Shown here: in pieces, positions 1 to 64,000 of the stretch
Position numbering within the stretch: position 1 is the stretch's first letter
Layout: each line of letters opens with the position of its first letter
From: Xanthobacteraceae bacterium
GTDB taxonomy: Bacteria > Pseudomonadota > Alphaproteobacteria > Rhizobiales > Xanthobacteraceae
Assembly: GCA_004297465.1 (NCBI GenBank)
Contig: SCUB01000010.1
Location: forward strand, 310,001-374,000
DNA: 64,000 bases
Reading direction: 5' to 3'
Position numbers and translations under genes: made by a program
Notes under the pieces: model-generated
Database searches by the model: none
What the model saw: the letters and a program-made list of their open reading frames with translations, nothing else
What the model was told of the DNA's origin: nothing

Positions 1-182
1 ACGGCCCGACCTTCGGCCACGCCATGACCAAGAAGATGATCTGGCAGGAGTGGAACTCGGGCCTTGGCGAGTGCATCGAGGCCGAAGCCCAGGCCCAGGC
101 CATCTGCATGCAGACGAAGGACTTCGAACGTGCTTATGTCGCGTTCGCCAACAAGCAGTCGCCGAAGTTCGAGGGTAACTGA
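1..182 (+). CDS. Enoyl-CoA hydratase family protein, C-terminal part (5' end outside window)
   Basis: Only the last 59 codons are present, read from base 3. The visible tail includes [10 protein letters not shown], then [20 protein letters not shown] and a closing KFEGN. This is the helical C-terminus typical of crotonase-fold enoyl-CoA hydratases, which hydrate 2,3-enoyl-CoA in fatty-acid or aromatic acyl-CoA breakdown. The stop codon overlaps the start of the next gene by one base (TGATG), so the two are probably translationally coupled in a degradation operon with the acyl-CoA dehydrogenase and SDR that follow. The catalytic part lies upstream of the window, so the substrate class cannot be judged. 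Other crotonase enzymes (isomerase, hydrolase) remain possible. Confidence 0.75.
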
Positions 183-1384
183 TGAGTGATACGACATTCC
201 TGTCCTGGCCGTTTTTCACCGACAGCCATCGCGGCTTCGCCGCCGCGCTGGAGGACTGGGCGCAGCGCGTGCTGCCGACGCTGTGCACGCCCGACGAGGC
301 GCATGGCGAGGCGATGGACGCGACCTCGACGCTCCTGGTCCGAGAACTCGGCAAGGCAGGACTGTTGGGTGCTGCGATCCCGGCCGCCTATGGCGGCCGG
401 GACACGCTGTTCGACGTGCGCGGCCTGTGCCTCGCCCGCGAAATTCTCGGCCGTCATCTCGGCCTTGCCGACTTCGCCTTCGCCATGCAGGGGCTGGGCA
501 GCGCCGCCATCACGCTGTTCGGCACCGACGCGCAAAAGCAGGCCTACCTGCCGCGCGTCGGCCGCGGCGAGGCGATCGCCGCCTTCGCCATCTCCGAGGT
601 CGATGCCGGCTCCGATGTCGGCGCCATGACCACGCACGCCGTCAAGGACGGCGACCACTACGTCATCAACGGCAGCAAGACCTGGATCTCCAATGCCGGG
701 CTCGCCGACTTCTACACCGTGTTCGCCCGCATCGGCGAGGAACCCGGCACCAAGAACATCGCCACCTTCATCGTCGACGCCGCCACGCCCGGACTGGCCG
801 TGTCCGAGCGCATCGACGTGATCGCGCCCCATCCGCTCGGCTCGCTGAAGCTCACGAACTGCCGCGTGCCGGCCTCCGCCATGCTCGGCAACCCCGGCGA
901 CGGCTTCCGCATCGCGATGTCGGTGCTCGACGTGTTCCGCTCCACCGTCGGCGCCGCGGCGCTCGGCTTTGCCCGCCGCGCCCTGGACGAGGCGATCGCG
1001 CGCTCGCAGTCGCGCAAGGTATTCGGCACCAGGCTCGCCGATTTCCAGCTCACCCAGGCCAAGATCGCCGACATGGCGGTGGCGATCGACGCCGCCGCGC
1101 TCCTGATCTACCGCGCCGCCTGGACCAAGGACACCGCCGGCGGCCGCGTCACCCGCGAAGCCTCGATGGCCAAGCTGTTCGCCACCGAGGCCGCGCAGCA
1201 GGTGATCGACCAGGCCGTCCAGCTGTTCGGCGGCATGGGCGTGGTCAGCCATCAGGTGGTGGAGACGCTGTATCGCGAAATCCGCGCGCTGCGTATCTAC
1301 GAAGGCACCAGCGAGGTGCAGAAACTGGTGATCGCCAGCGCGGTCTACGCCAACGCCGCGGCACAGGGAAAGGCAGCATCATGA
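182..1384 (+). CDS. Acyl-CoA dehydrogenase
   Basis: A 400-residue flavoprotein expected to oxidise an acyl-CoA to the 2,3-enoyl-CoA, passing electrons to ETF. The family length is usually 380-400, so it looks complete. Visible signatures are the [16 protein letters not shown] segment of the middle beta domain, which contacts FAD and substrate, the FGGMGV segment of the C-terminal helical domain, and IYEGTSEVQ near residue 372. The Glu of that YEGT motif (about 374) is where the catalytic base sits in medium-chain enzymes. The start overlaps the stop of the upstream hydratase, and its own stop overlaps the SDR start by ATGA, so this is a tightly packed operon. The substrate is not evident; linear, branched or cyclic acyl-CoA are all possible. 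Confidence 0.9.
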
Positions 1385-2184
1385 CCATCATGGGTCTGGG
1401 CGATGACAAGCCATTGAACGGCTATCACGCCGCCGTCACCGGCGGCACCCGCGGCATCGGCCTTGCCATCGCCGGCACGCTGGCCAAGCTCGGCGCCGAC
1501 GTGACGCTGATGGGCCGCAACCGCGAGGCGCTTGCCGCGCGCGCCGCCGAGCTTGCGGAAGCGCACGGCACCCGCGTCGCCGCCGAAGCGGTCGATGTCG
1601 GCGATGCCGAGGCGGTCAAGGCCGCGTTCGCATCGGCAACCGCCCGCCTCGGTCCCGTCACCATTCTCATCAACAATGCCGGCATCGCCAAGGCCGCTCC
1701 GTTCGGCAAGACCGATCTCGCATTCTGGCAGAACGTCATGAACGTCGACCTCACCGGCGCGTTCCTGTGCGCCAAGGAAGTGGTGAAGGGCATGACCACG
1801 GCCGGTTTCGGCCGCATCGTCAACGTCGCCTCGACCGCCGGACTGACCGGCATGGCCTATTGCACCGCGTATTGCGCCGCCAAGCATGGCCTGATCGGCA
1901 TGACACGGGCGCTGGCGCGCGAGCTGGCGAAAACGCCGGTCACCGTCAACGCGGTCTGCCCCGGCTACACCGACACCGACATCGTGCGCGACACGCTCGA
2001 CAACATCACCAGCAAGACCGGCCGCAGCCGCGAGCAGGCGCTGGCCGACATCGTCGTGCACAATCCGCAAGGCCGCCTGGTCGATCCCAAGGAAGTGGCC
2101 GACGCGGTCGGCTGGCTGTGCCTGCCAAGTTCGGCGGCAATCACCGGACAATCCCTCGTCGTCGCCGGCGGAGAGCTGATGTGA
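1381..2184 (+). CDS. SDR family oxidoreductase, probable 3-hydroxyacyl-CoA dehydrogenase
   Basis: A 267-residue classical short-chain dehydrogenase. It has the cofactor loop TGGTRGIG (residues 20-27), the structural NNAG motif (98-101), and the catalytic set Ser151, Tyr164 and Lys168 in STAG...YCAAK. The C-terminal [12 protein letters not shown] is the usual family ending. The reading frame is open far upstream (to 283), but the ATG at 1381 is chosen because it overlaps the acyl-CoA dehydrogenase stop (ATGA) and gives the normal family length. Following hydratase and dehydrogenase genes, the likely role is NAD-dependent oxidation of a 3-hydroxyacyl-CoA. That role is inferred from context, since SDRs cannot be assigned a substrate from motifs alone. 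Confidence 0.85.
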
Positions 2185-2213
2185 TCCGGCGCGCCCGGCG
2201 CTGAAAGGATGCC

Positions 2214-2888
2214 ATGACCACCATCGTCCCGAGCAACGTCCCGGACATCAAAAGTCAGGTGAGCGACGAGGCGCTGGTGCAGCGGCGACGCAGCCAGATC
2301 GTTTCCGCCGCGGTCGAGCTGTTCTCCAAGCAGGGTTTCTATCGCACCACCATCCTCGACATCGCGCGCAAGGCCGGCGTCAGTCCCGGCCTGATCTATC
2401 AGTACGTCACCGACAAGGAGGACGTGCTGCTGCTGGCGCTGCTCAGCGTACTCGATTCCTACAAGCGCGAAATTCCCACGGCGCTGCAGGGGCGGACCGA
2501 CGAGCTGGAGCGCTTCTGGGCGGCGCTGGAAGCCTATTGCCGCGTCGTCGACCAGCGCCGCAGCGCGACCGTGCTGGCCTACCGCTCGACCAAGTCGCTG
2601 CCCGAGGAGCGCCGCCGCCTGGTCAAGCAGTCCGAGATCGACTCCAACGATCTGATCGCGGCCTGCCTGCGCGAGTGCATCGCCACCGGCCTGATGCGCG
2701 AGGTCAACATCGAGCTCGTGACTTACCAGCTCGTCACCTTCGCGCACACCTGGGCGCTCAAGTACTGGCGCCTCAAGGACCTCTGCACGCTCGACGAATA
2801 CATCCGCGAGGGCTTTGCCTTTTTCGCCCAGGCGCTCTTGACGGAAAAGGGCTGGCGGCGCAACCGCGAGCTGGGCCGCGAGGCATAA
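2214..2888 (+). CDS. TetR/AcrR family transcriptional regulator
   Basis: A 224-residue one-component regulator. The N-terminal helix-turn-helix spans about residues 24-70, with the recognition segment TTILDIARKAGVSPGLIYQY followed by the family-typical DKEDVLLLAL. The rest is the all-helical ligand and dimerisation domain. An AAGGA ribosome-binding site lies five bases before the ATG. The gene sits 29 bases after the SDR gene in the same direction and probably controls the acyl-CoA degradation operon in response to a pathway CoA ester; this is inference from position. It ends six bases before the convergent glycosyltransferase gene, which marks the border between ordinary GC-rich backbone and the lower-GC glycan locus. 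Confidence 0.85.
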   Translation: MTTIVPSNVPDIKSQVSDEALVQRRRSQIVSAAVELFSKQGFYRTTILDIARKAGVSPGLIYQYVTDKEDVLLLALLSVLDSYKREIPTALQGRTDELERFWAALEAYCRVVDQRRSATVLAYRSTKSLPEERRRLVKQSEIDSNDLIAACLRECIATGLMREVNIELVTYQLVTFAHTWALKYWRLKDLCTLDEYIREGFAFFAQALLTEKGWRRNRELGREA

Positions 2889-2894
2889 ATCGCC

Positions 2895-3944
2895 TCACTT
2901 GCCGGCGGAAACCCGCGGCGACTCCAGCTTTGACGCATGCGGTGCCATTGTCGAATTATTCGAAAGCGTATTCAACGCATCAAGCAGCCGCCCGTGGGTG
3001 ATGCTCGCATTATCCGCGTCCTTCCTGTACGAACAGTAATCCGGCGCCAGCGAGATTACTTTCTCCACTCGATCAAACCCGTCGATTTCAGCCGCCGACG
3101 TCGGCGAAAAGAATGCGACAGTCGGTATCCTCTGGGAAATCGCCAGATGCATGGCCAGACTGTCGCTGCTGATCATGAAATCGAGCTGACGGATCAGCGC
3201 CGCAAGATGCAAAGGCGATTGATCGGTATCGGCAACGATCACACGCGGATCGCCAATCGAATGCGCGAGAGCATTATTTCTCTCCCGATCGGGACCGGCT
3301 CCAAATAGAACGACGTAGCCGCGCGAGGCTGCATCAAGGCTAAGAAGTTTACGGATCAGCAAATCAAGTTCCGTGAGCCGCAGTTCCTTGGCCGGCCAGC
3401 GGCCGCCCGCGAACGGATTAATTCCAATGACCGGACAGGCGCCATTCCTGAAGCCACTGTATTCCGTCTCGATTTCCGGGCTTCCGAAGAACCGCGGCTC
3501 CACCATGTCGACACCGAAGATCCGGGAGAGAATCCCGGCGTGCCCCTGGGTGTTGAGCTTTTTCAATTCATCGGCGCGTGCCTTCCCGAACCGGGAATGC
3601 AGCCCCATGTCGAACCATGGCGAAGCATCCTGCGAATAGCGGACCTGACCATCCTGCTTCATCGCTCCGACGACTTGCCCGCAGCGTACCATGTCGAGGC
3701 CTGATAATATTTCGTCCTCATCATCCAACGAGAAGACGACATCAAAGAACTCGTCTTGAATCTGATCAAACCCGGTCGCGATACGGTCGATATAAGGATT
3801 GTGACGAATCAGACACTCGGCTCCCGGCGCAGTGATCCAGACCTGTCGGAAATCAGGTCCATTTTTCCGCCGCAACGGACCCGCGAAATACGATGTACGG
3901 ACGACATCGCCCAACGCGCCATGCTTGACGACAAGAACTTTCAT
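2895..3944 (-). CDS. Glycosyltransferase family 9 (heptosyltransferase-like)
   Basis: A 349-residue GT-B fold protein of the ADP-heptose:LPS heptosyltransferase family. The N-terminus [18 protein letters not shown] is the family signature. The middle [14 protein letters not shown] and the C-terminal [20 protein letters not shown] with [11 protein letters not shown] form the nucleotide-sugar site. It probably transfers a heptose or related sugar during surface-polysaccharide assembly at the cytoplasmic membrane. Its ATG overlaps the stop of the upstream 1275-residue fusion gene (ATGA at 3941-3944), so the two are co-translated. Two lines counted by hand (3001-3060 and 3301-3360) are each 53 percent GC, far below the neighbouring backbone, which suggests horizontal origin. 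The acceptor is unknown. Confidence 0.82.
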
Positions 3945-6900
3945 TCTACCGCAGCCCCTGCCGCCGTCCGCTGTCTTTCGCTGAAGACAGAAGGACTAAT
4001 ATCCACCCACAGGAAATCGGCCAAAGCTCGCTTGGAAAAATTTGACTGAACATACTGGCTCTGGATGCGCCGCTGGGCCCGCCAGGCGTCATCGTTTCCA
4101 ATCAATTCAGTAACTGCTGCAGCAAAGGATTCAGCGTCCGAATGAAGAGGCAGATTGGTCTCAAGGCCGATCATGCCCTGCGCTCCATAAGGCGTGGTCA
4201 CGATAGGAACGCCGTAGCGCATCGCTTCGATGACTTTACCCTTCATACCAGCCCCGAAGCGCAAGGGCGCAATTGCAACTCGCGCGCTCGCATAATGCGC
4301 GGCAAGCTGCTGGTCAGTCACGAAACCCGTCACGTTGACATGGGGATCGCTCGCAAGATTTCTCACCTTCTGGGTCGGATTGGAACCTACCAGCCAGAGT
4401 TTCATATCCGGGAATTCGCTACGGATATGGGGAAAGACATTGCCGACAAACCACAGCGCCGCATCCTCGTTTGGTTCATGAGCGAACCCGGCGACAAACA
4501 GGATATCACGGCGGCGCGCGAGATCTTCCTCTTCGGGCGGCGCAAAGCTGTCAAACCCGAAGACAGGCATCGTGCGCGCCCCGCAGCCTGGCATCATCGA
4601 ACGGACATAAGCCGTTTCCTGATCCGATGGATAATAGACGGCGTCGACCAGCGACCAGACGCGCCGTTCCACTTTCTCCATATCATCCGCGGCCGTCCCG
4701 GCCGCATGACCCTGTCCAAGTATCTGCGATTGTGCCCGCATCCTCAGATGATGGATATCGTGACCGTAAAATAGCAGCTTTGCCTTGGTCGCCTTCCGCA
4801 CCGGCGCGATGAAGTCGATCGCGACATGTGGGCGGCTCAGAAGCGCACAGTCGATGTGGTATCCGTTATTCGCAATCCAGGCATCAAACCCGCTGGCGTA
4901 TTCACTGCCATAAATCACCTCGATGCCCGCATCCTGCAGGCGCGCCGTGTATTGGGGATCACGCCACAGATTCTGCGGCCAGAATTTCACGTTGAATCCG
5001 GCCTCGACCAGAATGGTCAGGATCTGGTCGATCGTACGCGATCCGGCATCGCGATCCGGCTGCGGCACATAATGATCGACGACCAGAATGCATGGCTTGC
5101 CGCGCGAGCGGTCGCGCGCCACGAACACTTCCTCGCCGTTGGGAAAGTGGAAGCGCTCCAGTTCCTCGCGCCAGCGCTCCGCGAATTTCTTCTGGTTTTC
5201 GACCTGACAGGACTTGATACCGCTGGCCGTATCGGTTCCGTGCGAAACGCCTTCATGATGAACCACAACGGATCGCGGCTGATAGACGACTCTCAACCCC
5301 GCCTCGCGCACCTTGAAGGCGAGGTCGGTATCCTCGCAATAGGCCGGCGCGTAGCGTTCATCGAACCGACCCAGTTTCGTGAAAACATCGCGCCGTATCA
5401 GCAATGAAGCGCCGGAACAGTAATCCGTTTCCTTGGCATAGTTGAATTCCGGCAGATCCGGATCCTGCCAGCGTCCGAAATTCCACGCCGAGGCGTCGCG
5501 CCAGACAATGCCGCCGGCTTCCTGCAGCCGGCCGTCGGGGAAAACCAGTTTCGAGCCGACAAGGCCCGCCTTCGGCCAGGTCCGCAACGTATCCAGCAGC
5601 GCATCGAGCCAGCCTTCGCAGACCTCGGTGTCGTTGTTGAGGAAATGAATGTATTCGCCGCGCGCCAGACCGGCTGCGCGGTTGCAGGACAGCGTGAATC
5701 CAAGATTGCGGGGATTGACCTCGTAGCGCAGCCCGCGAACTTTCGCGAGACTGGCAACCTGCGGATCTCCCGAGCAGTCCTCGACGACGATGACTTCCAC
5801 CGGCACGAGCGGCGGATGGCGCGCGATCGATTGCAGACAGGTCAGCGTCACATCCAGCTTGCCATAGATTGGGATAATGATGCTGACCAGCGGTTGTTTC
5901 GAGAATGGCAGTTCCAGTTGCGTCAGGTCGACGCTTGCAGGTTGATTGGACTTGACGGCAGCATGTTTGCGCGCCTTCACGGCGACCGAACGCCACGCCT
6001 CGTAACTGGGGATGCCCTCAAACAACGGTCCCGCAAGACGGAAAGCGGCGGCGGCCAGACCGTACTTGTGTCCGGCACCAATCGGCAGCCGGTGATAGAC
6101 GGCGCGCGCCATGCGCTGAATGGGCGGCCGCAATCCGGCCATGACCAGGTTCCAGTCACCGCGCAGCAATCTCGCCGAGAACCGGAGCGGCCGCGTCAGC
6201 CGCCATGACCGCGAGCGCAGGATGCGATTGTACTCCGCCTTGTGTTCGGCGATGGCGATATGCGCTGCCTCGACCCTGCGTTGGAACGACAGGAGATCCG
6301 AATTCGCCTTTTCCATCTCGCTTGCGAAAGTGGTGCTCCTGGTCTCGCCATCCGCAATCGCGCCACTCTGATCATGGACGATGCGTTGCAGCTCCTCGAT
6401 CCGGGCTTCCCGCGCCGCCACTTCGGCTTGGCGCAGAAGTCCGTCATGATGGGCCTCGGAAAGTTCCGTTTCCTTTTCGGCCAAGGCCTGCTGCAATGTC
6501 CGCACTTGGGAGTCGCGCCGCCCGATCTCGCCCTCGAGGTCGGAGATGCATTGCTCCCGCTCGGTAAGCACCTCCCTGACTCGCGCAAGCTGGACACCGC
6601 GCGCGGCGACCTCATCGACGGCGCGGGCGATATGGGTTTTATGCGTCGCGATTTCGCCTTGCAGCACGGCAGTCTCGTTCTGCAGCCCGGCGATATCCTC
6701 CTCGAATCCGGCGATCTCGGCGGTGCGCGCTGCCGAGTCTGCCTCAAGCGTGGCGACCTTCGCCTCGCTTGAAATCATGCTCGCGCGCAAGGCCGCGTTT
6801 TCCTTGTCGCGCTGACGCGCCGCCTGTTCGGCTTCGGCGTCCCGGACCGCCAGTTCTTCGTAAAGGGCGGCTCCGAAGATCGGTGCGACGGCATCGAATT

Positions 6901-7768
6901 CAACGCGAATCCGATTGATCGCGGCCATCGCCGCCGCCGCGCCGGGCTCGCGTTCCAGGAGCAGCAAGGCTGCATAGGCGTCCTTGACCCAGCCCGAGAT
7001 GTCGGCGCGCCCGGCAAGCGCGTCGGATGGCGGCGCAAAATTTCGCAGCGCCGGCGTCAGGAACGCCTCGACCTCGGATGGAACGTCCTCCGGCCGTGCC
7101 GGAAAATCCAGACCTATCGTCCTGACGACGCCGCCGACGGCCGACTTCCAGTCTTCCATGAGGTGTTCATAGGACACGAACGCACGCGGCTTGCCGCGTG
7201 TCGCCGTCTCGGCGTCAAGGACATGCCGCAGCCACAGCAGGCTGGCGAAGCCAGGCGTCATATGGTTGCGCGCGTCCAGCGAAGAAACCACCGCCACCGG
7301 ATTGCGGAATGGAAGGATGAAGCGGCTTTCTACCCCGAGGTCCTGCAGGATTTCGGTATAGAACGGCGCAAAACGGCAGATGCGCGGATCCTTGAGGATG
7401 AACAGCGGGGCCGCGCCGTATTCCTCAAGCAACAACTGCACGATCTCGGCGCGGAACCGGGCGGCCGTCGCGGGATCGAGCCGGGCCGGATCGAATGCCC
7501 GCCAGTCGTCCCAGCGGCTTCGCGCTGCGGCGAGCATCGCGTCGTGGATCGCCACCAGCTTTTCCGGCTCCCAATGACCTCTTTCGTTGCCGGGGCGCGC
7601 CCCCATGACGTGCTTGGGCAGCCCGGCTCCGAGCAGGCTGAGGATGCGCGTCAGGGCGCTTGTGCCGGATCGGTGCATGCCCAGCACAAGCAGACAGGTC
7701 CGGCTGGCGGCCGGGCCATCACCGGCCACCTCTGGCCTGGTTCGGCTGGTGTGTCGTTCGATCCCCAT
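3941..7768 (-). CDS. Multidomain sulfotransferase / coiled coil / GT2 / GT4 protein
   Basis: A 1275-residue polypeptide with four recognisable parts. Residues 24-270 are a PAPS-dependent sulfotransferase, with the 5'-phosphosulfate loop [15 protein letters not shown] at 29-43 and the 3'-phosphate segment [15 protein letters not shown]. Residues about 300-515 are a long charged coiled coil, followed by the linker SWRLTRPLR (521-529) often found before GT2 domains. Residues 626-870 are a family 2 glycosyltransferase, with VSIIIPIYG, the metal-binding region NNDTE (711-715) and [14 protein letters not shown]. Residues 892-1265 are a GT4-type domain with [18 protein letters not shown] near the end. 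It presumably builds and sulfates part of a surface glycan, co-translated with the downstream GT9. No membrane segment is seen. The order and combination of domains are the unusual point; the substrates are unknown. Confidence 0.85.
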
Positions 7769-7874
7769 TGCTGGCTATCTGCCTGTTTTCCGCCTACCGT
7801 CCGCCGGTCAAGCCAGCCCCCGACCGCATCCCCAATCTACCGGCCGTTTGCAGAGAAGCCGCTGTTTAACAAAG

Positions 7875-7883
7875 CCCCCCCCC
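7875..7883. repeat. Homopolymeric C9/G9 tract upstream of the fusion gene
   Basis: Nine consecutive C on the + strand (nine G in the sense of the minus-strand gene) lie 107 bases before the ATG of the sulfotransferase/GT fusion, inside the 216-base gap between the two sulfotransferase genes. Tracts of this kind can vary in length by slippage and alter promoter spacing. Whether it lies in a promoter here is not shown, and no convincing -10/-35 pair was found around it. The rest of the gap holds no recognisable gene or RNA. Confidence 0.5.
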
Positions 7884-7984
7884 AATTCCAAGCCTCATCC
7901 CGCGCACGAGCCGAGCCGAATCCGCCAGCATTGTCTAAATTTTGAAAAATGGCGGAGGCGGGCCAGACGCGGCCGTGCAATGCC

Positions 7985-8146
7985 CTACGAGATGCAGTTG
8001 ATCATCCGGGAAATAAGATCGTTCTCCCACTCGTCATAGGTATCGATGCCCGCATCCTCCCAGAGGGCGGGGCCGATCGTTCCCTCAAGAATGGCGAGGT
8101 GCACCTTTTCGCAGCGGTCCAGCAGTTCGCTAGGCTCCAGTTCGCC
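7985..8146 (-). other. In-frame continuation of the sulfotransferase after its TAG codon
   Basis: After the TAG at 8147-8149 the same reading frame stays open for 53 more codons (8146 down to 7988) and ends at a second TAG at 7985-7987. The translated stretch begins GELEPSELLDRCEKVHLAI and ends NDLISRMINCIS. It is rich in acidic and hydrophobic residues spaced like amphipathic helices and has coding-type codon use. It reads like the natural C-terminus of the upstream sulfotransferase, which would then be 456 residues. This suggests a recent nonsense mutation, a sequencing error, or readthrough. No start codon or ribosome-binding site that would make it a separate gene was seen. Confidence 0.6.
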
Positions 8147-9355
8147 CTACTTTGCCGTGACCTTGCTGCTGTTGATCCGGGTCCTGAACGTCGCGGCGCT
8201 TTGCGGAAAATTCGGCTCGCCGAGAAACCGGAAACATTTCCGCATGGTCCCCGGCACATCGGAGATGATGTCTTCGTAGCGCATCACCAGGACGCGGCCG
8301 GGCCCCAGCTCACGCGCTGCCTCCATGATGGAATGAACCGACCTGAGCCAGGTCAGGGTTGCTTCGTGGACGCTGTATTGCGGACCGCCGACATTCGTGA
8401 ACGCGGCGTATGAGGCAATCGTCTCTCGTGGATTGCGGATGATGCCGATGAACTGCGCCTTCGGGAACGCCTCCGCGAGAACTGGAATGAAGGTGGTGTT
8501 GAACGGCGTCCCGTCGACCCATCGGCGTTTCGGATTCCACAGCGAGCGCCTGATCTGGAAATCGGGATGGAAGCGATTTTCGTGACCGGAAGAGCGCGTC
8601 AGGAAGGTCCGGAAGGCACTGTCGGACACCATCGATCTATGAAGCTTGTCGATGGACGAGCCGATGGACGAAAGATAGCGCGTCCGGTCGACGCCATAGA
8701 TCGCCGGCGCGCCACGGCCGGGTTGACATGCCATGGCATGCCCGGCCGCCGCCCCCATCAGCGTCATCGGCAGCCAGTTGGTCTCTTCGACAGGCCCGAT
8801 ATTCGGGTGCTGGCCGAGCGCCCATGTCAGGATGCTGGTGCCGCAACGGCCCGAACCGACAACGAAAACCGGCTGGCCGGAACAGGGGATATCAGCGGCG
8901 AGCACGGCGGGCTTTACGCGCTCAGCGCGCGTTGCGATGTCGCCATCGGCGGCAATGTTGATGCCCGTCAATTCCAGCGCGCCGAGGCTGTCGCCGTCGC
9001 AATCCGCAGGACGGTCTTCGGGCATCACGATCTCGCAGGTGAAATCGACGGCGATGTCTCCCGCCGACGATGGCACCACATGCCCAAGCTGCAGCTCCAC
9101 GGTCTGGTGCTCGCCCTGGATCTCGCCGATCTCGGCCTGCGGAGCGTCCGCCGCGCATTGGAAGATGAAAGGGAAATACCGGTAGGCGTGGAAACCGCCG
9201 GAACGGAACCGCAGGCGGACGCTGAACGTCTCGAGGATGTGGTTGGCGTTCCAGTCCGCGACACGGATGATAAGCCTGCACGGTTCGCGCAACGTGACGG
9301 CTGCGTCGGACCATTTTGCGGTAGCCGCCGTGCCATGCAGTTCAAGAATTTTCAT
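8147..9355 (-). CDS. Sulfotransferase with N-terminal beta-rich domain, possibly truncated by amber codon
   Basis: A 402-residue protein. Residues 1-160 form a beta-rich region of no recognised family, with many alternating hydrophobic residues. From about residue 162 it is a PAPS-dependent sulfotransferase: the 5'-phosphosulfate loop VVGSGRCGTSILTW starts at 165, and IIRNPRETIASY carries the 3'-phosphate Arg and Ser. It ends RINSSKVTAK at a TAG that interrupts an otherwise continuous frame (see the 53-codon continuation directly downstream). It is oriented like the sulfotransferase/GT fusion and lies 379 bases from it, or 217 if the continuation is counted. This suggests a shared pathway for a sulfated surface glycan. 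No clear ribosome-binding site precedes the ATG. Activity of the truncated form is uncertain. Confidence 0.75.
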   Translation of the reverse strand: MKILELHGTAATAKWSDAAVTLREPCRLIIRVADWNANHILETFSVRLRFRSGGFHAYRYFPFIFQCAADAPQAEIGEIQGEHQTVELQLGHVVPSSAGDIAVDFTCEIVMPEDRPADCDGDSLGALELTGINIAADGDIATRAERVKPAVLAADIPCSGQPVFVVGSGRCGTSILTWALGQHPNIGPVEETNWLPMTLMGAAAGHAMACQPGRGAPAIYGVDRTRYLSSIGSSIDKLHRSMVSDSAFRTFLTRSSGHENRFHPDFQIRRSLWNPKRRWVDGTPFNTTFIPVLAEAFPKAQFIGIIRNPRETIASYAAFTNVGGPQYSVHEATLTWLRSVHSIMEAARELGPGRVLVMRYEDIISDVPGTMRKCFRFLGEPNFPQSAATFRTRINSSKVTAK

Positions 9356-9652
9356 CGATAATCAGCCTGAGAGATGCCCCCTGAACCGCGACGCGCTCGC
9401 TCGAACACACTTCGAATTATACTAGGGTCGGGCTCCGGCGATCAAGAACTACCCCGAAGCCCGCCTTGAACCACACCGCCAACGTTCCAGCAACGACGAT
9501 TCGCGCGGCCATTCTGAATCAAAGTTAAACAAGATGAGTAAAGACGGCCGGATCCAGCGGCAGCACGCTCACGCAGCGCTTGGCCCAGCGTCATCGCACT
9601 GTAAATCCATCACGGCCTTGGCGCGCGGCCCCGCAGAAACAAACCGCGCCGC
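9356..9652. other. Intergenic stretch with no recognised gene
   Basis: This 297-base gap separates the second sulfotransferase from the PRPP-synthetase-like gene, both on the minus strand. It should hold the promoter of the sulfotransferase. An AT-rich patch around 9510-9535 is visible, but no convincing sigma-70 pair, terminator hairpin or RNA gene was recognised. Short + strand open frames here look like noise. Confidence 0.4.
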
Positions 9653-10573
9653 TCATTGGGCCGTCTCCGGCGCAGGTGCATTATCTGCTTCGTCACGCAA
9701 TGCTGCGAGAAAGACATCGTCGAGGACGATTGCGTTGGTGGGATGCGGAACGCTATTCGTCGAACGAATCGAGCGAATTCCTGCGCCGACGATCTCGCCG
9801 GTCAAGTCGGGCGGGAACAGGGCATGGGTGATGACCACGTCTATCGAGACGGCACCGGCTGCGACAAGCGCCTCGGCGCAAGCCTTCAGGGTGCCTCCGG
9901 ATGAAACCATGTCGTCCACCAACAACACCGGGCGGCCCCTGATCTGCTTCGCGGGGCCGAGCTCGATTTTGACAGACCGATCGCCGCGGCGAACTTTCTG
10001 CGCGACGCAGTGAGCAAGGTTCAATCGGCCAGCCAGATCCGCCACCCACGGCTTCGACTCCGCGTCTGGACCAACGATAACGGTGTCGGGGTCAATGCCG
10101 CTTGAGCGAAGCGTCTCGGCAATCGCGGGCATGGCCGACAGGTCGTCCGCCTTGATGCCGGGAAAGACCGTTTCAATTCTCTCGGTGCGATGCAAGTGGG
10201 CATCCACCGTGATGACCCGGTCCACGATCGCGGCCAGAAGTTTCCCGACGACCTTTTGGCTGATTGCCTCGCCCTGCTGGAACGCGGCGTCCTGGCGCAT
10301 GTAACAAAGGTATGGGGCCAATAACACGATCCGTTCCGCGCCGCCGCGCCGTAACGCCTCCGCGGCGAATGAAAGCGCAATCAGCTTTTCATTGGGCTGG
10401 TCTAACGAAGCATAGATAATCGTGGTTGATGCGGGCGCCCCGACGGTCACACGCAATTCCCCGTCAGGAAAGCGGTGCAGTTCAATCTCGTGCAGGGAAA
10501 TCCCAAGCCTGGCGGCGAGGCGCCTTGCATCGCGGGCCGATGACGGGAGGCATTGAATGGCGATCCTGGTCAT
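9653..10573 (-). CDS. Ribose-phosphate pyrophosphokinase-like protein (PRPP synthetase paralogue)
   Basis: A 306-residue protein with the double phosphoribosyltransferase fold of PRPP synthetases, which make PRPP from ribose 5-phosphate and ATP. Visible features are RFPDGELRV near the N-terminus, the ATP-site motif YMRQDAAFQQGEAIS, VDAHLHR, GPDAESKPWV, the flexible-loop-like KVRRGDRSV, and the PRPP-binding loop VLLVDDMVSSGGTLKA. The divergence from typical bacterial Prs and the lack of translation-gene neighbours suggest a second, specialised copy. Similar genes in relatives occur near nucleotide-phosphorylase genes, but none is seen here. It lies in the accessory stretch between the sulfotransferase and a VOC protein. 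Confidence 0.8.
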   Translation of the reverse strand: MTRIAIQCLPSSARDARRLAARLGISLHEIELHRFPDGELRVTVGAPASTTIIYASLDQPNEKLIALSFAAEALRRGGAERIVLLAPYLCYMRQDAAFQQGEAISQKVVGKLLAAIVDRVITVDAHLHRTERIETVFPGIKADDLSAMPAIAETLRSSGIDPDTVIVGPDAESKPWVADLAGRLNLAHCVAQKVRRGDRSVKIELGPAKQIRGRPVLLVDDMVSSGGTLKACAEALVAAGAVSIDVVITHALFPPDLTGEIVGAGIRSIRSTNSVPHPTNAIVLDDVFLAALRDEADNAPAPETAQ

Positions 10574-10734
10574 GACGCCGCCAGGCTTCCGTTAGTCATT
10601 GTGTCGGTAGCGGTCATGCGGCGGCCGTCCGTTGGAGGCAATGGTGAAGGATACCAGTCTTTAGGCGGCAGCGATTGGCCCAAATCATTCCCGTCACCCC
10701 ACCCCGGCCGTTGCTCTCTCTCGGTCTAGAGCCA

Positions 10735-11214
10735 TCAGCCGCGCCGAGCCGCCTCGATCGCGGCAACGTCGATTTTCTTCATATCCATCATCGCATTAAA
10801 CGCGCGTTTTGCTTCCTCGCCGCCGGCAGCCATCGCCTCGGTCAGCACGCGCGGCGTGATTTGCCAGGAGACGCCCCATTTGTCCTTGCACCAGCCGCAC
10901 GCACTTTCCTGGCCGCCATTACCGACGATGGCGTTCCAGTAGCGGTCGGTCTCTTGCTGATCGTCAGTGGCGATCTGGAACGAGAAGGCTTCGTTATGTC
11001 TGAACGCGGGCCCGCCATTGAGGCCGAGACAGGGAATGCCGGCGACTGTGAATTCGACCGTCAGAACATCGCCCGCCTTGCCGGATGGGTAGTCGCTGGG
11101 AGCACGGTGGACGGCGCTCACCGTGCTGTTCGGAAAAGTCGCGGCGTAGAAGCGGGCTGCTGCTTCGGCGTCCTTGTCGTACCACAGGCAGATCGTGTTC
11201 TTGGCTATTGCCAT
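10735..11214 (-). CDS. VOC family protein (PhnB/YjdN-like)
   Basis: A 159-residue protein of the glyoxalase/bleomycin-resistance (VOC) superfamily, PhnB-like branch (also annotated 3-demethylubiquinone methyltransferase-like). It begins MAIAKNTICLWYDKDAEAAA, has FYAATFPNSTV and the conserved FSFQIATDDQQETDRYWNAI, and ends in the family-typical WGVSWQITPRVL and MMDMKKIDVAAIEAA. The open frame runs upstream to 11487, but the ATG at 11214 is preferred: it has a GAGGA ribosome-binding site and gives the normal family length. The role is unknown; members are usually small-molecule binding or modifying enzymes. It stands alone, with a gene remnant upstream. Confidence 0.8.
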   Translation of the reverse strand: MAIAKNTICLWYDKDAEAAARFYAATFPNSTVSAVHRAPSDYPSGKAGDVLTVEFTVAGIPCLGLNGGPAFRHNEAFSFQIATDDQQETDRYWNAIVGNGGQESACGWCKDKWGVSWQITPRVLTEAMAAGGEEAKRAFNAMMDMKKIDVAAIEAARRG

Positions 11215-11487
11215 TGCTTGTCCTCTCGCTTCCTGAAACCAATTCCGGCCCGGTTTCCCATGCACTCGACGGTACACCACGAACTTAGAATGCGCTCGCG
11301 TCATAAGTGTTCCCACCTGCAACGCCTGAAAGATCATAGTGGTATCAAGGCTGCAACTTTTAAGACCAAATGCGGGCAGTGACTCAGTCAGGGCGACGGT
11401 CCAGCCCATCGCCATCAACGCGGAGAGGTCGCTTCTCGTTGAGGAACCGGCGGGCGGCGATCCACCCGCCGGAGTCTCGTCGACCAA

Positions 11488-11739
11488 CTAGGCCGCAGCG
11501 CCTTTCACCCACTGCGGCGTTGCCGAGCGGAACTCGGAAGGGCCGGCGAGCAGAGCGGCCGTTTCCCGCTCGTAGTCGGCGAACCATGGCTGCTTCACGA
11601 AGTCCTGGCCACTGGCCTGATCGGCGCCAAGCTGAAACACGACGATCGTATCGGGATCGTTGTCATCGTAGCAGTAGCAATAGGCGAGCTGGCCGTTAGG
11701 TTCGCCGAAGCTACTACGACTGATTGCAGATTGGTCCAC
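11488..11739 (-). pseudogene. C-terminal remnant of a small monooxygenase-like protein
   Basis: About 70 codons with protein-like character (QLAYCYCYDDNDPDTIVVFQ, then FVKQPWFADYERETAALL and SATPQWVKG) end at the TAG at 11488. The composition resembles the C-terminal half of dimeric ferredoxin-fold proteins of the antibiotic-biosynthesis-monooxygenase type. Upstream the frame runs into the region antisense to the divergent DHFR-like gene and loses that character. The only nearby start is a GTG at 11739 with no good ribosome-binding site, so the 5' half is probably missing. It could instead be a short intact gene of unknown function. The 273 bases between this remnant and the VOC gene hold nothing recognisable. 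Confidence 0.4.
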
Positions 11740-11857
11740 TCTAATACCATCGACCTCGCGCCGCGCTGGGATCGCATCGCTCGCCAAGACGTTAATGTCG
11801 AGCGATGTCGGATCGGTAGCGGGCCGTCGTCCTCGGACCAGACAAGGAGAGTGACCC

Positions 11858-12550
11858 ATGCGGAAGATTATCGTCGGCGCGTTCGTTTCGATGGATGGGG
11901 TGATGCAGGCCCCGGGCGGGCCAGAGGAAGACCCCACCGGCGGCTTCAAGTATGGCGGCTGGGTCGCCCCGATCGCGGACGTGGACCCAGTCTTCGGCGA
12001 GGAAGTCGGCAAGCTGTTCGACCAGCCCTTCGACCTCCTGCTCGGCCGGCGTACCTATGACATCTTCGCGGCGCACTGGCCCCATGCCGAAGGCGGGCCC
12101 TACGACGACATTGCCAGGACCTTCAACCGGATTACGAAGTACGTGGCGACCCGCAAAGGCGAGGACCTCACCTGGAAAGGCTCAGTTGCGCTGCGCGATG
12201 CCGCCAAGGATGTCGCGAAACTGAAACAAGAAGACGGCCCGGCTCTCGTTACGCAAGGCAGCACCGAGGTTGTACATGCTCTGCTCGCCGCTGGCCTCGT
12301 CGACGAGATCCGCCTGTTCACCTTCCCGATCCTGCTGGGGAAGGGAAAGTGCCTGTTCGCCAAAAATAGCGAGCCCGGCGCCTTCAAACTCACGCACAGC
12401 GTCGTCTCACCAGCCGGGCTGATCCACGCGATTTACGTGCGCGATGGAGAGGTGAAGACCGCCACTATCGGCGGCGCGGAAGAGCCCTCGCCTGCCGAAC
12501 TTGCGCGGCGCGAGAAGCTAAAGCGCGAAGGCTTACCAGGCCGCCGATGA
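11858..12550 (+). CDS. Dihydrofolate reductase family protein (RibD C-terminal fold)
   Basis: A 230-residue protein of the RibD_C/DHFR-like family, stand-alone reductases of unknown physiological substrate. The N-terminus MRKIIVGAFVSMDGVMQAPG is the family hallmark. LLLGRRTYDIFAAHWP forms the NADPH-site helix, and LVTQGSTEVVHALL with LVDEIRLFTFPILLGKGKCLF complete the fold. The C-terminal 30 residues (AEEPSPAELARREKLKREG) are a charged tail. AAGGAGA lies upstream of the ATG. It is divergent from the monooxygenase-like remnant. Such proteins are common in accessory regions; no pathway can be named from context. Confidence 0.85.
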   Translation: MRKIIVGAFVSMDGVMQAPGGPEEDPTGGFKYGGWVAPIADVDPVFGEEVGKLFDQPFDLLLGRRTYDIFAAHWPHAEGGPYDDIARTFNRITKYVATRKGEDLTWKGSVALRDAAKDVAKLKQEDGPALVTQGSTEVVHALLAAGLVDEIRLFTFPILLGKGKCLFAKNSEPGAFKLTHSVVSPAGLIHAIYVRDGEVKTATIGGAEEPSPAELARREKLKREGLPGRR

Positions 12551-12862
12551 GAGATGCGCGCGCTCTTGCGAGCGCAATACGCCACCAAACACCGTCCGAC
12601 GGCGACAAAGTTGGTCCATTTCTGAACTGGCGCAGCGATCGGGGGAAATCGTGGATCCGGCGGAGTTTGGCGCACCCATGAGGATAAATCCGGGCACCGC
12701 TATGTCATCGTAATTCCCACAGATCTTTGACGCAGATCTTCGGATCCACGTTTCGAGATGATAGGTAGGCAGGTCGACTTGAACCTGCCAAAATACTTGA
12801 CTGAACAAGTCAGGGCTCTGGCCGAAAGGTGTTCGGCGGGCGAGCGATGGAGAGGGGCGGCG
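12551..12862. other. Intergenic stretch before the methyltransferase, no recognised element
   Basis: These 312 bases between the DHFR-like gene and the chosen methyltransferase start contain an open frame continuous with the methyltransferase from 12758, but its translation lacks family character. AGATCTT occurs twice within 20 bases near 12720-12740. No transposase fragment or RNA could be identified, although the mixed composition suggests leftover DNA from rearrangement. Confidence 0.35.
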
Positions 12863-13681
12863 ATGGTTGATGCTGTGGAAAGCCACTATCGCGGCGGCGG
12901 CGACCTGTCCAATGTGATCGCCGAGAACCTGCGCAAGGCCGGCAAGGATATGGACAGGCTTACCACGGCCGACTTCGTGACTGTCGACGAGTTCCACATC
13001 CGTGGTCGCAAGGCTACACTTGAACTGGCAGGATACTTGAATCTCGACGCTTCGTCCGATGTGCTCGATATCAGCAGCGGGCTCGGAGGGCCGGCGCGGA
13101 CGCTGGCCGAAACCTTTGGCTGCCATGTGACGGGTATCGACCTGACGCAGGCGTTCTGCGATGCCGCGACGACACTCAGCGGTTGGGTTGGCCTCTCGGA
13201 CCGTGTCGACTTCCGACAGGGTGACGCGACCAGCCTTCCGTTTGACGATAACGTGTTCGACGCGGCAATAACCATGCATGTGGCCATGAACATCGCTGCC
13301 AAAGACAGGATGTATGCGGAAGCAAGGCGCGTATTGAAGCCGGGCAGCCGCTTCGTTGCCTATGATGTGCTTCAGGGCGAAGGTGGCGACGTGATCTATC
13401 CGGTGCCCTGGGCGCGGGAGCGCTCCATCAGCCATCTGGCTACGCCCGATGCCATGACATCGCTCCTGTCCAATGCAGGTTTCAGAATCGAGAAGATGGA
13501 GGACTCGACGGAGGCGAGCCAGCGCTGGTTCGAGGAGATGGCCGGGCGTATGGCAAGCTCAGCCCCGCCCGTGACTTTCCAGACCTTCCTCGGAAATGAC
13601 TTCGCGACGATGGCGCGCAATCAGGTGATCAATCTGCGGGAGCGCCGAATCCGTACAGTCAGCTACGTTTGCAAGGCGTAA
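12863..13681 (+). CDS. SAM-dependent class I methyltransferase
   Basis: A 272-residue Rossmann-fold methyltransferase of the Methyltransf_11 type. It has motif I VLDISSGLGGPARTLA, the acidic end of strand 2 VTGIDLTQ, and RVDFRQGDATSLPFDDNVFD, which contacts the adenine and forms motif IV. The N-terminal VESHYRGGGDLSNVIAENL and the VDEFHIRGR segment are typical of a family annotated as sarcosine/dimethylglycine or generic small-molecule methyltransferases. The frame is open from an ATG at 12758, but the ATG at 12863 has a GGAGAGG site and matches where family homology begins. The substrate is unknown. It stands alone between accessory genes and the tRNA-Arg gene. Confidence 0.8.
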   Translation: MVDAVESHYRGGGDLSNVIAENLRKAGKDMDRLTTADFVTVDEFHIRGRKATLELAGYLNLDASSDVLDISSGLGGPARTLAETFGCHVTGIDLTQAFCDAATTLSGWVGLSDRVDFRQGDATSLPFDDNVFDAAITMHVAMNIAAKDRMYAEARRVLKPGSRFVAYDVLQGEGGDVIYPVPWARERSISHLATPDAMTSLLSNAGFRIEKMEDSTEASQRWFEEMAGRMASSAPPVTFQTFLGNDFATMARNQVINLRERRIRTVSYVCKA

Positions 13682-13746
13682 ACGCGGCCCACTGCCGGTG
13701 GCCACGACGGCGAAAGTTCTCAGGTTCTTCCTCTATGGTGGAAATT

Positions 13747-13823
13747 TGGCGCGCCCGAAGAGATTCGAACTCCTGACCCCCAGATTCGTAGTCTGGTGCT
13801 CTATCCAGCTGAGCTACGGGCGC
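13747..13823 (-). tRNA. tRNA-Arg (anticodon ACG), CCA encoded
   Basis: A 77-base cloverleaf on the minus strand. The acceptor stem is GCGCCCG (from 13823) with CGGGCGC (13757-13751), the discriminator is G, and CCA is encoded at 13749-13747. The anticodon stem is CCAGA/TCTGG with loop CTACGAA, giving anticodon ACG. The T loop is GTTCGAATC and the D loop contains AGCTGGA. It reads CGT codons and, after A-to-I editing, CGC and CGA. The 3' end faces the accessory stretch, the usual side for island integration at tRNA genes, though no integrase or duplicated 3' end was found. Confidence 0.95.
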
Positions 13824-14173
13824 GCGCGGTGGCCATCAAGAATATTCCCGCTATATCAATGACTTGAAGGTCTATGACAGAGCGGCCATTTCGTGCCGGC
13901 CACATCAGCTTTGCAAGAAAGGGGTGCCCCTTCCGGAAAGCGGGCCATAGCTAACGGCAATGCTCCGCCTTGGCAAGGTCTGTTGTGGGGACAGGCGCGC
14001 GACCCGCCGGTTCCCTGGCCACAGCCCCTCGCCGAGCCTGCAAGGCGAGGTCCCGCCGCCCGCAATCATTCGTGCCGGCCCCCTCTACGCCGCCGCCCCT
14101 CGCCGCCGCTGACGCATCACGGATTCGATCTACGGGGGCATCGCAACACCAGGCCGCGCCTGGCCCCGCCGGG
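13824..14173. other. Intergenic stretch upstream of tRNA-Arg
   Basis: These 350 bases separate the 3' end of the sensor kinase gene from the tRNA-Arg gene, both on the minus strand. The tRNA promoter must lie near 13830-13880, where the sequence is AT-rich (AATATTCCCGCTATATCAA). A GC-rich imperfect stem of roughly eight pairs (CCTGGCCCC with GGGTCAGG, 14158-14178) sits at the kinase stop codon and could be a weak terminator, although no T-tract follows. Nothing else was recognised. Confidence 0.35.
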
Positions 14174-15673
14174 TCAGGCCTTGGCGCGCTCGCGCGCCGC
14201 GCGCAGCTCGACCGGACGGTCGGGAATGGCGACGCGGAACGTCGCCCCGATGGTGCCTTCCACCAGCCGGATCTCGCCGTCATGGGCGCGCACCAGCTCG
14301 GCGGCGATGGCCAGCCCGAGCCCGGTGCCGCCGGAGCGCGCCGAGCCCTGGAACGCCTCGAACAGATGCGCCCGCGCCTTGTCCGGCACGCCGGGGCCGG
14401 TGTCGGACAGTTCGATGATGGTGACGGCGCCCTCGCGCCGGCCGGTGACGCGGATCTGGCGCGGCAGCGCGTCGGTGTGGTCCAGCGCCTCCAGCGCCTG
14501 CCGGGCGTTGCGCGCCAGGTTGAGCAGGATGCGGAACAGGTGATCGGGATCGGCGTCGACCATCAGCCCGCGCTCGATGACGTTGACCCAGGTGACCTGC
14601 GGCGGCGCCGTCTCCTCGCCATGCGAAGCGATTTCGAGCTGCTCGCGCACCTCCCTGACCACGGCATCGACCGCGATCAGCCGCCGCTGCGGCGGCGCTT
14701 CCTGGGCACGGCCATACGACAGCGTCGACTGGCAATAGGCCACCGCGCGCTCCAGCGTGCGCACCAGCTTGGGGGCAAATCGCTGCACCCGGGCGTCCGA
14801 CACGCCGGCGAGCTGATCCGAGATCAGTTGCGCCGAGGCCAGCAGATTGCGCAAATCGTGGTTGATCTTCGACACCGCCAGGCCCAGCGCCGCCAGCCGG
14901 TTCTTCTGATGCAGCATCGAGACCAGGTCACGCTGCAAGGCGGCAAGCTCGCGCTCGGCCAGGCCCATCTCGTCGCGCCGCGCCGAGGGCGCGATGATGC
15001 GCGTCGGGCTTTCCGGATCCTCGTGGAACGCCATCAGGTTCGCGGTGATGCGCCGCATCGGCCGCACGAACAGGTAGTGCAGCGCCAGATAGACCAGCGC
15101 GGCGGTGATCGCGGAGATCACCAGCGACAGCAGCAGGATATTGGCGGAGAATCGCAGCATCGCCACGCGCAGCGGCGTCTCGTCGAGCACCACCTCGAGG
15201 AACTGCCCCCCGGCCGGCGCCGGACCGACCACGCGCATGATGCCCGGCCCGCTGGTCAAAAGCGCGAACGCCTCGCTGATCGCCTGCCACGACGTCATGG
15301 TGCGGATGTCGACATCGTGGTCGACCGCGGGCGGCATGTCGCGAGCCGCCAGCAGGCGGCGCTGGGTGCCGGTCTTCATGGCCACCGCGCGCGCGCCGAC
15401 GCTGTCGAGAATCTGCCGCGTCAGGCCCTCGGGCACCATGCCGCTCGGCGCGGCGTCGAGCACCAGGGCGGCGGTGTGCGCCGAGGCGAGGCGGTCGCGC
15501 AGCCAGTTGAGACGGAAATTGGCGATCGAGGGCACATAGATCGCGATTTCCGCGAACATGAGGAACAGCACCGTGAGCAGGAGCAGCTTGCCCGAGAGGC
15601 CGAACCGCCACCACGGCAGCTGCCGCGGCGCCGGCCGCTGGGCGGGAAGGGGAGGCCGTTCGGTCGTTGTCAC
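14174..15673 (-). CDS. Membrane sensor histidine kinase
   Basis: A 499-residue sensor kinase. A Pro-rich cytoplasmic N-terminus (1-22) precedes membrane segment 1 (about 29-49), a periplasmic sensor region (50-175) and membrane segment 2 (176-202). A HAMP-like linker follows, with VRPMRRITANLMAFHEDPES at its start. The dimerisation/phosphoacceptor helix SKINHDLRNLLASAQLISD carries His272. The HATPase_c domain has the N-box LLNLARNARQALE, the G1 motif SDTGPGVPD and the G2 motif GGTGLGLAIAAEL. No response regulator is adjacent, so the partner is elsewhere. Two-component signalling at the inner membrane is clear; the signal is unknown. Confidence 0.88.
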   Translation of the reverse strand: MTTTERPPLPAQRPAPRQLPWWRFGLSGKLLLLTVLFLMFAEIAIYVPSIANFRLNWLRDRLASAHTAALVLDAAPSGMVPEGLTRQILDSVGARAVAMKTGTQRRLLAARDMPPAVDHDVDIRTMTSWQAISEAFALLTSGPGIMRVVGPAPAGGQFLEVVLDETPLRVAMLRFSANILLLSLVISAITAALVYLALHYLFVRPMRRITANLMAFHEDPESPTRIIAPSARRDEMGLAERELAALQRDLVSMLHQKNRLAALGLAVSKINHDLRNLLASAQLISDQLAGVSDARVQRFAPKLVRTLERAVAYCQSTLSYGRAQEAPPQRRLIAVDAVVREVREQLEIASHGEETAPPQVTWVNVIERGLMVDADPDHLFRILLNLARNARQALEALDHTDALPRQIRVTGRREGAVTIIELSDTGPGVPDKARAHLFEAFQGSARSGGTGLGLAIAAELVRAHDGEIRLVEGTIGATFRVAIPDRPVELRAARERAKA

Positions 15674-16126
15674 CAGAGCATGCCGCTATTCTGCTGCCGA
15701 GTCGCCGGATGATGCTCCGCGCCCCATACGGCGGTCAACGCGATGGAGACCGTTTGGTTCCGCAAAAAACATCGATCCGGAACAGGGGGCAGAACGCCCT
15801 GACCTCCTGAAGTCCCTTACCGGCTCCGTTCGGCACCACGGCCTGGCAACCCCATCGGCCCCACCCGCGCTCCCCTGCGACAATTCCTCGCGGCCCGCCA
15901 AGCCCTTGGTGGCCTTGGGGCCCTTGGGACGCCCCGCCGCGAAACCGCCCACAACCCGGAGCCAACATTGACGAACGACCCTGTTCTCCTTATAAGCCGC
16001 TGCAACTGTTCCTGGCGGCCCGGAAGATGTGCGGGCCTGCCTGCTTTCGGGCGGCATGGCCGGGATAATCCTGTCAGATGTTACCGTGTTCAATCGCCGC
16101 ATTGACCGGCCAGCGGAGTACGACCC
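15674..16126. other. Divergent intergenic region between sensor kinase and rpmH
   Basis: This 453-base gap separates the minus-strand kinase from the plus-strand rpmH. It should carry promoters for both. The rpmH promoter is visible (see 15968-15996). The 15830-15960 part is a low-complexity, C-rich stretch without a readable gene. No dnaA gene and no cluster of DnaA boxes were seen, as is normal in this order, where rpmH is separated from the origin. Confidence 0.5.
15968..15996 (+). promoter_or_regulatory. Sigma-70 promoter of the rpmH-rnpA-yidC operon
   Basis: TTGACG (15968-15973) and TATAAG (15991-15996) are separated by exactly 17 bases, a near-consensus housekeeping promoter and the best one seen in the window. 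Transcription would begin near 16003, giving about 125 bases of leader before the rpmH GTG. The strength fits a ribosomal-protein operon. Confidence 0.7.
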
Positions 16127-16261
16127 GTGAAGCGGACCTATCAACCCAGCAAACTGGTGCGCAAGCGCCGTCACGGATTCCGCGCCCGCCTCGCGACCAA
16201 GGGTGGCCGCAAGGTTCTTTCGGCGCGGCGTGCCCGCGGACGCAAGCGCCTGAGCGCCTGA
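16127..16261 (+). CDS. rpmH: 50S ribosomal protein L34
   Basis: A 44-residue basic protein of the large ribosomal subunit, beginning (GTG start) with [20 protein letters not shown] and ending GRKRLSA, the textbook L34 sequence. A GGAG site lies nine bases upstream of the GTG. It is the first gene of the conserved rpmH-rnpA-yidC cluster and is preceded by a strong sigma-70 promoter. Length and sequence are normal for the family. Confidence 0.97.
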
Positions 16262-16284
16262 CGCCGTTCCGGCGACTTTCCACC

Positions 16285-16695
16285 ATGGAACGAATCCGGC
16301 ATCGGGCAGACTTTCTGGCCGCTGCCGCCGCGGCGCGCGTCGGCATGGCTGCCTTCGTGGTCCAGGAAAGGCGGCGCGACGATGCCGGGCCGCCCCGTGT
16401 CGGCTTCACCGTGACGCGCAAGGTCGGCAATGCCGTCGAGCGCAACCGCATCCGCCGCCGCCTGCGCGAACTCGTTCGCCGGATCGGGCCAGATGTCATG
16501 CGCCCGCATAGCGACTACGTCATGATCGGCCGCCGTGCCGCGCTGGAGCGCGATTTCGCCGTCATGCTCGATGACCTGCGCGCCGCGCTGGCGCGCCTCG
16601 ATCGTCCGGGCCGCAACCGGACGCGCCCGTTCGCCCCGGACGCGCCGTCTTCCGATCCGCCCCCTTCCATTCCGCCCCGTGGCGATGTGAGCTGA
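16285..16695 (+). CDS. rnpA: Ribonuclease P protein component
   Basis: A 136-residue protein subunit of RNase P, which with the RNA subunit matures the 5' ends of tRNAs. The family signature VGFTVTRKVGNAVERNRIRRRLRE contains the RNR motif that binds the pre-tRNA leader region and catalytic RNA. MERIRHRADFLAAA is the typical alphaproteobacterial N-terminus, so the ATG at 16285 is chosen although the frame extends upstream through rpmH. A Pro/Arg-rich tail of about 25 residues follows the folded domain. It lies 23 bases after rpmH and three bases before yidC in one operon. Confidence 0.95.
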   Translation: MERIRHRADFLAAAAAARVGMAAFVVQERRRDDAGPPRVGFTVTRKVGNAVERNRIRRRLRELVRRIGPDVMRPHSDYVMIGRRAALERDFAVMLDDLRAALARLDRPGRNRTRPFAPDAPSSDPPPSIPPRGDVS

Positions 16696-16698
16696 CCG

Positions 16699-18528
16699 AT
16701 GAACGAACACCGCAACACCATCCTCGCCGTTGTCCTGTCGGCCGTCGTGCTGATCGGCTGGCAGTACTTTTTCAACTTCCCGCAGATGGAAAAGCGCCGC
16801 CTCGAGGAGCAGGGCAAGGTCACGCAGACCCAGCCGCCGGCCCCGCAGCAGCAGCCGGGCGCCAGCACGCCGGCGCCGCAGACCCCGGGCAGCGCTCCTT
16901 CCGCCGTGCCTGGCCAACCCGCGGGCCAGACCGCGCTCAGCCGCGATGCCGCGCTCGCAGCCTCGCCGCGCGTCGCCATCACGACCCCGCGCCTGACCGG
17001 CTCGATCGCGCTCAAGGGCGGACGCATCGACGACCTCTCCTTCGTGAAATACCGCGAGACCGTCGATCCCAAGTCGCCGGCCATCGTGCTGCTGTCGCCG
17101 TCGGGCGCGCCGCATCCCTATTACGCCGAATTCGGCTGGGTGGCGGCGAGCGGCGGCACCGCCAAGGTGCCGGACGCCAATTCGCAGTGGCGGCAGGAAG
17201 GCACGGGCGCGCTCACCCCGGCCACGCCGGTGACGCTGACCTTCGACAACGGCGAAGGCCTGACCTTCCGCCGCACCATCGCGATCGACGACAACTACCT
17301 GTTCACCATCCGCGACGACGTGAGCAACGCCGGTTCGGCGCCGGTCACGCTCTATCCGTTCGGACTGGTGTCGCGCCACGGCACGCCGCAGGTCCAGGGC
17401 TACTACATCCTGCACGAGGGCCTGGTCGGCGTGCTCGGCGACCAGGGCCTGCAGGAACTGACCTACAAGTCCATCGAGGACAAGAAATCGGTCGCCTTCA
17501 AGATCACCAACGGCTGGCTCGGCATCACCGACAAATACTGGGCCGCGACGCTGCTGCCCAACACCGACGCGGCGTTGCAGGCGCACTTCTCCTCGGCCGC
17601 CAACGGCACGGTCAAGACCTACCAGGCCGACTACCTGCTCGATCCGCAGACCATCGCGCCGGGCGGCAGCGGCAGCGCCAACGCGCGGCTGTTCGCCGGC
17701 GCCAAGGAAGGCGCGGTCGTCGACCGCTACGACACCGCGCTCAAGCTCAACCGCTTCGAACTCCTGATCGACTGGGGCTGGTTCTACTTCATCACCAAGC
17801 CGATGTTCTGGACCATCGACTGGCTCTACAAGTTCCTCGGCAATTTCGGGCTCGCCATCCTCGCCGTCACCGTGCTGGTCAAGCTGGTGTTCTTCCCGCT
17901 GGCCAACAAATCCTACGCCTCGATGGCGAAGATGAAGGCGGCGCAGCCGCAGATCACGGCGCTGCGCGAACGCTACCCCGACGACAAGATGAAGCAGCAG
18001 CAGGAGATGATGGAGATCTACCGCAAGGAGAAGATCAATCCGCTCGCCGGCTGCCTGCCGATCGCCATCCAGATTCCGGTGTTCTTCTCGCTCTACAAGG
18101 TGCTGTTCGTCACCATCGAGATGCGGCACGCGCCGTTCTTCGGCTGGATCAGGGATCTATCGGCGCCGGATCCGACCAACCTGTTCAACCTGTTCGGCCT
18201 CATTCCGTTCGACCCCACCACGGTTCCGATGATCGGGCATTTCCTGTCGCTCGGCATCTGGCCGCTCATCATGGGCGTGACGATGTGGGCGCAGATGAAG
18301 CTCAATCCGCCCCCGCCGGACCCGACCCAGAAGATGGTGTTCGACTGGATGCCGGTGATCTTCACCTTCATGCTGGCCTCGTTCCCGGCCGGACTGGTGA
18401 TCTACTGGGCCTGGAACAACACCCTGTCGGTGCTCCAGCAGGCGGTCATCATGCGCAAGAACGGCGCCAAGATCGAAATCATCGACAACCTCAAGGCCGT
18501 GTTCACCGGCAACAAATGGGGGGGCTGA
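16699..18528 (+). CDS. yidC: Membrane protein insertase YidC
   Basis: A 609-residue inner-membrane insertase that integrates and folds membrane proteins with or without SecYEG. An N-terminal membrane anchor (residues 7-24) precedes a Pro/Gln-rich linker and the large periplasmic domain (about 95-350). The conserved 60-kDa core follows, with membrane segments around FLGNFGLAILAVTVLVKLVF and the cytoplasmic YRKEKINPLAGCLPIAIQIP segment, characteristic of the hydrophilic-groove region. The C-terminus reads VIYWAWNNTLSVLQQAVIMR. The length is normal for Gram-negative YidC. It is the third gene of the rpmH operon and is followed 57 bases later by engB. Confidence 0.97.
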   Translation: MNEHRNTILAVVLSAVVLIGWQYFFNFPQMEKRRLEEQGKVTQTQPPAPQQQPGASTPAPQTPGSAPSAVPGQPAGQTALSRDAALAASPRVAITTPRLTGSIALKGGRIDDLSFVKYRETVDPKSPAIVLLSPSGAPHPYYAEFGWVAASGGTAKVPDANSQWRQEGTGALTPATPVTLTFDNGEGLTFRRTIAIDDNYLFTIRDDVSNAGSAPVTLYPFGLVSRHGTPQVQGYYILHEGLVGVLGDQGLQELTYKSIEDKKSVAFKITNGWLGITDKYWAATLLPNTDAALQAHFSSAANGTVKTYQADYLLDPQTIAPGGSGSANARLFAGAKEGAVVDRYDTALKLNRFELLIDWGWFYFITKPMFWTIDWLYKFLGNFGLAILAVTVLVKLVFFPLANKSYASMAKMKAAQPQITALRERYPDDKMKQQQEMMEIYRKEKINPLAGCLPIAIQIPVFFSLYKVLFVTIEMRHAPFFGWIRDLSAPDPTNLFNLFGLIPFDPTTVPMIGHFLSLGIWPLIMGVTMWAQMKLNPPPPDPTQKMVFDWMPVIFTFMLASFPAGLVIYWAWNNTLSVLQQAVIMRKNGAKIEIIDNLKAVFTGNKWGG

Positions 18529-18585
18529 CGACGAAGGCATAACGCCGTCGCCGCCCCCTCACGACGACAGGCCCTGGGTGCCCGC

Positions 18586-19236
18586 ATGTCAGCCGAAGCC
18601 GATCCGATGCTGCTGGAGACCGGCCGCCGCCTGTTCGCCGGCGACTGGACGTTCCACTGGGCATCGGGCTCGCTGGCCTCGCTGCCGCCGATGAACGGCG
18701 TCGAGATCGCCTTCGCCGGCCGCTCCAATGTCGGCAAGTCGAGCCTCATCAACGCGCTGACCGGCCGCAACGCGCTGGCGCGCACCTCACACACGCCGGG
18801 CCGCACCCAGGAGCTGATCTTCTTCACCGGCCCGCCCGGCGCCGGCCTGACTCTGGTCGACATGCCGGGCTACGGCTACGCCGCCGCGGCCAAGGCCAAG
18901 GTCGCGGCCTGGACCAGCCTGATCCACGACTTCCTGCGCGGCCGCGCCAATCTCGCCCGCGTCTATGTGCTGATCGACGCCCGCCACGGCTTCAAGGACG
19001 TCGACCGCGCCGTGCTGGAGACGCTCGACAAGGCGGCGGTGAGCTACCAGATCGTGCTGACCAAGGCCGACCAGGTCAAACCCGCCGAACTTGCCGCCCG
19101 CCGCGCCGACGCCGCGACGGCGCTCTCCCGCCATCCGGCGGCCTTTCCCGAGGTCCTGGCGACCTCCTCCCACAGCGGCGCCGGCATGGCGGAGCTGCGC
19201 GCCGCCATCGCGCGGCTGCTGGCGGAACGCGCCTGA
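18586..19236 (+). CDS. engB: Ribosome biogenesis GTP-binding protein EngB/YsxC
   Basis: A 216-residue essential GTPase of late 50S assembly. It has G1 GRSNVGKSSLINAL, the G2 Thr in TPGRTQELIFF, G3 DMPGYGYAAA, G4 TKADQ and a G5-like TSSHSGAG near the C-terminus. Length and motif spacing match the family. The ATG at 18586 is used; the second Met eight codons on is possible. It follows yidC in the same direction and precedes argB by 91 bases, the gene order common in Rhizobiales. Confidence 0.95.
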   Translation: MSAEADPMLLETGRRLFAGDWTFHWASGSLASLPPMNGVEIAFAGRSNVGKSSLINALTGRNALARTSHTPGRTQELIFFTGPPGAGLTLVDMPGYGYAAAAKAKVAAWTSLIHDFLRGRANLARVYVLIDARHGFKDVDRAVLETLDKAAVSYQIVLTKADQVKPAELAARRADAATALSRHPAAFPEVLATSSHSGAGMAELRAAIARLLAERA

Positions 19237-19327
19237 ACCGCAGGGGGCCCTTGCCGCAAACCGCATTTCCCAACGGCGGATCATAGGCTAGAAGCAACCC
19301 GCTCAAACCGTCCACAACGAGACCCCC

Positions 19328-20224
19328 ATGACCGACGCGCCGGCCATCAGCCCCCAGGACCAAGCCCGCATCCTCTCCGAGGCGCTGCCCCACATGCAGC
19401 GCTACGACGAGGAAACCGTGGTCATCAAATACGGCGGCCACGCCATGGGCGAGGACAACCTCGCCCGCAGCTTCGCGCGCGACATCGTGCTCCTGGAGCA
19501 GACCGCCATCAATCCGGTGGTGGTGCACGGCGGCGGCCCGCAGATCGCGGCGATGCTCAAGCGGCTCGGCATCGAGTCGGAATTCGCCGCGGGGCTGCGC
19601 ATCACCGACGCCGCCACCATCGAGATCGTCGAAATGGTGCTGGCCGGCTCCATCAACAAGCAGATCGTCGGCTACATCAACGAGGCGGGCGGCAAGGCGG
19701 TCGGCCTGTGCGGCAAGGACGGCAACATGGTCAAGGCCAAGAAGGTCAGCCGCCATGTGGTCGATCCCGATTCCAACATCGAGAAGGTGGTGGACCTCGG
19801 CTTCGTCGGCGAGCCGGACAAGGTCGACGTCATGGTGCTCAACCAGATCCTCGGCCGCGAGCTTATTCCGGTGCTGGCCCCGCTCGCCACCTCGACCAGC
19901 GGCGAGACCTACAACGTCAACGCCGACACCTTCGCCGGCGCCATCGCTGGCGCGCTCAAGGCCAAGCGCCTCTTGCTCCTGACCGACGTGCCCGGCGTGC
20001 TCGACAAGTCGAAATCGCTGATCGCCGAACTGTCGGTCGCCGACGCGCGCAAGCTGATCGCCGACGGCACCATCTCGGGGGGCATGATCCCCAAGGTCGA
20101 GACCTGCATCTACGCGCTGGAACAGGGCGTCGAGGGCGTGGTGATCGTCGACGGCAAGGTCGAGCATGCCGTGCTGCTCGAACTGTTCACCGACCACGGC
20201 GCCGGCACGCTGATCCACAGGTAG
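19328..20224 (+). CDS. argB: Acetylglutamate kinase
   Basis: A 298-residue amino-acid kinase that phosphorylates N-acetylglutamate in the second step of arginine biosynthesis. The phosphate-binding loop KYGGHAMG starts near residue 34, the glycine-rich [13 protein letters not shown] binds substrate, and [15 protein letters not shown] with [14 protein letters not shown] carries the ATP-site Asp. [12 protein letters not shown] is the C-terminal signature. Length matches the hexameric arginine-sensitive type. It is downstream of engB with its own short leader and is followed by the DUF1036 gene. Confidence 0.95.
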
Positions 20225-20259
20225 GCCGGCCACCGCGGCGCGGGAGGTCCCAAAGCATC

Positions 20260-21258
20260 ATGACGAGGTCGCTACGGCGATGCCTGGCGGTGGGCGCCGC
20301 GCTCGCGGCGCTGATGCCGCCGGCCGCGCGCGCCGACCTCAAGCTGTGCAACCGCATGAGCTACGTGGTCGAGGCCGCCATCGGCATCGAGAACAAGGGC
20401 GCGGTCGCCACCCGTGGCTGGTTCCGCATCGATCCGGCGCAATGCCGCGTGGTGGCGCAGGGGGAACTCGCCGCCGAGCGGCTGTTCCTGCATGCGCGCG
20501 TGTTGCCGCTCTATGGCCCGTCGCCGCCCCCGCAGCGCGGCGACGATCAGCTTTGCGTCGCCGCGAGCGACTTCATCATCGCCACCGCGCGCGCCTGCCG
20601 CACCGGCCAGACCGCGGCGCCGTTTGCCGAGATCAAGCCGGCCCGGCAGGACGACGGCACGCTCATCGCCACCCTGGCCGAGGACCGCGGCTACGACGAC
20701 GAGGAGGCCCGCCTCGCGGCGATCCAGCGCCTGCTGGTGATCGCCGGCCAGGACGTCACCCCGATCGACGGCGTCGACGGCCCCAAGACCCAGGCCGCGC
20801 TCGCTAGGTTCCTCAGGGAGCGCAACCTGACCGCCGACATGCTCAAGGCGCCCGACGCTTTCGACCGCCTGATCGCCGCCGTGCAGACGCCGGCGGCGGC
20901 GGGATTTGCCTGGTGCAACGACACGCCGCACCGAGTGATGGCCGCGCTCGGCCTCGACGACGGCAAGACCGTGACGACGCGCGGCTGGTATCGCGTCGAG
21001 CCGGGCAAATGCACCAGTCCCGAGATCTCCGGCACGCCGCGCCGGCTGCTCAGCTTCGCCGAAGCCGTTGACGCGGCGGACCGCCCGCTCAAGCTCAGCG
21101 GCCAGGCGCTCGCCTGGGGCGGCACCACCACGCTGTGCACCCGCGACACCAAATTCGACCTCGCCGAACAGGGCGACTGCGCCGCGCGCGGCCTTGTCGC
21201 CGCCGGCTTTGCCGTCGTCGGCGCCGACAAGCCGCTGCATCTGAGGCTGCCGCGATGA
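20260..21258 (+). CDS. Exported protein with two DUF1036 domains and a peptidoglycan-binding-like core
   Basis: A 332-residue protein with a signal peptide (RSLRRCLAVGAALAALMPPA, cleaved after ARA). The mature part holds two copies of the DUF1036 pattern: CN at the start, an Ala/Gly-rich strand, then TRGW(F/Y)R and a second Cys. Copy one is around LKLCNRMSYVVEAAIGIENK and TRGWFRIDPAQC, copy two around FAWCNDTPHRVMAALGLDDG and TRGWYRVEPGKC. Between them, VTPIDGVDGPKTQAALARFL resembles a peptidoglycan-binding repeat. Each domain has paired cysteines suited to disulfides in the periplasm. The ATG at 20260 is chosen for the signal peptide and the GGGAGG site; the frame is open further upstream inside argB. 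Its function is unknown. It overlaps the next gene by ATGA. Confidence 0.82.
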   Translation: MTRSLRRCLAVGAALAALMPPAARADLKLCNRMSYVVEAAIGIENKGAVATRGWFRIDPAQCRVVAQGELAAERLFLHARVLPLYGPSPPPQRGDDQLCVAASDFIIATARACRTGQTAAPFAEIKPARQDDGTLIATLAEDRGYDDEEARLAAIQRLLVIAGQDVTPIDGVDGPKTQAALARFLRERNLTADMLKAPDAFDRLIAAVQTPAAAGFAWCNDTPHRVMAALGLDDGKTVTTRGWYRVEPGKCTSPEISGTPRRLLSFAEAVDAADRPLKLSGQALAWGGTTTLCTRDTKFDLAEQGDCAARGLVAAGFAVVGADKPLHLRLPR

Positions 21259-21962
21259 CGCCCCGCCCTTCCCCGCCGCGCGGTTTCGCCCATGTCCAGA
21301 CCTGGGTGTTCGATCTCGACAACACGCTCTATCCGCATCACCTCAACCTGTGGCAGCAGGTCGACGAGCGCATCCGCACCTTCGTCGCCGACTATCTCAA
21401 GGTGCCGGACAAGGAAGCCTTCCGCATCCAGAAGGACTACTACCGCCGCTACGGCACCACCATGCGCGGGCTGATGATCGAGCACGGCCTCAACTCCGAC
21501 GACTTCCTCGACTACGTCCACGTCATCGACCACTCGCCGCTCGAACCCAACCCGGCGCTGGGCGTGGCGATCGAAAGCCTGCCCGGGCGTAAGCTCATCC
21601 TCACCAACGGCTCGCGCGGCCATGCCGAGAAGGTGCTGGAGCGGCTCGGCATCGGGCCGCAATTCGAGGACATTTTCGATATTGTCGCCGCCGGGCTCGA
21701 ACCCAAGCCGGCGCCGGCGACCTACAACCGCTTCCTGTCGCGGCACCGCATCGATCCATCAAGGGCGGCGATGTTCGAGGATCTGGCGCGCAACCTCGCC
21801 ACCCCGCACGCGCTCGGCATGACCACGGTGCTGGTGATCCCCGACGGCACCCGCGAGGTGGTGCGCGAGGACTGGGAGATGGAGGGCCACGATGCCTCCC
21901 ATGTCGATCACGTCACCGACGACCTCGCCGCCTTCCTGCGCGCGCTGACGGCCGCGCGCTGA
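21255..21962 (+). CDS. HAD-family pyrimidine 5'-nucleotidase
   Basis: A 235-residue haloacid-dehalogenase-fold phosphatase. Motif I is WVFDLDNTLYPHHLNLW (nucleophile Asp and the second Asp two residues later), motif II ILTNGSRGHAEKVL, motif III is around GLEPKPAPATYNRFL, and motif IV is MFEDLARNLATPHALGM. The sequence matches the bacterial relatives of yeast Sdt1 pyrimidine 5'-nucleotidase. Its ATG overlaps the DUF1036 stop codon (ATGA), so the two are co-translated. It probably dephosphorylates pyrimidine nucleotides or other phosphoesters; the exact substrate is inferred from family membership only. Confidence 0.88.
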   Translation: MTPRPSPPRGFAHVQTWVFDLDNTLYPHHLNLWQQVDERIRTFVADYLKVPDKEAFRIQKDYYRRYGTTMRGLMIEHGLNSDDFLDYVHVIDHSPLEPNPALGVAIESLPGRKLILTNGSRGHAEKVLERLGIGPQFEDIFDIVAAGLEPKPAPATYNRFLSRHRIDPSRAAMFEDLARNLATPHALGMTTVLVIPDGTREVVREDWEMEGHDASHVDHVTDDLAAFLRALTAAR

Positions 21963-22003
21963 AAATAAACGCGCATGCCGCTCGTGCCTGGGATTCGGAA
22001 GGA

Positions 22004-22429
22004 TCAGGTCGGGACCTGAACGAAGCGGCCGATGGCGGGCGTGGCGCGCAGCGCATACGCGCCATCGCCGATCAGCGCCTGCACCACCAGCGCGATGGCC
22101 CAGAACGCCGGAAACTCCCAGCCGCCGCCCGGCGCGCTGAAGAAGAAGGCGGTGCTGTGCGCGGTCACGATGGCGCCGATCAGGATCGGGATGAACGCCA
22201 GCGCGACGACCCGCGTCCACACGCCGAGGATCAGCGCCAAACCGCCGAGCGCCTCGGCCGCGATCACCACATAGGCCAGCGCGGGTGGCAGGCCGAGCTT
22301 GCCGAAAAAGGCCGCGGTGCCGGCAGGGGTGAACACGGCGATCTTGAGCCAAGCATGGGCAAGGAAGAGAGCCCCCATGGTGACGCGGAGCACCAGGGCC
22401 GCGAAGGGAACGGTACGGGAATCGATCAT
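22004..22429 (-). CDS. DoxX family membrane protein
   Basis: A 141-residue protein with four predicted membrane helices (about residues 8-28, 47-68, 74-95 and 104-130) and the DoxX features VTMGALFLAHAWLKI, FFGKLGLPPALAYVV and EALGGLALILGVWTRVVAL. Members are linked to thiosulfate:quinone oxidoreductase subunits or to stress-related redox functions, but many are of unknown role. An AGGAGG-type site precedes the ATG. It is divergent from a LysR regulator with a 102-base gap carrying a perfect inverted repeat, so it is very likely the target of that regulator. Confidence 0.88.
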   Translation of the reverse strand: MIDSRTVPFAALVLRVTMGALFLAHAWLKIAVFTPAGTAAFFGKLGLPPALAYVVIAAEALGGLALILGVWTRVVALAFIPILIGAIVTAHSTAFFFSAPGGGWEFPAFWAIALVVQALIGDGAYALRATPAIGRFVQVPT

Positions 22430-22480
22430 GGCAACCTCCTGAAGTGAGATTGCTCTGGATGATCCATTCCAGTTTGTTGG

Positions 22481-22495
22481 ATAATACTGTATTAT
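22481..22495. promoter_or_regulatory. Perfect inverted repeat between doxX and lysR genes (candidate operator)
   Basis: ATAATACTGTATTAT has two perfect 7-base arms (ATAATAC and GTATTAT) around a single T. It contains the T-N11-A pattern of LysR-type binding sites and lies midway in the 102-base divergent intergenic region, 37 bases from the lysR ATG and 52 from the doxX ATG. The local sequence is AT-rich, in contrast to the surrounding DNA. Confidence 0.6.
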
Positions 22496-22531
22496 TGCAT
22501 TTCATTAAAAACCAGCGGTGTGAATTAAATC

Positions 22532-23458
22532 ATGCCAGACCGCCTCACCGGCATGGAAGTTTTTTCCAAGATCGCGGCTGTCGGCAGCCTGTCCGCCGCC
22601 GCCCGCGCGCTCGGCCTGTCGCAGACCATGGTGACCAAGCATGTCGCCGCGCTGGAGACGCATCTTGGCGTACGCCTTCTGCACCGCACCACGCGGCGGC
22701 TGACGCTGACGGAAGCGGGACGGCGCTATCTCGAATCCTGCGACCGCATCCTCGCCGACATCGCCGACGCCGAAAGCGCCGCCGCCGCCGACCGCATCGA
22801 GCCGCGCGGCACGCTGCGGATCAATGCGCCGGTCTCGCTCGGCACGCGCGAGATCGCGCCCGCGATCGCCGAGTTCTGCCGCCTGCATCCCGCCATCACC
22901 GTCGAGCTCGGCGTCAACGACCGCGTGGTCGATCTCATCGAGGAAGGATGGGACGTGGCTATCCGCATCGGCCGCATGGCGAGTTCAACCCTGATCGCGC
23001 GCCGCCTCGCGCCCTGCCATACGGTGGTGTGCGCCGCGCCCGCCTATCTCGCCGCCCACGGAACGCCGCGCACGATCGAGGATCTCAAGGCCCACAACTG
23101 CCTCGGCTACACCTTGCCGAACGCGGCGGCGGCGGAACGCTGGGGATTTGGCCGCGACGCCGCCATCGGCATCAACGTCAGCGGTACCCTGCGCGCCAAC
23201 AGCGGCGACGTGCTGCGCGTGGCCGCGCTCGCCGGCCATGGCGTGATCTATCAGCCGACCTTCATCGTCGCCGACGATCTCGCGGCGGGACGGCTCGTCG
23301 CGCTGAACCTCGATCACCCCGCGATGGAATTCCCCGGCGTGTTCGCCGTCTACCCGCCGAGCCGCTTCCCGCCGGCCAAGATCAGCGCCTTCGTGGCGTT
23401 TCTCGCCGACCGCTGGGCCCCGATCCCGCCCTGGGACCGCGCGCTGTCCCTCGCTTGA
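22532..23458 (+). CDS. LysR family transcriptional regulator
   Basis: A 308-residue LysR-type regulator. The N-terminal winged helix-turn-helix (residues 1-60) reads [20 protein letters not shown], then [20 protein letters not shown] and [14 protein letters not shown]. The periplasmic-binding-protein-like effector domain covers about 88-300. Similarity is to the large clade that controls divergent oxidoreductase or DoxX genes. The ATG at 22532 follows an AT-rich leader with no strong ribosome-binding site. It probably activates or represses the divergent doxX gene and itself through the inverted repeat at 22481-22495. The inducer is unknown. Confidence 0.9.
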
Positions 23459-23513
23459 CTTCCCGCGTCGGGACAACGACAACCCGGCCAGCGTCCTAGC
23501 CGAAGGAACTGGC

Positions 23514-24359
23514 ATGTCCGTCTCCCAGATCGAAGCCATCGTCAACGCCGCGTTCGAGGCCCGCGACGGCGTCACGCCCGCGACCCGGGGCGAGGTCCGC
23601 GACGCGGTGGAGGCCGCGCTGACCCTGCTCGACAAGGGCGAGGCGCGCGTCGCCGAGCGCGGATCCGACAGCCGGTGGCGCGTCAACCAGTGGCTCAAGA
23701 AGGCGGTGCTGCTGTCGTTCCGCCTCAACGACATGGGGCTGATCGCCGGCGGTCCGGGCGCGGCGTCGTGGTGGGACAAGGTGCCCTCGAAATTTGATGG
23801 CTGGAGCGAGGCCGAATTCCGCCAGGCCGGGTTCCGCGCCGTGCCCAACTGCATCGTGCGCCGCTCGGCCTATATCGCGCCCGGCGTGGTGCTGATGCCG
23901 TCCTTCGTCAATCTCGGCGCCCATGTCGGGGCCGGTACCATGGTCGACACATGGGCCACCGTCGGCTCCTGCGCCCAGATCGGCCGCAACGTGCACCTGT
24001 CGGGCGGCGCCGGCATCGGCGGCGTGCTGGAGCCGCTGCAGGCCGGCCCGGTCATCATCGAGGACAACTGCTTTATCGGCGCGCGCGCCGAGGTCGCCGA
24101 GGGCGTCATCGTGCGCGAGGGTTCGGTGCTCTCCATGGGCGTCTATCTCGGCGCCTCGACCAAGATCGTCGACCGTGAAACCGGCGAGGTGTTCATGGGC
24201 GAGGTGCCGCCCTATTCCGTGGTCGTCTCCGGCACCATGCCCGGCAAGCCGATGAGGAACGGCGAGCCCGGCCCCAATCTCTACTGCGCGGTGATCGTCA
24301 AGCGCGTCGACGAGAAGACCCGCTCCAAGACCAGCATCAATGAACTCCTGCGCGACTAG
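23514..24359 (+). CDS. dapD: 2,3,4,5-tetrahydropyridine-2,6-dicarboxylate N-succinyltransferase
   Basis: A 281-residue enzyme of the succinylase branch of lysine/diaminopimelate synthesis that uses succinyl-CoA. The N-terminal helical domain is followed by the left-handed beta-helix made of hexapeptide repeats ([20 protein letters not shown], then [20 protein letters not shown] and [20 protein letters not shown]). The C-terminal segment has [17 protein letters not shown]. The length matches the trimeric family. The ATG is preceded by GAAGGAA. dapE follows 49 bases downstream, so the two consecutive pathway steps are encoded together. Confidence 0.96.
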
Positions 24360-24408
24360 CGCGGAGGGCTCTGGCCTGACGGCGCCGAGGCGTGATAAGC
24401 GAGAAGCG

Positions 24409-25566
24409 ATGACCGACGCCGTTGCCCTCGCCCGTGATCTTTTGCGCTGCAATTCGGTGACGCCCGCCGACGGCGGCGCGCTCGGCGTGGTTGAGCGCGC
24501 GCTGAAAGCAGCCGGCTTTGTCACCCACCGCGTCACATTCAGCGAACCCGGCACCGCCGACGTCGACAACCTCTATGCCCGCATCGGCAGCGGCGCGCCG
24601 CATCTGTGCTTCGCCGGCCATACCGACGTGGTGCCGCCGGGCGACGAAGCCGCGTGGTCGCACGACCCGTTCGCGGGCAACACCACCGACGGCATGATGT
24701 ACGGCCGCGGCGCCGTCGACATGAAGGGCGCGATCGCCTGCGCGCTGGCCGCCACGCTCGGCTATCTCAAGGACCATGGCGGCCGGCCGGCCGGCTCGAT
24801 CTCATTCCTGATCACCGGCGACGAGGAAGGCATCGCCGTCAACGGCACGGTCAAGCTCCTGCAATGGGCCGCCGCGCGCGGCGAGACGTTCGATCATTGC
24901 CTGGTCGGCGAACCGAGCAACGTCGCCGAGCTCGGCGACTGCATCAAGGTTGGCCGGCGCGGCTCGCTCAACGGCACGCTGATCGTCGACGGCACGCAGG
25001 GCCACGTTGCCTACCCGCAGCGCGCCGACAATCCGATTCCCGGCATCGCCGCGCTGATCGCCGCGCTCGGCGCCGAGCCGCTCGACGCCGGCAGCGCGCA
25101 TTTCGACGCCTCCCACCTCGAATTCACCTCGGTCGATGTCGGCAACGCGGCGGTCAACGTCATCCCGGCGCACGCCCGCGCCCGTTTCAACATCCGCTAC
25201 AACGACCATCACACCCAGGATTCGCTTAAGGAACTGATCGAGTCCCGCGCCGCGAAGGCAGCGGGCTCGCGCATCCGCTGGCGCATCGACTGGATGCCGT
25301 CGAACGCCGACGTGTTCTTGACCCAGCCGGGACCGTTCACCGATCTGGTTGCGGCGGCGATCGCCGAGATCACCGGCCGCGCGCCCGAAATGAACACCAA
25401 GGGCGGCACCTCGGACGCGCGCTTCATCAGCCGCTACTGCCCGGTGCTGGAATTCGGTCTCATCGGCCAGACCATGCATCAGGTCGACGAGCGCGTCGCG
25501 GTAAGCGATCTGGACAAGCTCACGCGCATCTATCGCGGCGTGCTGGAACGCTATTTCGCGCGCTAA
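24409..25566 (+). CDS. dapE: Succinyl-diaminopimelate desuccinylase
   Basis: A 385-residue M20-family metallohydrolase that removes succinate from N-succinyl-LL-diaminopimelate. The metal ligands are visible in [13 protein letters not shown] (His), [10 protein letters not shown] (bridging Asp) and ITGDEEG (catalytic Glu), and near the C-terminus in [12 protein letters not shown]. The dimerisation domain is around [13 protein letters not shown]. The frame is open from 24340, but the ATG at 24409 gives the family N-terminus [18 protein letters not shown]. It is paired with dapD upstream. A stem-loop of a dispersed repeat lies directly after the stop codon and may end transcription. Confidence 0.95.
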
Positions 25567-25568
25567 GC

Positions 25569-25599
25569 GCGATCCGCCGAAGTGGGTACCGGTTCGGCG
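25569..25599. repeat. Palindromic dispersed repeat, family B copy 1
   Basis: Directly after dapE, CGCCGAA (25575-25581) pairs perfectly with TTCGGCG (25593-25599) around an 11-base loop with GTGGGTACC. A related sequence occurs inverted at 43566-43592. The pattern (GCGATCCG, AAGTGG, ACCGGTT) resembles short palindromic repeats common between genes in Bradyrhizobium relatives. Here it may also act as a 3'-end stem-loop between convergent dapE and truA. Confidence 0.55.
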
Positions 25600-25640
25600 A
25601 AATATCAAGAAACCAGAGCATGGTCCGAACGGACCAGGCT

Positions 25641-26378
25641 CTAATAATCCACTTTCATCAGATAGAGCCCGTCGGGCGGCGCCACCACGCCGCAGGCGGC
25701 GCGGCTGCGCGCGGCGAGCGCCGCGGCAAGATCGTCGGCGCTCCAGCGCCCCTCGCCGACCCACACCAGCGAACCGACCATCGAGCGCACCTGGTTGTGC
25801 AGGAACGAGCGCGCCGAGGCGATGATGCCGACGCGCGCGCCGTCGCGCACCACGTCGAGACGGTCGAGCGTCTTGAGCGCCGACTTGGCCTGGCATTCGG
25901 TCGAGCGGAAGGTGGTGAAGTCGTGCTTGCCGACGAGCCGCTGCGCCGCCTCCTGCATCGCCGCGACATCGAGCGGGCGGGCAATGCGCCAGGCGTGCCC
26001 CGCATCGAGCGTCAGGTCGGCGCGGCGGTTGACGAGGCGGTAGTGGTAATGCCGCTTCAGCGCCGAGAACCGCGCCTCGAAGGTGTCGGGCACGATTTCG
26101 GCCGCCACCACCGCCACCGGATGCGGCCGGGCATGGGCGTTGAGCGCGTCGCACAGCTTGCCGGGCATAAACTCCCGCGCCAGATCGAGATGCGCCACCT
26201 GGCCGAGCGCATGGACGCCGGCGTCGGTGCGGCCGGCGCCGTGGACCCGCACCGTCTCGCCGGTCAGCGCCGCGACCGCCGCCTCCAGCACCCCTTGCAC
26301 CGACAGGCCGTTGTCCTGGACCTGCCAGCCGACAAACGGCGCGCCGTCGTATTCCAGGGTCAGCTTGTAGCGTGGCAT
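25641..26378 (-). CDS. truA: tRNA pseudouridine synthase A
   Basis: A 245-residue enzyme that makes pseudouridine at positions 38-40 of the tRNA anticodon stem. The catalytic Asp lies in [20 protein letters not shown]. The N-terminus [17 protein letters not shown] and the later [21 protein letters not shown] are family signatures. Length is typical. In many relatives truA follows def-fmt directly; here an oppositely oriented flavin-type oxidase gene lies between fmt and truA, so truA must have its own promoter. It is convergent with dapE. Confidence 0.95.
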
Positions 26379-26449
26379 ATTTGACGCACCTCAACGAGGC
26401 CGGCCGGGCCGACCCTCCATAATCATGGCGTCAGACGGAGGTGCCTTGC

Positions 26450-26959
26450 ATGAAGCGCGAATTCAAGAGCCAAATCATCCATCTGCTCGACGAGAACCGG
26501 ATTCTCACCATCGCCACCAACCGCGCCGACGGCTGGCCGCAGGCCACCGTGGTCGGCTACGCCAATGACGGCCTGATCGTCTACTGCTTCGTCGCCCGCG
26601 ATGGCCAGAAGTTCGCCAACATCAGCCGCGATCCGCGCGTCTCGCTCGCGGTGGCCCATGACGTGCCGCACCCGCTGCAGATCACCGGCCTGTCGATCGC
26701 GGCCAAGGCGGCGGTGGCGGAGGACAAGGGCGAGTACGACCATGCCCAGGCGCTGCTCATCAAGCGCTATCCCGAATACAAGATCATGCCGTCGCCCAAT
26801 CCGGCCGCGGTGGCGCTCCTGCGCATCACGCCGGAGATCGTCTCGGTGCTGGATTATTCCAAGGGCTTCGGCCACGCCGACCTGTTGCGCGTCTCGGCCG
26901 CCGATCTCGCGGAGTTCATCGAATCGCGCCGCCATCACTGGGCCAGCCATCCGCTGTGA
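26450..26959 (+). CDS. Pyridoxamine 5'-phosphate oxidase-related protein
   Basis: A 169-residue split-barrel protein of the PNPOx-like FMN-binding superfamily. Visible features are IHLLDENRILTIATNRADGW with PQATVVGY, the strand LIVYCFVARDGQKFANISRD, PRVSLAVAHD and the C-terminal SVLDYSKGFGHADLLRV. A GTG nine bases upstream (26441) is in frame, but the ATG at 26450 sits six bases after GGAGGTG and is preferred. Family members bind FMN, F420 or heme and often act in stress responses; the substrate is unknown. It sits between truA (divergent) and fmt (convergent), interrupting an otherwise common operon. Confidence 0.82.
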   Translation: MKREFKSQIIHLLDENRILTIATNRADGWPQATVVGYANDGLIVYCFVARDGQKFANISRDPRVSLAVAHDVPHPLQITGLSIAAKAAVAEDKGEYDHAQALLIKRYPEYKIMPSPNPAAVALLRITPEIVSVLDYSKGFGHADLLRVSAADLAEFIESRRHHWASHPL

Positions 26960-26978
26960 CGGCCCACGCCTTTTGGGC

Positions 26979-27911
26979 CTAGCGCAGCACCGTTCCGGGG
27001 GAAACGGCGACGCCGCGCAGGAATTCGTCCACCGTCATCGGCTGCTTGCCGGCGCGCTGCACGTCCACGAGGCGCACCGCGCCTTCGCCGCAGGCGATGG
27101 TGAGGCGGCCGTCGAGCGCGGTGCCGGGAAGGCCCGATCCGGCGGCGGGCGCGGTGCGCAGCACCTTGATGCGCGCCATTCCCCCCGCCACCGGCACCTC
27201 GCACCACGCGCCGGGAAACGGCGACAGCCCGCGGCAATGGTTGTGCACGGCGCGCGCCGGCTGCGACCAGTCGATGCGCGTCTCGGCCTTGTCGATCTTG
27301 GCGGCATAGCTGACGCCGGTCACACCTTGCGGCGTGAGCTTGAGCGTGCCGGCCTCGAGCGCGGCCATCGCCTCGACCATCAGGCCGGCGCCGAGCGGGG
27401 CCAGCGCGTCATGCAGCTCGCCCGCCGTCATGGTCTCGCCGATGGCGAGCCGCGCCGTCATCGCGACGTCGCCGGTGTCGAGCCCGGCGTCCATCTTCAT
27501 CACCATGACGCCGGCTTGCGCGTCGCCCGCCATCACCGCGCGGTTGATCGGGGCGGCTCCGCGCCAGCGCGGCAATAGCGAGGCGTGCAGGTTGAAGCAG
27601 CCCAGCGGCACGGCATCGAGGATCGGCTGCGGCAGGATCAGCCCATAGGCCACCACCACCGCCGCGTCGGCGCGGTGGGCGCGGAACGCATCCGCCGCGT
27701 CCGGCGCGCGCAGCGTCGTGGGCGTCAGCACCTCGGCTGCCAGATCGCGGCCGGCGCGTTCGACCGGAGACGGCTGCAGCGCCATGCCGCGCCCGGCGGG
27801 CCGCGGCGCGCGGGTATAGACCGCGGCGATGGCATGCCCCGCGGCCGCCAGCGCTTGAAGCGTCGGCACCGCGAAGTCGGGCGTACCCATGAAGATGATG
27901 CGAAGCGGCAT
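26979..27911 (-). CDS. fmt: Methionyl-tRNA formyltransferase
   Basis: A 310-residue enzyme that formylates initiator Met-tRNA using 10-formyltetrahydrofolate. The N-terminal Rossmann domain begins MPLRIIFMGTPDFAVPTL. The folate-site motif is NLHASLLPRWRGAAPINRAV, with the catalytic Asn and His in it and the Asp in GDAQAGVMVMKMDAGLDTGD. The C-terminal OB-like domain binds tRNA. It is the second gene of a def-fmt operon (37 bases after def), coupling formylation with later deformylation. All key residues are present and the length is normal. Confidence 0.96.
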   Translation of the reverse strand: MPLRIIFMGTPDFAVPTLQALAAAGHAIAAVYTRAPRPAGRGMALQPSPVERAGRDLAAEVLTPTTLRAPDAADAFRAHRADAAVVVAYGLILPQPILDAVPLGCFNLHASLLPRWRGAAPINRAVMAGDAQAGVMVMKMDAGLDTGDVAMTARLAIGETMTAGELHDALAPLGAGLMVEAMAALEAGTLKLTPQGVTGVSYAAKIDKAETRIDWSQPARAVHNHCRGLSPFPGAWCEVPVAGGMARIKVLRTAPAAGSGLPGTALDGRLTIACGEGAVRLVDVQRAGKQPMTVDEFLRGVAVSPGTVLR

Positions 27912-27948
27912 GGCCCCGGCATTCCCCTCGCGGCCCTCAGGCCGCCGC

Positions 27949-28464
27949 TTATTCCGCCGCGCGCTTGGCAGCCTTGACGAATTTCTTCATGACGCGGTCG
28001 CGCTTGAGCTTCGACAGATGATCGATGAACAGCACGCCGTCGAGGTGGTCGATCTCGTGCTGGATGCAGGTGGCGAGCAGCCCGTCGGCGTCCTCCTCGT
28101 GCACCTTGCCGTCGAGGTCCATGTAGCGCAGCCGCACGCGCGCCGGCCGCAGCACCTCTTCGTAATAGTCCGGCACCGACAGGCAGCCTTCCTCATACGG
28201 CACGGTGTCGTCGGACGCGGCGAGGATTTCCGGATCGATGAACACCCGCGGCGCCTTCGGCTCCTCCTGGCGCGACAGGTCCATGGTGATGATGCGCAGC
28301 GGCACCGCGACCTGGATCGCGGCCAGCCCGATGCCCGGCGCGGCATACATGGTCTCGAACATGTCGGCGACCAGCGCGCGCACCTCGGGCGTGACGGTTC
28401 GGACCGGCGCGGATTTCTGGCGCAGGCGGGGGTCGGGAATGCAGATGATGTCGCGTAGGGCCAT
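27949..28464 (-). CDS. def: Peptide deformylase
   Basis: A 171-residue Fe/Zn-dependent enzyme that removes the N-formyl group from nascent proteins. Motif 1 GIGLAAIQV, motif 2 EEGCLSVPD (Cys metal ligand) and motif 3 [12 protein letters not shown] (two His ligands and catalytic Glu) are all intact, as in type I deformylases. The frame extends far upstream, but [18 protein letters not shown] is the family N-terminus, so the ATG at 28464 is chosen. It is first in the def-fmt operon and divergent from rmuC across 166 bases. Confidence 0.96.
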
Positions 28465-28630
28465 GCATTGCGATGTAAGCGGGGTGGCTGCCGGGGTCAA
28501 TCGGGCGCGTAAGGGAACCGGACGGCCGCCCCCGGCAGGCCGGGAAGCGGAGAAAAACCCGGCCCGGCCGCCACCCATGTGTTCGCTATTCGTTCGCCAT
28601 GGATGCCCGAATCGGGTTACAACGGCCGCC

Positions 28631-29854
28631 ATGTCGGACACGCTCTTCACCGTTGGCGGCGTTCCCGTCAGCGTCAGTCTCGCCTTGATCACCGGCATCG
28701 CCGTGACGCTGGCGGCGCTGATCGCGCTGGCGCTCGCCGCCATGCGCGCGGTCAAGGTTTCCGGCCTGTCCGCGCTCGAGCAGGCGCTGCGAGCCGAGGA
28801 GCTGCAGCAGCGGCTCGGCGACATGGCGCGGGCGCAATCCGACACCGCGGGCCGCGTCCATGCCATGGGCGAGGTGCTGGCGGGGCGGCAGGCGGAACTG
28901 GCGCGCGTCATGAACGAGCGGCTCGACGCGGTCGGCCACCGCGTCGGCCAGTCGATGGAGCAGACCACCCGCCACACCATGGACAGCCTGCGCGCGCTGC
29001 ACGAACGCCTGGCGGTGATCGACAGCGCCCACCAGAATCTCACCGAACTGACCTCGCAGGTCACCACGCTGCGCGACGTGCTGGCCAACAAGCAGTCGCG
29101 CGGCGCGTTCGGCCAGGCCCGCATGGAGGCGATCGTGCAGGACGGCATGCCGAAGGGCTCCTATGCCTTCCAGTACACGCTGTCCAACGGCAAGCGGCCG
29201 GACTGCGTGGTGTTCCTGCCCGACCGGCGTCCGCTCGCCATCGACGCCAAGTTTCCGCTCGAATCGGTGACCGCGCTGCGCGAGGCGCGCGGCGAGGACG
29301 AGCGCCGCGCCGCCGGCCAGCGGCTGCGTCAGGATCTGACGCGCCATGTCGGCGACATCGCCGGCAAGTACCTCATTCCCGGCGAGACGCAGGAGATGGC
29401 GCTGATGTTCGTGCCGTCGGAATCGGTCTATGCCGACATCTATGACGGCTTCGACGACGTGGTGCAGAAGGCCTACCGCGCCCGCGTCGTGCTGGTGTCG
29501 CCCTCGCTCCTGATGCTGGCGATCCAGGTGATGCAGCAGATCCTCAAGGACGCGCGCATGCGCGAGGCCGCCGACCAGATCCGCTCCGAGATGCTGCTGA
29601 TGATGGACGACCTCGGGCGCCTGCGCGAGCGCGTCGCCAAGCTGCAGACCCATTTCGGCCAGGTCAACGAGGACGTGCGGCAGGTGCTGATCTCGGCCGA
29701 CAAGATCGAGAAGCGCGCCGGGCGCATCGAGGAACTCGATTTCAGCGCCGAGGCGGAGGCCGCCCCCGTGGGGCAGGATGGCGCGGCGGCCGCGACAATG
29801 CCCGCACTGTTTGCCGCCGGCGAACCGCGCTTAAGCGCCCACGCCAGCGAATAG
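28631..29854 (+). CDS. rmuC: DNA recombination protein RmuC homologue
   Basis: A 407-residue protein of the RmuC family, named for effects on inverted-repeat recombination and carrying a restriction-endonuclease-like core. One N-terminal membrane segment (about residues 16-38) is followed by a long coiled coil (50-140). The RmuC domain then contains [20 protein letters not shown] (the Asp...Asp-x-Lys nuclease-like signature), [13 protein letters not shown] and [20 protein letters not shown]. The ATG at 28631 is used; the frame is open to 28205. It stands alone and is divergent from def. Its biochemical role is not well settled even in model species. Confidence 0.9.
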
Positions 29855-30006
29855 CCGCGGCGCCGTCGCCATTCGCGCCCGGTTGCGGTGAAGCGGTGGC
29901 GCGGCGATGGCAACATCATGCGTAAAAGCCCTTGTTCCCGCACCCCGCGCGCGTTTCACAGGAGCGCGCTCTGGCCGTCGGAAGCCAAATCAGGTTAGGT
30001 GGCGGC

Positions 30007-31389
30007 ATGGATGCCTCTTCCGAGACCGCCGCCGCATCTGCCGGTGTATCCGCCGCCGAAGCCGCGCCGCGCCCCTCCTGGCGCGACACGCTCGCCGTCT
30101 ATCTGCAGAAGCGCGTGCTGATCGTGCTGCTGCTCGGGTTCTCGTCGGGCCTGCCGCTGGCGCTGTCCGGCTCGACGCTACAGGTGTGGATGCGCGAGGC
30201 TGGCGTCGATCTCGGCACCATCGGCCTGTTCGCGCTGGTCGGCACGCCCTACACCATCAAGTTCCTGTGGGCGCCGCTGGTCGACGCGCTGCATGTGCCG
30301 TGGCTGACCGCGCGCCTCGGCCGCCGCCGCGGCTGGCTGGTGTTCTCGCAAGCGCTGCTGATGGCGGCCATCGTGCTGCTGGCGTTGACCGATCCGGCGC
30401 GCGCGCCGTGGCTGGTCGCGCTCGGCGCGCTGATGGTCGCCACCGCCTCGGCGACGCAGGACATCGTGGTCGATGCCTTCCGCGTCGAAAGCCTGCCGGA
30501 GCCGGAGCAGGCCGCCGGCATGGCCTCCTACGTCGCGGCCTACCGCGTCGGCATGCTGGCCTCCACCGCGGGCGCCCTGTTCCTGGTCAGCGCGTTCGAG
30601 GGCGCCGGCACCGGCAAGTCCGCGGCGTGGATGTGGGGCTATGTCGTCATGGCCGCGTTGGTCATCGTCGGCACGCTCACCGCGCTCGCCGCCACCGAAC
30701 CGGGGCAGTCGGCACAGGCCGATGCCGCCGCCGCCAGCGACAACCGCGCCCGCCGCGTCGTCAATGCCGCGGTCGGCGCGTTCACCGAGTTCCTCGCCCG
30801 GCGCGACGCGCTCGCGGTGCTGGCCTTCGTCGTGCTGTTCAAGTTCACCGACGCGTTCTCCGGCGCCATGACCGCGCCGTTCGTCATCGACATCGGGTTT
30901 TCGCGCAACGATTACGCCGCCATCGTCAAGGGCGTCGGCCTCGCCGCGACCCTGATCGGCGGCTTTGCCGGCGGCTTCGTGGCGCGCGCCTATTCGCTGC
31001 CGGCGAGCCTGTGGATCGGCGGCGCGGTGCAGGCGCTCGCCAACCTGTCGTTCTCGTGGCTCGCCTTCGTCGGCGTCGACCAGTGGGCGCTGGCGTTCGC
31101 CATCAGCGCGGAAAACTTCACCAGCGCCATCGGCACGGTGATCTTCGTCGCCTACCTGTCGGCCTTGTGCAACAGCCCGCTGCACACGGCGACGCAATAC
31201 GCGCTCCTGACCGCGCTGGCCGCGATCGGCCGCACCTATCTGTCGTCGGGCGCCGGCTTCGTCGCCACGGCCACCGGCTGGCCGGCGTTCTTCGCGCTCT
31301 GCGTGGTGGCGGCGGTGCCGAGCCTGATGCTGCTCATGTGGCTGCAGCGGCGCGGCCATTTCGCCGCGCTGGAGAAGGACGCCGGTTAG
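30007..31389 (+). CDS. ampG: AmpG-type muropeptide MFS permease
   Basis: A 460-residue major facilitator with about 12-14 membrane helices. The first helices carry the AmpG signature LLLGFSSGLPLALSGSTLQV with WMREAG, then GTPYTIKFLWAPLVDAL and a basic loop RLGRRRGWLVFSQ. AmpG imports GlcNAc-anhydro-MurNAc peptides for cell-wall recycling and influences beta-lactamase induction. The ATG at 30007 follows GGTGGCGGC. An in-frame start at 29932 would add 25 residues without family similarity. It is convergent with recR; a palindromic repeat fills the gap. No ampR, ampD or bla gene is nearby. Confidence 0.85.
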   Translation: MDASSETAAASAGVSAAEAAPRPSWRDTLAVYLQKRVLIVLLLGFSSGLPLALSGSTLQVWMREAGVDLGTIGLFALVGTPYTIKFLWAPLVDALHVPWLTARLGRRRGWLVFSQALLMAAIVLLALTDPARAPWLVALGALMVATASATQDIVVDAFRVESLPEPEQAAGMASYVAAYRVGMLASTAGALFLVSAFEGAGTGKSAAWMWGYVVMAALVIVGTLTALAATEPGQSAQADAAAASDNRARRVVNAAVGAFTEFLARRDALAVLAFVVLFKFTDAFSGAMTAPFVIDIGFSRNDYAAIVKGVGLAATLIGGFAGGFVARAYSLPASLWIGGAVQALANLSFSWLAFVGVDQWALAFAISAENFTSAIGTVIFVAYLSALCNSPLHTATQYALLTALAAIGRTYLSSGAGFVATATGWPAFFALCVVAAVPSLMLLMWLQRRGHFAALEKDAG

Positions 31390-31432
31390 CGGCGGCCACG
31401 CATGCTCGCGCATCCCTCCCCACCTCCTCCTT

Positions 31433-31509
31433 CGTCATGCGCGGGCTTGACCCGCGCATCCATCGTCAGTCAGAGCAGATGGATTGCCGGGTCAAGCCCG
31501 GCAATGACG
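31433..31509. repeat. Palindromic intergenic repeat, family A copy 1
   Basis: The left arm CGTCATGCGCGGGCTTGACC and the right half GGGTCAAGCCCGGCAATGAC are inverted repeats flanking CATCGTCAGTCAGAGCAGATG. Each half also contains its own small hairpin (GCGGGCTTGACCCGC; GCCGGGTCAAGCCCGGC). This is the kind of mobile palindromic element dispersed between genes in Bradyrhizobium relatives. It lies between convergent ampG and recR and may end both transcripts. Copy 2 is at 46637-46724. Confidence 0.75.
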
Positions 31510-31533
31510 AAAGAGAGTTCCGACTGACGCGCC

Positions 31534-32139
31534 CTAGAACAGCGTGCGCTGGCGGATCGCCGCGGCCAGCGTGCCCTCGTCGAGATAGTCGAGTTCGCCG
31601 CCGACCGGCACGCCATGGGCCAGCCGCGTCACCTTGACGTTGGCCTCGTGCAGAAGGTCGGTGATGTAGTGCGCCGTGGTCTGGCCGTCGACCGTGGCGT
31701 TGAGCGCCAGGATGATCTCCTTGACCTCGGGCCCATGGGCGCGCGACACCAGCGCGCCGATGGCGAGATCCTGCGGGCCGACGCCGTCGAGCGGCGACAG
31801 CGTGCCGCCGAGCACGTGGTAGAGCCCGTTGGTGGCGTGCGCCCGCTCCAGCGCCCACAGGTCGGCGACATCGGCCACCACCACGATGACGGCGCGGTCG
31901 CGCCGCGCGTCGGCGCACACCGTGCATGGATTCTGCGTGTCGATGCTGCCGCAGACCTTGCAGACCTCGACCTTGTCGATCGCGGTCTGCAGCGCGGCCG
32001 CGAGTGGCGCCATCAGCGCCTCGCGCTTCTTGATGAGATGCAGCGCGGCGCGGCGCGCCGAACGCGGCCCGAGGCCGGGCAGCCGCGCCAGAAGCTGGAT
32101 CAGGCGCTCGATCTCGGGCCCGGCGGTGGCGCCCGCCAT
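31534..32139 (-). CDS. recR: Recombination mediator RecR
   Basis: A 201-residue protein that works with RecF/RecO to load RecA at gaps. A helix-hairpin-helix region ([17 protein letters not shown]) precedes a four-Cys zinc finger, [18 protein letters not shown], and the TOPRIM domain ([16 protein letters not shown], with [10 protein letters not shown]). The C-terminal [19 protein letters not shown] is a family signature. It is third in the dnaX-ybaB-recR operon, starting two bases after the YbaB stop codon. The length is normal. Confidence 0.96.
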
Positions 32140-32141
32140 GT

Positions 32142-32471
32142 CTAGAACTTCAGGCCCGGCGGCAGCGGCAGCCCGCCGGTGATCGCGGCCATCCGTTCCT
32201 GCATCACCGCCTCGGCCTTGCGCCGCGCGTCGTTCAGCGCGGTCACCATCAGGTCCTCGAGGATCTCGTGCTCGTCCGGCTTCATCAGCGAAGGGTCGAT
32301 GCGCACGCCCTTGAGCTCGCTCTTGGCCGACATCCGCACCCGCACCAGACCGCCGCCGGCCTCGCCCTCGACCTCGATCTGGTCAAGCTCGGCCTGCAGC
32401 GCCTGCATCTTCGCCTGCAGTTGCGAAGCCTGTTTCATGATGCCGAGAAAATCCAGCGCCATTGTTTTCAC
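32142..32471 (-). CDS. YbaB/EbfC family nucleoid-associated protein
   Basis: A 109-residue small DNA-binding protein of the YbaB/EbfC family, which forms homodimers with tweezer shape and helps organise DNA. The signature [20 protein letters not shown] is followed by [20 protein letters not shown] and [20 protein letters not shown]. It lies between dnaX (three bases upstream) and recR (two bases downstream), the conserved arrangement in most bacteria. The exact cellular role is still debated in the family. Confidence 0.94.
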
Positions 32472-32474
32472 CCG

Positions 32475-34298
32475 TCAATCGTCGTTGATGTCGTCGTCGC
32501 CTGCCGCGTCATCCGGCGCGGGCTCGGCGCCGCGCCGCACCTCGACCACCTCGGCGCCGGGAAAGCGCGACAGCACCGCCTGCACGCGCGCGTCCGCCGT
32601 CACGCCGCGCATGAGCGTTTCCTTCTCGTCCAGCTTGCGCTCGCGCATCGTGGCGCCGCCGGGCTGGGCCGACACCACCACGACCCAGCGCCGCCCGGTC
32701 CAGTCGCCGAGCTTGCGTTGCAGATCGTGCACCAGCGTGCGCGGCGCGCTCGGCTCAAGGTTGATCTCCAGCCGGCCGTCCTCGAACCGCACCAGCCGCA
32801 CGTCGCGCTCCAGCGCGGTCTTGACCGGAAGGTCGCGCCGCTCGGCCGCGAGCGCCACCAGCGCCGCGAAATCCGGCAGCACCAGCGCGGGTTCCGCCGC
32901 GACCTCGACCGGCACCGACATCTGCGGCCGCGGCACCGGATCGAGAGCGGCGCGCGGCGCCGGCGTGATCGGCGCGCGGGGCGCCGCAACAGATTCACCG
33001 CGCGGCGCGGGAATAGCCGGCGCGCCGCGTCCGCCGGTGACAGCCGCGGGCGCGGGGCTCGCGTCGGGCGCAAGGCTGCGGATCAGTTCGTCGGGCGTCG
33101 GCAGGTCGGCGGCGTAGGCAAGACGCACCAGCACCATCTCCGCCGCCGCGGCCGGGCGCGTCGCGCCCTGCACCTCGGTGATGCCCTTGAGCAGCATCTG
33201 CCACAGCCGCGCCAGCACCTTGATCGATAGCCGGGCGGCGAATTCACGGCCGCGCCGCCGCTCGGTCTCGGTGAACGCGGCGTGATCGGCGGTCGCCGGC
33301 ACGATCTTGACCCGGGTGACGAAATTGACGAACTCGGCGAGATCGCTAAGCACCACCACCGGATCGGCGCCGGTGTCGTACTGGTCGCGGAACTCGCGGA
33401 ACGCGGCCTCTATGTCGCCTCTCGCCACCGCCTCGAACAGGTCGATGACGCGGGCGCGGTCGGCCAGACCCAGCATCTGCCGCACGTCCTCGGCGCGCAC
33501 CGGGCCGGCGGCGTGCGCGATGGCCTGATCGAACAGTGACAGCGAATCGCGCACCGACCCCTCGGCGGCGCGCGCGATCAGGCTCAGCGCCTCCGGCTCG
33601 ACCTCGACGCGCTCCCTGTCGGCGATCGATGAAAGATGCGCCATCAGCACGTCGGCGTCGACGCGGCGCAGGTCGAAGCGCTGGCAGCGTGACAGCACGG
33701 TGATCGGAACCTTGCGGATCTCGGTGGTGGCGAACACGAACTTGGCGTGCGGCGGCGGCTCCTCGAGCGTCTTGAGGAAGGCGTTGAACGCCTTGTCCGA
33801 CAGCATGTGAACTTCGTCGATGATGTAGACCTTGTAGCGCGCCGACGCGGGCGCGTAGCGCACGCCGTCGGTGATCTGGCGCACGTCGTCAATGCCGGTA
33901 TGCGAGGCGGCGTCCATCTCCAGCACGTCGATGTGCCGGCTTTCCATGATCGCCGCGCAATGCACGCCGAGCCGCGGCATGGTGATGGTCGGCCCCTTCA
34001 CCGAGCCGTCGGGCAGTTCGTAATTGAGCGCGCGGGCGAGGATGCGCGCTGTCGTGGTCTTGCCGACGCCGCGCACACCGGTGAGGATCCAGGCCTGCGG
34101 GATGCGGCCGGTCTCGAACGCATTGGACAGCGTGCGCACCATGGCGCCCTGGCCGATCAGGTCGTCGAATGTCGCGGGACGGTATTTGCGCGCCAGCACC
34201 CGGTAAGGTCCGGTGGACGGCTCCGCGCCAAGCACGAAGCCGGGCTGGTCGGCGTCCTGATGTCCCGCGGGCGATCCGGAGTGGTGCGTCTCGGTCAT
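32475..34298 (-). CDS. dnaX: DNA polymerase III subunit gamma/tau
   Basis: A 607-residue clamp-loader ATPase. Walker A is TGVRGVGKTTTARILARAL, Walker B VYIIDEVHMLS, and sensor 1 FVFATTEIRKVPITVLSRCQ with the SRC arginine finger. The region usually holding the four-Cys zinc knuckle (PTITMPRLGVHCAAIMESRH) has only one Cys, a degenerate form common in Rhizobiales. A Pro/Ala-rich linker (about 420-480) precedes the tau-specific C-terminal part. No obvious slippery A-rich frameshift site was noticed, so mainly full-length tau is expected. The SRP RNA gene lies 138 bases upstream on the same strand; ybaB and recR follow. Confidence 0.95.
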   Translation of the reverse strand: MTETHHSGSPAGHQDADQPGFVLGAEPSTGPYRVLARKYRPATFDDLIGQGAMVRTLSNAFETGRIPQAWILTGVRGVGKTTTARILARALNYELPDGSVKGPTITMPRLGVHCAAIMESRHIDVLEMDAASHTGIDDVRQITDGVRYAPASARYKVYIIDEVHMLSDKAFNAFLKTLEEPPPHAKFVFATTEIRKVPITVLSRCQRFDLRRVDADVLMAHLSSIADRERVEVEPEALSLIARAAEGSVRDSLSLFDQAIAHAAGPVRAEDVRQMLGLADRARVIDLFEAVARGDIEAAFREFRDQYDTGADPVVVLSDLAEFVNFVTRVKIVPATADHAAFTETERRRGREFAARLSIKVLARLWQMLLKGITEVQGATRPAAAAEMVLVRLAYAADLPTPDELIRSLAPDASPAPAAVTGGRGAPAIPAPRGESVAAPRAPITPAPRAALDPVPRPQMSVPVEVAAEPALVLPDFAALVALAAERRDLPVKTALERDVRLVRFEDGRLEINLEPSAPRTLVHDLQRKLGDWTGRRWVVVVSAQPGGATMRERKLDEKETLMRGVTADARVQAVLSRFPGAEVVEVRRGAEPAPDDAAGDDDINDD

Positions 34299-34436
34299 CA
34301 GCGATCCGTTGTTCCCCGCCGTCAGCCGTCATGCGCCGGCGGCGGCAGGCCGGGCCATCCGCTCCCGCCGGGAAAACCCTTGAGCCATCGGCATGGGTTC
34401 CATGCCAGGCACGGGTTGCCGCCGGAATAGAGGAGT

Positions 34437-34532
34437 GGGAGGCTGACGAGCGACCCGAACCGGAGCTCGTTAGGGCTGCTTCCTTCCGGACCTGACCCGG
34501 TTGGCGAGTGGCTCGTCCACCGCCAACCTCCC
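34437..34532 (-). ncRNA. ffs: Signal recognition particle RNA, small bacterial type
   Basis: On the minus strand the sequence runs from GGGAGGTTGGCGG (34532) to CAGCCTCCC (34437). The two ends pair (GGGAGG with CCTCCC) to close a single long hairpin of about 96 bases. The apical part is the invariant domain IV, with GGTCAGGTCCGGAAGGAAGC and AGCC, which binds Ffh and contains the GGAA tetraloop. Location just upstream of dnaX is conserved in alphaproteobacteria. With Ffh and FtsY this RNA targets nascent membrane proteins. Confidence 0.95.
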
Positions 34533-34620
34533 GGCCTTATTTGGAGCCAACCGCCCCGGAAAGCAAGCATCGCCATGGCGGTTCTGCTACTTTCGCGGCA
34601 GTCCCCATCCAGGATTTCGC

Positions 34621-35049
34621 ATGATTCCCCATCCGCCCCCGTCATGGTCGCTGCATCCGCAACTTGAGCGCGATACCCATCCGCTCGGCGACCTGCCGCT
34701 CTGCCGCGTGCTGGCGATCAGTGACGCCAACTATCCCTGGCTGCTGCTGGTGCCACGGCGTCCCGGGGTGACCGAGATTCTCGATCTCGACGAGGTGGCG
34801 CAGGCCCAGCTGATGACCGAGATCACCCGCGTCGCCGGCGCGCTCAAGGCCGTCACGGCCTGCGACAAGCTCAATATCGCCGCGCTCGGCAACGTGGTGC
34901 CGCAGCTGCATGTCCATATCATTGCCCGGCGCCGCAGCGACGCCGCCTGGCCGAAGCCGGTGTGGGGCGCGGTGCCGCCGCTCGCGCACGACCCCGCCGA
35001 ACTGGAGCGCTTTACCACAGCGATCCGCCGCAAGATCTGGCTCGCCTGA
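34621..35049 (+). CDS. HIT family protein
   Basis: A 142-residue histidine-triad-fold protein. The catalytic region reads GNVVPQLHVHIIARR: the first His of the His-x-His-x-His motif is replaced by Gln (QLHVH), a variant common in this alphaproteobacterial subgroup. The N-terminal half has LPLCRVLAISDANYPWLLLV and the C-terminal half PAWPKPVWG-like aromatic sequence (SDAAWPKPVWG). HIT proteins hydrolyse or transfer nucleotide phosphoramidates or diadenosine polyphosphates. The ATG at 34621 is used because the longer frame overlaps the SRP RNA gene. It precedes nudC by 32 bases; both act on dinucleotide compounds. Confidence 0.88.
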   Translation: MIPHPPPSWSLHPQLERDTHPLGDLPLCRVLAISDANYPWLLLVPRRPGVTEILDLDEVAQAQLMTEITRVAGALKAVTACDKLNIAALGNVVPQLHVHIIARRRSDAAWPKPVWGAVPPLAHDPAELERFTTAIRRKIWLA

Positions 35050-35081
35050 GCCCCTCCCTTTTTCCGTCACCGAGCATCCGA

Positions 35082-36008
35082 ATGTCCAAACCGAACCTGT
35101 TTCCGTTTCCCCAATTCGCCTTCCATGCCGACACCATCGAGCGCGCCGCCCATCTGCGCGGCGATGCCAACGCGCTGGCGGCGCGCGAGCGCCAGACAAA
35201 CGCCCGCGCGCTGATCGTGTGCCGCGATGCGCTGCTGCTGCGGCAGAATGCCGGCGAAGTCACCTTCTCGCCGCAGGAGGCGCGCGCGCTCGGCGGCGAC
35301 GGGCCGGTCTTCCTCGGCCTGCGCGGCGAGATGCCGTGGTTCGCCTACGCCCTCGGCGAGGAGGCCGCGGCAAAACTCCTTGCCGGCGGCCAGTTCATCG
35401 CCGCCGACGTGCGCGCGCTCGCGCTCGAGGGCGTCGTGCCGATCGCCGACCTCTCGGCGGTGGCGGTGGCGAAATCGATCACCCAGTGGCACCTGCGCCA
35501 CCGTTTCTGCGCCAATTGCGGCAACCCGACCACGGTCGCCATGGCAGGCTGGCGGCGCGACTGCCAGGCCTGCAACGCCATGCATTTTCCGCGCACCGAC
35601 CCTGTCGTCATCATGCTGGTGAGTGACGGCGAGCGCTGCCTGCTCGGGCGCCAGAGCCGCTTTCCCGAGCACATGTGGTCGTGTCTTGCCGGATTTGCCG
35701 AACCGGGCGAAACTGTCGAGGACGCGGTGCGCCGCGAGGTCCACGAGGAAGCCGGCATCCGCTGCGGCGCGGTGCGCTATTTTGCCTCGCAACCGTGGCC
35801 CTATGCCTCGTCGTTGATGATCGGATGCATCGCCGAGGCGCTGACGACCGAGATCGTGGTCGACCACGCCGAGCTGGAGGACGCGCGCTGGTTCTCGCGC
35901 GAGGAGACGCATGCGCTCATCGCGCGCCAGCATCCCAAGGGTCTGATCGCCCCTCATCCTTTCGCCATCGCTCACCATATCATGGTGCATTGGATGAATG
36001 GCGCATGA
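35082..36008 (+). CDS. nudC: NAD(+)/NADH diphosphatase (NudC-type Nudix hydrolase)
   Basis: A 308-residue Nudix enzyme that cleaves NADH and also removes NAD caps from RNA. An N-terminal domain is followed by a four-Cys zinc ribbon (CANCGNPTT and CQACNAMHFPRTDP). The Nudix box is GFAEPGETVEDAVRREVHEE with AG, containing the REx2EE metal-binding core. The downstream SQPWPYASSLMIGC is the SQPWPFPxS signature of NADH pyrophosphatases. The ATG at 35082 is the family start. It follows the HIT gene and precedes a PfkB kinase in the same direction, probably as one operon. Confidence 0.93.
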   Translation: MSKPNLFPFPQFAFHADTIERAAHLRGDANALAARERQTNARALIVCRDALLLRQNAGEVTFSPQEARALGGDGPVFLGLRGEMPWFAYALGEEAAAKLLAGGQFIAADVRALALEGVVPIADLSAVAVAKSITQWHLRHRFCANCGNPTTVAMAGWRRDCQACNAMHFPRTDPVVIMLVSDGERCLLGRQSRFPEHMWSCLAGFAEPGETVEDAVRREVHEEAGIRCGAVRYFASQPWPYASSLMIGCIAEALTTEIVVDHAELEDARWFSREETHALIARQHPKGLIAPHPFAIAHHIMVHWMNGA

Positions 36009-36020
36009 GAGGAGCACACC

Positions 36021-36974
36021 ATGAGCCGACGCCCCCCGTCGCCTCGCGTGCTATGCGCCGGCATCGCCGTGCGCGACTTCGTGTTTCGCGTCAAGGCGCT
36101 GCCGCCGCGCGGCACCAAGACCAACGCCGACCAGTATTTTGAGCTGAGCGGCGGCAACGCGCTCAACGCCGCCGTCGGCATCGTCCGGCTCGGCGGCCGC
36201 GCTTCCTACGCCGGCCCGATCGGCGACATGGCGGACATCAACGCCCGCCATATCCTCGACGATCTGGCGCGCGAGGGCATCGGCTACGAGGGCGTCGTGC
36301 ATGTACCGGGCGCGACCACGCCCTTGTCGAGCATCCTGCTCGACGCCGCCGGCGAACGCACCATCGCCACCTACCGCGATCCCAAGCTGTCGCAGGCGCG
36401 TTGTCCCGATCCCGGCTGGCTGCTGGACGACTGCGCCATCATCTGCGCCGACAACCGCTACCCCACCTTCACCATGGACATCTGTACCCTGGCACGGCAG
36501 CGCAACATCCCGGTCTTGCTCGACGCCGACCGCGCCATGCCGCTCGGCAAGGGACTGCTCACCATCTCCACCCATGTGATCTTTTCCGCCGAGGGCCTGC
36601 GCACCACCACCAACATCGACGATCCTGGCGAAGCCCTGCGCCGCATCGCCGGCATCACCCACGCCTTCGTCGGCGTCACCATCGGTCACAACGGCATGAT
36701 CTGGCTCGACGGCAACGGCGCCGTGCGGCACATGCCCTCGTTCGAGGTCGAGACCATCGACACGCTGGGAGCAGGCGACGTGTTCCACGGCGCGCTGGCG
36801 CTGGCCATCGCCGAGGGGCAGGACATCCTGCACGCCATGCGCTTCGCCTCGGCCGCCGCCGCGCTCAAATGCACCCGGCTGGGCGGAGCCTTCGCCGCCC
36901 CGCTGCGCAAGGAGGTCGAGGCCCTGCTCGCCCAGGGCGTCGTCCAGCCCGCGGTGTCGTCGCGAGCCCCGTAA
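36021..36974 (+). CDS. PfkB family carbohydrate kinase
   Basis: A 317-residue ribokinase-fold sugar kinase. PfkB signature 1 is in SGGNALNAAVGIVRLGGRAS with GPIGDMADIN. Signature 2 is DTLGAGDVFHGALALAIAEG, with the catalytic Asp in GAGD, the anion-hole Gly-Ala-Gly and the ATP site. An AGGAG site precedes the ATG by about ten bases. It follows nudC by 12 bases. Substrates of uncharacterised PfkB proteins include ribose, fructose, KDG, sulfofructose and nucleosides; nothing here distinguishes them. Confidence 0.88.
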   Translation: MSRRPPSPRVLCAGIAVRDFVFRVKALPPRGTKTNADQYFELSGGNALNAAVGIVRLGGRASYAGPIGDMADINARHILDDLAREGIGYEGVVHVPGATTPLSSILLDAAGERTIATYRDPKLSQARCPDPGWLLDDCAIICADNRYPTFTMDICTLARQRNIPVLLDADRAMPLGKGLLTISTHVIFSAEGLRTTTNIDDPGEALRRIAGITHAFVGVTIGHNGMIWLDGNGAVRHMPSFEVETIDTLGAGDVFHGALALAIAEGQDILHAMRFASAAAALKCTRLGGAFAAPLRKEVEALLAQGVVQPAVSSRAP

Positions 36975-37010
36975 CGGCGCACCCCTTGCGGGAGAAGATT
37001 TTCCCATGTA

Positions 37011-37028
37011 TACGGATTTATATCCGTA
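37011..37028. promoter_or_regulatory. Perfect inverted repeat directly upstream of the Lrp-family gene
   Basis: TACGGATTTATATCCGTA has perfect 7-base arms (TACGGAT and ATCCGTA) around TTAT. It ends 21 bases before the chosen start of the Lrp/AsnC gene, overlapping where its promoter should lie. This is a likely autoregulatory operator. The 15-18-base AT-centred dyad fits the sites bound by Lrp-type dimers. Confidence 0.6.
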
Positions 37029-37049
37029 ATTATGGAAAAATGTTCTCCG

Positions 37050-37553
37050 ATGTCTGATGTCGCCGAACCCCTCGCCGAGGTCCATCGCCGCCTCGACGCC
37101 ATCGACCGCAGGATTCTCATGGTCCTGCAGGAGGATGCGTCGCTCTCAATCGCCGAGATCGGCGAGCGCGTGGGGTTGTCGTCGACGCCGTGCTGGAAGC
37201 GCATCCAGAAGCTGGAGGCCGAAGGCATCATCCTGCGCCGCGTCGCGCTGGTGGCGCAGGACAAGATCGGGCTCGGGCTCACCGTGTTCGTCTCGGTGGA
37301 GACCGGCGACCATTCGGAAGCCTGGCTCGCCAAGTTCGCGGAAGCCGTCAGCGCCATGCCGGAGGTACTGGAGTTCTACCGCATGGCCGGCGACGTCGAC
37401 TACATGCTGCGCGTCGTCGTCGCCGACATGAAGAACTACGACGTGTTCTATAAAAAACTGATCGGCACGGTGCCGCTGAAGAACGTCACGTCGCGCTTCG
37501 CGATGGAGAAGATCAAGTCGATCACCGCGATGCCGGTGCCGGCCATGGCGTGA
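37050..37553 (+). CDS. Lrp/AsnC family transcriptional regulator
   Basis: A 167-residue feast/famine regulator. The N-terminal helix-turn-helix is LDAIDRRILMVLQEDASLSI then AEIGERVGLSSTPCWKRIQK. The RAM ligand-binding domain follows, with VLEFYRMAGDVDYMLRVVVA. Members sense amino acids and form octamers that wrap DNA. The ATG at 37050 has GGAAAAA at a good distance; the in-frame ATG at 37032 has no site. A perfect inverted repeat lies just upstream. It is convergent with the phosphomannomutase gene, so its regulated target, beyond itself, is not obvious here. Confidence 0.92.
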   Translation: MSDVAEPLAEVHRRLDAIDRRILMVLQEDASLSIAEIGERVGLSSTPCWKRIQKLEAEGIILRRVALVAQDKIGLGLTVFVSVETGDHSEAWLAKFAEAVSAMPEVLEFYRMAGDVDYMLRVVVADMKNYDVFYKKLIGTVPLKNVTSRFAMEKIKSITAMPVPAMA

Positions 37554-37574
37554 CCGCGCGCGCGGCAATCCAAG

Positions 37575-39074
37575 CTAGAGCGTCTGGTTGTAGTCGCCGA
37601 CCTCGGGGTGCTGGCGCAGCACGCCGTCCACCGCCCTGAACATGTCGTGCATGCGCGCGGACGACGCCGGGCTTTCCACCACCACCACCAGTTCCGGCTT
37701 GTTCGACGAGGCGCGCACCAGCCCCCACGAGCCGTCCTCGACTGTAACGCGCACGCCGTTGACGGTGACGAGATCGCGGATCGCCTGCCCCGCCACCTGC
37801 TCGCCCCTGGCCTTGGCGTCCTCGAAGTGCTTCACCACGCGCGCCACCACCTCGTACTTGATCTCGTCGGCGCAATGCGGCGCCATGGTCGGCGACGACC
37901 AGGTCTTGGGCAGCGCGTTCTTGAGGTCGGACATTTTACGGTCCGGATTGCGGTCGAGCATGTCGCACACCGCGATGGCCGAGACCAGGCCGTCGTCGTA
38001 GCCGCGGCCATAGGGCGCGTTGAAGAAGAAATGCCCCGACTTCTCGAAGCCGGCCAGCGCGCCCAGTTCATGGGTGCGCCGCTTCATGTAGGAATGGCCA
38101 GTCTTCCAGTAGCTCGCCCTTGCCCCCTGCTGTTGCAGCACCGGATCGGTCATGAACAGGCCGGTGGACTTGACGTCGACGACGAACAGCGCGTCCTTGT
38201 GCAAGGCCGAGATGTCGCGCGCCAGCATCACGCCGACCTTGTCGGCGAAGATCTCCTCGCCGGTATCGTCAACGATGCCGCAGCGGTCGCCGTCGCCGTC
38301 GAAGCCGAGCCCGATGTCGGCCTTGTGCTCCAGCACCGCGTCACGGATGGCGTGCAGCATCTCCATGTCCTCGGGATTGGGATTGTATTTCGGGAAGGTG
38401 TAATCGAGCTCGCAGTCGAGCCGCACCACCTCGCAGCCGATCGCCTCCAGCACGTGGGGCGCGAACGCGCCGGCGGTGCCGTTGCCGCAGGCGACCACGG
38501 CTTTCAACGGACGCTTCAGCTTCGGACGGTTGGAGAGATCGGCGATGTAGCGCGCCGGAAAATTCTCGACGAAGTGATAGGAGCCGCCGCCCGGCAGATC
38601 GAACGCGGCCTCGAGCACGATCTCCTTGAGCCGCGTCATCTCGTCGGGGCCGAAGGTCAGCGGCCGTCCGGCTCCCATCTTGACGCCGGTCCAGCCATTG
38701 TCGTTGTGCGAGGCGGTGACCATGGCGACGCACGGCACGTCGAGATAGAACTGCGCGAAATAAGCCATCGGCGTCACGCACAGGCCGATGTCGTGCACCT
38801 TGCAGCCGGCCGCCATCAGGCCGGAGATCAGCGCGTACTTGATCGAGGCCGAATAGCTGCGGAAATCATGGCCGGTGACGATCTCGCTCCTGACGCCCAT
38901 CTCGCGCATCATGGTGCCGAGCCCCATGCCCAGCGCCTGGATGCCCATCAGGTTGATTTCCTTGCCGAACAGCCAGCGCGCGTCGTACTCGCGAAATCCG
39001 GTGGGCTTCACCAGCGGTTCGGACTCGTAGGCATAGGTATTGGGCGTCAGGACGGATTTCGGCTGGGGAAACAT
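37575..39074 (-). CDS. Phosphomannomutase/phosphoglucomutase
   Basis: A 499-residue alpha-D-phosphohexomutase. The active-site phosphoserine is in MVTASHNDNG, the metal loop is GFDGDGDRCG, the sugar-specificity loop is in GFEKSGHFFF, and the C-terminal phosphate-binding segment is around VRASSNKPELVVVVE. It interconverts mannose or glucose 6- and 1-phosphates, feeding GDP-mannose or UDP-glucose for LPS, exopolysaccharide and glucans. It resembles the ManB/AlgC type. It stands alone, convergent with the Lrp regulator and followed on the other side by the protease gene. Which sugar predominates cannot be told from motifs. Confidence 0.9.
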   Translation of the reverse strand: MFPQPKSVLTPNTYAYESEPLVKPTGFREYDARWLFGKEINLMGIQALGMGLGTMMREMGVRSEIVTGHDFRSYSASIKYALISGLMAAGCKVHDIGLCVTPMAYFAQFYLDVPCVAMVTASHNDNGWTGVKMGAGRPLTFGPDEMTRLKEIVLEAAFDLPGGGSYHFVENFPARYIADLSNRPKLKRPLKAVVACGNGTAGAFAPHVLEAIGCEVVRLDCELDYTFPKYNPNPEDMEMLHAIRDAVLEHKADIGLGFDGDGDRCGIVDDTGEEIFADKVGVMLARDISALHKDALFVVDVKSTGLFMTDPVLQQQGARASYWKTGHSYMKRRTHELGALAGFEKSGHFFFNAPYGRGYDDGLVSAIAVCDMLDRNPDRKMSDLKNALPKTWSSPTMAPHCADEIKYEVVARVVKHFEDAKARGEQVAGQAIRDLVTVNGVRVTVEDGSWGLVRASSNKPELVVVVESPASSARMHDMFRAVDGVLRQHPEVGDYNQTL

Positions 39075-39226
39075 AACGGGGGAACCTCGGAGCGGAAAAA
39101 GAAATCGCCGCGCGCATGGGGCGACGGGCGCGCGCTGCCGTAGCGATCAATTACGGCAGAAAGTGAACCGGCGATAGACTGACGATAGGAGAAAATCCAT
39201 CGCCTGGCACGCAGCGGGCGCAAGCC

Positions 39227-39739
39227 CTACTGTTCCAGCACCAGGCGGCCGTTGGCGTATTCGAACCGCTTGAGACGAGCGAGGTAGGACAGCCCGAGCA
39301 GGTTCTCGCTCAGCACATTGTCGGGCAGCACCAGCGCCTCGACATCGCGCACCACCAGTCCGCCGACATCGACGCTGGAAAGCCGCGCGCGCGCCGCCTT
39401 CACGGTGCCGTTGGCGGTGCTGACCGGGGCAATGAAGTCGCCGCGCGAAGGCCGCACCCCGAGGCGCTCCGCATCGCTTTCGGTGAGCGCGATCACGGAA
39501 GCGCCGGTATCGACCATGAAACCGAGGCTTCGGCCGTCGACGCGGCCCTCGACCTGGAAGTGGCCGCGGCCGTCGCGCGCGATGGTGACGCTGCGGCCGG
39601 CGGAGACGGGCGCCGGCGCGGGCGTAGCCGCCAGCGCGGCCACGGCGCGCGGCTTCGTGGCCGCCGCGCGATCGGCCATCCGCGCCATCACCAGCCCGGA
39701 GCCGACCAGAACCGCCGCAACGATGACCACAGCACGCAT
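39227..39739 (-). CDS. Retropepsin-like aspartic protease (TIGR02281 type)
   Basis: A 170-residue protein with an N-terminal membrane or signal segment (AVVIVAAVLVGSGLVMA, residues 3-19) and an Ala/Pro-rich linker. A single-domain clan AA aspartic protease follows, with the catalytic triplet in FMVDTGASVIALTESDA. The closing hydrophobic-hydrophobic-Gly motif is in ENLLGLSYLARLKRFE, also typical. It probably works as a dimer in the periplasm; the family is common in alphaproteobacteria but its substrates are unknown. The frame is open far upstream inside hrpB, yet the ATG at 39739 gives the signal sequence. It follows hrpB by 113 bases on the same strand. Confidence 0.87.
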   Translation of the reverse strand: MRAVVIVAAVLVGSGLVMARMADRAAATKPRAVAALAATPAPAPVSAGRSVTIARDGRGHFQVEGRVDGRSLGFMVDTGASVIALTESDAERLGVRPSRGDFIAPVSTANGTVKAARARLSSVDVGGLVVRDVEALVLPDNVLSENLLGLSYLARLKRFEYANGRLVLEQ

Positions 39740-39852
39740 GACCGCAACCCGAATAATTCCGCGAGGACACCACGCCGCACCGCAAATGATGCCTGAGGCG
39801 GCCGCCGCGTGCTGCGTTTTCGGCAAAAAGGGTGAGCGAACCGTTAACGAGC

Positions 39853-42327
39853 CTACTGGCCGCGCGGCTTGGCGCGGCGGGTCGGTGCCGCGTTGGCCGG
39901 ATCGTCGGGCCAGGGATGGCGCGGATAGCGGCCACGCATCTCGGTGCGCACCGCGGCATAGCTGCCGTGCCAGAAGCCGGGCAGGTCGCGCGTCACCTGC
40001 ACCGGGCGGTGGGCCGGCGATAATAGCTCGATCACCAGCGGCACGCGCCCTTTCGCGATTGCGGGGTGCCGGGCGAGGCCGAACAGTTCCTGTACCCGGA
40101 CCGCGATCTTGGGACCTTCCTCGGCCTGGTAATCGATCGGCACCGCGGTGCCGGTCGGCGCCTCGAAATGGGTCGGCGCCTCGTGGTCGAGCCGCCGCCG
40201 CAGCGGCCATGGCAGCAGCGCCATCATCGCCTCGGCCATGTCGCCGGCCGGAATCTGCGCCAGCGCGGTGCGGCCGGCGGCAAGCGGCATGAGCCAGTCG
40301 TCGCGCGCGGCGATCAGGCCGGCATCCGACAGGTCCGGCCACTCGTCGCCCTCGGCGGCGCGCAGGAACATGACGCGGTCGCGCCATTGCGTGAGCGCCT
40401 TCGACCACGGCAGCCTTGCGAGCCCGACGCCGACGATGCCGTCGGCGAGAATTCGCGCCGTGGCGGCATCCGGCTCGATCGCCAGCGGCACCTCCGAAAG
40501 CACCAGCGCGCCAAGCACGCGGCGGCGGCGCGCGCGCAGCGCCAGCGCGGCGCGGTCGAACACAATGTCGTCGCGCGTCTCGATGCGATCGGAAAACCGC
40601 GCCTCGATGTCGGCAAGGGACAGCGGCGCGGCCAGCAGAACGCGGCCACTGGCCGCGGTCCCGGTCAGCTCGGCGACGACGATGAAAGGTTCCCGCGCCA
40701 GCGCGGCGGCGGCATCGACCGTGGCGCCGCGCCCGTTGGCGAGCACGAAGCCGCCTCCGCCGCGGTTGCGCGCGACGCGGTCGGGATAGGCCAGCGCGAG
40801 AATCGAGCCGATGGAGGGCGGCTCCCCCTGGTGTTGCGACGATGAGCCGCGCCCGGCCTGGGCCGCCCAGCGCGCCGCCATGGCGCGCGCCGCGGAGGCG
40901 CGCTGCGAGCGGTCGCGGCCAAGCTGGTCGAGCCGCGTTTCCAGATCGGAACCATCGCCGCCGAGCCCGCGCTCGGCCAGCACCACCGCGATCTCGGCGG
41001 CGCGGCGCGCTTCGCCCTCGCGTGCGGCATCGACGATCATGCGCGCCAGCCGCGGCGGCAGCGGCAGCGCGCGCAAGGCGCGGCCCTCGGCGGTGATGCG
41101 GCCGTCGCCGTCGATGGCGCCGAGTTCTCGCAACAGCGCGCGCGCCTCGGTGAGCGCCGGCGCCGGCGGCGCGTCGAGGAAGGCCAGCGTCGCCGGATCG
41201 GTGACGCCCCATTGCGCGCAATCGAGCATGAGCGAGCCGAGATCGGCGGCGAGAATCTCGGGGCGCGTGAACGGCTCGAACGCCAGCGTCTGCGGCTCGT
41301 CCCACAGCCGGTAGCACACGCCCGGCTCGGTGCGCCCGGCGCGACCGCGGCGCTGGTCGACCGCCGCGCGCGAGGCGCGCACCGTTTCCAGCCGCGTCAG
41401 GCCGACATCCGGCTCGTAGCGCGGCACGCGGGCAACGCCGCTGTCGACGACGACGCGCACGCCCTCGATGGTGAGCGAGGTCTCCGCAATCGAGGTCGCC
41501 AGCACGACCTTGCGCCGCCCCGGCGGCGACGGCATCAGCGCCCGGTCCTGCACGCCCTGCTCCAGCGCGCCGAACAGCGCCACGATGTCGACGGCGGGAT
41601 CGCTGACGCGCTCGGCCAGCAGCGTCTGGGTGCGGCGGATTTCGGCGGCACCCGGCAGGAACGCCAGCACCGAGCCGGCTTGCGCGCGCAAGGCAACCGC
41701 GATGGTGTCGGCCATCTGCCGCTCCAGCGGCGCATCCGGCTTGCGGCCGACATAGCGCGTGTCGACGGGATAGGCGCGGCCGGCGCTTTCGATCACCGGC
41801 GCATCGGCGAGCAGCCTGGCCACGCGCGCGCCATCGAGCGTCGCCGACATCACCAGGAGCCGCAGATCCTCGCGCAGCGCGCCTTGCGCGTCACGCGCCA
41901 GCGCCAGGCCGAGATCGGCGGCGAGCGAACGCTCGTGAAATTCGTCGAACAACACCGCGGCGACGCCGGTGAGTTCCGGGTCGTCGAGGATCTGGCGCGT
42001 GAAGATGCCCTCGGTCACCACCTCGATGCGGGTCGCGCGCGAGACCTTGGAGCCGAACCGCACGCGGTAGCCGACCGTCTCGCCGACGCGCTCGCCGAGC
42101 GTTTTGGCCATGCGCTCGGCCGCCGCGCGCGCGGCGAGCCGGCGCGGCTCCAGCACGATGATCCTGCGCCCGCCAACCCACGGCTCGTCGATCAGCGCCA
42201 GCGGCACGCGCGTGGTCTTGCCGGCGCCCGGCGGCGCCACCAGCACCGCCGCGTTGCGGGCGATAAGCGCGCGCGCGAGCGGCGCCAGCACCTCGTCGAT
42301 GGGAAGCGGGGAATCGAAGCTGCGCAC
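39853..42327 (-). CDS. hrpB: ATP-dependent helicase HrpB
   Basis: An 824-residue DExH-box helicase of the HrpB family. Walker A is APPGAGKTTRVPLAL, motif II is FDEFHERS (DEFH), motif III SATLDG, and motif VI the arginine-finger helix QRRGRAGRTEPGVCYR. The C-terminal HrpB-specific domain contains LPWPLRRRLDHEAPTHFEAP and ends with an HGSYAAVRTEMRGRYPRHPW stretch that is highly conserved in the family. It is assumed to remodel RNA; the physiological role is poorly known. It is divergent from the acyltransferase gene and followed by the protease gene. Confidence 0.95.
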   Translation of the reverse strand: MRSFDSPLPIDEVLAPLARALIARNAAVLVAPPGAGKTTRVPLALIDEPWVGGRRIIVLEPRRLAARAAAERMAKTLGERVGETVGYRVRFGSKVSRATRIEVVTEGIFTRQILDDPELTGVAAVLFDEFHERSLAADLGLALARDAQGALREDLRLLVMSATLDGARVARLLADAPVIESAGRAYPVDTRYVGRKPDAPLERQMADTIAVALRAQAGSVLAFLPGAAEIRRTQTLLAERVSDPAVDIVALFGALEQGVQDRALMPSPPGRRKVVLATSIAETSLTIEGVRVVVDSGVARVPRYEPDVGLTRLETVRASRAAVDQRRGRAGRTEPGVCYRLWDEPQTLAFEPFTRPEILAADLGSLMLDCAQWGVTDPATLAFLDAPPAPALTEARALLRELGAIDGDGRITAEGRALRALPLPPRLARMIVDAAREGEARRAAEIAVVLAERGLGGDGSDLETRLDQLGRDRSQRASAARAMAARWAAQAGRGSSSQHQGEPPSIGSILALAYPDRVARNRGGGGFVLANGRGATVDAAAALAREPFIVVAELTGTAASGRVLLAAPLSLADIEARFSDRIETRDDIVFDRAALALRARRRRVLGALVLSEVPLAIEPDAATARILADGIVGVGLARLPWSKALTQWRDRVMFLRAAEGDEWPDLSDAGLIAARDDWLMPLAAGRTALAQIPAGDMAEAMMALLPWPLRRRLDHEAPTHFEAPTGTAVPIDYQAEEGPKIAVRVQELFGLARHPAIAKGRVPLVIELLSPAHRPVQVTRDLPGFWHGSYAAVRTEMRGRYPRHPWPDDPANAAPTRRAKPRGQ

Positions 42328-42499
42328 GGATCGCGGGGCCCGGGTTCAAGATTGTTTCGGCAATCCGTTTACCATGTCCGCAACCGGAGGGCGCCGGCAA
42401 CGGAATTAACGGCGCCACGGCCCCATATTTGCCGGGATAAAGAAGAAAGAAACCCCGCTGTCGGAAGATGGCACATTCCCGGGCCGCAACGAGACAGCC

Positions 42500-43528
42500 A
42501 TGACATTCCCGACCGCTCCCCGTATCGACTGGGTCGACTACGCCAAGGGCATCTGCATCGTCATGGTGGTGATGATGCATTCGACGCTGGGCGTCGAGGC
42601 CGCGCTGGCCAAGACCGGCTTCATGCATCAGTTCGTCGCCTTCGCCAAGCCGTTCCGCATGCCGGACTTCTTCCTGATCTCCGGACTGTTCCTGGCCCGC
42701 GTCATCGACCGCGACTGGCGCACCTATCTCGACCGCAAGGTGGTGCATTTCGCCTACTTCTACGCGCTGTGGGTGACCATCCAGTTCCTGTTCAAGGCCC
42801 CGATGTTCGCCGCCGAGCACGGCTGGAGCGGCACCGCGGCGCTATACCTGATGTCCTTCATCGAGCCGTTCGGCACGCTGTGGTTCATCTACCTCCTGCC
42901 GGTGTTCTTCGTGGTCACGCGGCTGGCGCGGCCGCTTCCTCCCGCCCTGGTCTGGATCGCCGCCGCGCTTCTGGAATCGGCGCGCATCCACACCGGCTGG
43001 ACCGCGATCGACGAATTCGCCGCCCGCTTCGTCTATTTCTACTCCGGCTATCTGTTCGCCAGCCATGTGTTCGCCTTCGCCGAGGCGGTGCGCGCGCATC
43101 GCGGCCTGGCGCTGGGCGGCCTCGCCGTCTGGGCGCTTGTCGACGGCGCGCTGGTGTTTACCGGCTTCGGCGACTGGCCGCTCGTCTCGCTCGCGCTCGG
43201 CTTCGCCGGCGCCTGCGCCATCATCGCCATCGGCACGCTCCTGGCCGAGGCGCGCCTGCTCGAGGGTCTGCGCTACTGCGGCGAGCATTCCATCGTCATT
43301 TATCTGGCGTTCTTCCTGCCGATGGCGGCAACGCGGGTGCTGCTGATTCGTTCCGGCCTCGTCAGCGACGCGGGCCTGATCGCGCTGATCGTCACCGTCG
43401 CCGGCGTGATCGGCGCGCTCGCCATCTGGCGGGCCACGCGGGTGGCCAGGCTCAATTTCCTGTTCGAGCGCCCAGCGGCGCTGCGCCTCGGCGCGCCGCC
43501 GAAACCGGCCTTGCAGTCGGCGGAGTAA
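42500..43528 (+). CDS. Acyltransferase 3 family membrane protein
   Basis: A 342-residue polytopic membrane protein with about ten helices. The family's conserved His lies in IVMVVMMHSTLG on the first helix, and FRMPDFFLISGLFLAR is the second signature (Arg followed by a phenylalanine-rich helix). The C-terminal GEHSIVIYLAFFLPM is also typical. Such proteins O-acylate (acetyl, succinyl) membrane or surface polysaccharides and glucans. The acceptor is unknown, and no glycan genes are adjacent. The ATG follows an AACGAGACAG leader without a strong site. It is followed by polA in the same direction. Confidence 0.85.
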   Translation: MTFPTAPRIDWVDYAKGICIVMVVMMHSTLGVEAALAKTGFMHQFVAFAKPFRMPDFFLISGLFLARVIDRDWRTYLDRKVVHFAYFYALWVTIQFLFKAPMFAAEHGWSGTAALYLMSFIEPFGTLWFIYLLPVFFVVTRLARPLPPALVWIAAALLESARIHTGWTAIDEFAARFVYFYSGYLFASHVFAFAEAVRAHRGLALGGLAVWALVDGALVFTGFGDWPLVSLALGFAGACAIIAIGTLLAEARLLEGLRYCGEHSIVIYLAFFLPMAATRVLLIRSGLVSDAGLIALIVTVAGVIGALAIWRATRVARLNFLFERPAALRLGAPPKPALQSAE

Positions 43529-43565
43529 GCGGGCCGGCGCGCGCTTGAAAAATTTAGCGCGCGAT

Positions 43566-43592
43566 TGATCCGAAAACGGTTCCCACCTTCCG
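43566..43592. repeat. Palindromic dispersed repeat, family B copy 2 (inverted)
   Basis: ATCCGAAAACGGTTCCCACC followed by TTCCGG is, on the minus strand, CCGGAAGGTGGGAACCG and then TTTTCGGAT. It matches the pattern of copy 1 after dapE (CCGAAGTGGGTACCGGTTCGG). It occupies the short gap between the acyltransferase and polA, 25 bases before the polA ATG, and could influence polA expression. Confidence 0.5.
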
Positions 43593-43616
43593 GCCCGCGC
43601 ACTAGATTGCCGGGCC

Positions 43617-46592
43617 ATGATGCAGAAACCCGCCGCCGCCCAGCGCGATCACGTCTTTCTCGTCGACGGATCGTCCTACATCTTCCGCGCCTATCACGCC
43701 CTGCCGCCGCTCACGCGCAAGTCCGACGGCCTGCCGGTCGGCGCGCTGGCCGGCTTCTGCAACATGCTGTGGAAGCTGTTGCGCGACATGAAGCCGGAGG
43801 ACCGCCCGACCCATCTCGCGGTGGTGTTCGACCGTTCCGAGCACACCTTCCGCAACAAGCTCTATGCCGAATACAAGGCGCACCGGCCGCCCGCGCCCGA
43901 CGACCTCGTGCCGCAGTTTCCGCTGATCCGCGAGGCGGTGCGCGCGTTCGAGCTGCCCTGCCTCGAACAGGCCGGCTTCGAAGCTGACGACCTCATCGCC
44001 ACTTACGCGCGCCAGGCCTGCGCGCGCGGCGCCACCGTCACCATCGTCTCGTCCGACAAGGACCTGATGCAGCTCGTCAACGATTGCGTCGTGATGTACG
44101 ACACCATGAAGGACAAGCGCATCGGCATTCCCGAGGTGATCGAGAAGTTCGGCGTGCCGCCCGAAAAGGTCGTCGACGTGCAGGCGCTGGCCGGCGACTC
44201 GGTCGACAACGTGCCCGGCGTGCCGGGCATCGGCGTCAAGACCGCGGCGCAGCTGATTACCGAATACGGCGACCTCGAAACGCTGCTCGAGCGCGCGCCC
44301 GAGATCAAGCAGCCGAAACGGCGCGAGGCCCTGATCGGCAACGCCGAGCAGGCGCGGCTGTCGCGCCGCCTGGTGCAACTCGACGAGCACGTCACGCTCG
44401 ATGTGCCGCTCGACGATCTCGCCGTGCACGAACCCGACGCGCGGCGGCTGATCGCCTTCCTCAAGGCGATGGAGTTCACCACGCTGACGCGCCGCGTCGC
44501 CGAATACGCCGAGCTCGACGCCTCCGAGATCGCGCCGGACGGGAAGTTCAAGGCCGGCGGACCCGGCCCGGCCAGCACCGAGGCGCCACCGCCCGCGGCC
44601 GGCCGGCCGGCGGCCGGCGCGCCGGCCGCAAAACCTGCCGCGGCAAGGTCCGCCGCCGCGCCGGAGCAGCCAGCCGCCGGCGTCATGACGCCGCGGGCGC
44701 TCGCCGCCGAGCGCCTCGCGGCGGCGCGCGCGGGCGCGTTCGACCGCGGCCATTACCAGACCGTCCGCAGCCTTGCCGAACTTGCACCCTGGATCGCGCG
44801 GGCGCGCGACCTCGGCGAGGTCGCCCTCGACATCGCGACCACCGGTCCCGATCCGATGCAGGCCGAGCTGATCGGCCTTGCGCTGGCATGCGCGCCCGGC
44901 GAGGCCTGCTACGTGCCGCTGGCGCACCGCGACGGCGGCGGTGGCGAGGGCCTGTTCGCGGGCGGCCCGGTGGCGGACCAGATCGCCGCGCGCGAGGCGC
45001 TCGCCGCGCTTAAATCCCTCGTCGAGGACGCCGGCGTGCTCAAGATCGGCCACAACGTGAAGTACCGCGCCCAGGTGCTGGCCGGGCATGGGCTCGCCAT
45101 GGCCCCGGCCGACGACATCATGCTGATGTCCTACGTGCTCGACGCCGGACGCCAGTCGCACGACCTCGACGCGCTGGCGCAGCACTGGCTCGGCCACACG
45201 CCGGTCAACCTCGACGAGGTTACCGGCACCGGCAGGGCGCGGCTCGCCTTCGATCATGTCGCCATCGACCGGGCCGCGCCTTACGCCGCCGGGCAGGCCG
45301 ACGTGACGCTGCGGCTGTGGCGCGCGCTCAAGCCGCGCCTGGCCGCCGAGCGCATGCTCACCGTGTACGAGACGCTGGAGCGGCCGCTGATTGCCGTGCT
45401 CATGCGCATGGAGCGGCGCGGCATCGCCATCGACCGCCAGGTGCTGGCGCGGCTGTCGGGCGAATTCACCCAGGAGGCGGCGCGGCTCGAAGCCGAGATC
45501 CAGACCATCGCCGGCGAGCCGCTCAATCCGGGCAGCCCGAAACAGCTCGGCGACATCCTGTTCGGCAAGCTGAACCTTCCCGGCGGCAGGAAGACCAAGA
45601 CCGGCGCATGGTCGACCTCGGCGTCGGTGCTCGAGGACCTCGCCGAGGAAGGCCACGCGCTGCCGCGCAAGATCCTCGACTGGCGCCAGGTGGCGAAACT
45701 CAAATCGACCTACACCGACGCGCTGCCGGCCTACGTCAATCCGGTCACGCACCGCGTCCATACAACTTATGCGCTCGCCGCCACCACCACCGGGCGGCTG
45801 TCGTCGAACGAGCCGAACCTGCAGAACATTCCGGTGCGCACCGAGGACGGCCGCAAGATCCGGCGCGCTTTCGTCGCCACCAAGGGCCACCGGCTGGTAT
45901 CGGCCGACTACTCGCAGATCGAATTGCGCCTCTTGGCCGAGATCGCCGACATCGCGCCGTTGCGCGAGGCGTTCCGCGAAGGCCTCGACATCCACGCCAT
46001 GACCGCCTCGGAAATGTTCGACGTGCCGATCAAGGACATGACCGCCGAGGTGCGCCGCCGCGCCAAGGCCATCAATTTCGGCATCATCTACGGCATCTCG
46101 GCATTCGGTCTCGCCAACCAACTCGGCATCGCGCGCGAGGACGCCGCCGCCTACATCAGGAAATACTTCGAGCGCTTTCCCGGCATCCGCGCCTACATGG
46201 ACGAGACCCGCGAGTTCTGCCGCGCCAACGGCTATGTAACGACGCTGTTCGGCCGCAAGTGCCACTACCCCGACATCGCCGCGCCCAACCCATCGGTGCG
46301 CGCCTTCAACGAGCGCGCCGCCATCAACGCCCGCCTGCAGGGCACCGCCGCCGATATCATCCGCCGCGCCATGATCCGCATGGAGGAGGCGCTGGCCGCG
46401 AAAAAGCTTGCGGCGCGCATGCTGCTCCAGGTGCATGACGAACTGATCTTCGAGGTACCGGAGGACGAGGTCGAGGCCACCTTGCCTGTGGTGCGCGCGG
46501 TGATGGCGCAGGCGCCGCTGCCGGCGATCGCGCTCTCGCTACCGCTGCAGGTCGACGCTCGCGCCGCCCACAATTGGGACGAGGCGCATTGA
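43617..46592 (+). CDS. polA: DNA polymerase I with degenerate proofreading site
   Basis: A 991-residue repair and Okazaki-fragment polymerase. The 5'-nuclease domain (1-300) starts FLVDGSSYIFRAYHALPPL and has QAGFEADDLIATYA and SSDKDLMQLV. A Pro/Ala linker (about 310-358) follows. The 3'-5' exonuclease domain (380-580) keeps its fold, but its acidic motifs are altered: ExoI is DIA (405-407) instead of DxE, ExoII NVKYR (R484) instead of an Asp, and ExoIII YAAGQ (Q560) instead of YxxxD. Proofreading is therefore probably lost. The polymerase motifs are intact: A DYSQIELRLLAE, B RRRAKAINFGIIYG and C QVHDELIFEVP. It is preceded by a palindromic repeat and followed by one before pyrE. Confidence 0.96.
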   Translation: MMQKPAAAQRDHVFLVDGSSYIFRAYHALPPLTRKSDGLPVGALAGFCNMLWKLLRDMKPEDRPTHLAVVFDRSEHTFRNKLYAEYKAHRPPAPDDLVPQFPLIREAVRAFELPCLEQAGFEADDLIATYARQACARGATVTIVSSDKDLMQLVNDCVVMYDTMKDKRIGIPEVIEKFGVPPEKVVDVQALAGDSVDNVPGVPGIGVKTAAQLITEYGDLETLLERAPEIKQPKRREALIGNAEQARLSRRLVQLDEHVTLDVPLDDLAVHEPDARRLIAFLKAMEFTTLTRRVAEYAELDASEIAPDGKFKAGGPGPASTEAPPPAAGRPAAGAPAAKPAAARSAAAPEQPAAGVMTPRALAAERLAAARAGAFDRGHYQTVRSLAELAPWIARARDLGEVALDIATTGPDPMQAELIGLALACAPGEACYVPLAHRDGGGGEGLFAGGPVADQIAAREALAALKSLVEDAGVLKIGHNVKYRAQVLAGHGLAMAPADDIMLMSYVLDAGRQSHDLDALAQHWLGHTPVNLDEVTGTGRARLAFDHVAIDRAAPYAAGQADVTLRLWRALKPRLAAERMLTVYETLERPLIAVLMRMERRGIAIDRQVLARLSGEFTQEAARLEAEIQTIAGEPLNPGSPKQLGDILFGKLNLPGGRKTKTGAWSTSASVLEDLAEEGHALPRKILDWRQVAKLKSTYTDALPAYVNPVTHRVHTTYALAATTTGRLSSNEPNLQNIPVRTEDGRKIRRAFVATKGHRLVSADYSQIELRLLAEIADIAPLREAFREGLDIHAMTASEMFDVPIKDMTAEVRRRAKAINFGIIYGISAFGLANQLGIAREDAAAYIRKYFERFPGIRAYMDETREFCRANGYVTTLFGRKCHYPDIAAPNPSVRAFNERAAINARLQGTAADIIRRAMIRMEEALAAKKLAARMLLQVHDELIFEVPEDEVEATLPVVRAVMAQAPLPAIALSLPLQVDARAAHNWDEAH

Positions 46593-46636
46593 GGGCGTGG
46601 CGGGGGCGCGGCAATGGGCTGAATTATCCCCCTTCT

Positions 46637-46724
46637 TCGTCACAGCCGGGCTTGACCCGCGCAGCCATCTCTTGAAATTGATGGCTGCAATGGATGGATT
46701 GCCGGGCCGAGCCCGGCGATGACA
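46637..46724. repeat. Palindromic intergenic repeat, family A copy 2
   Basis: The same element as at 31433-31509, with left arm CGTCACAGCCGGGCTTGACC and right arm GCCGGGCCGAGCCCGGCGAT. In addition, the centre holds a perfect 9-base stem (GCAGCCATC 46661-46669 with GATGGCTGC 46680-46688). It lies between polA and pyrE and ends 14 bases before the pyrE GTG. It contains an ATG (46694) in frame with pyrE that is best seen as part of the repeat and not as the gene start. Confidence 0.75.
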
Positions 46725-46738
46725 AAAGGGACCGTTTC

Positions 46739-47308
46739 GTGACCGCTTCCTCTCCCCGTTCCCGTCTCGCTTCCATCATCCGCGCCCGCTCGTTCGGGCG
46801 CGGCCAGATCACGCTCGCCTCGGGGCGGGTCAGTGACTTTTATTTCAACCTCAAGCCGACCATGCTCGATCCCGAGGGCGCGGCGCTCCTGGCCGAACTG
46901 ACGCTCGATGCGTTGGCCGGCGAGACGATCGATTACGTCGGCGGGCTGGAGATGGGCGCGGTGCCGATCGCGGGCGCCATCGCGCTGATGTCGTGGCAGA
47001 AGGGGCGGCCGCTGCCGGCCATCTTCGTGCGCAAGAAACCGAAGGAGCACGGCGCACGGCTCGCGGTCGAGGGCCTCGCCAAGGGCGAGACGCTCAAGGG
47101 CAAGCGCGTCGTCGTGGTCGAGGATGTCACCACCACCGGCGGCTCGGCGCTGAAGGCCGTCGAGGCGGTGCGCGAGGCCGGCGGCAAGGTCGCGCTGGTG
47201 TTCACCATGGTCGACCGCCAGGAAGGCGCGGCGGAAACCTTCGCGCAAGCCCGCCTGCCGTTCCGTTCGTTGTTCACGGCGCAGGAATTTCTCAACCCGC
47301 CGGCTTGA
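46739..47308 (+). CDS. pyrE: Orotate phosphoribosyltransferase
   Basis: A 189-residue enzyme that makes OMP from orotate and PRPP in pyrimidine synthesis. The PRPP-binding loop is [20 protein letters not shown]. The catalytic loop around [18 protein letters not shown] has the Lys residues and the substrate Lys-x-His region. [20 protein letters not shown] is the N-terminal signature. The GTG at 46739 is chosen: it has AAGGGA upstream and gives the usual length, whereas the in-frame ATG at 46694 lies within the palindromic repeat. It is followed by the antiporter gene 50 bases on. Confidence 0.94.
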
Positions 47309-47358
47309 TTTGGCCATCCAACTCGGCTTCGCTGGCGTCCTGATTGAGGGGGCGCGGC

Positions 47359-48801
47359 ATGGCGGGGATATTCAGGCGGACGCGGACGGCGGGCCGCGCG
47401 GCAACTCTTGCGATGGCAGCGGCGCTCGTCGCCTGCCCTTTTCCCGCGTTCGCCGCCGAGGGCCTCGATGGCTCGGGCCTGTCGCCCGTATGGGCGCTGC
47501 CGTTCGCCGGCATCCTGCTGTGCATCGCCACCGGGCCGGTGTTCTATCCGCATCTGTGGGAGCATCACTACGGCAAGTTCGCCGCGTTCTGGTCGGCCTG
47601 CGTCATCGTTCCACTGTATCTCACCGCAAACGCCGGCACGGTCACCCCCGCGCTGGCGCACACTGCGCTCCTTGAATACATGCCCTTCATCCTGCTGCTG
47701 CTGGCGCTGTTCACCACGGCGGGCGGCATCTATCTCGAAGGCAACCTGCACGACAGCGTGTTCACCAACACCATTCTGCTCGGCATCGGCGCGGTACTGG
47801 CCAGCATCATCGGCACCACCGGCGCCTCGATGATCCTGATCCGCCCGCTGATCCGCGCCAATGACGACCGCCGCTACAACACCCATGTCGTCATCTTCTT
47901 CATTTTCCTCGTTTCCAATATCGGCGGCTCGCTGAGCCCGCTCGGCGACCCGCCGCTGTTCCTCGGCTTCCTCAAGGGCGTCGATTTCTTCTGGACCACA
48001 CGCCATCTCCTGACCGAAACGGTGGTGGTGGGCGGCATCGTGCTCGCGGTGTTTCTCGCGCTCGACATCTACTTCCACCGCCGCGACGACCGCGCGCCGG
48101 TCACGGACCCCACGCCGGATACGCCGCTCCGGCTGCACGGCACCGTCAATTTCGCGCTGATCGCCGTCATCATCGCCGCGATCCTGATGAGCGCGACCTG
48201 GAATCCGGGCGTTTCCTTCCATGTCGCCGGCGTCGGGCTCGAACTGCAGGATCTCTTGCGCGACGCCATCTTCGTTGTCGTGACGCTGGCCTCGCTGAAA
48301 CTCACCGCGCAGGCCGACCGCGACGCCAACGGCTTTGCCTGGGGGCCGATCAAGGAGGTCGCCATCCTGTTCGCCGGCATCTTCATCTGCATCGTCCCGG
48401 TGATCGCGATGCTGCATGCCGGCGCGCACGGCCCGTTCGCCGGCCTGCTCAAGCTGGTCAGCCATGCCGACGGCAGCCCCAACAACGCCGCCTATTTCTG
48501 GCTCACCGGCGGGCTGTCGTCGTTCCTCGACAACGCCCCGACCTATCTGGTGTTCTTCGAACTGGCCGGCGGCGACCCCCAGACGCTGATGACCGCCGGC
48601 GCGGCGACGCTGGCGGCGATCTCGACCGGCGCGGTGTTCATGGGGGCCAACACCTATATCGGCAACGCGCCCAATTTCATGGTCTACGCCATCGCCCGCC
48701 AGGCTGGCGTCAGGATGCCGAGCTTCTTCGGCTACATGGCGTGGTCGGGGCTGATCCTGATCCCCTCTTTCCTCATCGCGACCTGGCTGTTCTTCTCCTG
48801 A
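47359..48801 (+). CDS. NhaD-like sodium:proton antiporter
   Basis: A 480-residue inner-membrane transporter of the ion-transporter superfamily (NhaD/CitM type) with about 12 helices. It has a signal-like first segment (LAMAAALVACPFPAFAAEGL). The conserved transport motifs are ILLGIGAVLASIIGTTGASM, FLVSNIGGSLSPLGDPPLFL and GGLSSFLDNAPTYLVFFELA, the last with the Asp-Asn pair involved in cation binding. MGANTYIGNAPNFMVYAIA follows near the end. GAGGGGG sits six bases before the ATG; a TTG 15 bases upstream is also in frame. It probably exports Na+ or Li+ for pH and salt tolerance. Organic-acid transport is an alternative. Confidence 0.85.
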   Translation: MAGIFRRTRTAGRAATLAMAAALVACPFPAFAAEGLDGSGLSPVWALPFAGILLCIATGPVFYPHLWEHHYGKFAAFWSACVIVPLYLTANAGTVTPALAHTALLEYMPFILLLLALFTTAGGIYLEGNLHDSVFTNTILLGIGAVLASIIGTTGASMILIRPLIRANDDRRYNTHVVIFFIFLVSNIGGSLSPLGDPPLFLGFLKGVDFFWTTRHLLTETVVVGGIVLAVFLALDIYFHRRDDRAPVTDPTPDTPLRLHGTVNFALIAVIIAAILMSATWNPGVSFHVAGVGLELQDLLRDAIFVVVTLASLKLTAQADRDANGFAWGPIKEVAILFAGIFICIVPVIAMLHAGAHGPFAGLLKLVSHADGSPNNAAYFWLTGGLSSFLDNAPTYLVFFELAGGDPQTLMTAGAATLAAISTGAVFMGANTYIGNAPNFMVYAIARQAGVRMPSFFGYMAWSGLILIPSFLIATWLFFS

Positions 48802-48953
48802 GGGACCGGACTTTGCATTGTCATTGCCGGGCATAGCGAAGAAGATGCGCGCGGACGAATTCACGTTAGGCGGCGCTCCCCGCAAACCGCTCGTTTACCA
48901 TCCCGCGCTATGGTGCGGCGTGCGTAGCGTAGCGTGAGTGGAGTTTGCGTCCC

Positions 48954-49709
48954 GTGTTGCCTATCCCGCGCGTGCGGCGCCGCATCGCGACTTTCACCCT
49001 TGTTGGCCTGATGGCGGCCGCCGGCATGGCGCGCGAACCCGCGCATGCCGGGCTGCTGGATTTTCTATGGGGCAAGCCGCCCAGCGCTCCGGCGCCGGCT
49101 CCCGCCGCCACCGCGGCGCCGTCCGCGTTCAATCCGTTCGGCCTGTTTGACACGCCGCCCGGCCCCGCGCCGGCCGACGGCGCGCGCTTTTCCGGCTACT
49201 GCGTGCGGCTGTGCGACGGGCGCTATTTCCCGCTGCAGACGCGCGGCGCTTCCGCGGTGCCGATGTGCCAGGCATTCTGCCCGGCAAGCCCGACCAAGGT
49301 GTTTTCCGGCGGCGGCATCGACCATGCCGTCGCCCCTGACGGGGCGCGCTATGCCGACCTCGACAATGCCTATGTCTACCGCGCGAAGCTCATCGAGGGC
49401 TGCACCTGCAACGGCCGCGACAGCCTCGGGCTGGCGCCGGTCGATCTCGCGCTCGACGCCACGCTGCGGCCTGGCGACATCGTCGCCACCGCCACCGGCC
49501 TCGTCGCCTATAGCGGCAACCGCGTCGGCGACCAGCAGACCGCCGAGTTCACGCCGGTCAATTCCTATCCCGGCCTGACGCCGGACCTGCGCGCCAGGCT
49601 CGGCGGCCTGAAGGTAAGCCCGGCGGTTGCCGCCTATGCCGAGGACACCTCGATTCCGGCCCCGGAGATCACCGGCTCGATCGGTCCGCGCCGCGCCAGG
49701 CGGCCCTGA
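48954..49709 (+). CDS. Exported DUF2865 domain protein
   Basis: A protein of about 251 residues with a basic N-terminus and a signal peptide (TFTLVGLMAAAGMAREPAHA). A Pro/Ala-rich spacer follows, then a DUF2865 domain with paired cysteines: GYCVRLCDGRYFPL, MCQAFCPASPTKVFSGG and EGCTCNGRDSLGL. These would form disulfides in the periplasm. The tail PAPEITGSIGPRRARRP is common in Rhizobiales exported proteins. The start is uncertain: the GTG at 48954 has GGAG at ten bases, while an in-frame TTG at 48945 and an ATG at 49011 also exist. Its function is unknown; members are restricted to alphaproteobacteria. Confidence 0.82.
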   Translation: MLPIPRVRRRIATFTLVGLMAAAGMAREPAHAGLLDFLWGKPPSAPAPAPAATAAPSAFNPFGLFDTPPGPAPADGARFSGYCVRLCDGRYFPLQTRGASAVPMCQAFCPASPTKVFSGGGIDHAVAPDGARYADLDNAYVYRAKLIEGCTCNGRDSLGLAPVDLALDATLRPGDIVATATGLVAYSGNRVGDQQTAEFTPVNSYPGLTPDLRARLGGLKVSPAVAAYAEDTSIPAPEITGSIGPRRARRP

Positions 49710-49728
49710 GCCATTTTCTCCTCAACAA

Positions 49729-49757
49729 AAAAGGGCGGCCCCGAGGGCCGCCCTTTT
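49729..49757. terminator. Bidirectional intrinsic terminator
   Basis: AAAAGGGCGGCCC (49729-49741) pairs perfectly with GGGCCGCCCTTTT (49745-49757) around a CGA loop. Further A residues lie on the left and T residues on the right, so it works in both directions. It sits between the convergent DUF2865 gene and pckA and is the clearest terminator in the window. Confidence 0.92.
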
Positions 49758-49779
49758 GCATTTCGGCAAAGGCCCCGCC

Positions 49780-51393
49780 TTATTCGGCGGCGATCTGCAC
49801 GTCGGGCGCCGCGGCGCGCACCTCGGCGTCGACATGGTCCTCGAACTTGGTGAAGTTCTTCTGGAACATCGACACCAGCTTGCGCGCGGTGGTGTCGAAC
49901 TCGGCCTTGTCGGCCCAGGTCTTGATCGGGTCGAGGATGTCGGGCTCGATGCCCGGCACCACGGTCGGCACCGCGAAGCCGAAATACCTGTCGGTTCGGA
50001 AGCTGGCGTTGCGCAGCGAGCCGTTGAGCGCCGCGGTGAGCAGCGCGCGCGTCACCTTGATCGGCATGCGGCGGCCGACGCCGTACTTGCCGCCGGTCCA
50101 GCCGGTGTTGACCAGCCAGCAGTCGACATTGTGCTGGGCGATCAGCTCGCGCAGCAGGTTGCCGTATTCCGACGGATGGCGCGGCAGGAACGGCGCGCCG
50201 AAGCAGGTGGAGAATTCCGGCTCCGGCTCGGTGACGCCGCGCTCGGTACCGGCGACCTTGGCGGTGTAGCCGGACAGGAAGTGATACATCGCCTGCGCCG
50301 GCGTCAGCTTGGCGATCGGCGGCATGACGCCGAAGGCGTCGGCGGCAAGCATCACCAGGTTCTTGGGCTGGCCGGCGCGTCCGGTGCGCGAGGCGTTGGG
50401 GATGAAGTCGAGCGGATAGGCCGAGCGGGTGTTCTCGGTCTTGGAGCCGTCGTCGAAATCGACGACGCCCGTCATCGGATCGAACACCACGTTCTCCAGC
50501 ACGGTGCCGAAGCGCTGGCTGGCGGCGAAGATCTCGGGCTCGGCCTCGGCCGAGAGCTTGATGCACTTGGCGTAGCAGCCGCCCTCGAAATTGAACACGC
50601 CGTCGCGGCCCCAGCCGTGCTCGTCGTCGCCGATCAGGGTGCGGTTGGGATCGGCCGAGAGCGTGGTCTTGCCGGTGCCCGACAGGCCGAAGAAGACCGC
50701 GGTGTCGCCGTCCGGCCCGACATTGGCCGAGCAGTGCATCGGCATCACCTTGCTCTCGGGCAGGAAGTAATTGAGCACGGTGAACACCGACTTCTTCATC
50801 TCGCCGGCATAGGCGGAGCCGCCGATCAGCACGATCTTGCGGGTGAAGTCGACCGCCACCACGGTCTCGGAGCGCACGCCATGGCGCTTGGGGTCGGCCT
50901 TGAAGCTCGGCAGGTCGACGATGGTCAGTTCGGGAACGAAATTCGCCAGCGCCTCGAAGTCGGGACGGATCAGCAGCGTGCGGATGAACTGCGAGTGCCA
51001 GGCCAACTCGGTGAACACCCGCGTCCTGATGCGGAAATTCGGGTCGGCGCCGCCATAGAGGTCCTGGGCGAACAGCGTCTTGCCGCGGGCGTGGGCGATG
51101 AAATCGTCGAGCAGCGTGCCGAACTGTTCCGAACTGAGCGCGGCGTTGGCATTCCACCACACGGTGTTTTCAGTGGTGGCGTCACGGACGGTGAACTTGT
51201 CCTTGGGGCTGCGGCCGGTATGGCTGCCGGTCTCGGCGCACAGCGCGCCCCCCGCGGTCAGCACCGCCTCTCCGTTGCGCAGCGCGTATTCGTAGAGCGT
51301 CGGCGCGCGCAAATTCCAGTGTACCGCCGCAAGATCCTTGAAACCGAATTTGTCGGCGCCATGGGCACCGTTACGAACACCCGTCTGCTCCAC
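49780..51393 (-). CDS. pckA: Phosphoenolpyruvate carboxykinase (ATP)
   Basis: A 537-residue enzyme converting oxaloacetate and ATP to phosphoenolpyruvate, the entry to gluconeogenesis from C4 acids. The P-loop is [20 protein letters not shown], with the metal-binding region [20 protein letters not shown] nearby and the substrate-binding TGRSPKDKF at the N-terminus. The frame extends to 51408, but the GTG at 51393 lies eight bases after GGAGG and gives the usual family length. In relatives, pckA is adjacent to and controlled by the ChvG/ChvI system, which is encoded just beyond the next gene. A strong bidirectional terminator follows it. Confidence 0.95.
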
Positions 51394-51558
51394 GGAAGCA
51401 TCCTCCAAAAGTAGAAACGGCGCTCATCTGCGCCGTGGATGGCGCCCCTTGGGGAGGCGCGCGGCGGCCGTCTCAAGCATCTTATCCGCTCGCGGCCTAT
51501 CGGCGATCCTAATAGTGGCCAAAGCGCGGAAAGCCAAGATGGGCCGCCAAATTTTGGC

Positions 51559-52287
51559 CTATTGACCGCCCTCTCGAGCCTGGGCCGCCAGATCGCGCAA
51601 AACGTTGCGCAATTCGCCCGGATTGGCCAGCCGGCGCGGGAATGCCAGCCGCAGCGTACGACCGTCCGCCGCGAGGTCGAGGCCATCCGGATCGCAGCCG
51701 GTGCAGCGCCAGACCCCTACGCCCCCGCCCAGCAGCCTGGTGGCATAAAGACCAAGCGCCTCGGCGTGATCGGCGTTCAGATGGGCAACGATGTCCGGCT
51801 CGGCCGCCACCAATCCCTCCGCTCCCGCCAGCTCGGTCAGGAACGCCTCCGGCTTCAGGTTGACGATGCGGCCGAACCCGGCGACCAGGTGCAGCCATTC
51901 CGGCCGGATCACGTAGAACGAAAAATCGGCAAATGAAGCAAAGGCTTCCGCCGATGGATGGACCGCCAGATAGCGCCGCGCGACGGCCGCGTCGTCGACC
52001 GCGCGGGCGAGGCCCGCGACCATGATCCGCGCCCCCTCCAGCGGATCGCCGGCCCGGCGCTCGTCGAGCATGAGCGAGACCCGGGGGTCGGCGGCGAGAT
52101 TGCGGGTATGCACCGCGAGGCGGGAAATCAGCAGGATCGGGGCACCGTCGGCCGTGCTGGCGACGTTGACCAACGAGCAGTAGGGATCGCCCGAGCCGGT
52201 CATCAGGGTGGCCAGCGCGCCTTGCCGGCTCGTCCGCAGCAGGGTCTTGGCGAGTTGCCCGGAGTCGGGGTCGGGGGTCGGTTTCAT
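51559..52287 (-). CDS. HugZ-like protein (PNPOx domain plus DUF2470)
   Basis: A 242-residue protein. The N-terminal split-barrel (residues 10-150) is of the pyridoxamine-phosphate-oxidase type (RTSRQGALATLMTGSGDPYC, VSLMLDERRAGDPLEGARIM). The C-terminal DUF2470 domain is around EPDIVAHLNADHAEALGLYA. This pairing is that of heme-utilisation proteins HugZ/HutZ and of related dimeric flavin or heme proteins. It is transcribed toward pckA, 165 bases away, and is divergent from chvI. Heme degradation is one possible role; no heme uptake genes are seen here, and a general redox role cannot be excluded. Confidence 0.83.
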   Translation of the reverse strand: MKPTPDPDSGQLAKTLLRTSRQGALATLMTGSGDPYCSLVNVASTADGAPILLISRLAVHTRNLAADPRVSLMLDERRAGDPLEGARIMVAGLARAVDDAAVARRYLAVHPSAEAFASFADFSFYVIRPEWLHLVAGFGRIVNLKPEAFLTELAGAEGLVAAEPDIVAHLNADHAEALGLYATRLLGGGVGVWRCTGCDPDGLDLAADGRTLRLAFPRRLANPGELRNVLRDLAAQAREGGQ

Positions 52288-52498
52288 GGCGCTCCAGCCG
52301 CCTTTCTGTTACCTGAAACGAGAAGAATTCGCTGGAATTCCGGTCCCTTGAGGGAGAAAATGGCCACATTTCAGCCCAGCTTGCATGTGCTGGGTGGCAT
52401 CTCGCCGGCCCGGTGAACACTTTGCGTCGGACTGCCGCGTTATTTGATTTCCGTCGCAAAAAGCCCGCCCGCAGGCGGCATTACCCGGAAAGAGGTCC

Positions 52499-53197
52499 AT
52501 GCCCACAATCGCTCTGGTCGATGACGACCGCAACATCCTCACCTCGGTATCCATCGCGCTTGAAGCCGAAGGCTACCGGATCATGACCTACACCGATGGC
52601 GCCTCGGCGCTGGACGGATTCCGCACCAGTCCGCCGGACCTGGCCATCCTCGACATCAAGATGCCGCGCATGGACGGCATGGAGACGCTGCGCCGGCTGC
52701 GCCAGAAATCCGATCTGCCGGTGATCTTCCTCACCTCCAAGGACGAGGAGATCGACGAACTGTTCGGCCTCAAGATGGGGGCCGACGATTTCATCCGCAA
52801 ACCGTTCTCGCAGCGCCTGCTGGTCGAGCGCGTCAAGGCGGTGCTGCGCCGCGCCGCGCCCAAGGACGCCGCCGCCCCCAAGGACATCGACGCCAAGGCG
52901 CTCGAGCGCGGCCTCTTGCGCATGGATCCGGAACGCCACACCTGCACCTGGAAGAACGAGCCGGTGACGCTCACCGTCACCGAATTCCTCATCCTGCAGG
53001 CGCTCGCCACCCGCCCCGGCGTGGTCAAAAGCCGCAACGCGCTGATGGACGCGGCCTACGACGACCAGGTCTATGTCGACGACCGCACCATCGACAGCCA
53101 CATCAAGCGGCTGCGCAAGAAGTTCAAGGTCGTCGACGACGACTTCGACATGATCGAGACGCTCTACGGCGTCGGTTATCGCTTCAAGGAAGTTTGA
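52499..53197 (+). CDS. chvI: Response regulator ChvI
   Basis: A 232-residue OmpR-type regulator. The receiver domain (1-120) has the acidic pocket VDDD (8-10), phosphoacceptor Asp52 in [13 protein letters not shown], the conserved Thr-Ser in IFLTSKDEE and the Lys in DDFIRKPFS. The C-terminal winged helix contains [20 protein letters not shown] and [16 protein letters not shown]. ChvI with ChvG controls envelope, exopolysaccharide, acid-response and carbon-metabolism genes in Rhizobiales. GAAAGAGG lies before the ATG. The kinase gene follows after 169 bases, and pckA, a known target in relatives, is nearby on the other side. Confidence 0.94.
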
Positions 53198-53366
53198 CTT
53201 TCGCGCGAGGGGTGCCTGCCCGGCGCAGCCGGATTGGGCTAGACTGGCGGCGCCGGATGGACCGCCGTCTTTTTCTGGAATTGCGCGGGGGCTCATGACG
53301 CCGGCCCTGGAATGAAGCGGCAGAACTTGAACCAGGCGGATTTGGCAGACAGGCGGGTTTTCGCCA

Positions 53367-55187
53367 TTGCTTGATCGGATCGCGGATCGCAGCGCAGCGG
53401 CGCCCTCGGCGGCGCCGGCATCGGAGCCGCCCGCGGCGGCCGAGGCCGTGCGCGCGCACCGCTTCACCCTGTTCGGCCGCCTCCGCCAGTTCGCCCAGCG
53501 CGTCGGCCAGTTCCTCTTCACGCTCAGCTTCTCCAGCCTGACGCGGCGCATCGTCTCGCTCAACCTTGCCGGGCTGATCGCGCTGGTGGCGAGCATCCTC
53601 TACTTGTCGCAGTTCCGCGCCGGCCTGATCGACGCGCGGGCCCAGAGCCTGCTGGTGCAGGGCGAGATCATCGCCGGCGCCATCGCCGCCTCCGCCACCG
53701 TGGAAACCAATACCATCACCATCGATCCCGACCGCCTGCTCGACCTCAAGACCGGCGAAAGCTTCGGCGCCACCGAGGACATGCTGTCGGGCCTCGACTT
53801 CCCGATCAACCCGGAGCGCGTCGCGCCGGTGCTGCGGCGGCTGATCTCGCCAACCAAGACCCGCGCCCGCATCTATGACCGCGACGGCGGCCTCCTGCTC
53901 GACAGCCGCAACCTGTACGGCCGCGGCGACGTCATGCGATTCGACCTGCCGCCGCCGACCGCGGAATCCGCCGGCCTGTTCGAACGCGCCATGATCGCGA
54001 TCCGCACCTGGCTCAACCGCGGCGACCTGCCGCTCTATCACGAACTCGGCCCCGAGAACGGCAAGGGCTATCAGGAAGTCGGCGGCGCGCTCAACGGCCT
54101 CAAGCAGAGCATGGTGCGCATCAACGACCGCGGCGAGGTGATCGTCTCGGTGGCGGTGCCGGTGCAGCGCTTCCGCGCCGTCCACGGCGCGCTGATGCTC
54201 TCGACCCAGGGCGACGACATCGACCAGATGGTGGCCGCCGAGCGGCTCGCCATCCTCAAGGTGTTCGCGGTGGCGTCCGGGGTCATGATCATCCTGTCGC
54301 TGCTGCTGGCGAGCACCATCGCCGGCCCGGTGCGCCGGCTCGCCGACAGCGCCGAGCGCGTGCGCCGCCGCATCAAGACCCGCGTCGAGATTCCCGATTT
54401 CACGCTGCGCCGCGACGAGATCGGGCATCTGTCCGGCGCGCTGCGCGACATGACGGATTCGCTCTACAACCGCATCGAGGCGATCGAGCGCTTTGCCGCC
54501 GATGTCGCGCATGAGTTGAAGAATCCGCTGACCTCGCTGCGCTCGGCGGTCGAGACGCTGCCGCTGGCGCGCAACGAGGACAGCCGCGGCCGCCTGCTCG
54601 AGGTCATCCAGCACGACGTGCGCCGCCTCGACCGGCTGATCTCCGACATCTCCGACGCCAGCCGGCTCGACGCCGAACTGCAGCGCTCCGACGCCGCGCC
54701 GGTCAACCTGCGCCGCCTGCTGTCCACGCTGGTGGCGAGCGCCAACGACACCGCGCGCGACGACCAGGTCGCGGTGGCGCTCGCCTTCGAGGGATCGCCG
54801 CACAACATCTTCCAGGTGCCGGGGCATGATTCCCGGCTCGGCCAGGTGGTGGCCAACCTGATCGACAACGCGCGCTCGTTCTCGGCCCGGGACGGCATCG
54901 TGCGCATCACCTGCCGAAGCCGCGACGGCGACGTCGAGATCGTGGTCGAGGACGACGGCCCGGGCATCGCAACGGATGCGCTCGAGCGCATCTTCGAGCG
55001 GTTCTACACCGACCGGCCGCTGCAGGGATTCGGCCAGAATTCCGGCCTCGGCCTGTCGATCTCCAAGCAGATCATCGAGGCCCATGGCGGCCACATCTGG
55101 GCCGAGAACCGCTTCTCCACGCCCTCCCCCGGCGCGCCGGCCACGGTGCTGGGCGCCCGTTTCACGGTGCGGCTGCCGGCCCGATGA
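53367..55187 (+). CDS. chvG: Sensor histidine kinase ChvG
   Basis: A 606-residue membrane kinase. Membrane segment 1 is at about 62-82, the periplasmic domain at 83-292 and segment 2 at 295-317. HAMP and phosphoacceptor helices follow, with His382 in FAADVAHELKNPLTSLRSAV. The HATPase_c domain has NLIDNARSF, DDGPGIATD and NSGLGLSISKQIIEAHGG. The TTG at 53367 is the only usable start after an in-frame stop at 53328, so a TTG start is proposed. Its last bases overlap the hprK ATG (ATGA). In relatives it is the acid- and envelope-stress sensor restrained by ExoR; no exoR gene is present here. Confidence 0.92.
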   Translation: MLDRIADRSAAAPSAAPASEPPAAAEAVRAHRFTLFGRLRQFAQRVGQFLFTLSFSSLTRRIVSLNLAGLIALVASILYLSQFRAGLIDARAQSLLVQGEIIAGAIAASATVETNTITIDPDRLLDLKTGESFGATEDMLSGLDFPINPERVAPVLRRLISPTKTRARIYDRDGGLLLDSRNLYGRGDVMRFDLPPPTAESAGLFERAMIAIRTWLNRGDLPLYHELGPENGKGYQEVGGALNGLKQSMVRINDRGEVIVSVAVPVQRFRAVHGALMLSTQGDDIDQMVAAERLAILKVFAVASGVMIILSLLLASTIAGPVRRLADSAERVRRRIKTRVEIPDFTLRRDEIGHLSGALRDMTDSLYNRIEAIERFAADVAHELKNPLTSLRSAVETLPLARNEDSRGRLLEVIQHDVRRLDRLISDISDASRLDAELQRSDAAPVNLRRLLSTLVASANDTARDDQVAVALAFEGSPHNIFQVPGHDSRLGQVVANLIDNARSFSARDGIVRITCRSRDGDVEIVVEDDGPGIATDALERIFERFYTDRPLQGFGQNSGLGLSISKQIIEAHGGHIWAENRFSTPSPGAPATVLGARFTVRLPAR

Positions 55188-55642
55188 CCGAACCCGCATT
55201 CCATACCATCCATGCCTCCGCGGTGCTGCTGGGGTCCTCGGCGGTCCTCATCCGCGGCCCGTCGGGGTCCGGCAAGTCACAGCTCGCCTTCGACCTCATG
55301 GCCGCCGGCGGTGCGCCGCCCTGGCCGCCGGCCCGGCTGGTCGGCGACGACCAGGTCGTGCTGCAGGCGGCCAACGGACGGCTGCTGGTGAGCCCGGCCG
55401 CGCCGCTGGCCGGGCTGATCGAGATCCGGGGCCTCGGCATTCGCCGCTGCCCTCATGAGGCCAGAGCCCCCGTCGGCCTGATCATCGACCTCAACGCCGA
55501 CGATGCCGACCGGATGCCTCAGCCGGAGAGCCTGGCAACGATCATAAATGGTGTCAAAATACCACGATTGCCGGTAGCCCGTGCCGCCGACCCACGGCGA
55601 CTGATTCTGGCCTGGCTTCTGACCGAAGCAGCCGGCAACTGA
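55184..55642 (+). CDS. hprK: HPr kinase/phosphorylase, short alphaproteobacterial form
   Basis: A 152-residue protein matching only the C-terminal catalytic domain of HprK. The P-loop is RGPSGSGKSQLAFDLM (Lys31), then LVGDDQVVL, and the HprK signature is IEIRGLGIRRCPHEARAP. The N-terminal domain of the Gram-positive enzyme is absent, as is usual in alphaproteobacteria. It phosphorylates HPr on a serine, controlling the flow of phosphate through the regulatory PTS. It overlaps chvG by ATGA, so it is co-translated with the sensor kinase. EIIA-Man and HPr follow after 198 bases. Together these form a signalling unit, not a sugar importer. Confidence 0.9.
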   Translation: MTEPAFHTIHASAVLLGSSAVLIRGPSGSGKSQLAFDLMAAGGAPPWPPARLVGDDQVVLQAANGRLLVSPAAPLAGLIEIRGLGIRRCPHEARAPVGLIIDLNADDADRMPQPESLATIINGVKIPRLPVARAADPRRLILAWLLTEAAGN

Positions 55643-55840
55643 TTGCCTAGCATGACTTTGATAACCATATTCTGGGCATTCTAGGTATTCCGGGTGGGTT
55701 GATGGGAATGCGGCTGATTTTGCCTGATGCGGTGCATAGCCAGAGATTTCATCAATTCGGCACTTGCGCCCGGTCCTTGGATGGTCAAGATGTGGCCCTT
55801 TCGTGCGGTGCACCATAAAAGCGCCCACGAGGAGTGGTGA

Positions 55841-56242
55841 ATGATTGGTCTAGTGCTTGTGACGCATGGACGCCTTGCCGAGGAATTCAAGGCGGCGCTG
55901 GAGCATGTCGTCGGTCCGCAAAAACAGATCGAGGCGATCACCATTGGCGCCGAGGATGACGCCGACACCTGTCGGCGCGACATCATCGAAGCCGTCAAGC
56001 GTGTCGACAGCGGCGATGGCGTCGCCATCCTCACCGACATGTTCGGCGGCACGCCCTCCAACCTCGCCATTTCCTGCATGAGCCGTCCCAAGGTGGAAGT
56101 GCTCGCGGGCATCAATCTTCCCATGCTGGTGAAACTCGCTAAAATCCGTGACGAGCGGCCGCTGCCGGATGCCATCGCCGCGGCGCAGGAAGCCGGCCGC
56201 AAATACGTCACGATCGCCAGCCGGGTGCTCGCAGGCAAATGA
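55841..56242 (+). CDS. PTS EIIA component, mannose family
   Basis: A 133-residue EIIA-Man domain. The phosphoacceptor His9 lies in MIGLVLVTHGRLAEEF, and AILTDMFGGTPSNLAI is the conserved nucleotide-like loop of the fold. It accepts phosphate from HPr (encoded immediately downstream, overlap ATGA at 56239-56242). No EIIB, EIIC or EIID gene is near, so the phosphate most likely ends in regulation and not in sugar uptake, as described for the PTS of Brucella and Sinorhizobium. It is often called manX. Length is normal for a stand-alone domain. Confidence 0.9.
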   Translation: MIGLVLVTHGRLAEEFKAALEHVVGPQKQIEAITIGAEDDADTCRRDIIEAVKRVDSGDGVAILTDMFGGTPSNLAISCMSRPKVEVLAGINLPMLVKLAKIRDERPLPDAIAAAQEAGRKYVTIASRVLAGK

Positions 56243-56559
56243 GCCAGGCCTTTCCCGATCCAGTTATGCCGCCGTCACGTCCGCACGGTGCGATCGAGCG
56301 TGAGCTGCCGATCATCAACAAGCGCGGCCTGCATGCCCGTGCCTCCGCCAAGTTCGTGCAGACGGTCGAGCGATTCGCCGCCGATGTCACGGTGACGCGC
56401 AACGGCGAGACTGTAGGCGGTACCTCGATCATGGGCCTGATGATGCTGTCGGCCGGCATCGGCACCTCGGTGCGCGTCGCGGCGACCGGCGCGCAGGCGC
56501 AGGAGGTGATCGACGCGCTGACCGCGCTCCTGGGCAGCAAGTTCGGCGAGGACGAATAA
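56239..56559 (+). CDS. HPr phosphocarrier protein
   Basis: A 106-residue HPr. The active His32 is in NKRGLHARASAKFVQTVERF and the regulatory serine region is GGTSIMGLMMLSAGIGTSV (Ser63), the likely target of the HprK encoded upstream. An extra 18-20 residues (SQAFPDPVMPPSRPHGA) precede the usual HPr start. Phosphate would come from EI (PtsP or PtsI), which is not in the window. It is co-translated with EIIA through an ATGA overlap. Often named ptsH or npr in this group. Confidence 0.92.
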   Translation: MSQAFPDPVMPPSRPHGAIERELPIINKRGLHARASAKFVQTVERFAADVTVTRNGETVGGTSIMGLMMLSAGIGTSVRVAATGAQAQEVIDALTALLGSKFGEDE

Positions 56560-56626
56560 GTTCCGGCGACATTCCGCGCCCGATGCGTTGCGGCCGGTAA
56601 CGCCACTTGAAGATCCAGGACACTCC

Positions 56627-58147
56627 ATGACCGAAACGAGTTCCGTGCCGGCCACTTCCCGCGCCCGCGCGCGCGAAAGCCTGCTCGATCTCGTCGAACG
56701 CCGGCCGTGGCGGGCTTTCGCCCTGTTCGCCGCGATCCATCTTGCGCTGTGGTCGCTGCTGCCGATCCTGCTCAATCCGAATCTGCCGCTCGACATGATC
56801 GAGGCGCTGATCTACGGCCGCGAATGGCAACTCGGCTACGACAAGCATCCGCCGCTGATGTGGTGGATGGTCGAGGCGATCCACCGGATCGTGCCCGGCG
56901 ACACGGTGTTCTATGTCGTGCCGCAGCTACTCATCGTCGCTTCGTTCGCTTTGGTGTTCGCCACCGCGCGGCGCATGACCACTCCCGCCGCGGCGCTGGT
57001 CGCGGTGCTGATCGCCGACGGCTTTCATTATTTCGGCTTCACCGCCGCCAAGTTCAATCACAACGTGATCCAGCTGCCGTTCTGGGCGCTGGCCGGCTAC
57101 GCCTTCCTCGGCGCGCTGCGCAACGGCCACTGGCGGCACTGGATGCTGCTCGGCCTCGCCTTTGGCCTCGCGCTGTGGTCGAAATATTTCGCGGTGATGC
57201 TGATGGCGCCGATGGCGCTGTTCCTGCTGCTGACCCGCGACGGCCGCCGCGCGCTGGCCACCCCCGGCCCCTACCTCACGGCGCTGGTGACGCTCGCAAC
57301 CCTCGCGCCGCATCTCATCTGGCTGGTGCAGCACGACTTCCTGCCGTTCGCCTATGCCGAGGCGCGCGCGGCTCCCCCGCAGCATCTCATCGACCACCTC
57401 GCGCGGCCGGCGATCTTCGCGGCCGGGCAGCTCGGCTGGGCCATTCCCGCGCTCGTCATCGCGCTGCCGCTGATGTGGCCGCGCCCGGCGCAACGCGCCA
57501 TGGCGGCCGATGCCGACCGGCGCATTGCCGCGCTGCTCGCGTTCGGTCCGTCCGTGCTGCTGCTGATCGGTTCGCTCATCACCGGCCGCTTCGTGGTGGC
57601 GATGTGGGGCTATCCGCTGTTCCTGTTCGTCGGGCTGTGGCTGGTGATGGCCGCGCCCGCCGCGATCGACCGCGTCCGCGCCGGCCGTGTCTTCGTTGCC
57701 TGGGCGGCGATCACCGCGATCTACGCGCTTGCCTTCATCGTCGACTACGCGGTGCTGCCGCGCTTCGACCAGCGCATGCGCGCGGCGCTGTTTCCCGGCG
57801 CGCAACTGGCCCATCGGGTCGCGCCTCCGTTCCGCGCGGCGACCGGCCAGCCGCTTGCCTACGTCATCGGCAGCTACTGGCTCGCCGGCAATATCGGCCA
57901 CTATGCTCCCGAGCGGCCGCGCGTCATCATCGACGGCGACTTGTCGCGCACGCCGTGGATCGATCCCGTCGATGTGCGCCGCCGCGGCGCCGTCATTATC
58001 TGGAGCGATCAGGATCCGGGCCGGATTCCCGCCGAATATGCGGCTTTTGCGCCCGGCGCGGCGCTGCAGGCCCCGTTCACGCTGGCCCCGCACTGGGGGC
58101 GGGCGGCAAGCCACTTCGGCTGGGCCATCGTGCCGCCGGCGCCCTGA
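56627..58147 (+). CDS. GT39/ArnT-like membrane glycosyltransferase
   Basis: A 506-residue polytopic membrane protein of the PMT/ArnT (GT39, GT83) type with about ten helices in the first 420 residues. The first periplasmic loop carries the family acidic motif region around LDMIEALIYGREWQLGYDKH with PPLMWW. A later loop has AAKFNHNVIQLPFWALAGYA. Members use polyprenyl-phosphate sugars to glycosylate lipid A, proteins or lipids outside the membrane. The ATG at 56627 follows AGGACACTCC; a TTG 39 bases upstream is in frame. It lies between HPr and lepA without obvious functional link. The donor and acceptor are unknown. Confidence 0.82.
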   Translation: MTETSSVPATSRARARESLLDLVERRPWRAFALFAAIHLALWSLLPILLNPNLPLDMIEALIYGREWQLGYDKHPPLMWWMVEAIHRIVPGDTVFYVVPQLLIVASFALVFATARRMTTPAAALVAVLIADGFHYFGFTAAKFNHNVIQLPFWALAGYAFLGALRNGHWRHWMLLGLAFGLALWSKYFAVMLMAPMALFLLLTRDGRRALATPGPYLTALVTLATLAPHLIWLVQHDFLPFAYAEARAAPPQHLIDHLARPAIFAAGQLGWAIPALVIALPLMWPRPAQRAMAADADRRIAALLAFGPSVLLLIGSLITGRFVVAMWGYPLFLFVGLWLVMAAPAAIDRVRAGRVFVAWAAITAIYALAFIVDYAVLPRFDQRMRAALFPGAQLAHRVAPPFRAATGQPLAYVIGSYWLAGNIGHYAPERPRVIIDGDLSRTPWIDPVDVRRRGAVIIWSDQDPGRIPAEYAAFAPGAALQAPFTLAPHWGRAASHFGWAIVPPAP

Positions 58148-58228
58148 TCCGGCCGCTGGCGCAATAGGTGGGCAAGCATCCCGCTTTCGTCGCTTGCCGC
58201 GCTGGAACGGCGGTGTTATCTGCCCGCC

Positions 58229-60034
58229 ATGACCGTCAAATCCATCGACAACATCCGCAATTTCTCGATCGTCGCCCATATCGACCACGGGAAATCCACT
58301 CTGGCCGACCGTCTCATCCAGACGACCGGCGGGCTGGAGGCGCGCGAGATGAAGGATCAGGTGCTCGATTCGATGGACATCGAGCGCGAACGCGGCATCA
58401 CCATCAAGGCGCAGACGGTACGTCTCAACTACCGCGCCAGGGACGGCAAGGACTACATCCTCAACCTGATCGACACCCCCGGCCATGTCGACTTCGCCTA
58501 CGAGGTCAACCGCTCGCTGGCCGCCTGCGAAGGCTCGCTCCTGGTGGTCGACGCCAGCCAGGGCGTCGAGGCGCAGACGCTCGCCAACGTCTACCAGGCG
58601 CTCGACAACAACCACGAGGTCTTGCCCGTCCTCAACAAGGCCGACCTGCCCGCCGCCGAACCCGACAAGGTCAAGCAGCAGATCGAGGACGTCATCGGGC
58701 TCGACGCCTCCGAAGCGCTGCTGATTTCCGCCAAGACCGGCATGGGCATCGGCGACGTGCTGGAAGCCATCGTCACCCGCCTGCCGCCGCCCAAGGGCGA
58801 CCCCGCCGCGACCCTCAAGGCGCTCTTGGTCGATTCCTGGTACGACGTCTATCTCGGCGTCGTGGTGCTGGTGCGCATCGTCGACGGCACGCTGAAAAAA
58901 GGCCAGCGCATCCGCATGATGGGCACCAACGCGTCCTATGAAGTGGAGCGCGTCGGCGTGTTCACGCCCAAGATGCTCAATATGAGCGAACTCGGCCCCG
59001 GCGAGATCGGCTTCATCACCGCCTCGATCAAGGAGGTCGCCGACACCCGCGTCGGCGACACCATCACCGACGACCGCAACCCGGTGGCGACGCCGCTTGC
59101 CGGCTTCCGCCCGGCCATTCCGGTGGTGTTCTGCGGCCTGTTCCCGGTCGATGCCGCCGACTTCGAGACGCTGCGAGCCGCAATGGGAAAATTGCGGCTC
59201 AACGACGCTTCCTTCACCTTCGAGATGGAGACCTCGGCCGCGCTCGGCTTCGGCTTCCGCTGCGGCTTCCTCGGCCTCCTGCACCTCGAGATCATCCAGG
59301 AGCGGCTCGAGCGCGAGTTCAACCTCAACCTGATCGCCACCGCGCCGTCGGTCATCTACAAGATGCATCTGACCGATGGCTCGGAGATCGAGATTCACAA
59401 TCCGGTCGACATGCCGGACGTGGTCAAGATCGCCGAGATCGAGGAGCCGTGGATCGAGGCCACCATCCTCACCCCCGACGACTATCTCGGCAGCGTGCTC
59501 AAACTGTGCCAGGACCGCCGCGGCAGCCAGAAGGAACTCACCTACGTCGGCAACCGCGCCATGGTGAAGTACGACCTGCCGCTCAACGAGGTGGTGTTCG
59601 ACTTCTACGACCGGCTGAAATCGGTGTCCAAGGGCTACGCCTCGTTCGACTACCACCTCACCGACTACCGCCCGGCCGACCTCGTGAAGATGCAGATCCT
59701 CGTCAACGCCGAGCCGGTCGATGCGCTCTCCATGCTGGTGCACCGCTCGCGCGCCGAAGGCCGCGGCCGCGCCATGGTGGAGAAGCTCAAGGAACTCATT
59801 CCGCCGCACATGTTCCAGATTCCGATCCAGGCGGCGATCGGCGGCAAGGTGATCGCGCGCGAGACCGTGCGCGCGTTGCGCAAGGACGTCACCGCCAAGT
59901 GCTACGGCGGCGACATCACCCGCAAGCGCAAGCTTCTCGAGAAGCAGAAGGAAGGCAAGAAGAAGATGCGGCAGTTCGGCAAGGTCGACATCCCGCAGGA
60001 GGCCTTCATCGCCGCGCTCAAGGTCGACAGCTGA
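58229..60034 (+). CDS. lepA: Elongation factor 4 (LepA)
   Basis: A 601-residue translational GTPase that back-translocates or assists ribosomes. G1 is [15 protein letters not shown]2 is in [15 protein letters not shown]3 is [13 protein letters not shown]4 NKADLP, and ISAKTGMG is G5. The LepA-specific C-terminal domain includes [20 protein letters not shown] and VDIPQEAF. Length is normal for the family. The stop codon is two bases from the stop codon of the convergent GGDEF-EAL gene, with no terminator visible between. Confidence 0.97.
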
Positions 60035-60036
60035 CT

Positions 60037-62241
60037 TCAGGCCACCGCGCTGCGCGGAGCGCCGGCCGACTGCTGAGCGCACAGCAGGCTGACGATGTCG
60101 GCGTTCGGCAGCGCCCGGCTGAACAGGAAGCCCTGGCCCTCGTGGCAGCCTTCGAGCCGCAGGCGCTTCAGTTCGGCCTGGGTTTCGATGCCTTCGGCGG
60201 TCACCGTGATGCCGAGCCCACCGCCGAGGCTGACAATGGCGCGGATGATCGCCTGCGCGTCGGGATTGCTGTCGAGGTCCTGCACAAACGAGCGGTCGAT
60301 CTTGATCTTGTCGAATGGAAAACTGCGCAGGTAGCTCAGCGACGAATAGCCGGTGCCGAAGTCGTCCATGCAGATGCTGACGCCGAGCGCGCGCAGCGCA
60401 TGCAGGGTAGCGACCACCTGTTCGCTTTTCTCCAGCAGCAGCGTTTCGGTGATCTCGAGCTGGAGCCGCCGCGCCGGCAGCCCGGTATCCCGCAGCGTTT
60501 CCAACACCACGGCGAACAGACCGCCGGAGCTGAACTGCACCGGCGACAGGTTGACCGCGACGTTCACATGGTCCGGCCAGCCGGCCGCATCGAGACAGGC
60601 GCGGCGCAGGATCTTCACGCCCAGGGCGCTGATCAGGCCGGTATCCTCGGCGACGGGGATGAACTCCGATGGCGGAATGAAGCCGCGCTCGGCGTCGGGC
60701 CAGCGCGCCAGCGCCTCGAAGCCGGTGATACGGCCGCTGCGCAGATCAACCAGCGGCTGGTAATGCGGCTCCAGGACGCTGTCGTCGATGGCCGCGCGCA
60801 GCTTCATCTCAAGCCGGCGGCGCAGTTGCGCGCGCGCGTCCATGGCCGGCTCGAAGAAGCGGAACATGCCGCGGCCGTTGTTCTTGGTCAGGGTCAGCGC
60901 CATCTCGGCGTTCTTGAGCAGGACGTCGGCGCTGTTGCCGTCGCCCGGCGCCATCGCGATGCCGATGCTGACGCTGATCACCGCAGACTTCCCATCGATC
61001 CGATAAGGCTCGCTGATCCTGCTCATCAACCTCTTGGCGAGGATCGCCACCTGTTCAGGCCGATCAATGCCGGCTTGCAGGGCGATGAACTCGTCGCCGC
61101 CGATGCGGGCCAGGAAATCCTCCTCGCGCATGGTTGTGCGCAACCGCTCGGCCACGGCGAGCAGCAACTCGTCGCCGAGGCTGGGTCCGAGCGTGTCGTT
61201 GACCGCCTGGAAATCGTCGATGTCGATGCACAGCGCGGCGACCTTCTGGCCGCTGCGGCGCGTGACCGCCAGAATGTCCTCGGCGCGCTGGCGCAACGAG
61301 GCGCGGTTGGGCAGTCCGGTGAGCGGATCGTGCTGGGCCAGGAACGCGGCGCGAGCCTCCGCCTCCTTGCGCTCGGTGATGTCGACCATCGCCAGCATCA
61401 CCGCAGGCCGCCCTTCATAAGGCATCTCGCGCGAATAGACCGCGACATCGATCAGGCCGCCGTCGGCCTTGACGTGCCTCCAGGTGCGCGCGGCGCGCTC
61501 CTCGTCGGTCTGCCCGGCGCTCCACGGCATGCCGGCGGCGGGCGACTGGATGTCGCCGAGCGTCTTGGCGAGGAAATCCTCGCGCGAATAGCCGTAATGC
61601 GCCAGCGCCGCATCGTTGATCGCGACGATCCGCCCGTCGTCCGCCGCGCAGACGAACATCGGCAGCGGATTGTCGTCGAACAGCAGACGGAACGATTTTT
61701 CGCGGTGCATGAGGCCGGTGATGTCGACATGCAGCCCGACCACCGAGTTTTCACTGGTGACGCGCTCGTCCACCAGGATGCGGTGGCCGTTGGCGAGCGA
61801 CAGCTCGTGCTGCTCGCCGGGATGACGCAGGCGCGCCACCCGGTCCCCGATCCACTCTTCCACGCGCCCGGCGGCCTCGGGATATTCGCCGCGCGCCACG
61901 CCGGCGCGCAGCGCCTCCTCGAACGTCATGCCGGGCTGCAACAGGTCGGCGCTGCCGCTGTAGATCTCGGCGTAGCTCTTGTTCCAGAGCACATGGCGGC
62001 CTTCGGAATCGAGCAGCACCAGCCCCTCGGGCAGCATGTCGAAGGCTTCATGCAGGCGCGCGCAGGACAGATAGGCGTTCTGCGCGGCGACCACGTGCGC
62101 GTCCTGGCAGGCCTCGCACCCTTCGGGCAGCTGGGGCAGCGCGGAAAGTCCGGCCACCGGACCGGGCCGCTGAGTGTCCCGCGCACGAGGACCGCGTGAA
62201 ACGGACGCAAGCCGTTTCTTTATCGGCTGATCGGGGGGCAT
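60037..62241 (-). CDS. PAS-PAS-GGDEF-EAL cyclic-di-GMP protein
   Basis: A 734-residue cytoplasmic protein that can in principle make and break cyclic-di-GMP. PAS domains lie at about 60-175 and 182-292. The diguanylate cyclase domain (300-455) has an intact GGDEF (381-385) and an RxxD product-inhibition site just before it (REED, 372-375). The phosphodiesterase domain (475-715) has EAL (509-511), NLSPVQF, MDDFGTGYSSLSYL and TAEGIET, so the catalytic residues look complete. No membrane segment is visible, so input is probably through the PAS domains (redox, light or small ligands). It is convergent with lepA. The net activity cannot be predicted. Confidence 0.93.
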   Translation of the reverse strand: MPPDQPIKKRLASVSRGPRARDTQRPGPVAGLSALPQLPEGCEACQDAHVVAAQNAYLSCARLHEAFDMLPEGLVLLDSEGRHVLWNKSYAEIYSGSADLLQPGMTFEEALRAGVARGEYPEAAGRVEEWIGDRVARLRHPGEQHELSLANGHRILVDERVTSENSVVGLHVDITGLMHREKSFRLLFDDNPLPMFVCAADDGRIVAINDAALAHYGYSREDFLAKTLGDIQSPAAGMPWSAGQTDEERAARTWRHVKADGGLIDVAVYSREMPYEGRPAVMLAMVDITERKEAEARAAFLAQHDPLTGLPNRASLRQRAEDILAVTRRSGQKVAALCIDIDDFQAVNDTLGPSLGDELLLAVAERLRTTMREEDFLARIGGDEFIALQAGIDRPEQVAILAKRLMSRISEPYRIDGKSAVISVSIGIAMAPGDGNSADVLLKNAEMALTLTKNNGRGMFRFFEPAMDARAQLRRRLEMKLRAAIDDSVLEPHYQPLVDLRSGRITGFEALARWPDAERGFIPPSEFIPVAEDTGLISALGVKILRRACLDAAGWPDHVNVAVNLSPVQFSSGGLFAVVLETLRDTGLPARRLQLEITETLLLEKSEQVVATLHALRALGVSICMDDFGTGYSSLSYLRSFPFDKIKIDRSFVQDLDSNPDAQAIIRAIVSLGGGLGITVTAEGIETQAELKRLRLEGCHEGQGFLFSRALPNADIVSLLCAQQSAGAPRSAVA

Positions 62242-62576
62242 GGCAGATTCCGGAAATTCATGCTCCCTTTGTGCGCGACGTCTCTGAAAAAAGCGTATCT
62301 AGAGTTGTCCCCGGAACCTTCCCGCAAAGCGGCGGCCGGAATGACGGCCCTACGTAATTACCCGCAGCGAAATGTAGAAAAGCCGCACGATCTGCGACCG
62401 TCCTCGATGATGGTACGGACGAATTCGAACGAATGCGTGCGGCCATTTATATTTTGCATGCCTGATCTGCATCAGCACCAATTGCGACCATGGTTAACGA
62501 ATGGTTGCCGCGAAGGCGGGCGACGGCGGCCTTGCCTGGCTTTCAGCCCGCCGTCGAGTCGGCTACAAACCGAGGG
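62242..62576. other. Divergent intergenic region between the GGDEF-EAL gene and the endopeptidase gene
   Basis: These 335 bases hold the promoters of both neighbours. The 62420-62500 part is AT-richer (ATTTATATTTTGCATG) and likely contains one of them, but no confident -35/-10 pair or operator was identified. An in-frame ATG for the downstream gene exists at 62490 but is not preferred. No RNA gene was seen. Confidence 0.35.
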
Positions 62577-63503
62577 ATGCGGAATAGAGCGGTCATGCGC
62601 GCCACGTTCGGCGCCATCCTGTTGGCCATCGTCCCGGCGCAGGCCCAGGACAAGGGCACGCTGACGCCGGTGTCGCTGCCGCCGCTCGACCGTCCGGACG
62701 ACCCCGCGACGCCCGCCAAGCAGCTGTTCGGCCGCAAGGCCTCGCCCGCCGCGCTCGATGTGCGGGCCATCGGCTTCTACGCCAGGGGCTGCCTCGCCGG
62801 CGCCACGGCGCTGCCGGTCAACGGCGCCACCTGGCAGGTGATGCGGCTGTCGCGCAACCGCATGTGGGGCCATCCCGACCTGATCGCCTTCCTGGAAAAG
62901 CTCGCCGCTGCCGCGCCGCAGGCCGGCTGGCGCGGACTTTTGGTCGGCGACCTGTCGCAGCCGCGAGGCGGACCGATGCTCACCGGCCATGCCAGCCATC
63001 AGGTCGGCCTCGACGCCGACATCTGGCTGACCCCGATGCCCGACCGCGAACTGACCCGCGCCGAGCGCGAGGAGATGTCGGCCACCATAGTCGTCGCCGC
63101 CGACCGCCGCGACGTCGATCCCGCCGTCTGGACACCCGCCCATCTCGGCATCATCCGCGCCGCCGCCAGCGATCCCGCGGTCGAGCGCATCTTGGTCAAC
63201 GCCGCCATCAAGAAGGCGCTGTGCCGCGAAGCCACCGGCAACCGCGGCTGGCTGCGCAAGGTGCGGCCCTATTACGGGCACGACTATCACTTCCACGTCC
63301 GCATCGGCTGCCCGGCCGGCAGCCCGTCCTGCACCGCGCAGGATCCGGTGCCGGCGGGCGAGGGCTGCGGCAAGGAGCTCGACTGGTGGTTCTCCGCGGC
63401 CGTGCTGCATCCCAGGCCGCCGACGCATGCGCCCAGGCCGAAGCCGCCGCTGAAACTGGCCGACCTGCCGCCGCAATGCCGTCAGGTGCTGCTGGCGAAG
63501 TGA
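62577..63503 (+). CDS. mepA: Penicillin-insensitive murein endopeptidase (MepA, peptidase M74)
   Basis: A periplasmic zinc endopeptidase of about 308 residues that cuts D-Ala-DAP cross-links in peptidoglycan. A signal peptide (MRATFGAILLAIVPAQAQ) is followed by the M74 domain. Metal ligands are in GHASHQVGLDADIWLTP (His and Asp) and in YYGHDYHFHVRIGCP (His-x-His). WGHPDLIAFLEKLA is a further family signature. Paired cysteines (GCPAGSPSC) lie after the metal site. The start is uncertain: ATGs at 62577 and 62595 both leave a signal peptide. It stands alone here. Cell-wall remodelling or division is the expected role. Confidence 0.92.
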   Translation: MRNRAVMRATFGAILLAIVPAQAQDKGTLTPVSLPPLDRPDDPATPAKQLFGRKASPAALDVRAIGFYARGCLAGATALPVNGATWQVMRLSRNRMWGHPDLIAFLEKLAAAAPQAGWRGLLVGDLSQPRGGPMLTGHASHQVGLDADIWLTPMPDRELTRAEREEMSATIVVAADRRDVDPAVWTPAHLGIIRAAASDPAVERILVNAAIKKALCREATGNRGWLRKVRPYYGHDYHFHVRIGCPAGSPSCTAQDPVPAGEGCGKELDWWFSAAVLHPRPPTHAPRPKPPLKLADLPPQCRQVLLAK

Positions 63504-63532
63504 CCGCTATCCGCTTCTTGCGGACATGCGCG

Positions 63533-64000
63533 TCAACGCAAGGGCGCCAGCGCCCGTTCCAGATACTGCAGCCCTTCCAGCAAGGCCGGGCCGCCACACA
63601 GCGTGTAGCGCGCCGGCAGCGCGACGATGCGCTGCGCGGGAAAGCGCTGGCGCAGCGCCGGATGGGTAAGATAGAGCGCGCTCTGGTCGACCGCCGTCTC
63701 GGGCGCATCCTTGAGCACCAGCACGTCGGGACGGATCACCAGCAGATGCTCGAGCGAGAGGAAGCCGCCATAGCCGGACGGCGCGCCCGCCGGGGGCTTG
63801 AGCCCGGCGGCGGCGATCATCGCCGCTGCCAGGCTGTCCGGCCCCGCCGTGTAGCCGCGCCGCTCGATCACCAGCCCGGTGGCGACATCGCGCCGCGCCA
63901 GCGCGGCGAGCCGCCGCTCGGCTTCTTCCAGCGCCCGCGCCATGGCCTCGCCGCGCTCGGGATGGCCGACCAGCGCGCCGATCTCGCGCGCCTGGGCGCG
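63533..64000 (-). CDS. ABC transporter periplasmic binding protein, C-terminal part (5' end outside window)
   Basis: The frame is open to the last base of the window; 155 codons plus the stop are visible. They cover the second lobe of a class III (BtuF/FecB/FepB-like) substrate-binding protein: AREIGALVGHPERGEAMARA and LEEAERRLAAL at the start, LEHLLVIRPDVLVLKD, and near the end FPAQRIVALPARYTLCGGPA. Such proteins deliver cobalamin, siderophores or heme to an ABC importer. The N-terminal lobe and the transporter genes would lie beyond the right edge. The ligand cannot be assigned. It is convergent with mepA, 29 bases away. Confidence 0.78.
   Translation of the reverse strand, partial: RAQAREIGALVGHPERGEAMARALEEAERRLAALARRDVATGLVIERRGYTAGPDSLAAAMIAAAGLKPPAGAPSGYGGFLSLEHLLVIRPDVLVLKDAPETAVDQSALYLTHPALRQRFPAQRIVALPARYTLCGGPALLEGLQYLERALAPLR

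Follow-up and report, generated by a model that had tools for sequence, protein, structure and literature searches.

We consider that the polA gene of the window, by which we mean the whole analysed stretch of 64,000 nucleotides from a Xanthobacteraceae bacterium, very probably encodes an ordinary DNA polymerase I of the essential type whose proofreading exonuclease is catalytically dead, the domain itself remaining in the enzyme as a folded unit. In related genera the Pol I proofreading site has been damaged repeatedly, with differing residues.

The gene (43617-46592; like all features below, on the forward strand) was delimited by its open reading frame, by Pfam and by phmmer comparison with the Klenow fragment. 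It encodes a protein of 991 aa in which the Pfam domains for 5' nuclease, 3'-5' exonuclease and polymerase follow in the usual order, as befits a PolA1. The FEN-like 5'-3' exonuclease domain occupies residues 13-275 (43653-44441; 5_3_exonuc_N and 5_3_exonuc, PF02739 and PF01367). An Ala/Pro-rich linker is seen in the translation at about residues 306-358 (44532-44690) and is modelled with low confidence (pLDDT below 50 at 319-353). Then comes the 3'-5' exonuclease domain, residues 380-575 (44754-45341), with a DNA_pol_A_exo1 match (PF01612) of 78.5 bits for a cut-off of 23.6; its fold is kept and its catalytic site lost, as judged from Pfam, pLDDT and the Klenow match. The polymerase domain covers residues 608-989 (45438-46583; DNA_pol_A, PF00476) and carries the motifs DYSQ at 764, RRAKAINFG at 814 and QVHDE at 938, with D764 and D941 retained. 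These three motifs are essentially invariant among intact and lost relatives alike, and both catalytic Asp columns are invariant in the 53 intact rows of our alignment, as they are among those lost rows that were scored (86 of 86, and 85 with letters). The first-pass annotation had called the polymerase and 5'-nuclease motifs intact, and the Klenow alignment, the motif check and the lack of any matching change in relatives all agree with it. The predicted structure has a mean pLDDT of 88.4 and a pTM of 0.65. Over residues 381-580, pLDDT per 10-residue block is 92-98, except for one loop (441-450) at 66. The best fold match of the model is the Klenow fragment 1kln_A (Z 37.8, 589 residues, 43% identity, window residues 374-991; the chains of the Klenow entries are numbered 324-928). 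As for the surroundings, Pfam assigns the neighbours of polA to an acyltransferase-3 protein (42500-43528), a phosphoribosyltransferase-fold protein (46694-47308) and a CitMHS_2 transporter (47344-48801), and none of these three is a nuclease or repair gene.

The best PDB sequence match to the window PolA is the E. coli Klenow fragment 1dpi_A (phmmer, E 7.2e-165). The alignment leaves no ambiguity and pairs D-I-A of the window with D-T-E, K-Y-R with K-Y-D and Y-A-A-G-Q with Y-A-A-E-D. In ExoI, D405-I406-A407 is encoded by gac-atc-gcg (44829-44837), which, in E. coli numbering, retains D355 and introduces T356I and E357A. ExoII has R484 (cgc, 45066-45068) for D424, hence D424R. In ExoIII, Y556-A-A-G559-Q560 (45282-45296), Y497 is retained and ggg-cag at 45291-45296 gives E500G and D501Q. 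Three of the four metal-ligand acids are gone (E357A, D424R, D501Q), D355 remaining, and the DEDDy motif is substituted in the way that marks a PolA1 as proofreading-inactive. The earlier description of a site disabled by several separate substitutions, with its codons, is therefore correct. That the acids might have shifted to neighbouring positions is ruled out, since none stands there in the alignment to 1dpi_A. By the codon table, starting from GAG or GAC, E357A would take one base change and D424R and D501Q two each, so that a single sequencing error cannot explain the site, as had been argued. It is hardly conceivable that faulty sequencing or assembly produced these residues: we found no point in support of this, while three separate sites, at least five base changes, an open frame of 991 aa and damage at the same sites in dozens of other assemblies speak against it. 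The window genome (3.1 Mb, 27 contigs) contains one PolA match, which rules out a second, intact PolA. A residual or altered use of metal at D355 is possible from the sequence, and the annotation 'DNA polymerase I, proofreading' would be wrong for this gene.

To see how the loss is distributed, relatives were sampled in the family of the window, taken here as Xanthobacteraceae as defined by GTDB, each genus being represented by one genome (37 genera, i.e. the window and 36 others); in the order, with 23 scorable other families (genome G060 yielded only a fragment); and in other parts of the class, with 56 scorable genomes out of 66, ten being unscorable. Further aligned loci came from the 80 named contigs with the greatest similarity to the window. 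Of the 37 genera of the family, 24 have lost one or more of the four acids, a count that treats as lost both L139, whose frame is interrupted, and L131 of genome G036; 13 genera are intact. Outside the family, the same is seen in 3 of the 23 scorable families of the order and, in other parts of the class, in 7 of the 56 genomes that could be scored. Fisher tests, which ignore relatedness, give p 1.3e-4 for 24/37 against 3/23 and p 2.3e-8 against 10/79. The first-pass annotation took close relatives in Rhizobiales to keep DTE / KxD / YAAED; with 13 genera of the family intact and 24 damaged, this is only half right. Nor do all relatives share the window's substitutions, many of them having lost the site with other residues.

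Among the 139 aligned rows, 86 lack at least one acid, a proportion biased by the 80 fetched loci, which are those closest to the window. Rows of the family are intermixed with those of records named Bradyrhizobium, Nitrobacter, Tardiphaga, Rhodopseudomonas, Ancylobacter and Pseudolabrys, which underlies its assignment to Xanthobacteraceae, and the motif is missing in every scored row labelled Bradyrhizobium. Methylopila capsulata has G, E, A and R at the four acid sites. A partial loss is found outside the window's family in four Mesorhizobium rows (L098, L100, L103 and L106), which combine E357R and Y497H with retention of the three Asp. Some records are peculiar in themselves. In L139 (genome G011, of the window's family) an in-frame TAG interrupts PolA, whose exonuclease acids differ as well; this may reflect a broken gene or an error of sequencing. 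G036 has two PolA genes, the family-type L131 with a damaged exonuclease and the distant L132 (52% identity) with an intact motif, and contamination, reported at 5%, could account for this pair. The PolA of L059 (titled Frankia sp. RB7) and that of the MAG L078 (titled Rhizobium sp. Q54) are placed among Bradyrhizobium or near Pseudolabrys rows, and the labels of both records look wrong.

The PolA tree was built without the exonuclease domain, from residues 9-300 and 590-990 of the 139 rows, L097 (a fragment) and L139 being left out. Parsimony on this tree requires at least 14 changes between the intact and damaged states. With regain barred, the number of losses is 16, falling to 13 when branches under SH-aLRT 80 are collapsed and to 10 under 95, all lost groups at one polytomy being merged in these collapsed counts. 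Rows having lost at least two acids, counted alone, again give 16, 13 and 10. A second tree of 40 rows, obtained with a mixture model and a slower method, places the window in a 13-row clade (support 100/98) together with the intact L002 and 11 lost rows; within it L002 adjoins the 11 lost rows (100/97), and the lost L012 branches next outside (100/89). Parsimony on this tree counts five changes. In AU tests, uniting the window with the 11 lost rows to the exclusion of L002 is weakly rejected (p-AU 0.040), while uniting it with L012 is not (p-AU 0.083). The residues at the four acid sites are D-A-R-Q in the window as compared with S-Q-T-L for L012. Because of the AU result and of these differing residues, the window's loss is probably its own. 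The earlier claim of a loss in this very lineage stands in that sense as the preferred reading, but with the grouping of window and L012 unrejected it is possible that a first step of the loss was common to both.

The same trees could be read as a single ancient loss in the family, undone several times since, either by reversion or by import of an intact exonuclease domain. Plain parsimony is indeed blind to gain versus loss, the intact L002 is placed between lost rows, and a single base could revert E357 had it alone changed. We nevertheless judge this reading very unlikely, as in a tree of exonuclease domains the nine intact ones of the clade stand together, L115 alone intruding, and the intact rows keep all four acids along with nearly all the surrounding cleft columns. 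None of the nine is close to an outside donor in the exonuclease tree, and import was rejected on this ground.

Gene content elsewhere in the window genome gives some context to the loss. The genome has one DNA_pol3_alpha match, corresponding to one DnaE-type polymerase (DnaE1), and therefore no DnaE2; it also contains two strong PolY matches, which score like DinB, and a weak ImuB-like IMS match was not found in it. The DnaE2-ImuB pair, present in most relatives, is missing from this genome. There are one RNase_T match of DnaQ size and one MutS_I match and, since DnaQ-like and MutS-like genes are retained, replicative proofreading and mismatch repair are probably intact. Two further genes belong to the DEDDy family (PF01612), a 212-aa frame and a longer RNase D-like frame, both of which show, by eye, D-T-E, a later D and Y-A-x-S-D. 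A small DEDDy exonuclease gene of about 210 aa (L198, G000:C7:136634-137086) accompanies the RNase D-like gene in many relatives' genomes. None of the gene-content features tested tracks the loss of the Pol I exonuclease.

These two motif-bearing DEDDy genes and the DnaQ-like gene could suggest that the proofreading of Pol I products is done in trans by another exonuclease, leaving fidelity unharmed. Three PF01612 matches are however present in 54 of 61 genomes (range 2-4), with no visible link to the state of PolA; the DEDDy genes therefore fail to explain which lineages lost the site, and proofreading in trans appears to us improbable. We are also doubtful, though less dismissive, about an adaptive loss, in which an exonuclease-free Pol I would have been selected for lesion bypass and mismatch extension, as a translesion or mutagenesis enzyme. 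The H. pylori Pol I offers a precedent (PMC3121766), the same has been proposed for B. subtilis, and a suggestion made in PMC12926913 points this way; the window genome lacks both DnaE2 and the weak ImuB-like match, and the losses are repeated and concentrated in one family. Yet weak selection gives repeated loss too, and the two strong PolY matches remain in the window genome. Absence of DnaE2 is not a correlate of the loss: it applies to 1 of the 21 lost genomes and to 3 of the 12 intact ones (p 0.12) among family genomes at least 90% complete, with four below this level dropped and the lone DnaE2-scoring match of G033 counted as DnaE2 present. Compensating changes in the rest of the enzyme were not detected either: of 95 residue tests in the polymerase and 80 in the 5' nuclease, none passed a threshold of net at least 5 of 9 independent pairs, uncorrected for many tests, so that no column of either domain tracks the loss. 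The same test was passed by 17 of 102 residues of the exonuclease domain, some of these defining the trait.

We therefore keep to the reading of an ordinary Pol I with a dead exonuclease, lost in a family where selection on Pol I proofreading seems weak, so that the activity would be lost often. Without the metal site, the window Pol I would not cut back a mispaired 3' end. In repair and in the filling of gaps between Okazaki fragments, mismatches would instead be extended or released, leaving mismatch repair and the selectivity of the polymerase site to deal with errors. Gap filling and primer displacement or removal via the 5' nuclease would persist, by analogy with the E. coli and H. pylori enzymes. 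After the loss, cleft residues freed from catalysis may drift or give way to residues better for the fold. The lower repair fidelity anticipated by the first-pass annotation is plausible in view of the H. pylori precedent (PMC3121766).

Inactivated Pol I proofreading is already known across bacteria and the window enzyme belongs to this kind, since a 2026 survey (PMC12926913) reports DEDDy substitutions in about half of bacterial PolA1, unrelated to genome size. With E. coli Pol I and its Klenow fragment, also a PolA1, the window enzyme shares the three-domain order and the polymerase motifs, and differs by the replacement of three of four exonuclease metal ligands. As in the inactivated PolA1 described by the survey, a full-length protein retains a 3'-5' exonuclease domain with a substituted motif. 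According to the survey (PMC12926913), inactivation is for the most part specific to phyla (Firmicutes, Tenericutes, Actinobacteria), and its authors suggest that proofreading by Pol I can often be dispensed with; here, by contrast, the state switches many times within one family. The PolA2 / APEX enzymes of Actinobacteria presented there likewise have a vestigial 3'-5' exonuclease domain, but they are described as having no 5' nuclease domain, which the window PolA possesses (residues 13-275), and as carrying a clamp-binding QxxLF motif. The latter is absent from the window exonuclease domain, a scan of which gave only QAEL (415) and QHWL (522), neither followed by F.

The Pol I of Helicobacter pylori, which lacks proofreading, is reported to be accurate on undamaged DNA, to extend mismatches and to bypass lesions (PMC3121766). 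As predicted for the window enzyme, it is a Pol I with no proofreading, its polymerase and 5' nuclease being retained. It has been tested in the laboratory, the window enzyme being known from its sequence, and H. pylori is described as devoid of specialised translesion polymerases, in contrast to the two PolY matches of the window genome. The same paper mentions, by citation, that an E. coli mutant lacking Pol I editing is a mutator and shows a lagging-strand bias (PMC3121766). A few proteobacterial PolA are noted in PMC6403173 as having lost the exonuclease domain. Our literature search found no description of frequent, recent and parallel loss of the Pol I exonuclease in Rhizobiales; PMC11253446 gave nothing on such recurrent loss, and the main text of PMC12926913 has no occurrence of Rhizobi- or Alphaproteobacteria, although its supplement may list such species and hold species-level data.

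That the loss recurs within a single family provides a useful natural experiment, and toggling between sister genera is in this respect more useful than a state fixed phylum-wide. Since the family as sampled contains both intact and dead enzymes, comparing its members on a nearly constant background could show how Pol I proofreading bears on mutation rate, strand bias and lesion bypass. The family also allows one to ask what an active site becomes once its function is gone.

Relative to the polymerase domain, the dead domain has evolved about twice as fast as in intact enzymes. With catalytic columns excluded and eight of the 139 rows dropped, the 80 lost rows show an exonuclease/polymerase end-branch ratio of 3.04, against 1.53 for the 51 intact ones (rank test, p 6e-10, related tips being treated as independent); the nuclease/polymerase ratios are 1.14 and 1.18. 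The window's own end branches measure 0.448 for the exonuclease, 0.191 for the polymerase and 0.093 for the nuclease. The dead domain of lost relatives is still under purifying selection, as its pooled dN/dS is well below 1: close, non-overlapping pairs of relatives gave 0.168 for the exonuclease, 0.046 for the polymerase and 0.084 for the nuclease over 20 lost pairs, probably mostly Bradyrhizobium. The intact values, 0.276 for the exonuclease and 0.149 for the polymerase, come from two close pairs only and make a weak comparison; over all pairs, where dN/dS is saturated, the exonuclease medians are 0.407 for intact and 0.436 for lost.

Conservation breaks down at the catalytic columns and in their vicinity, other positions remaining fixed. 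We took the columns with a conservation of at least 90% among 38 intact representatives and rescored them in 28 lost ones, six rows being dropped. In the exonuclease domain, 22 of 69 such columns stay at or above 90% and 13 drop below 50%, namely D355, T356, E357, L361, S372, Q419, N420, T442, G457, M458, D459, I471 and D501, with D424 at 0.61; no column falls below 50% in the polymerase (0/200) or in the 5' nuclease (0/102). Several of the fallen non-acid columns presumably line the exonuclease cleft in the Klenow fragment. Replacements at the acids themselves are diverse across lost lineages. Elsewhere, parallel changes recur within lost groups (intact branches in brackets): N420D 11 times (0), T442V 9 (0), T505A 9 (0) and S372A 9 (2), as counted by parsimony on a tree whose branches inside Bradyrhizobium are weak. 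The lost part of that tree is the shorter one, 8.22 against 14.71 for the intact part. Q419H arises three times on intact branches. The pattern looks like a release from catalysis that leaves few acceptable residues at some sites, and the parallel replacements may be stabilising. That they would reflect directional selection, re-tailoring the dead domain into a stabler scaffold freed of electrostatic strain or for a new non-catalytic role, is a tentative idea that we find rather unlikely; if true, the fate of dead active sites could be followed in this family as in a replicated natural experiment.
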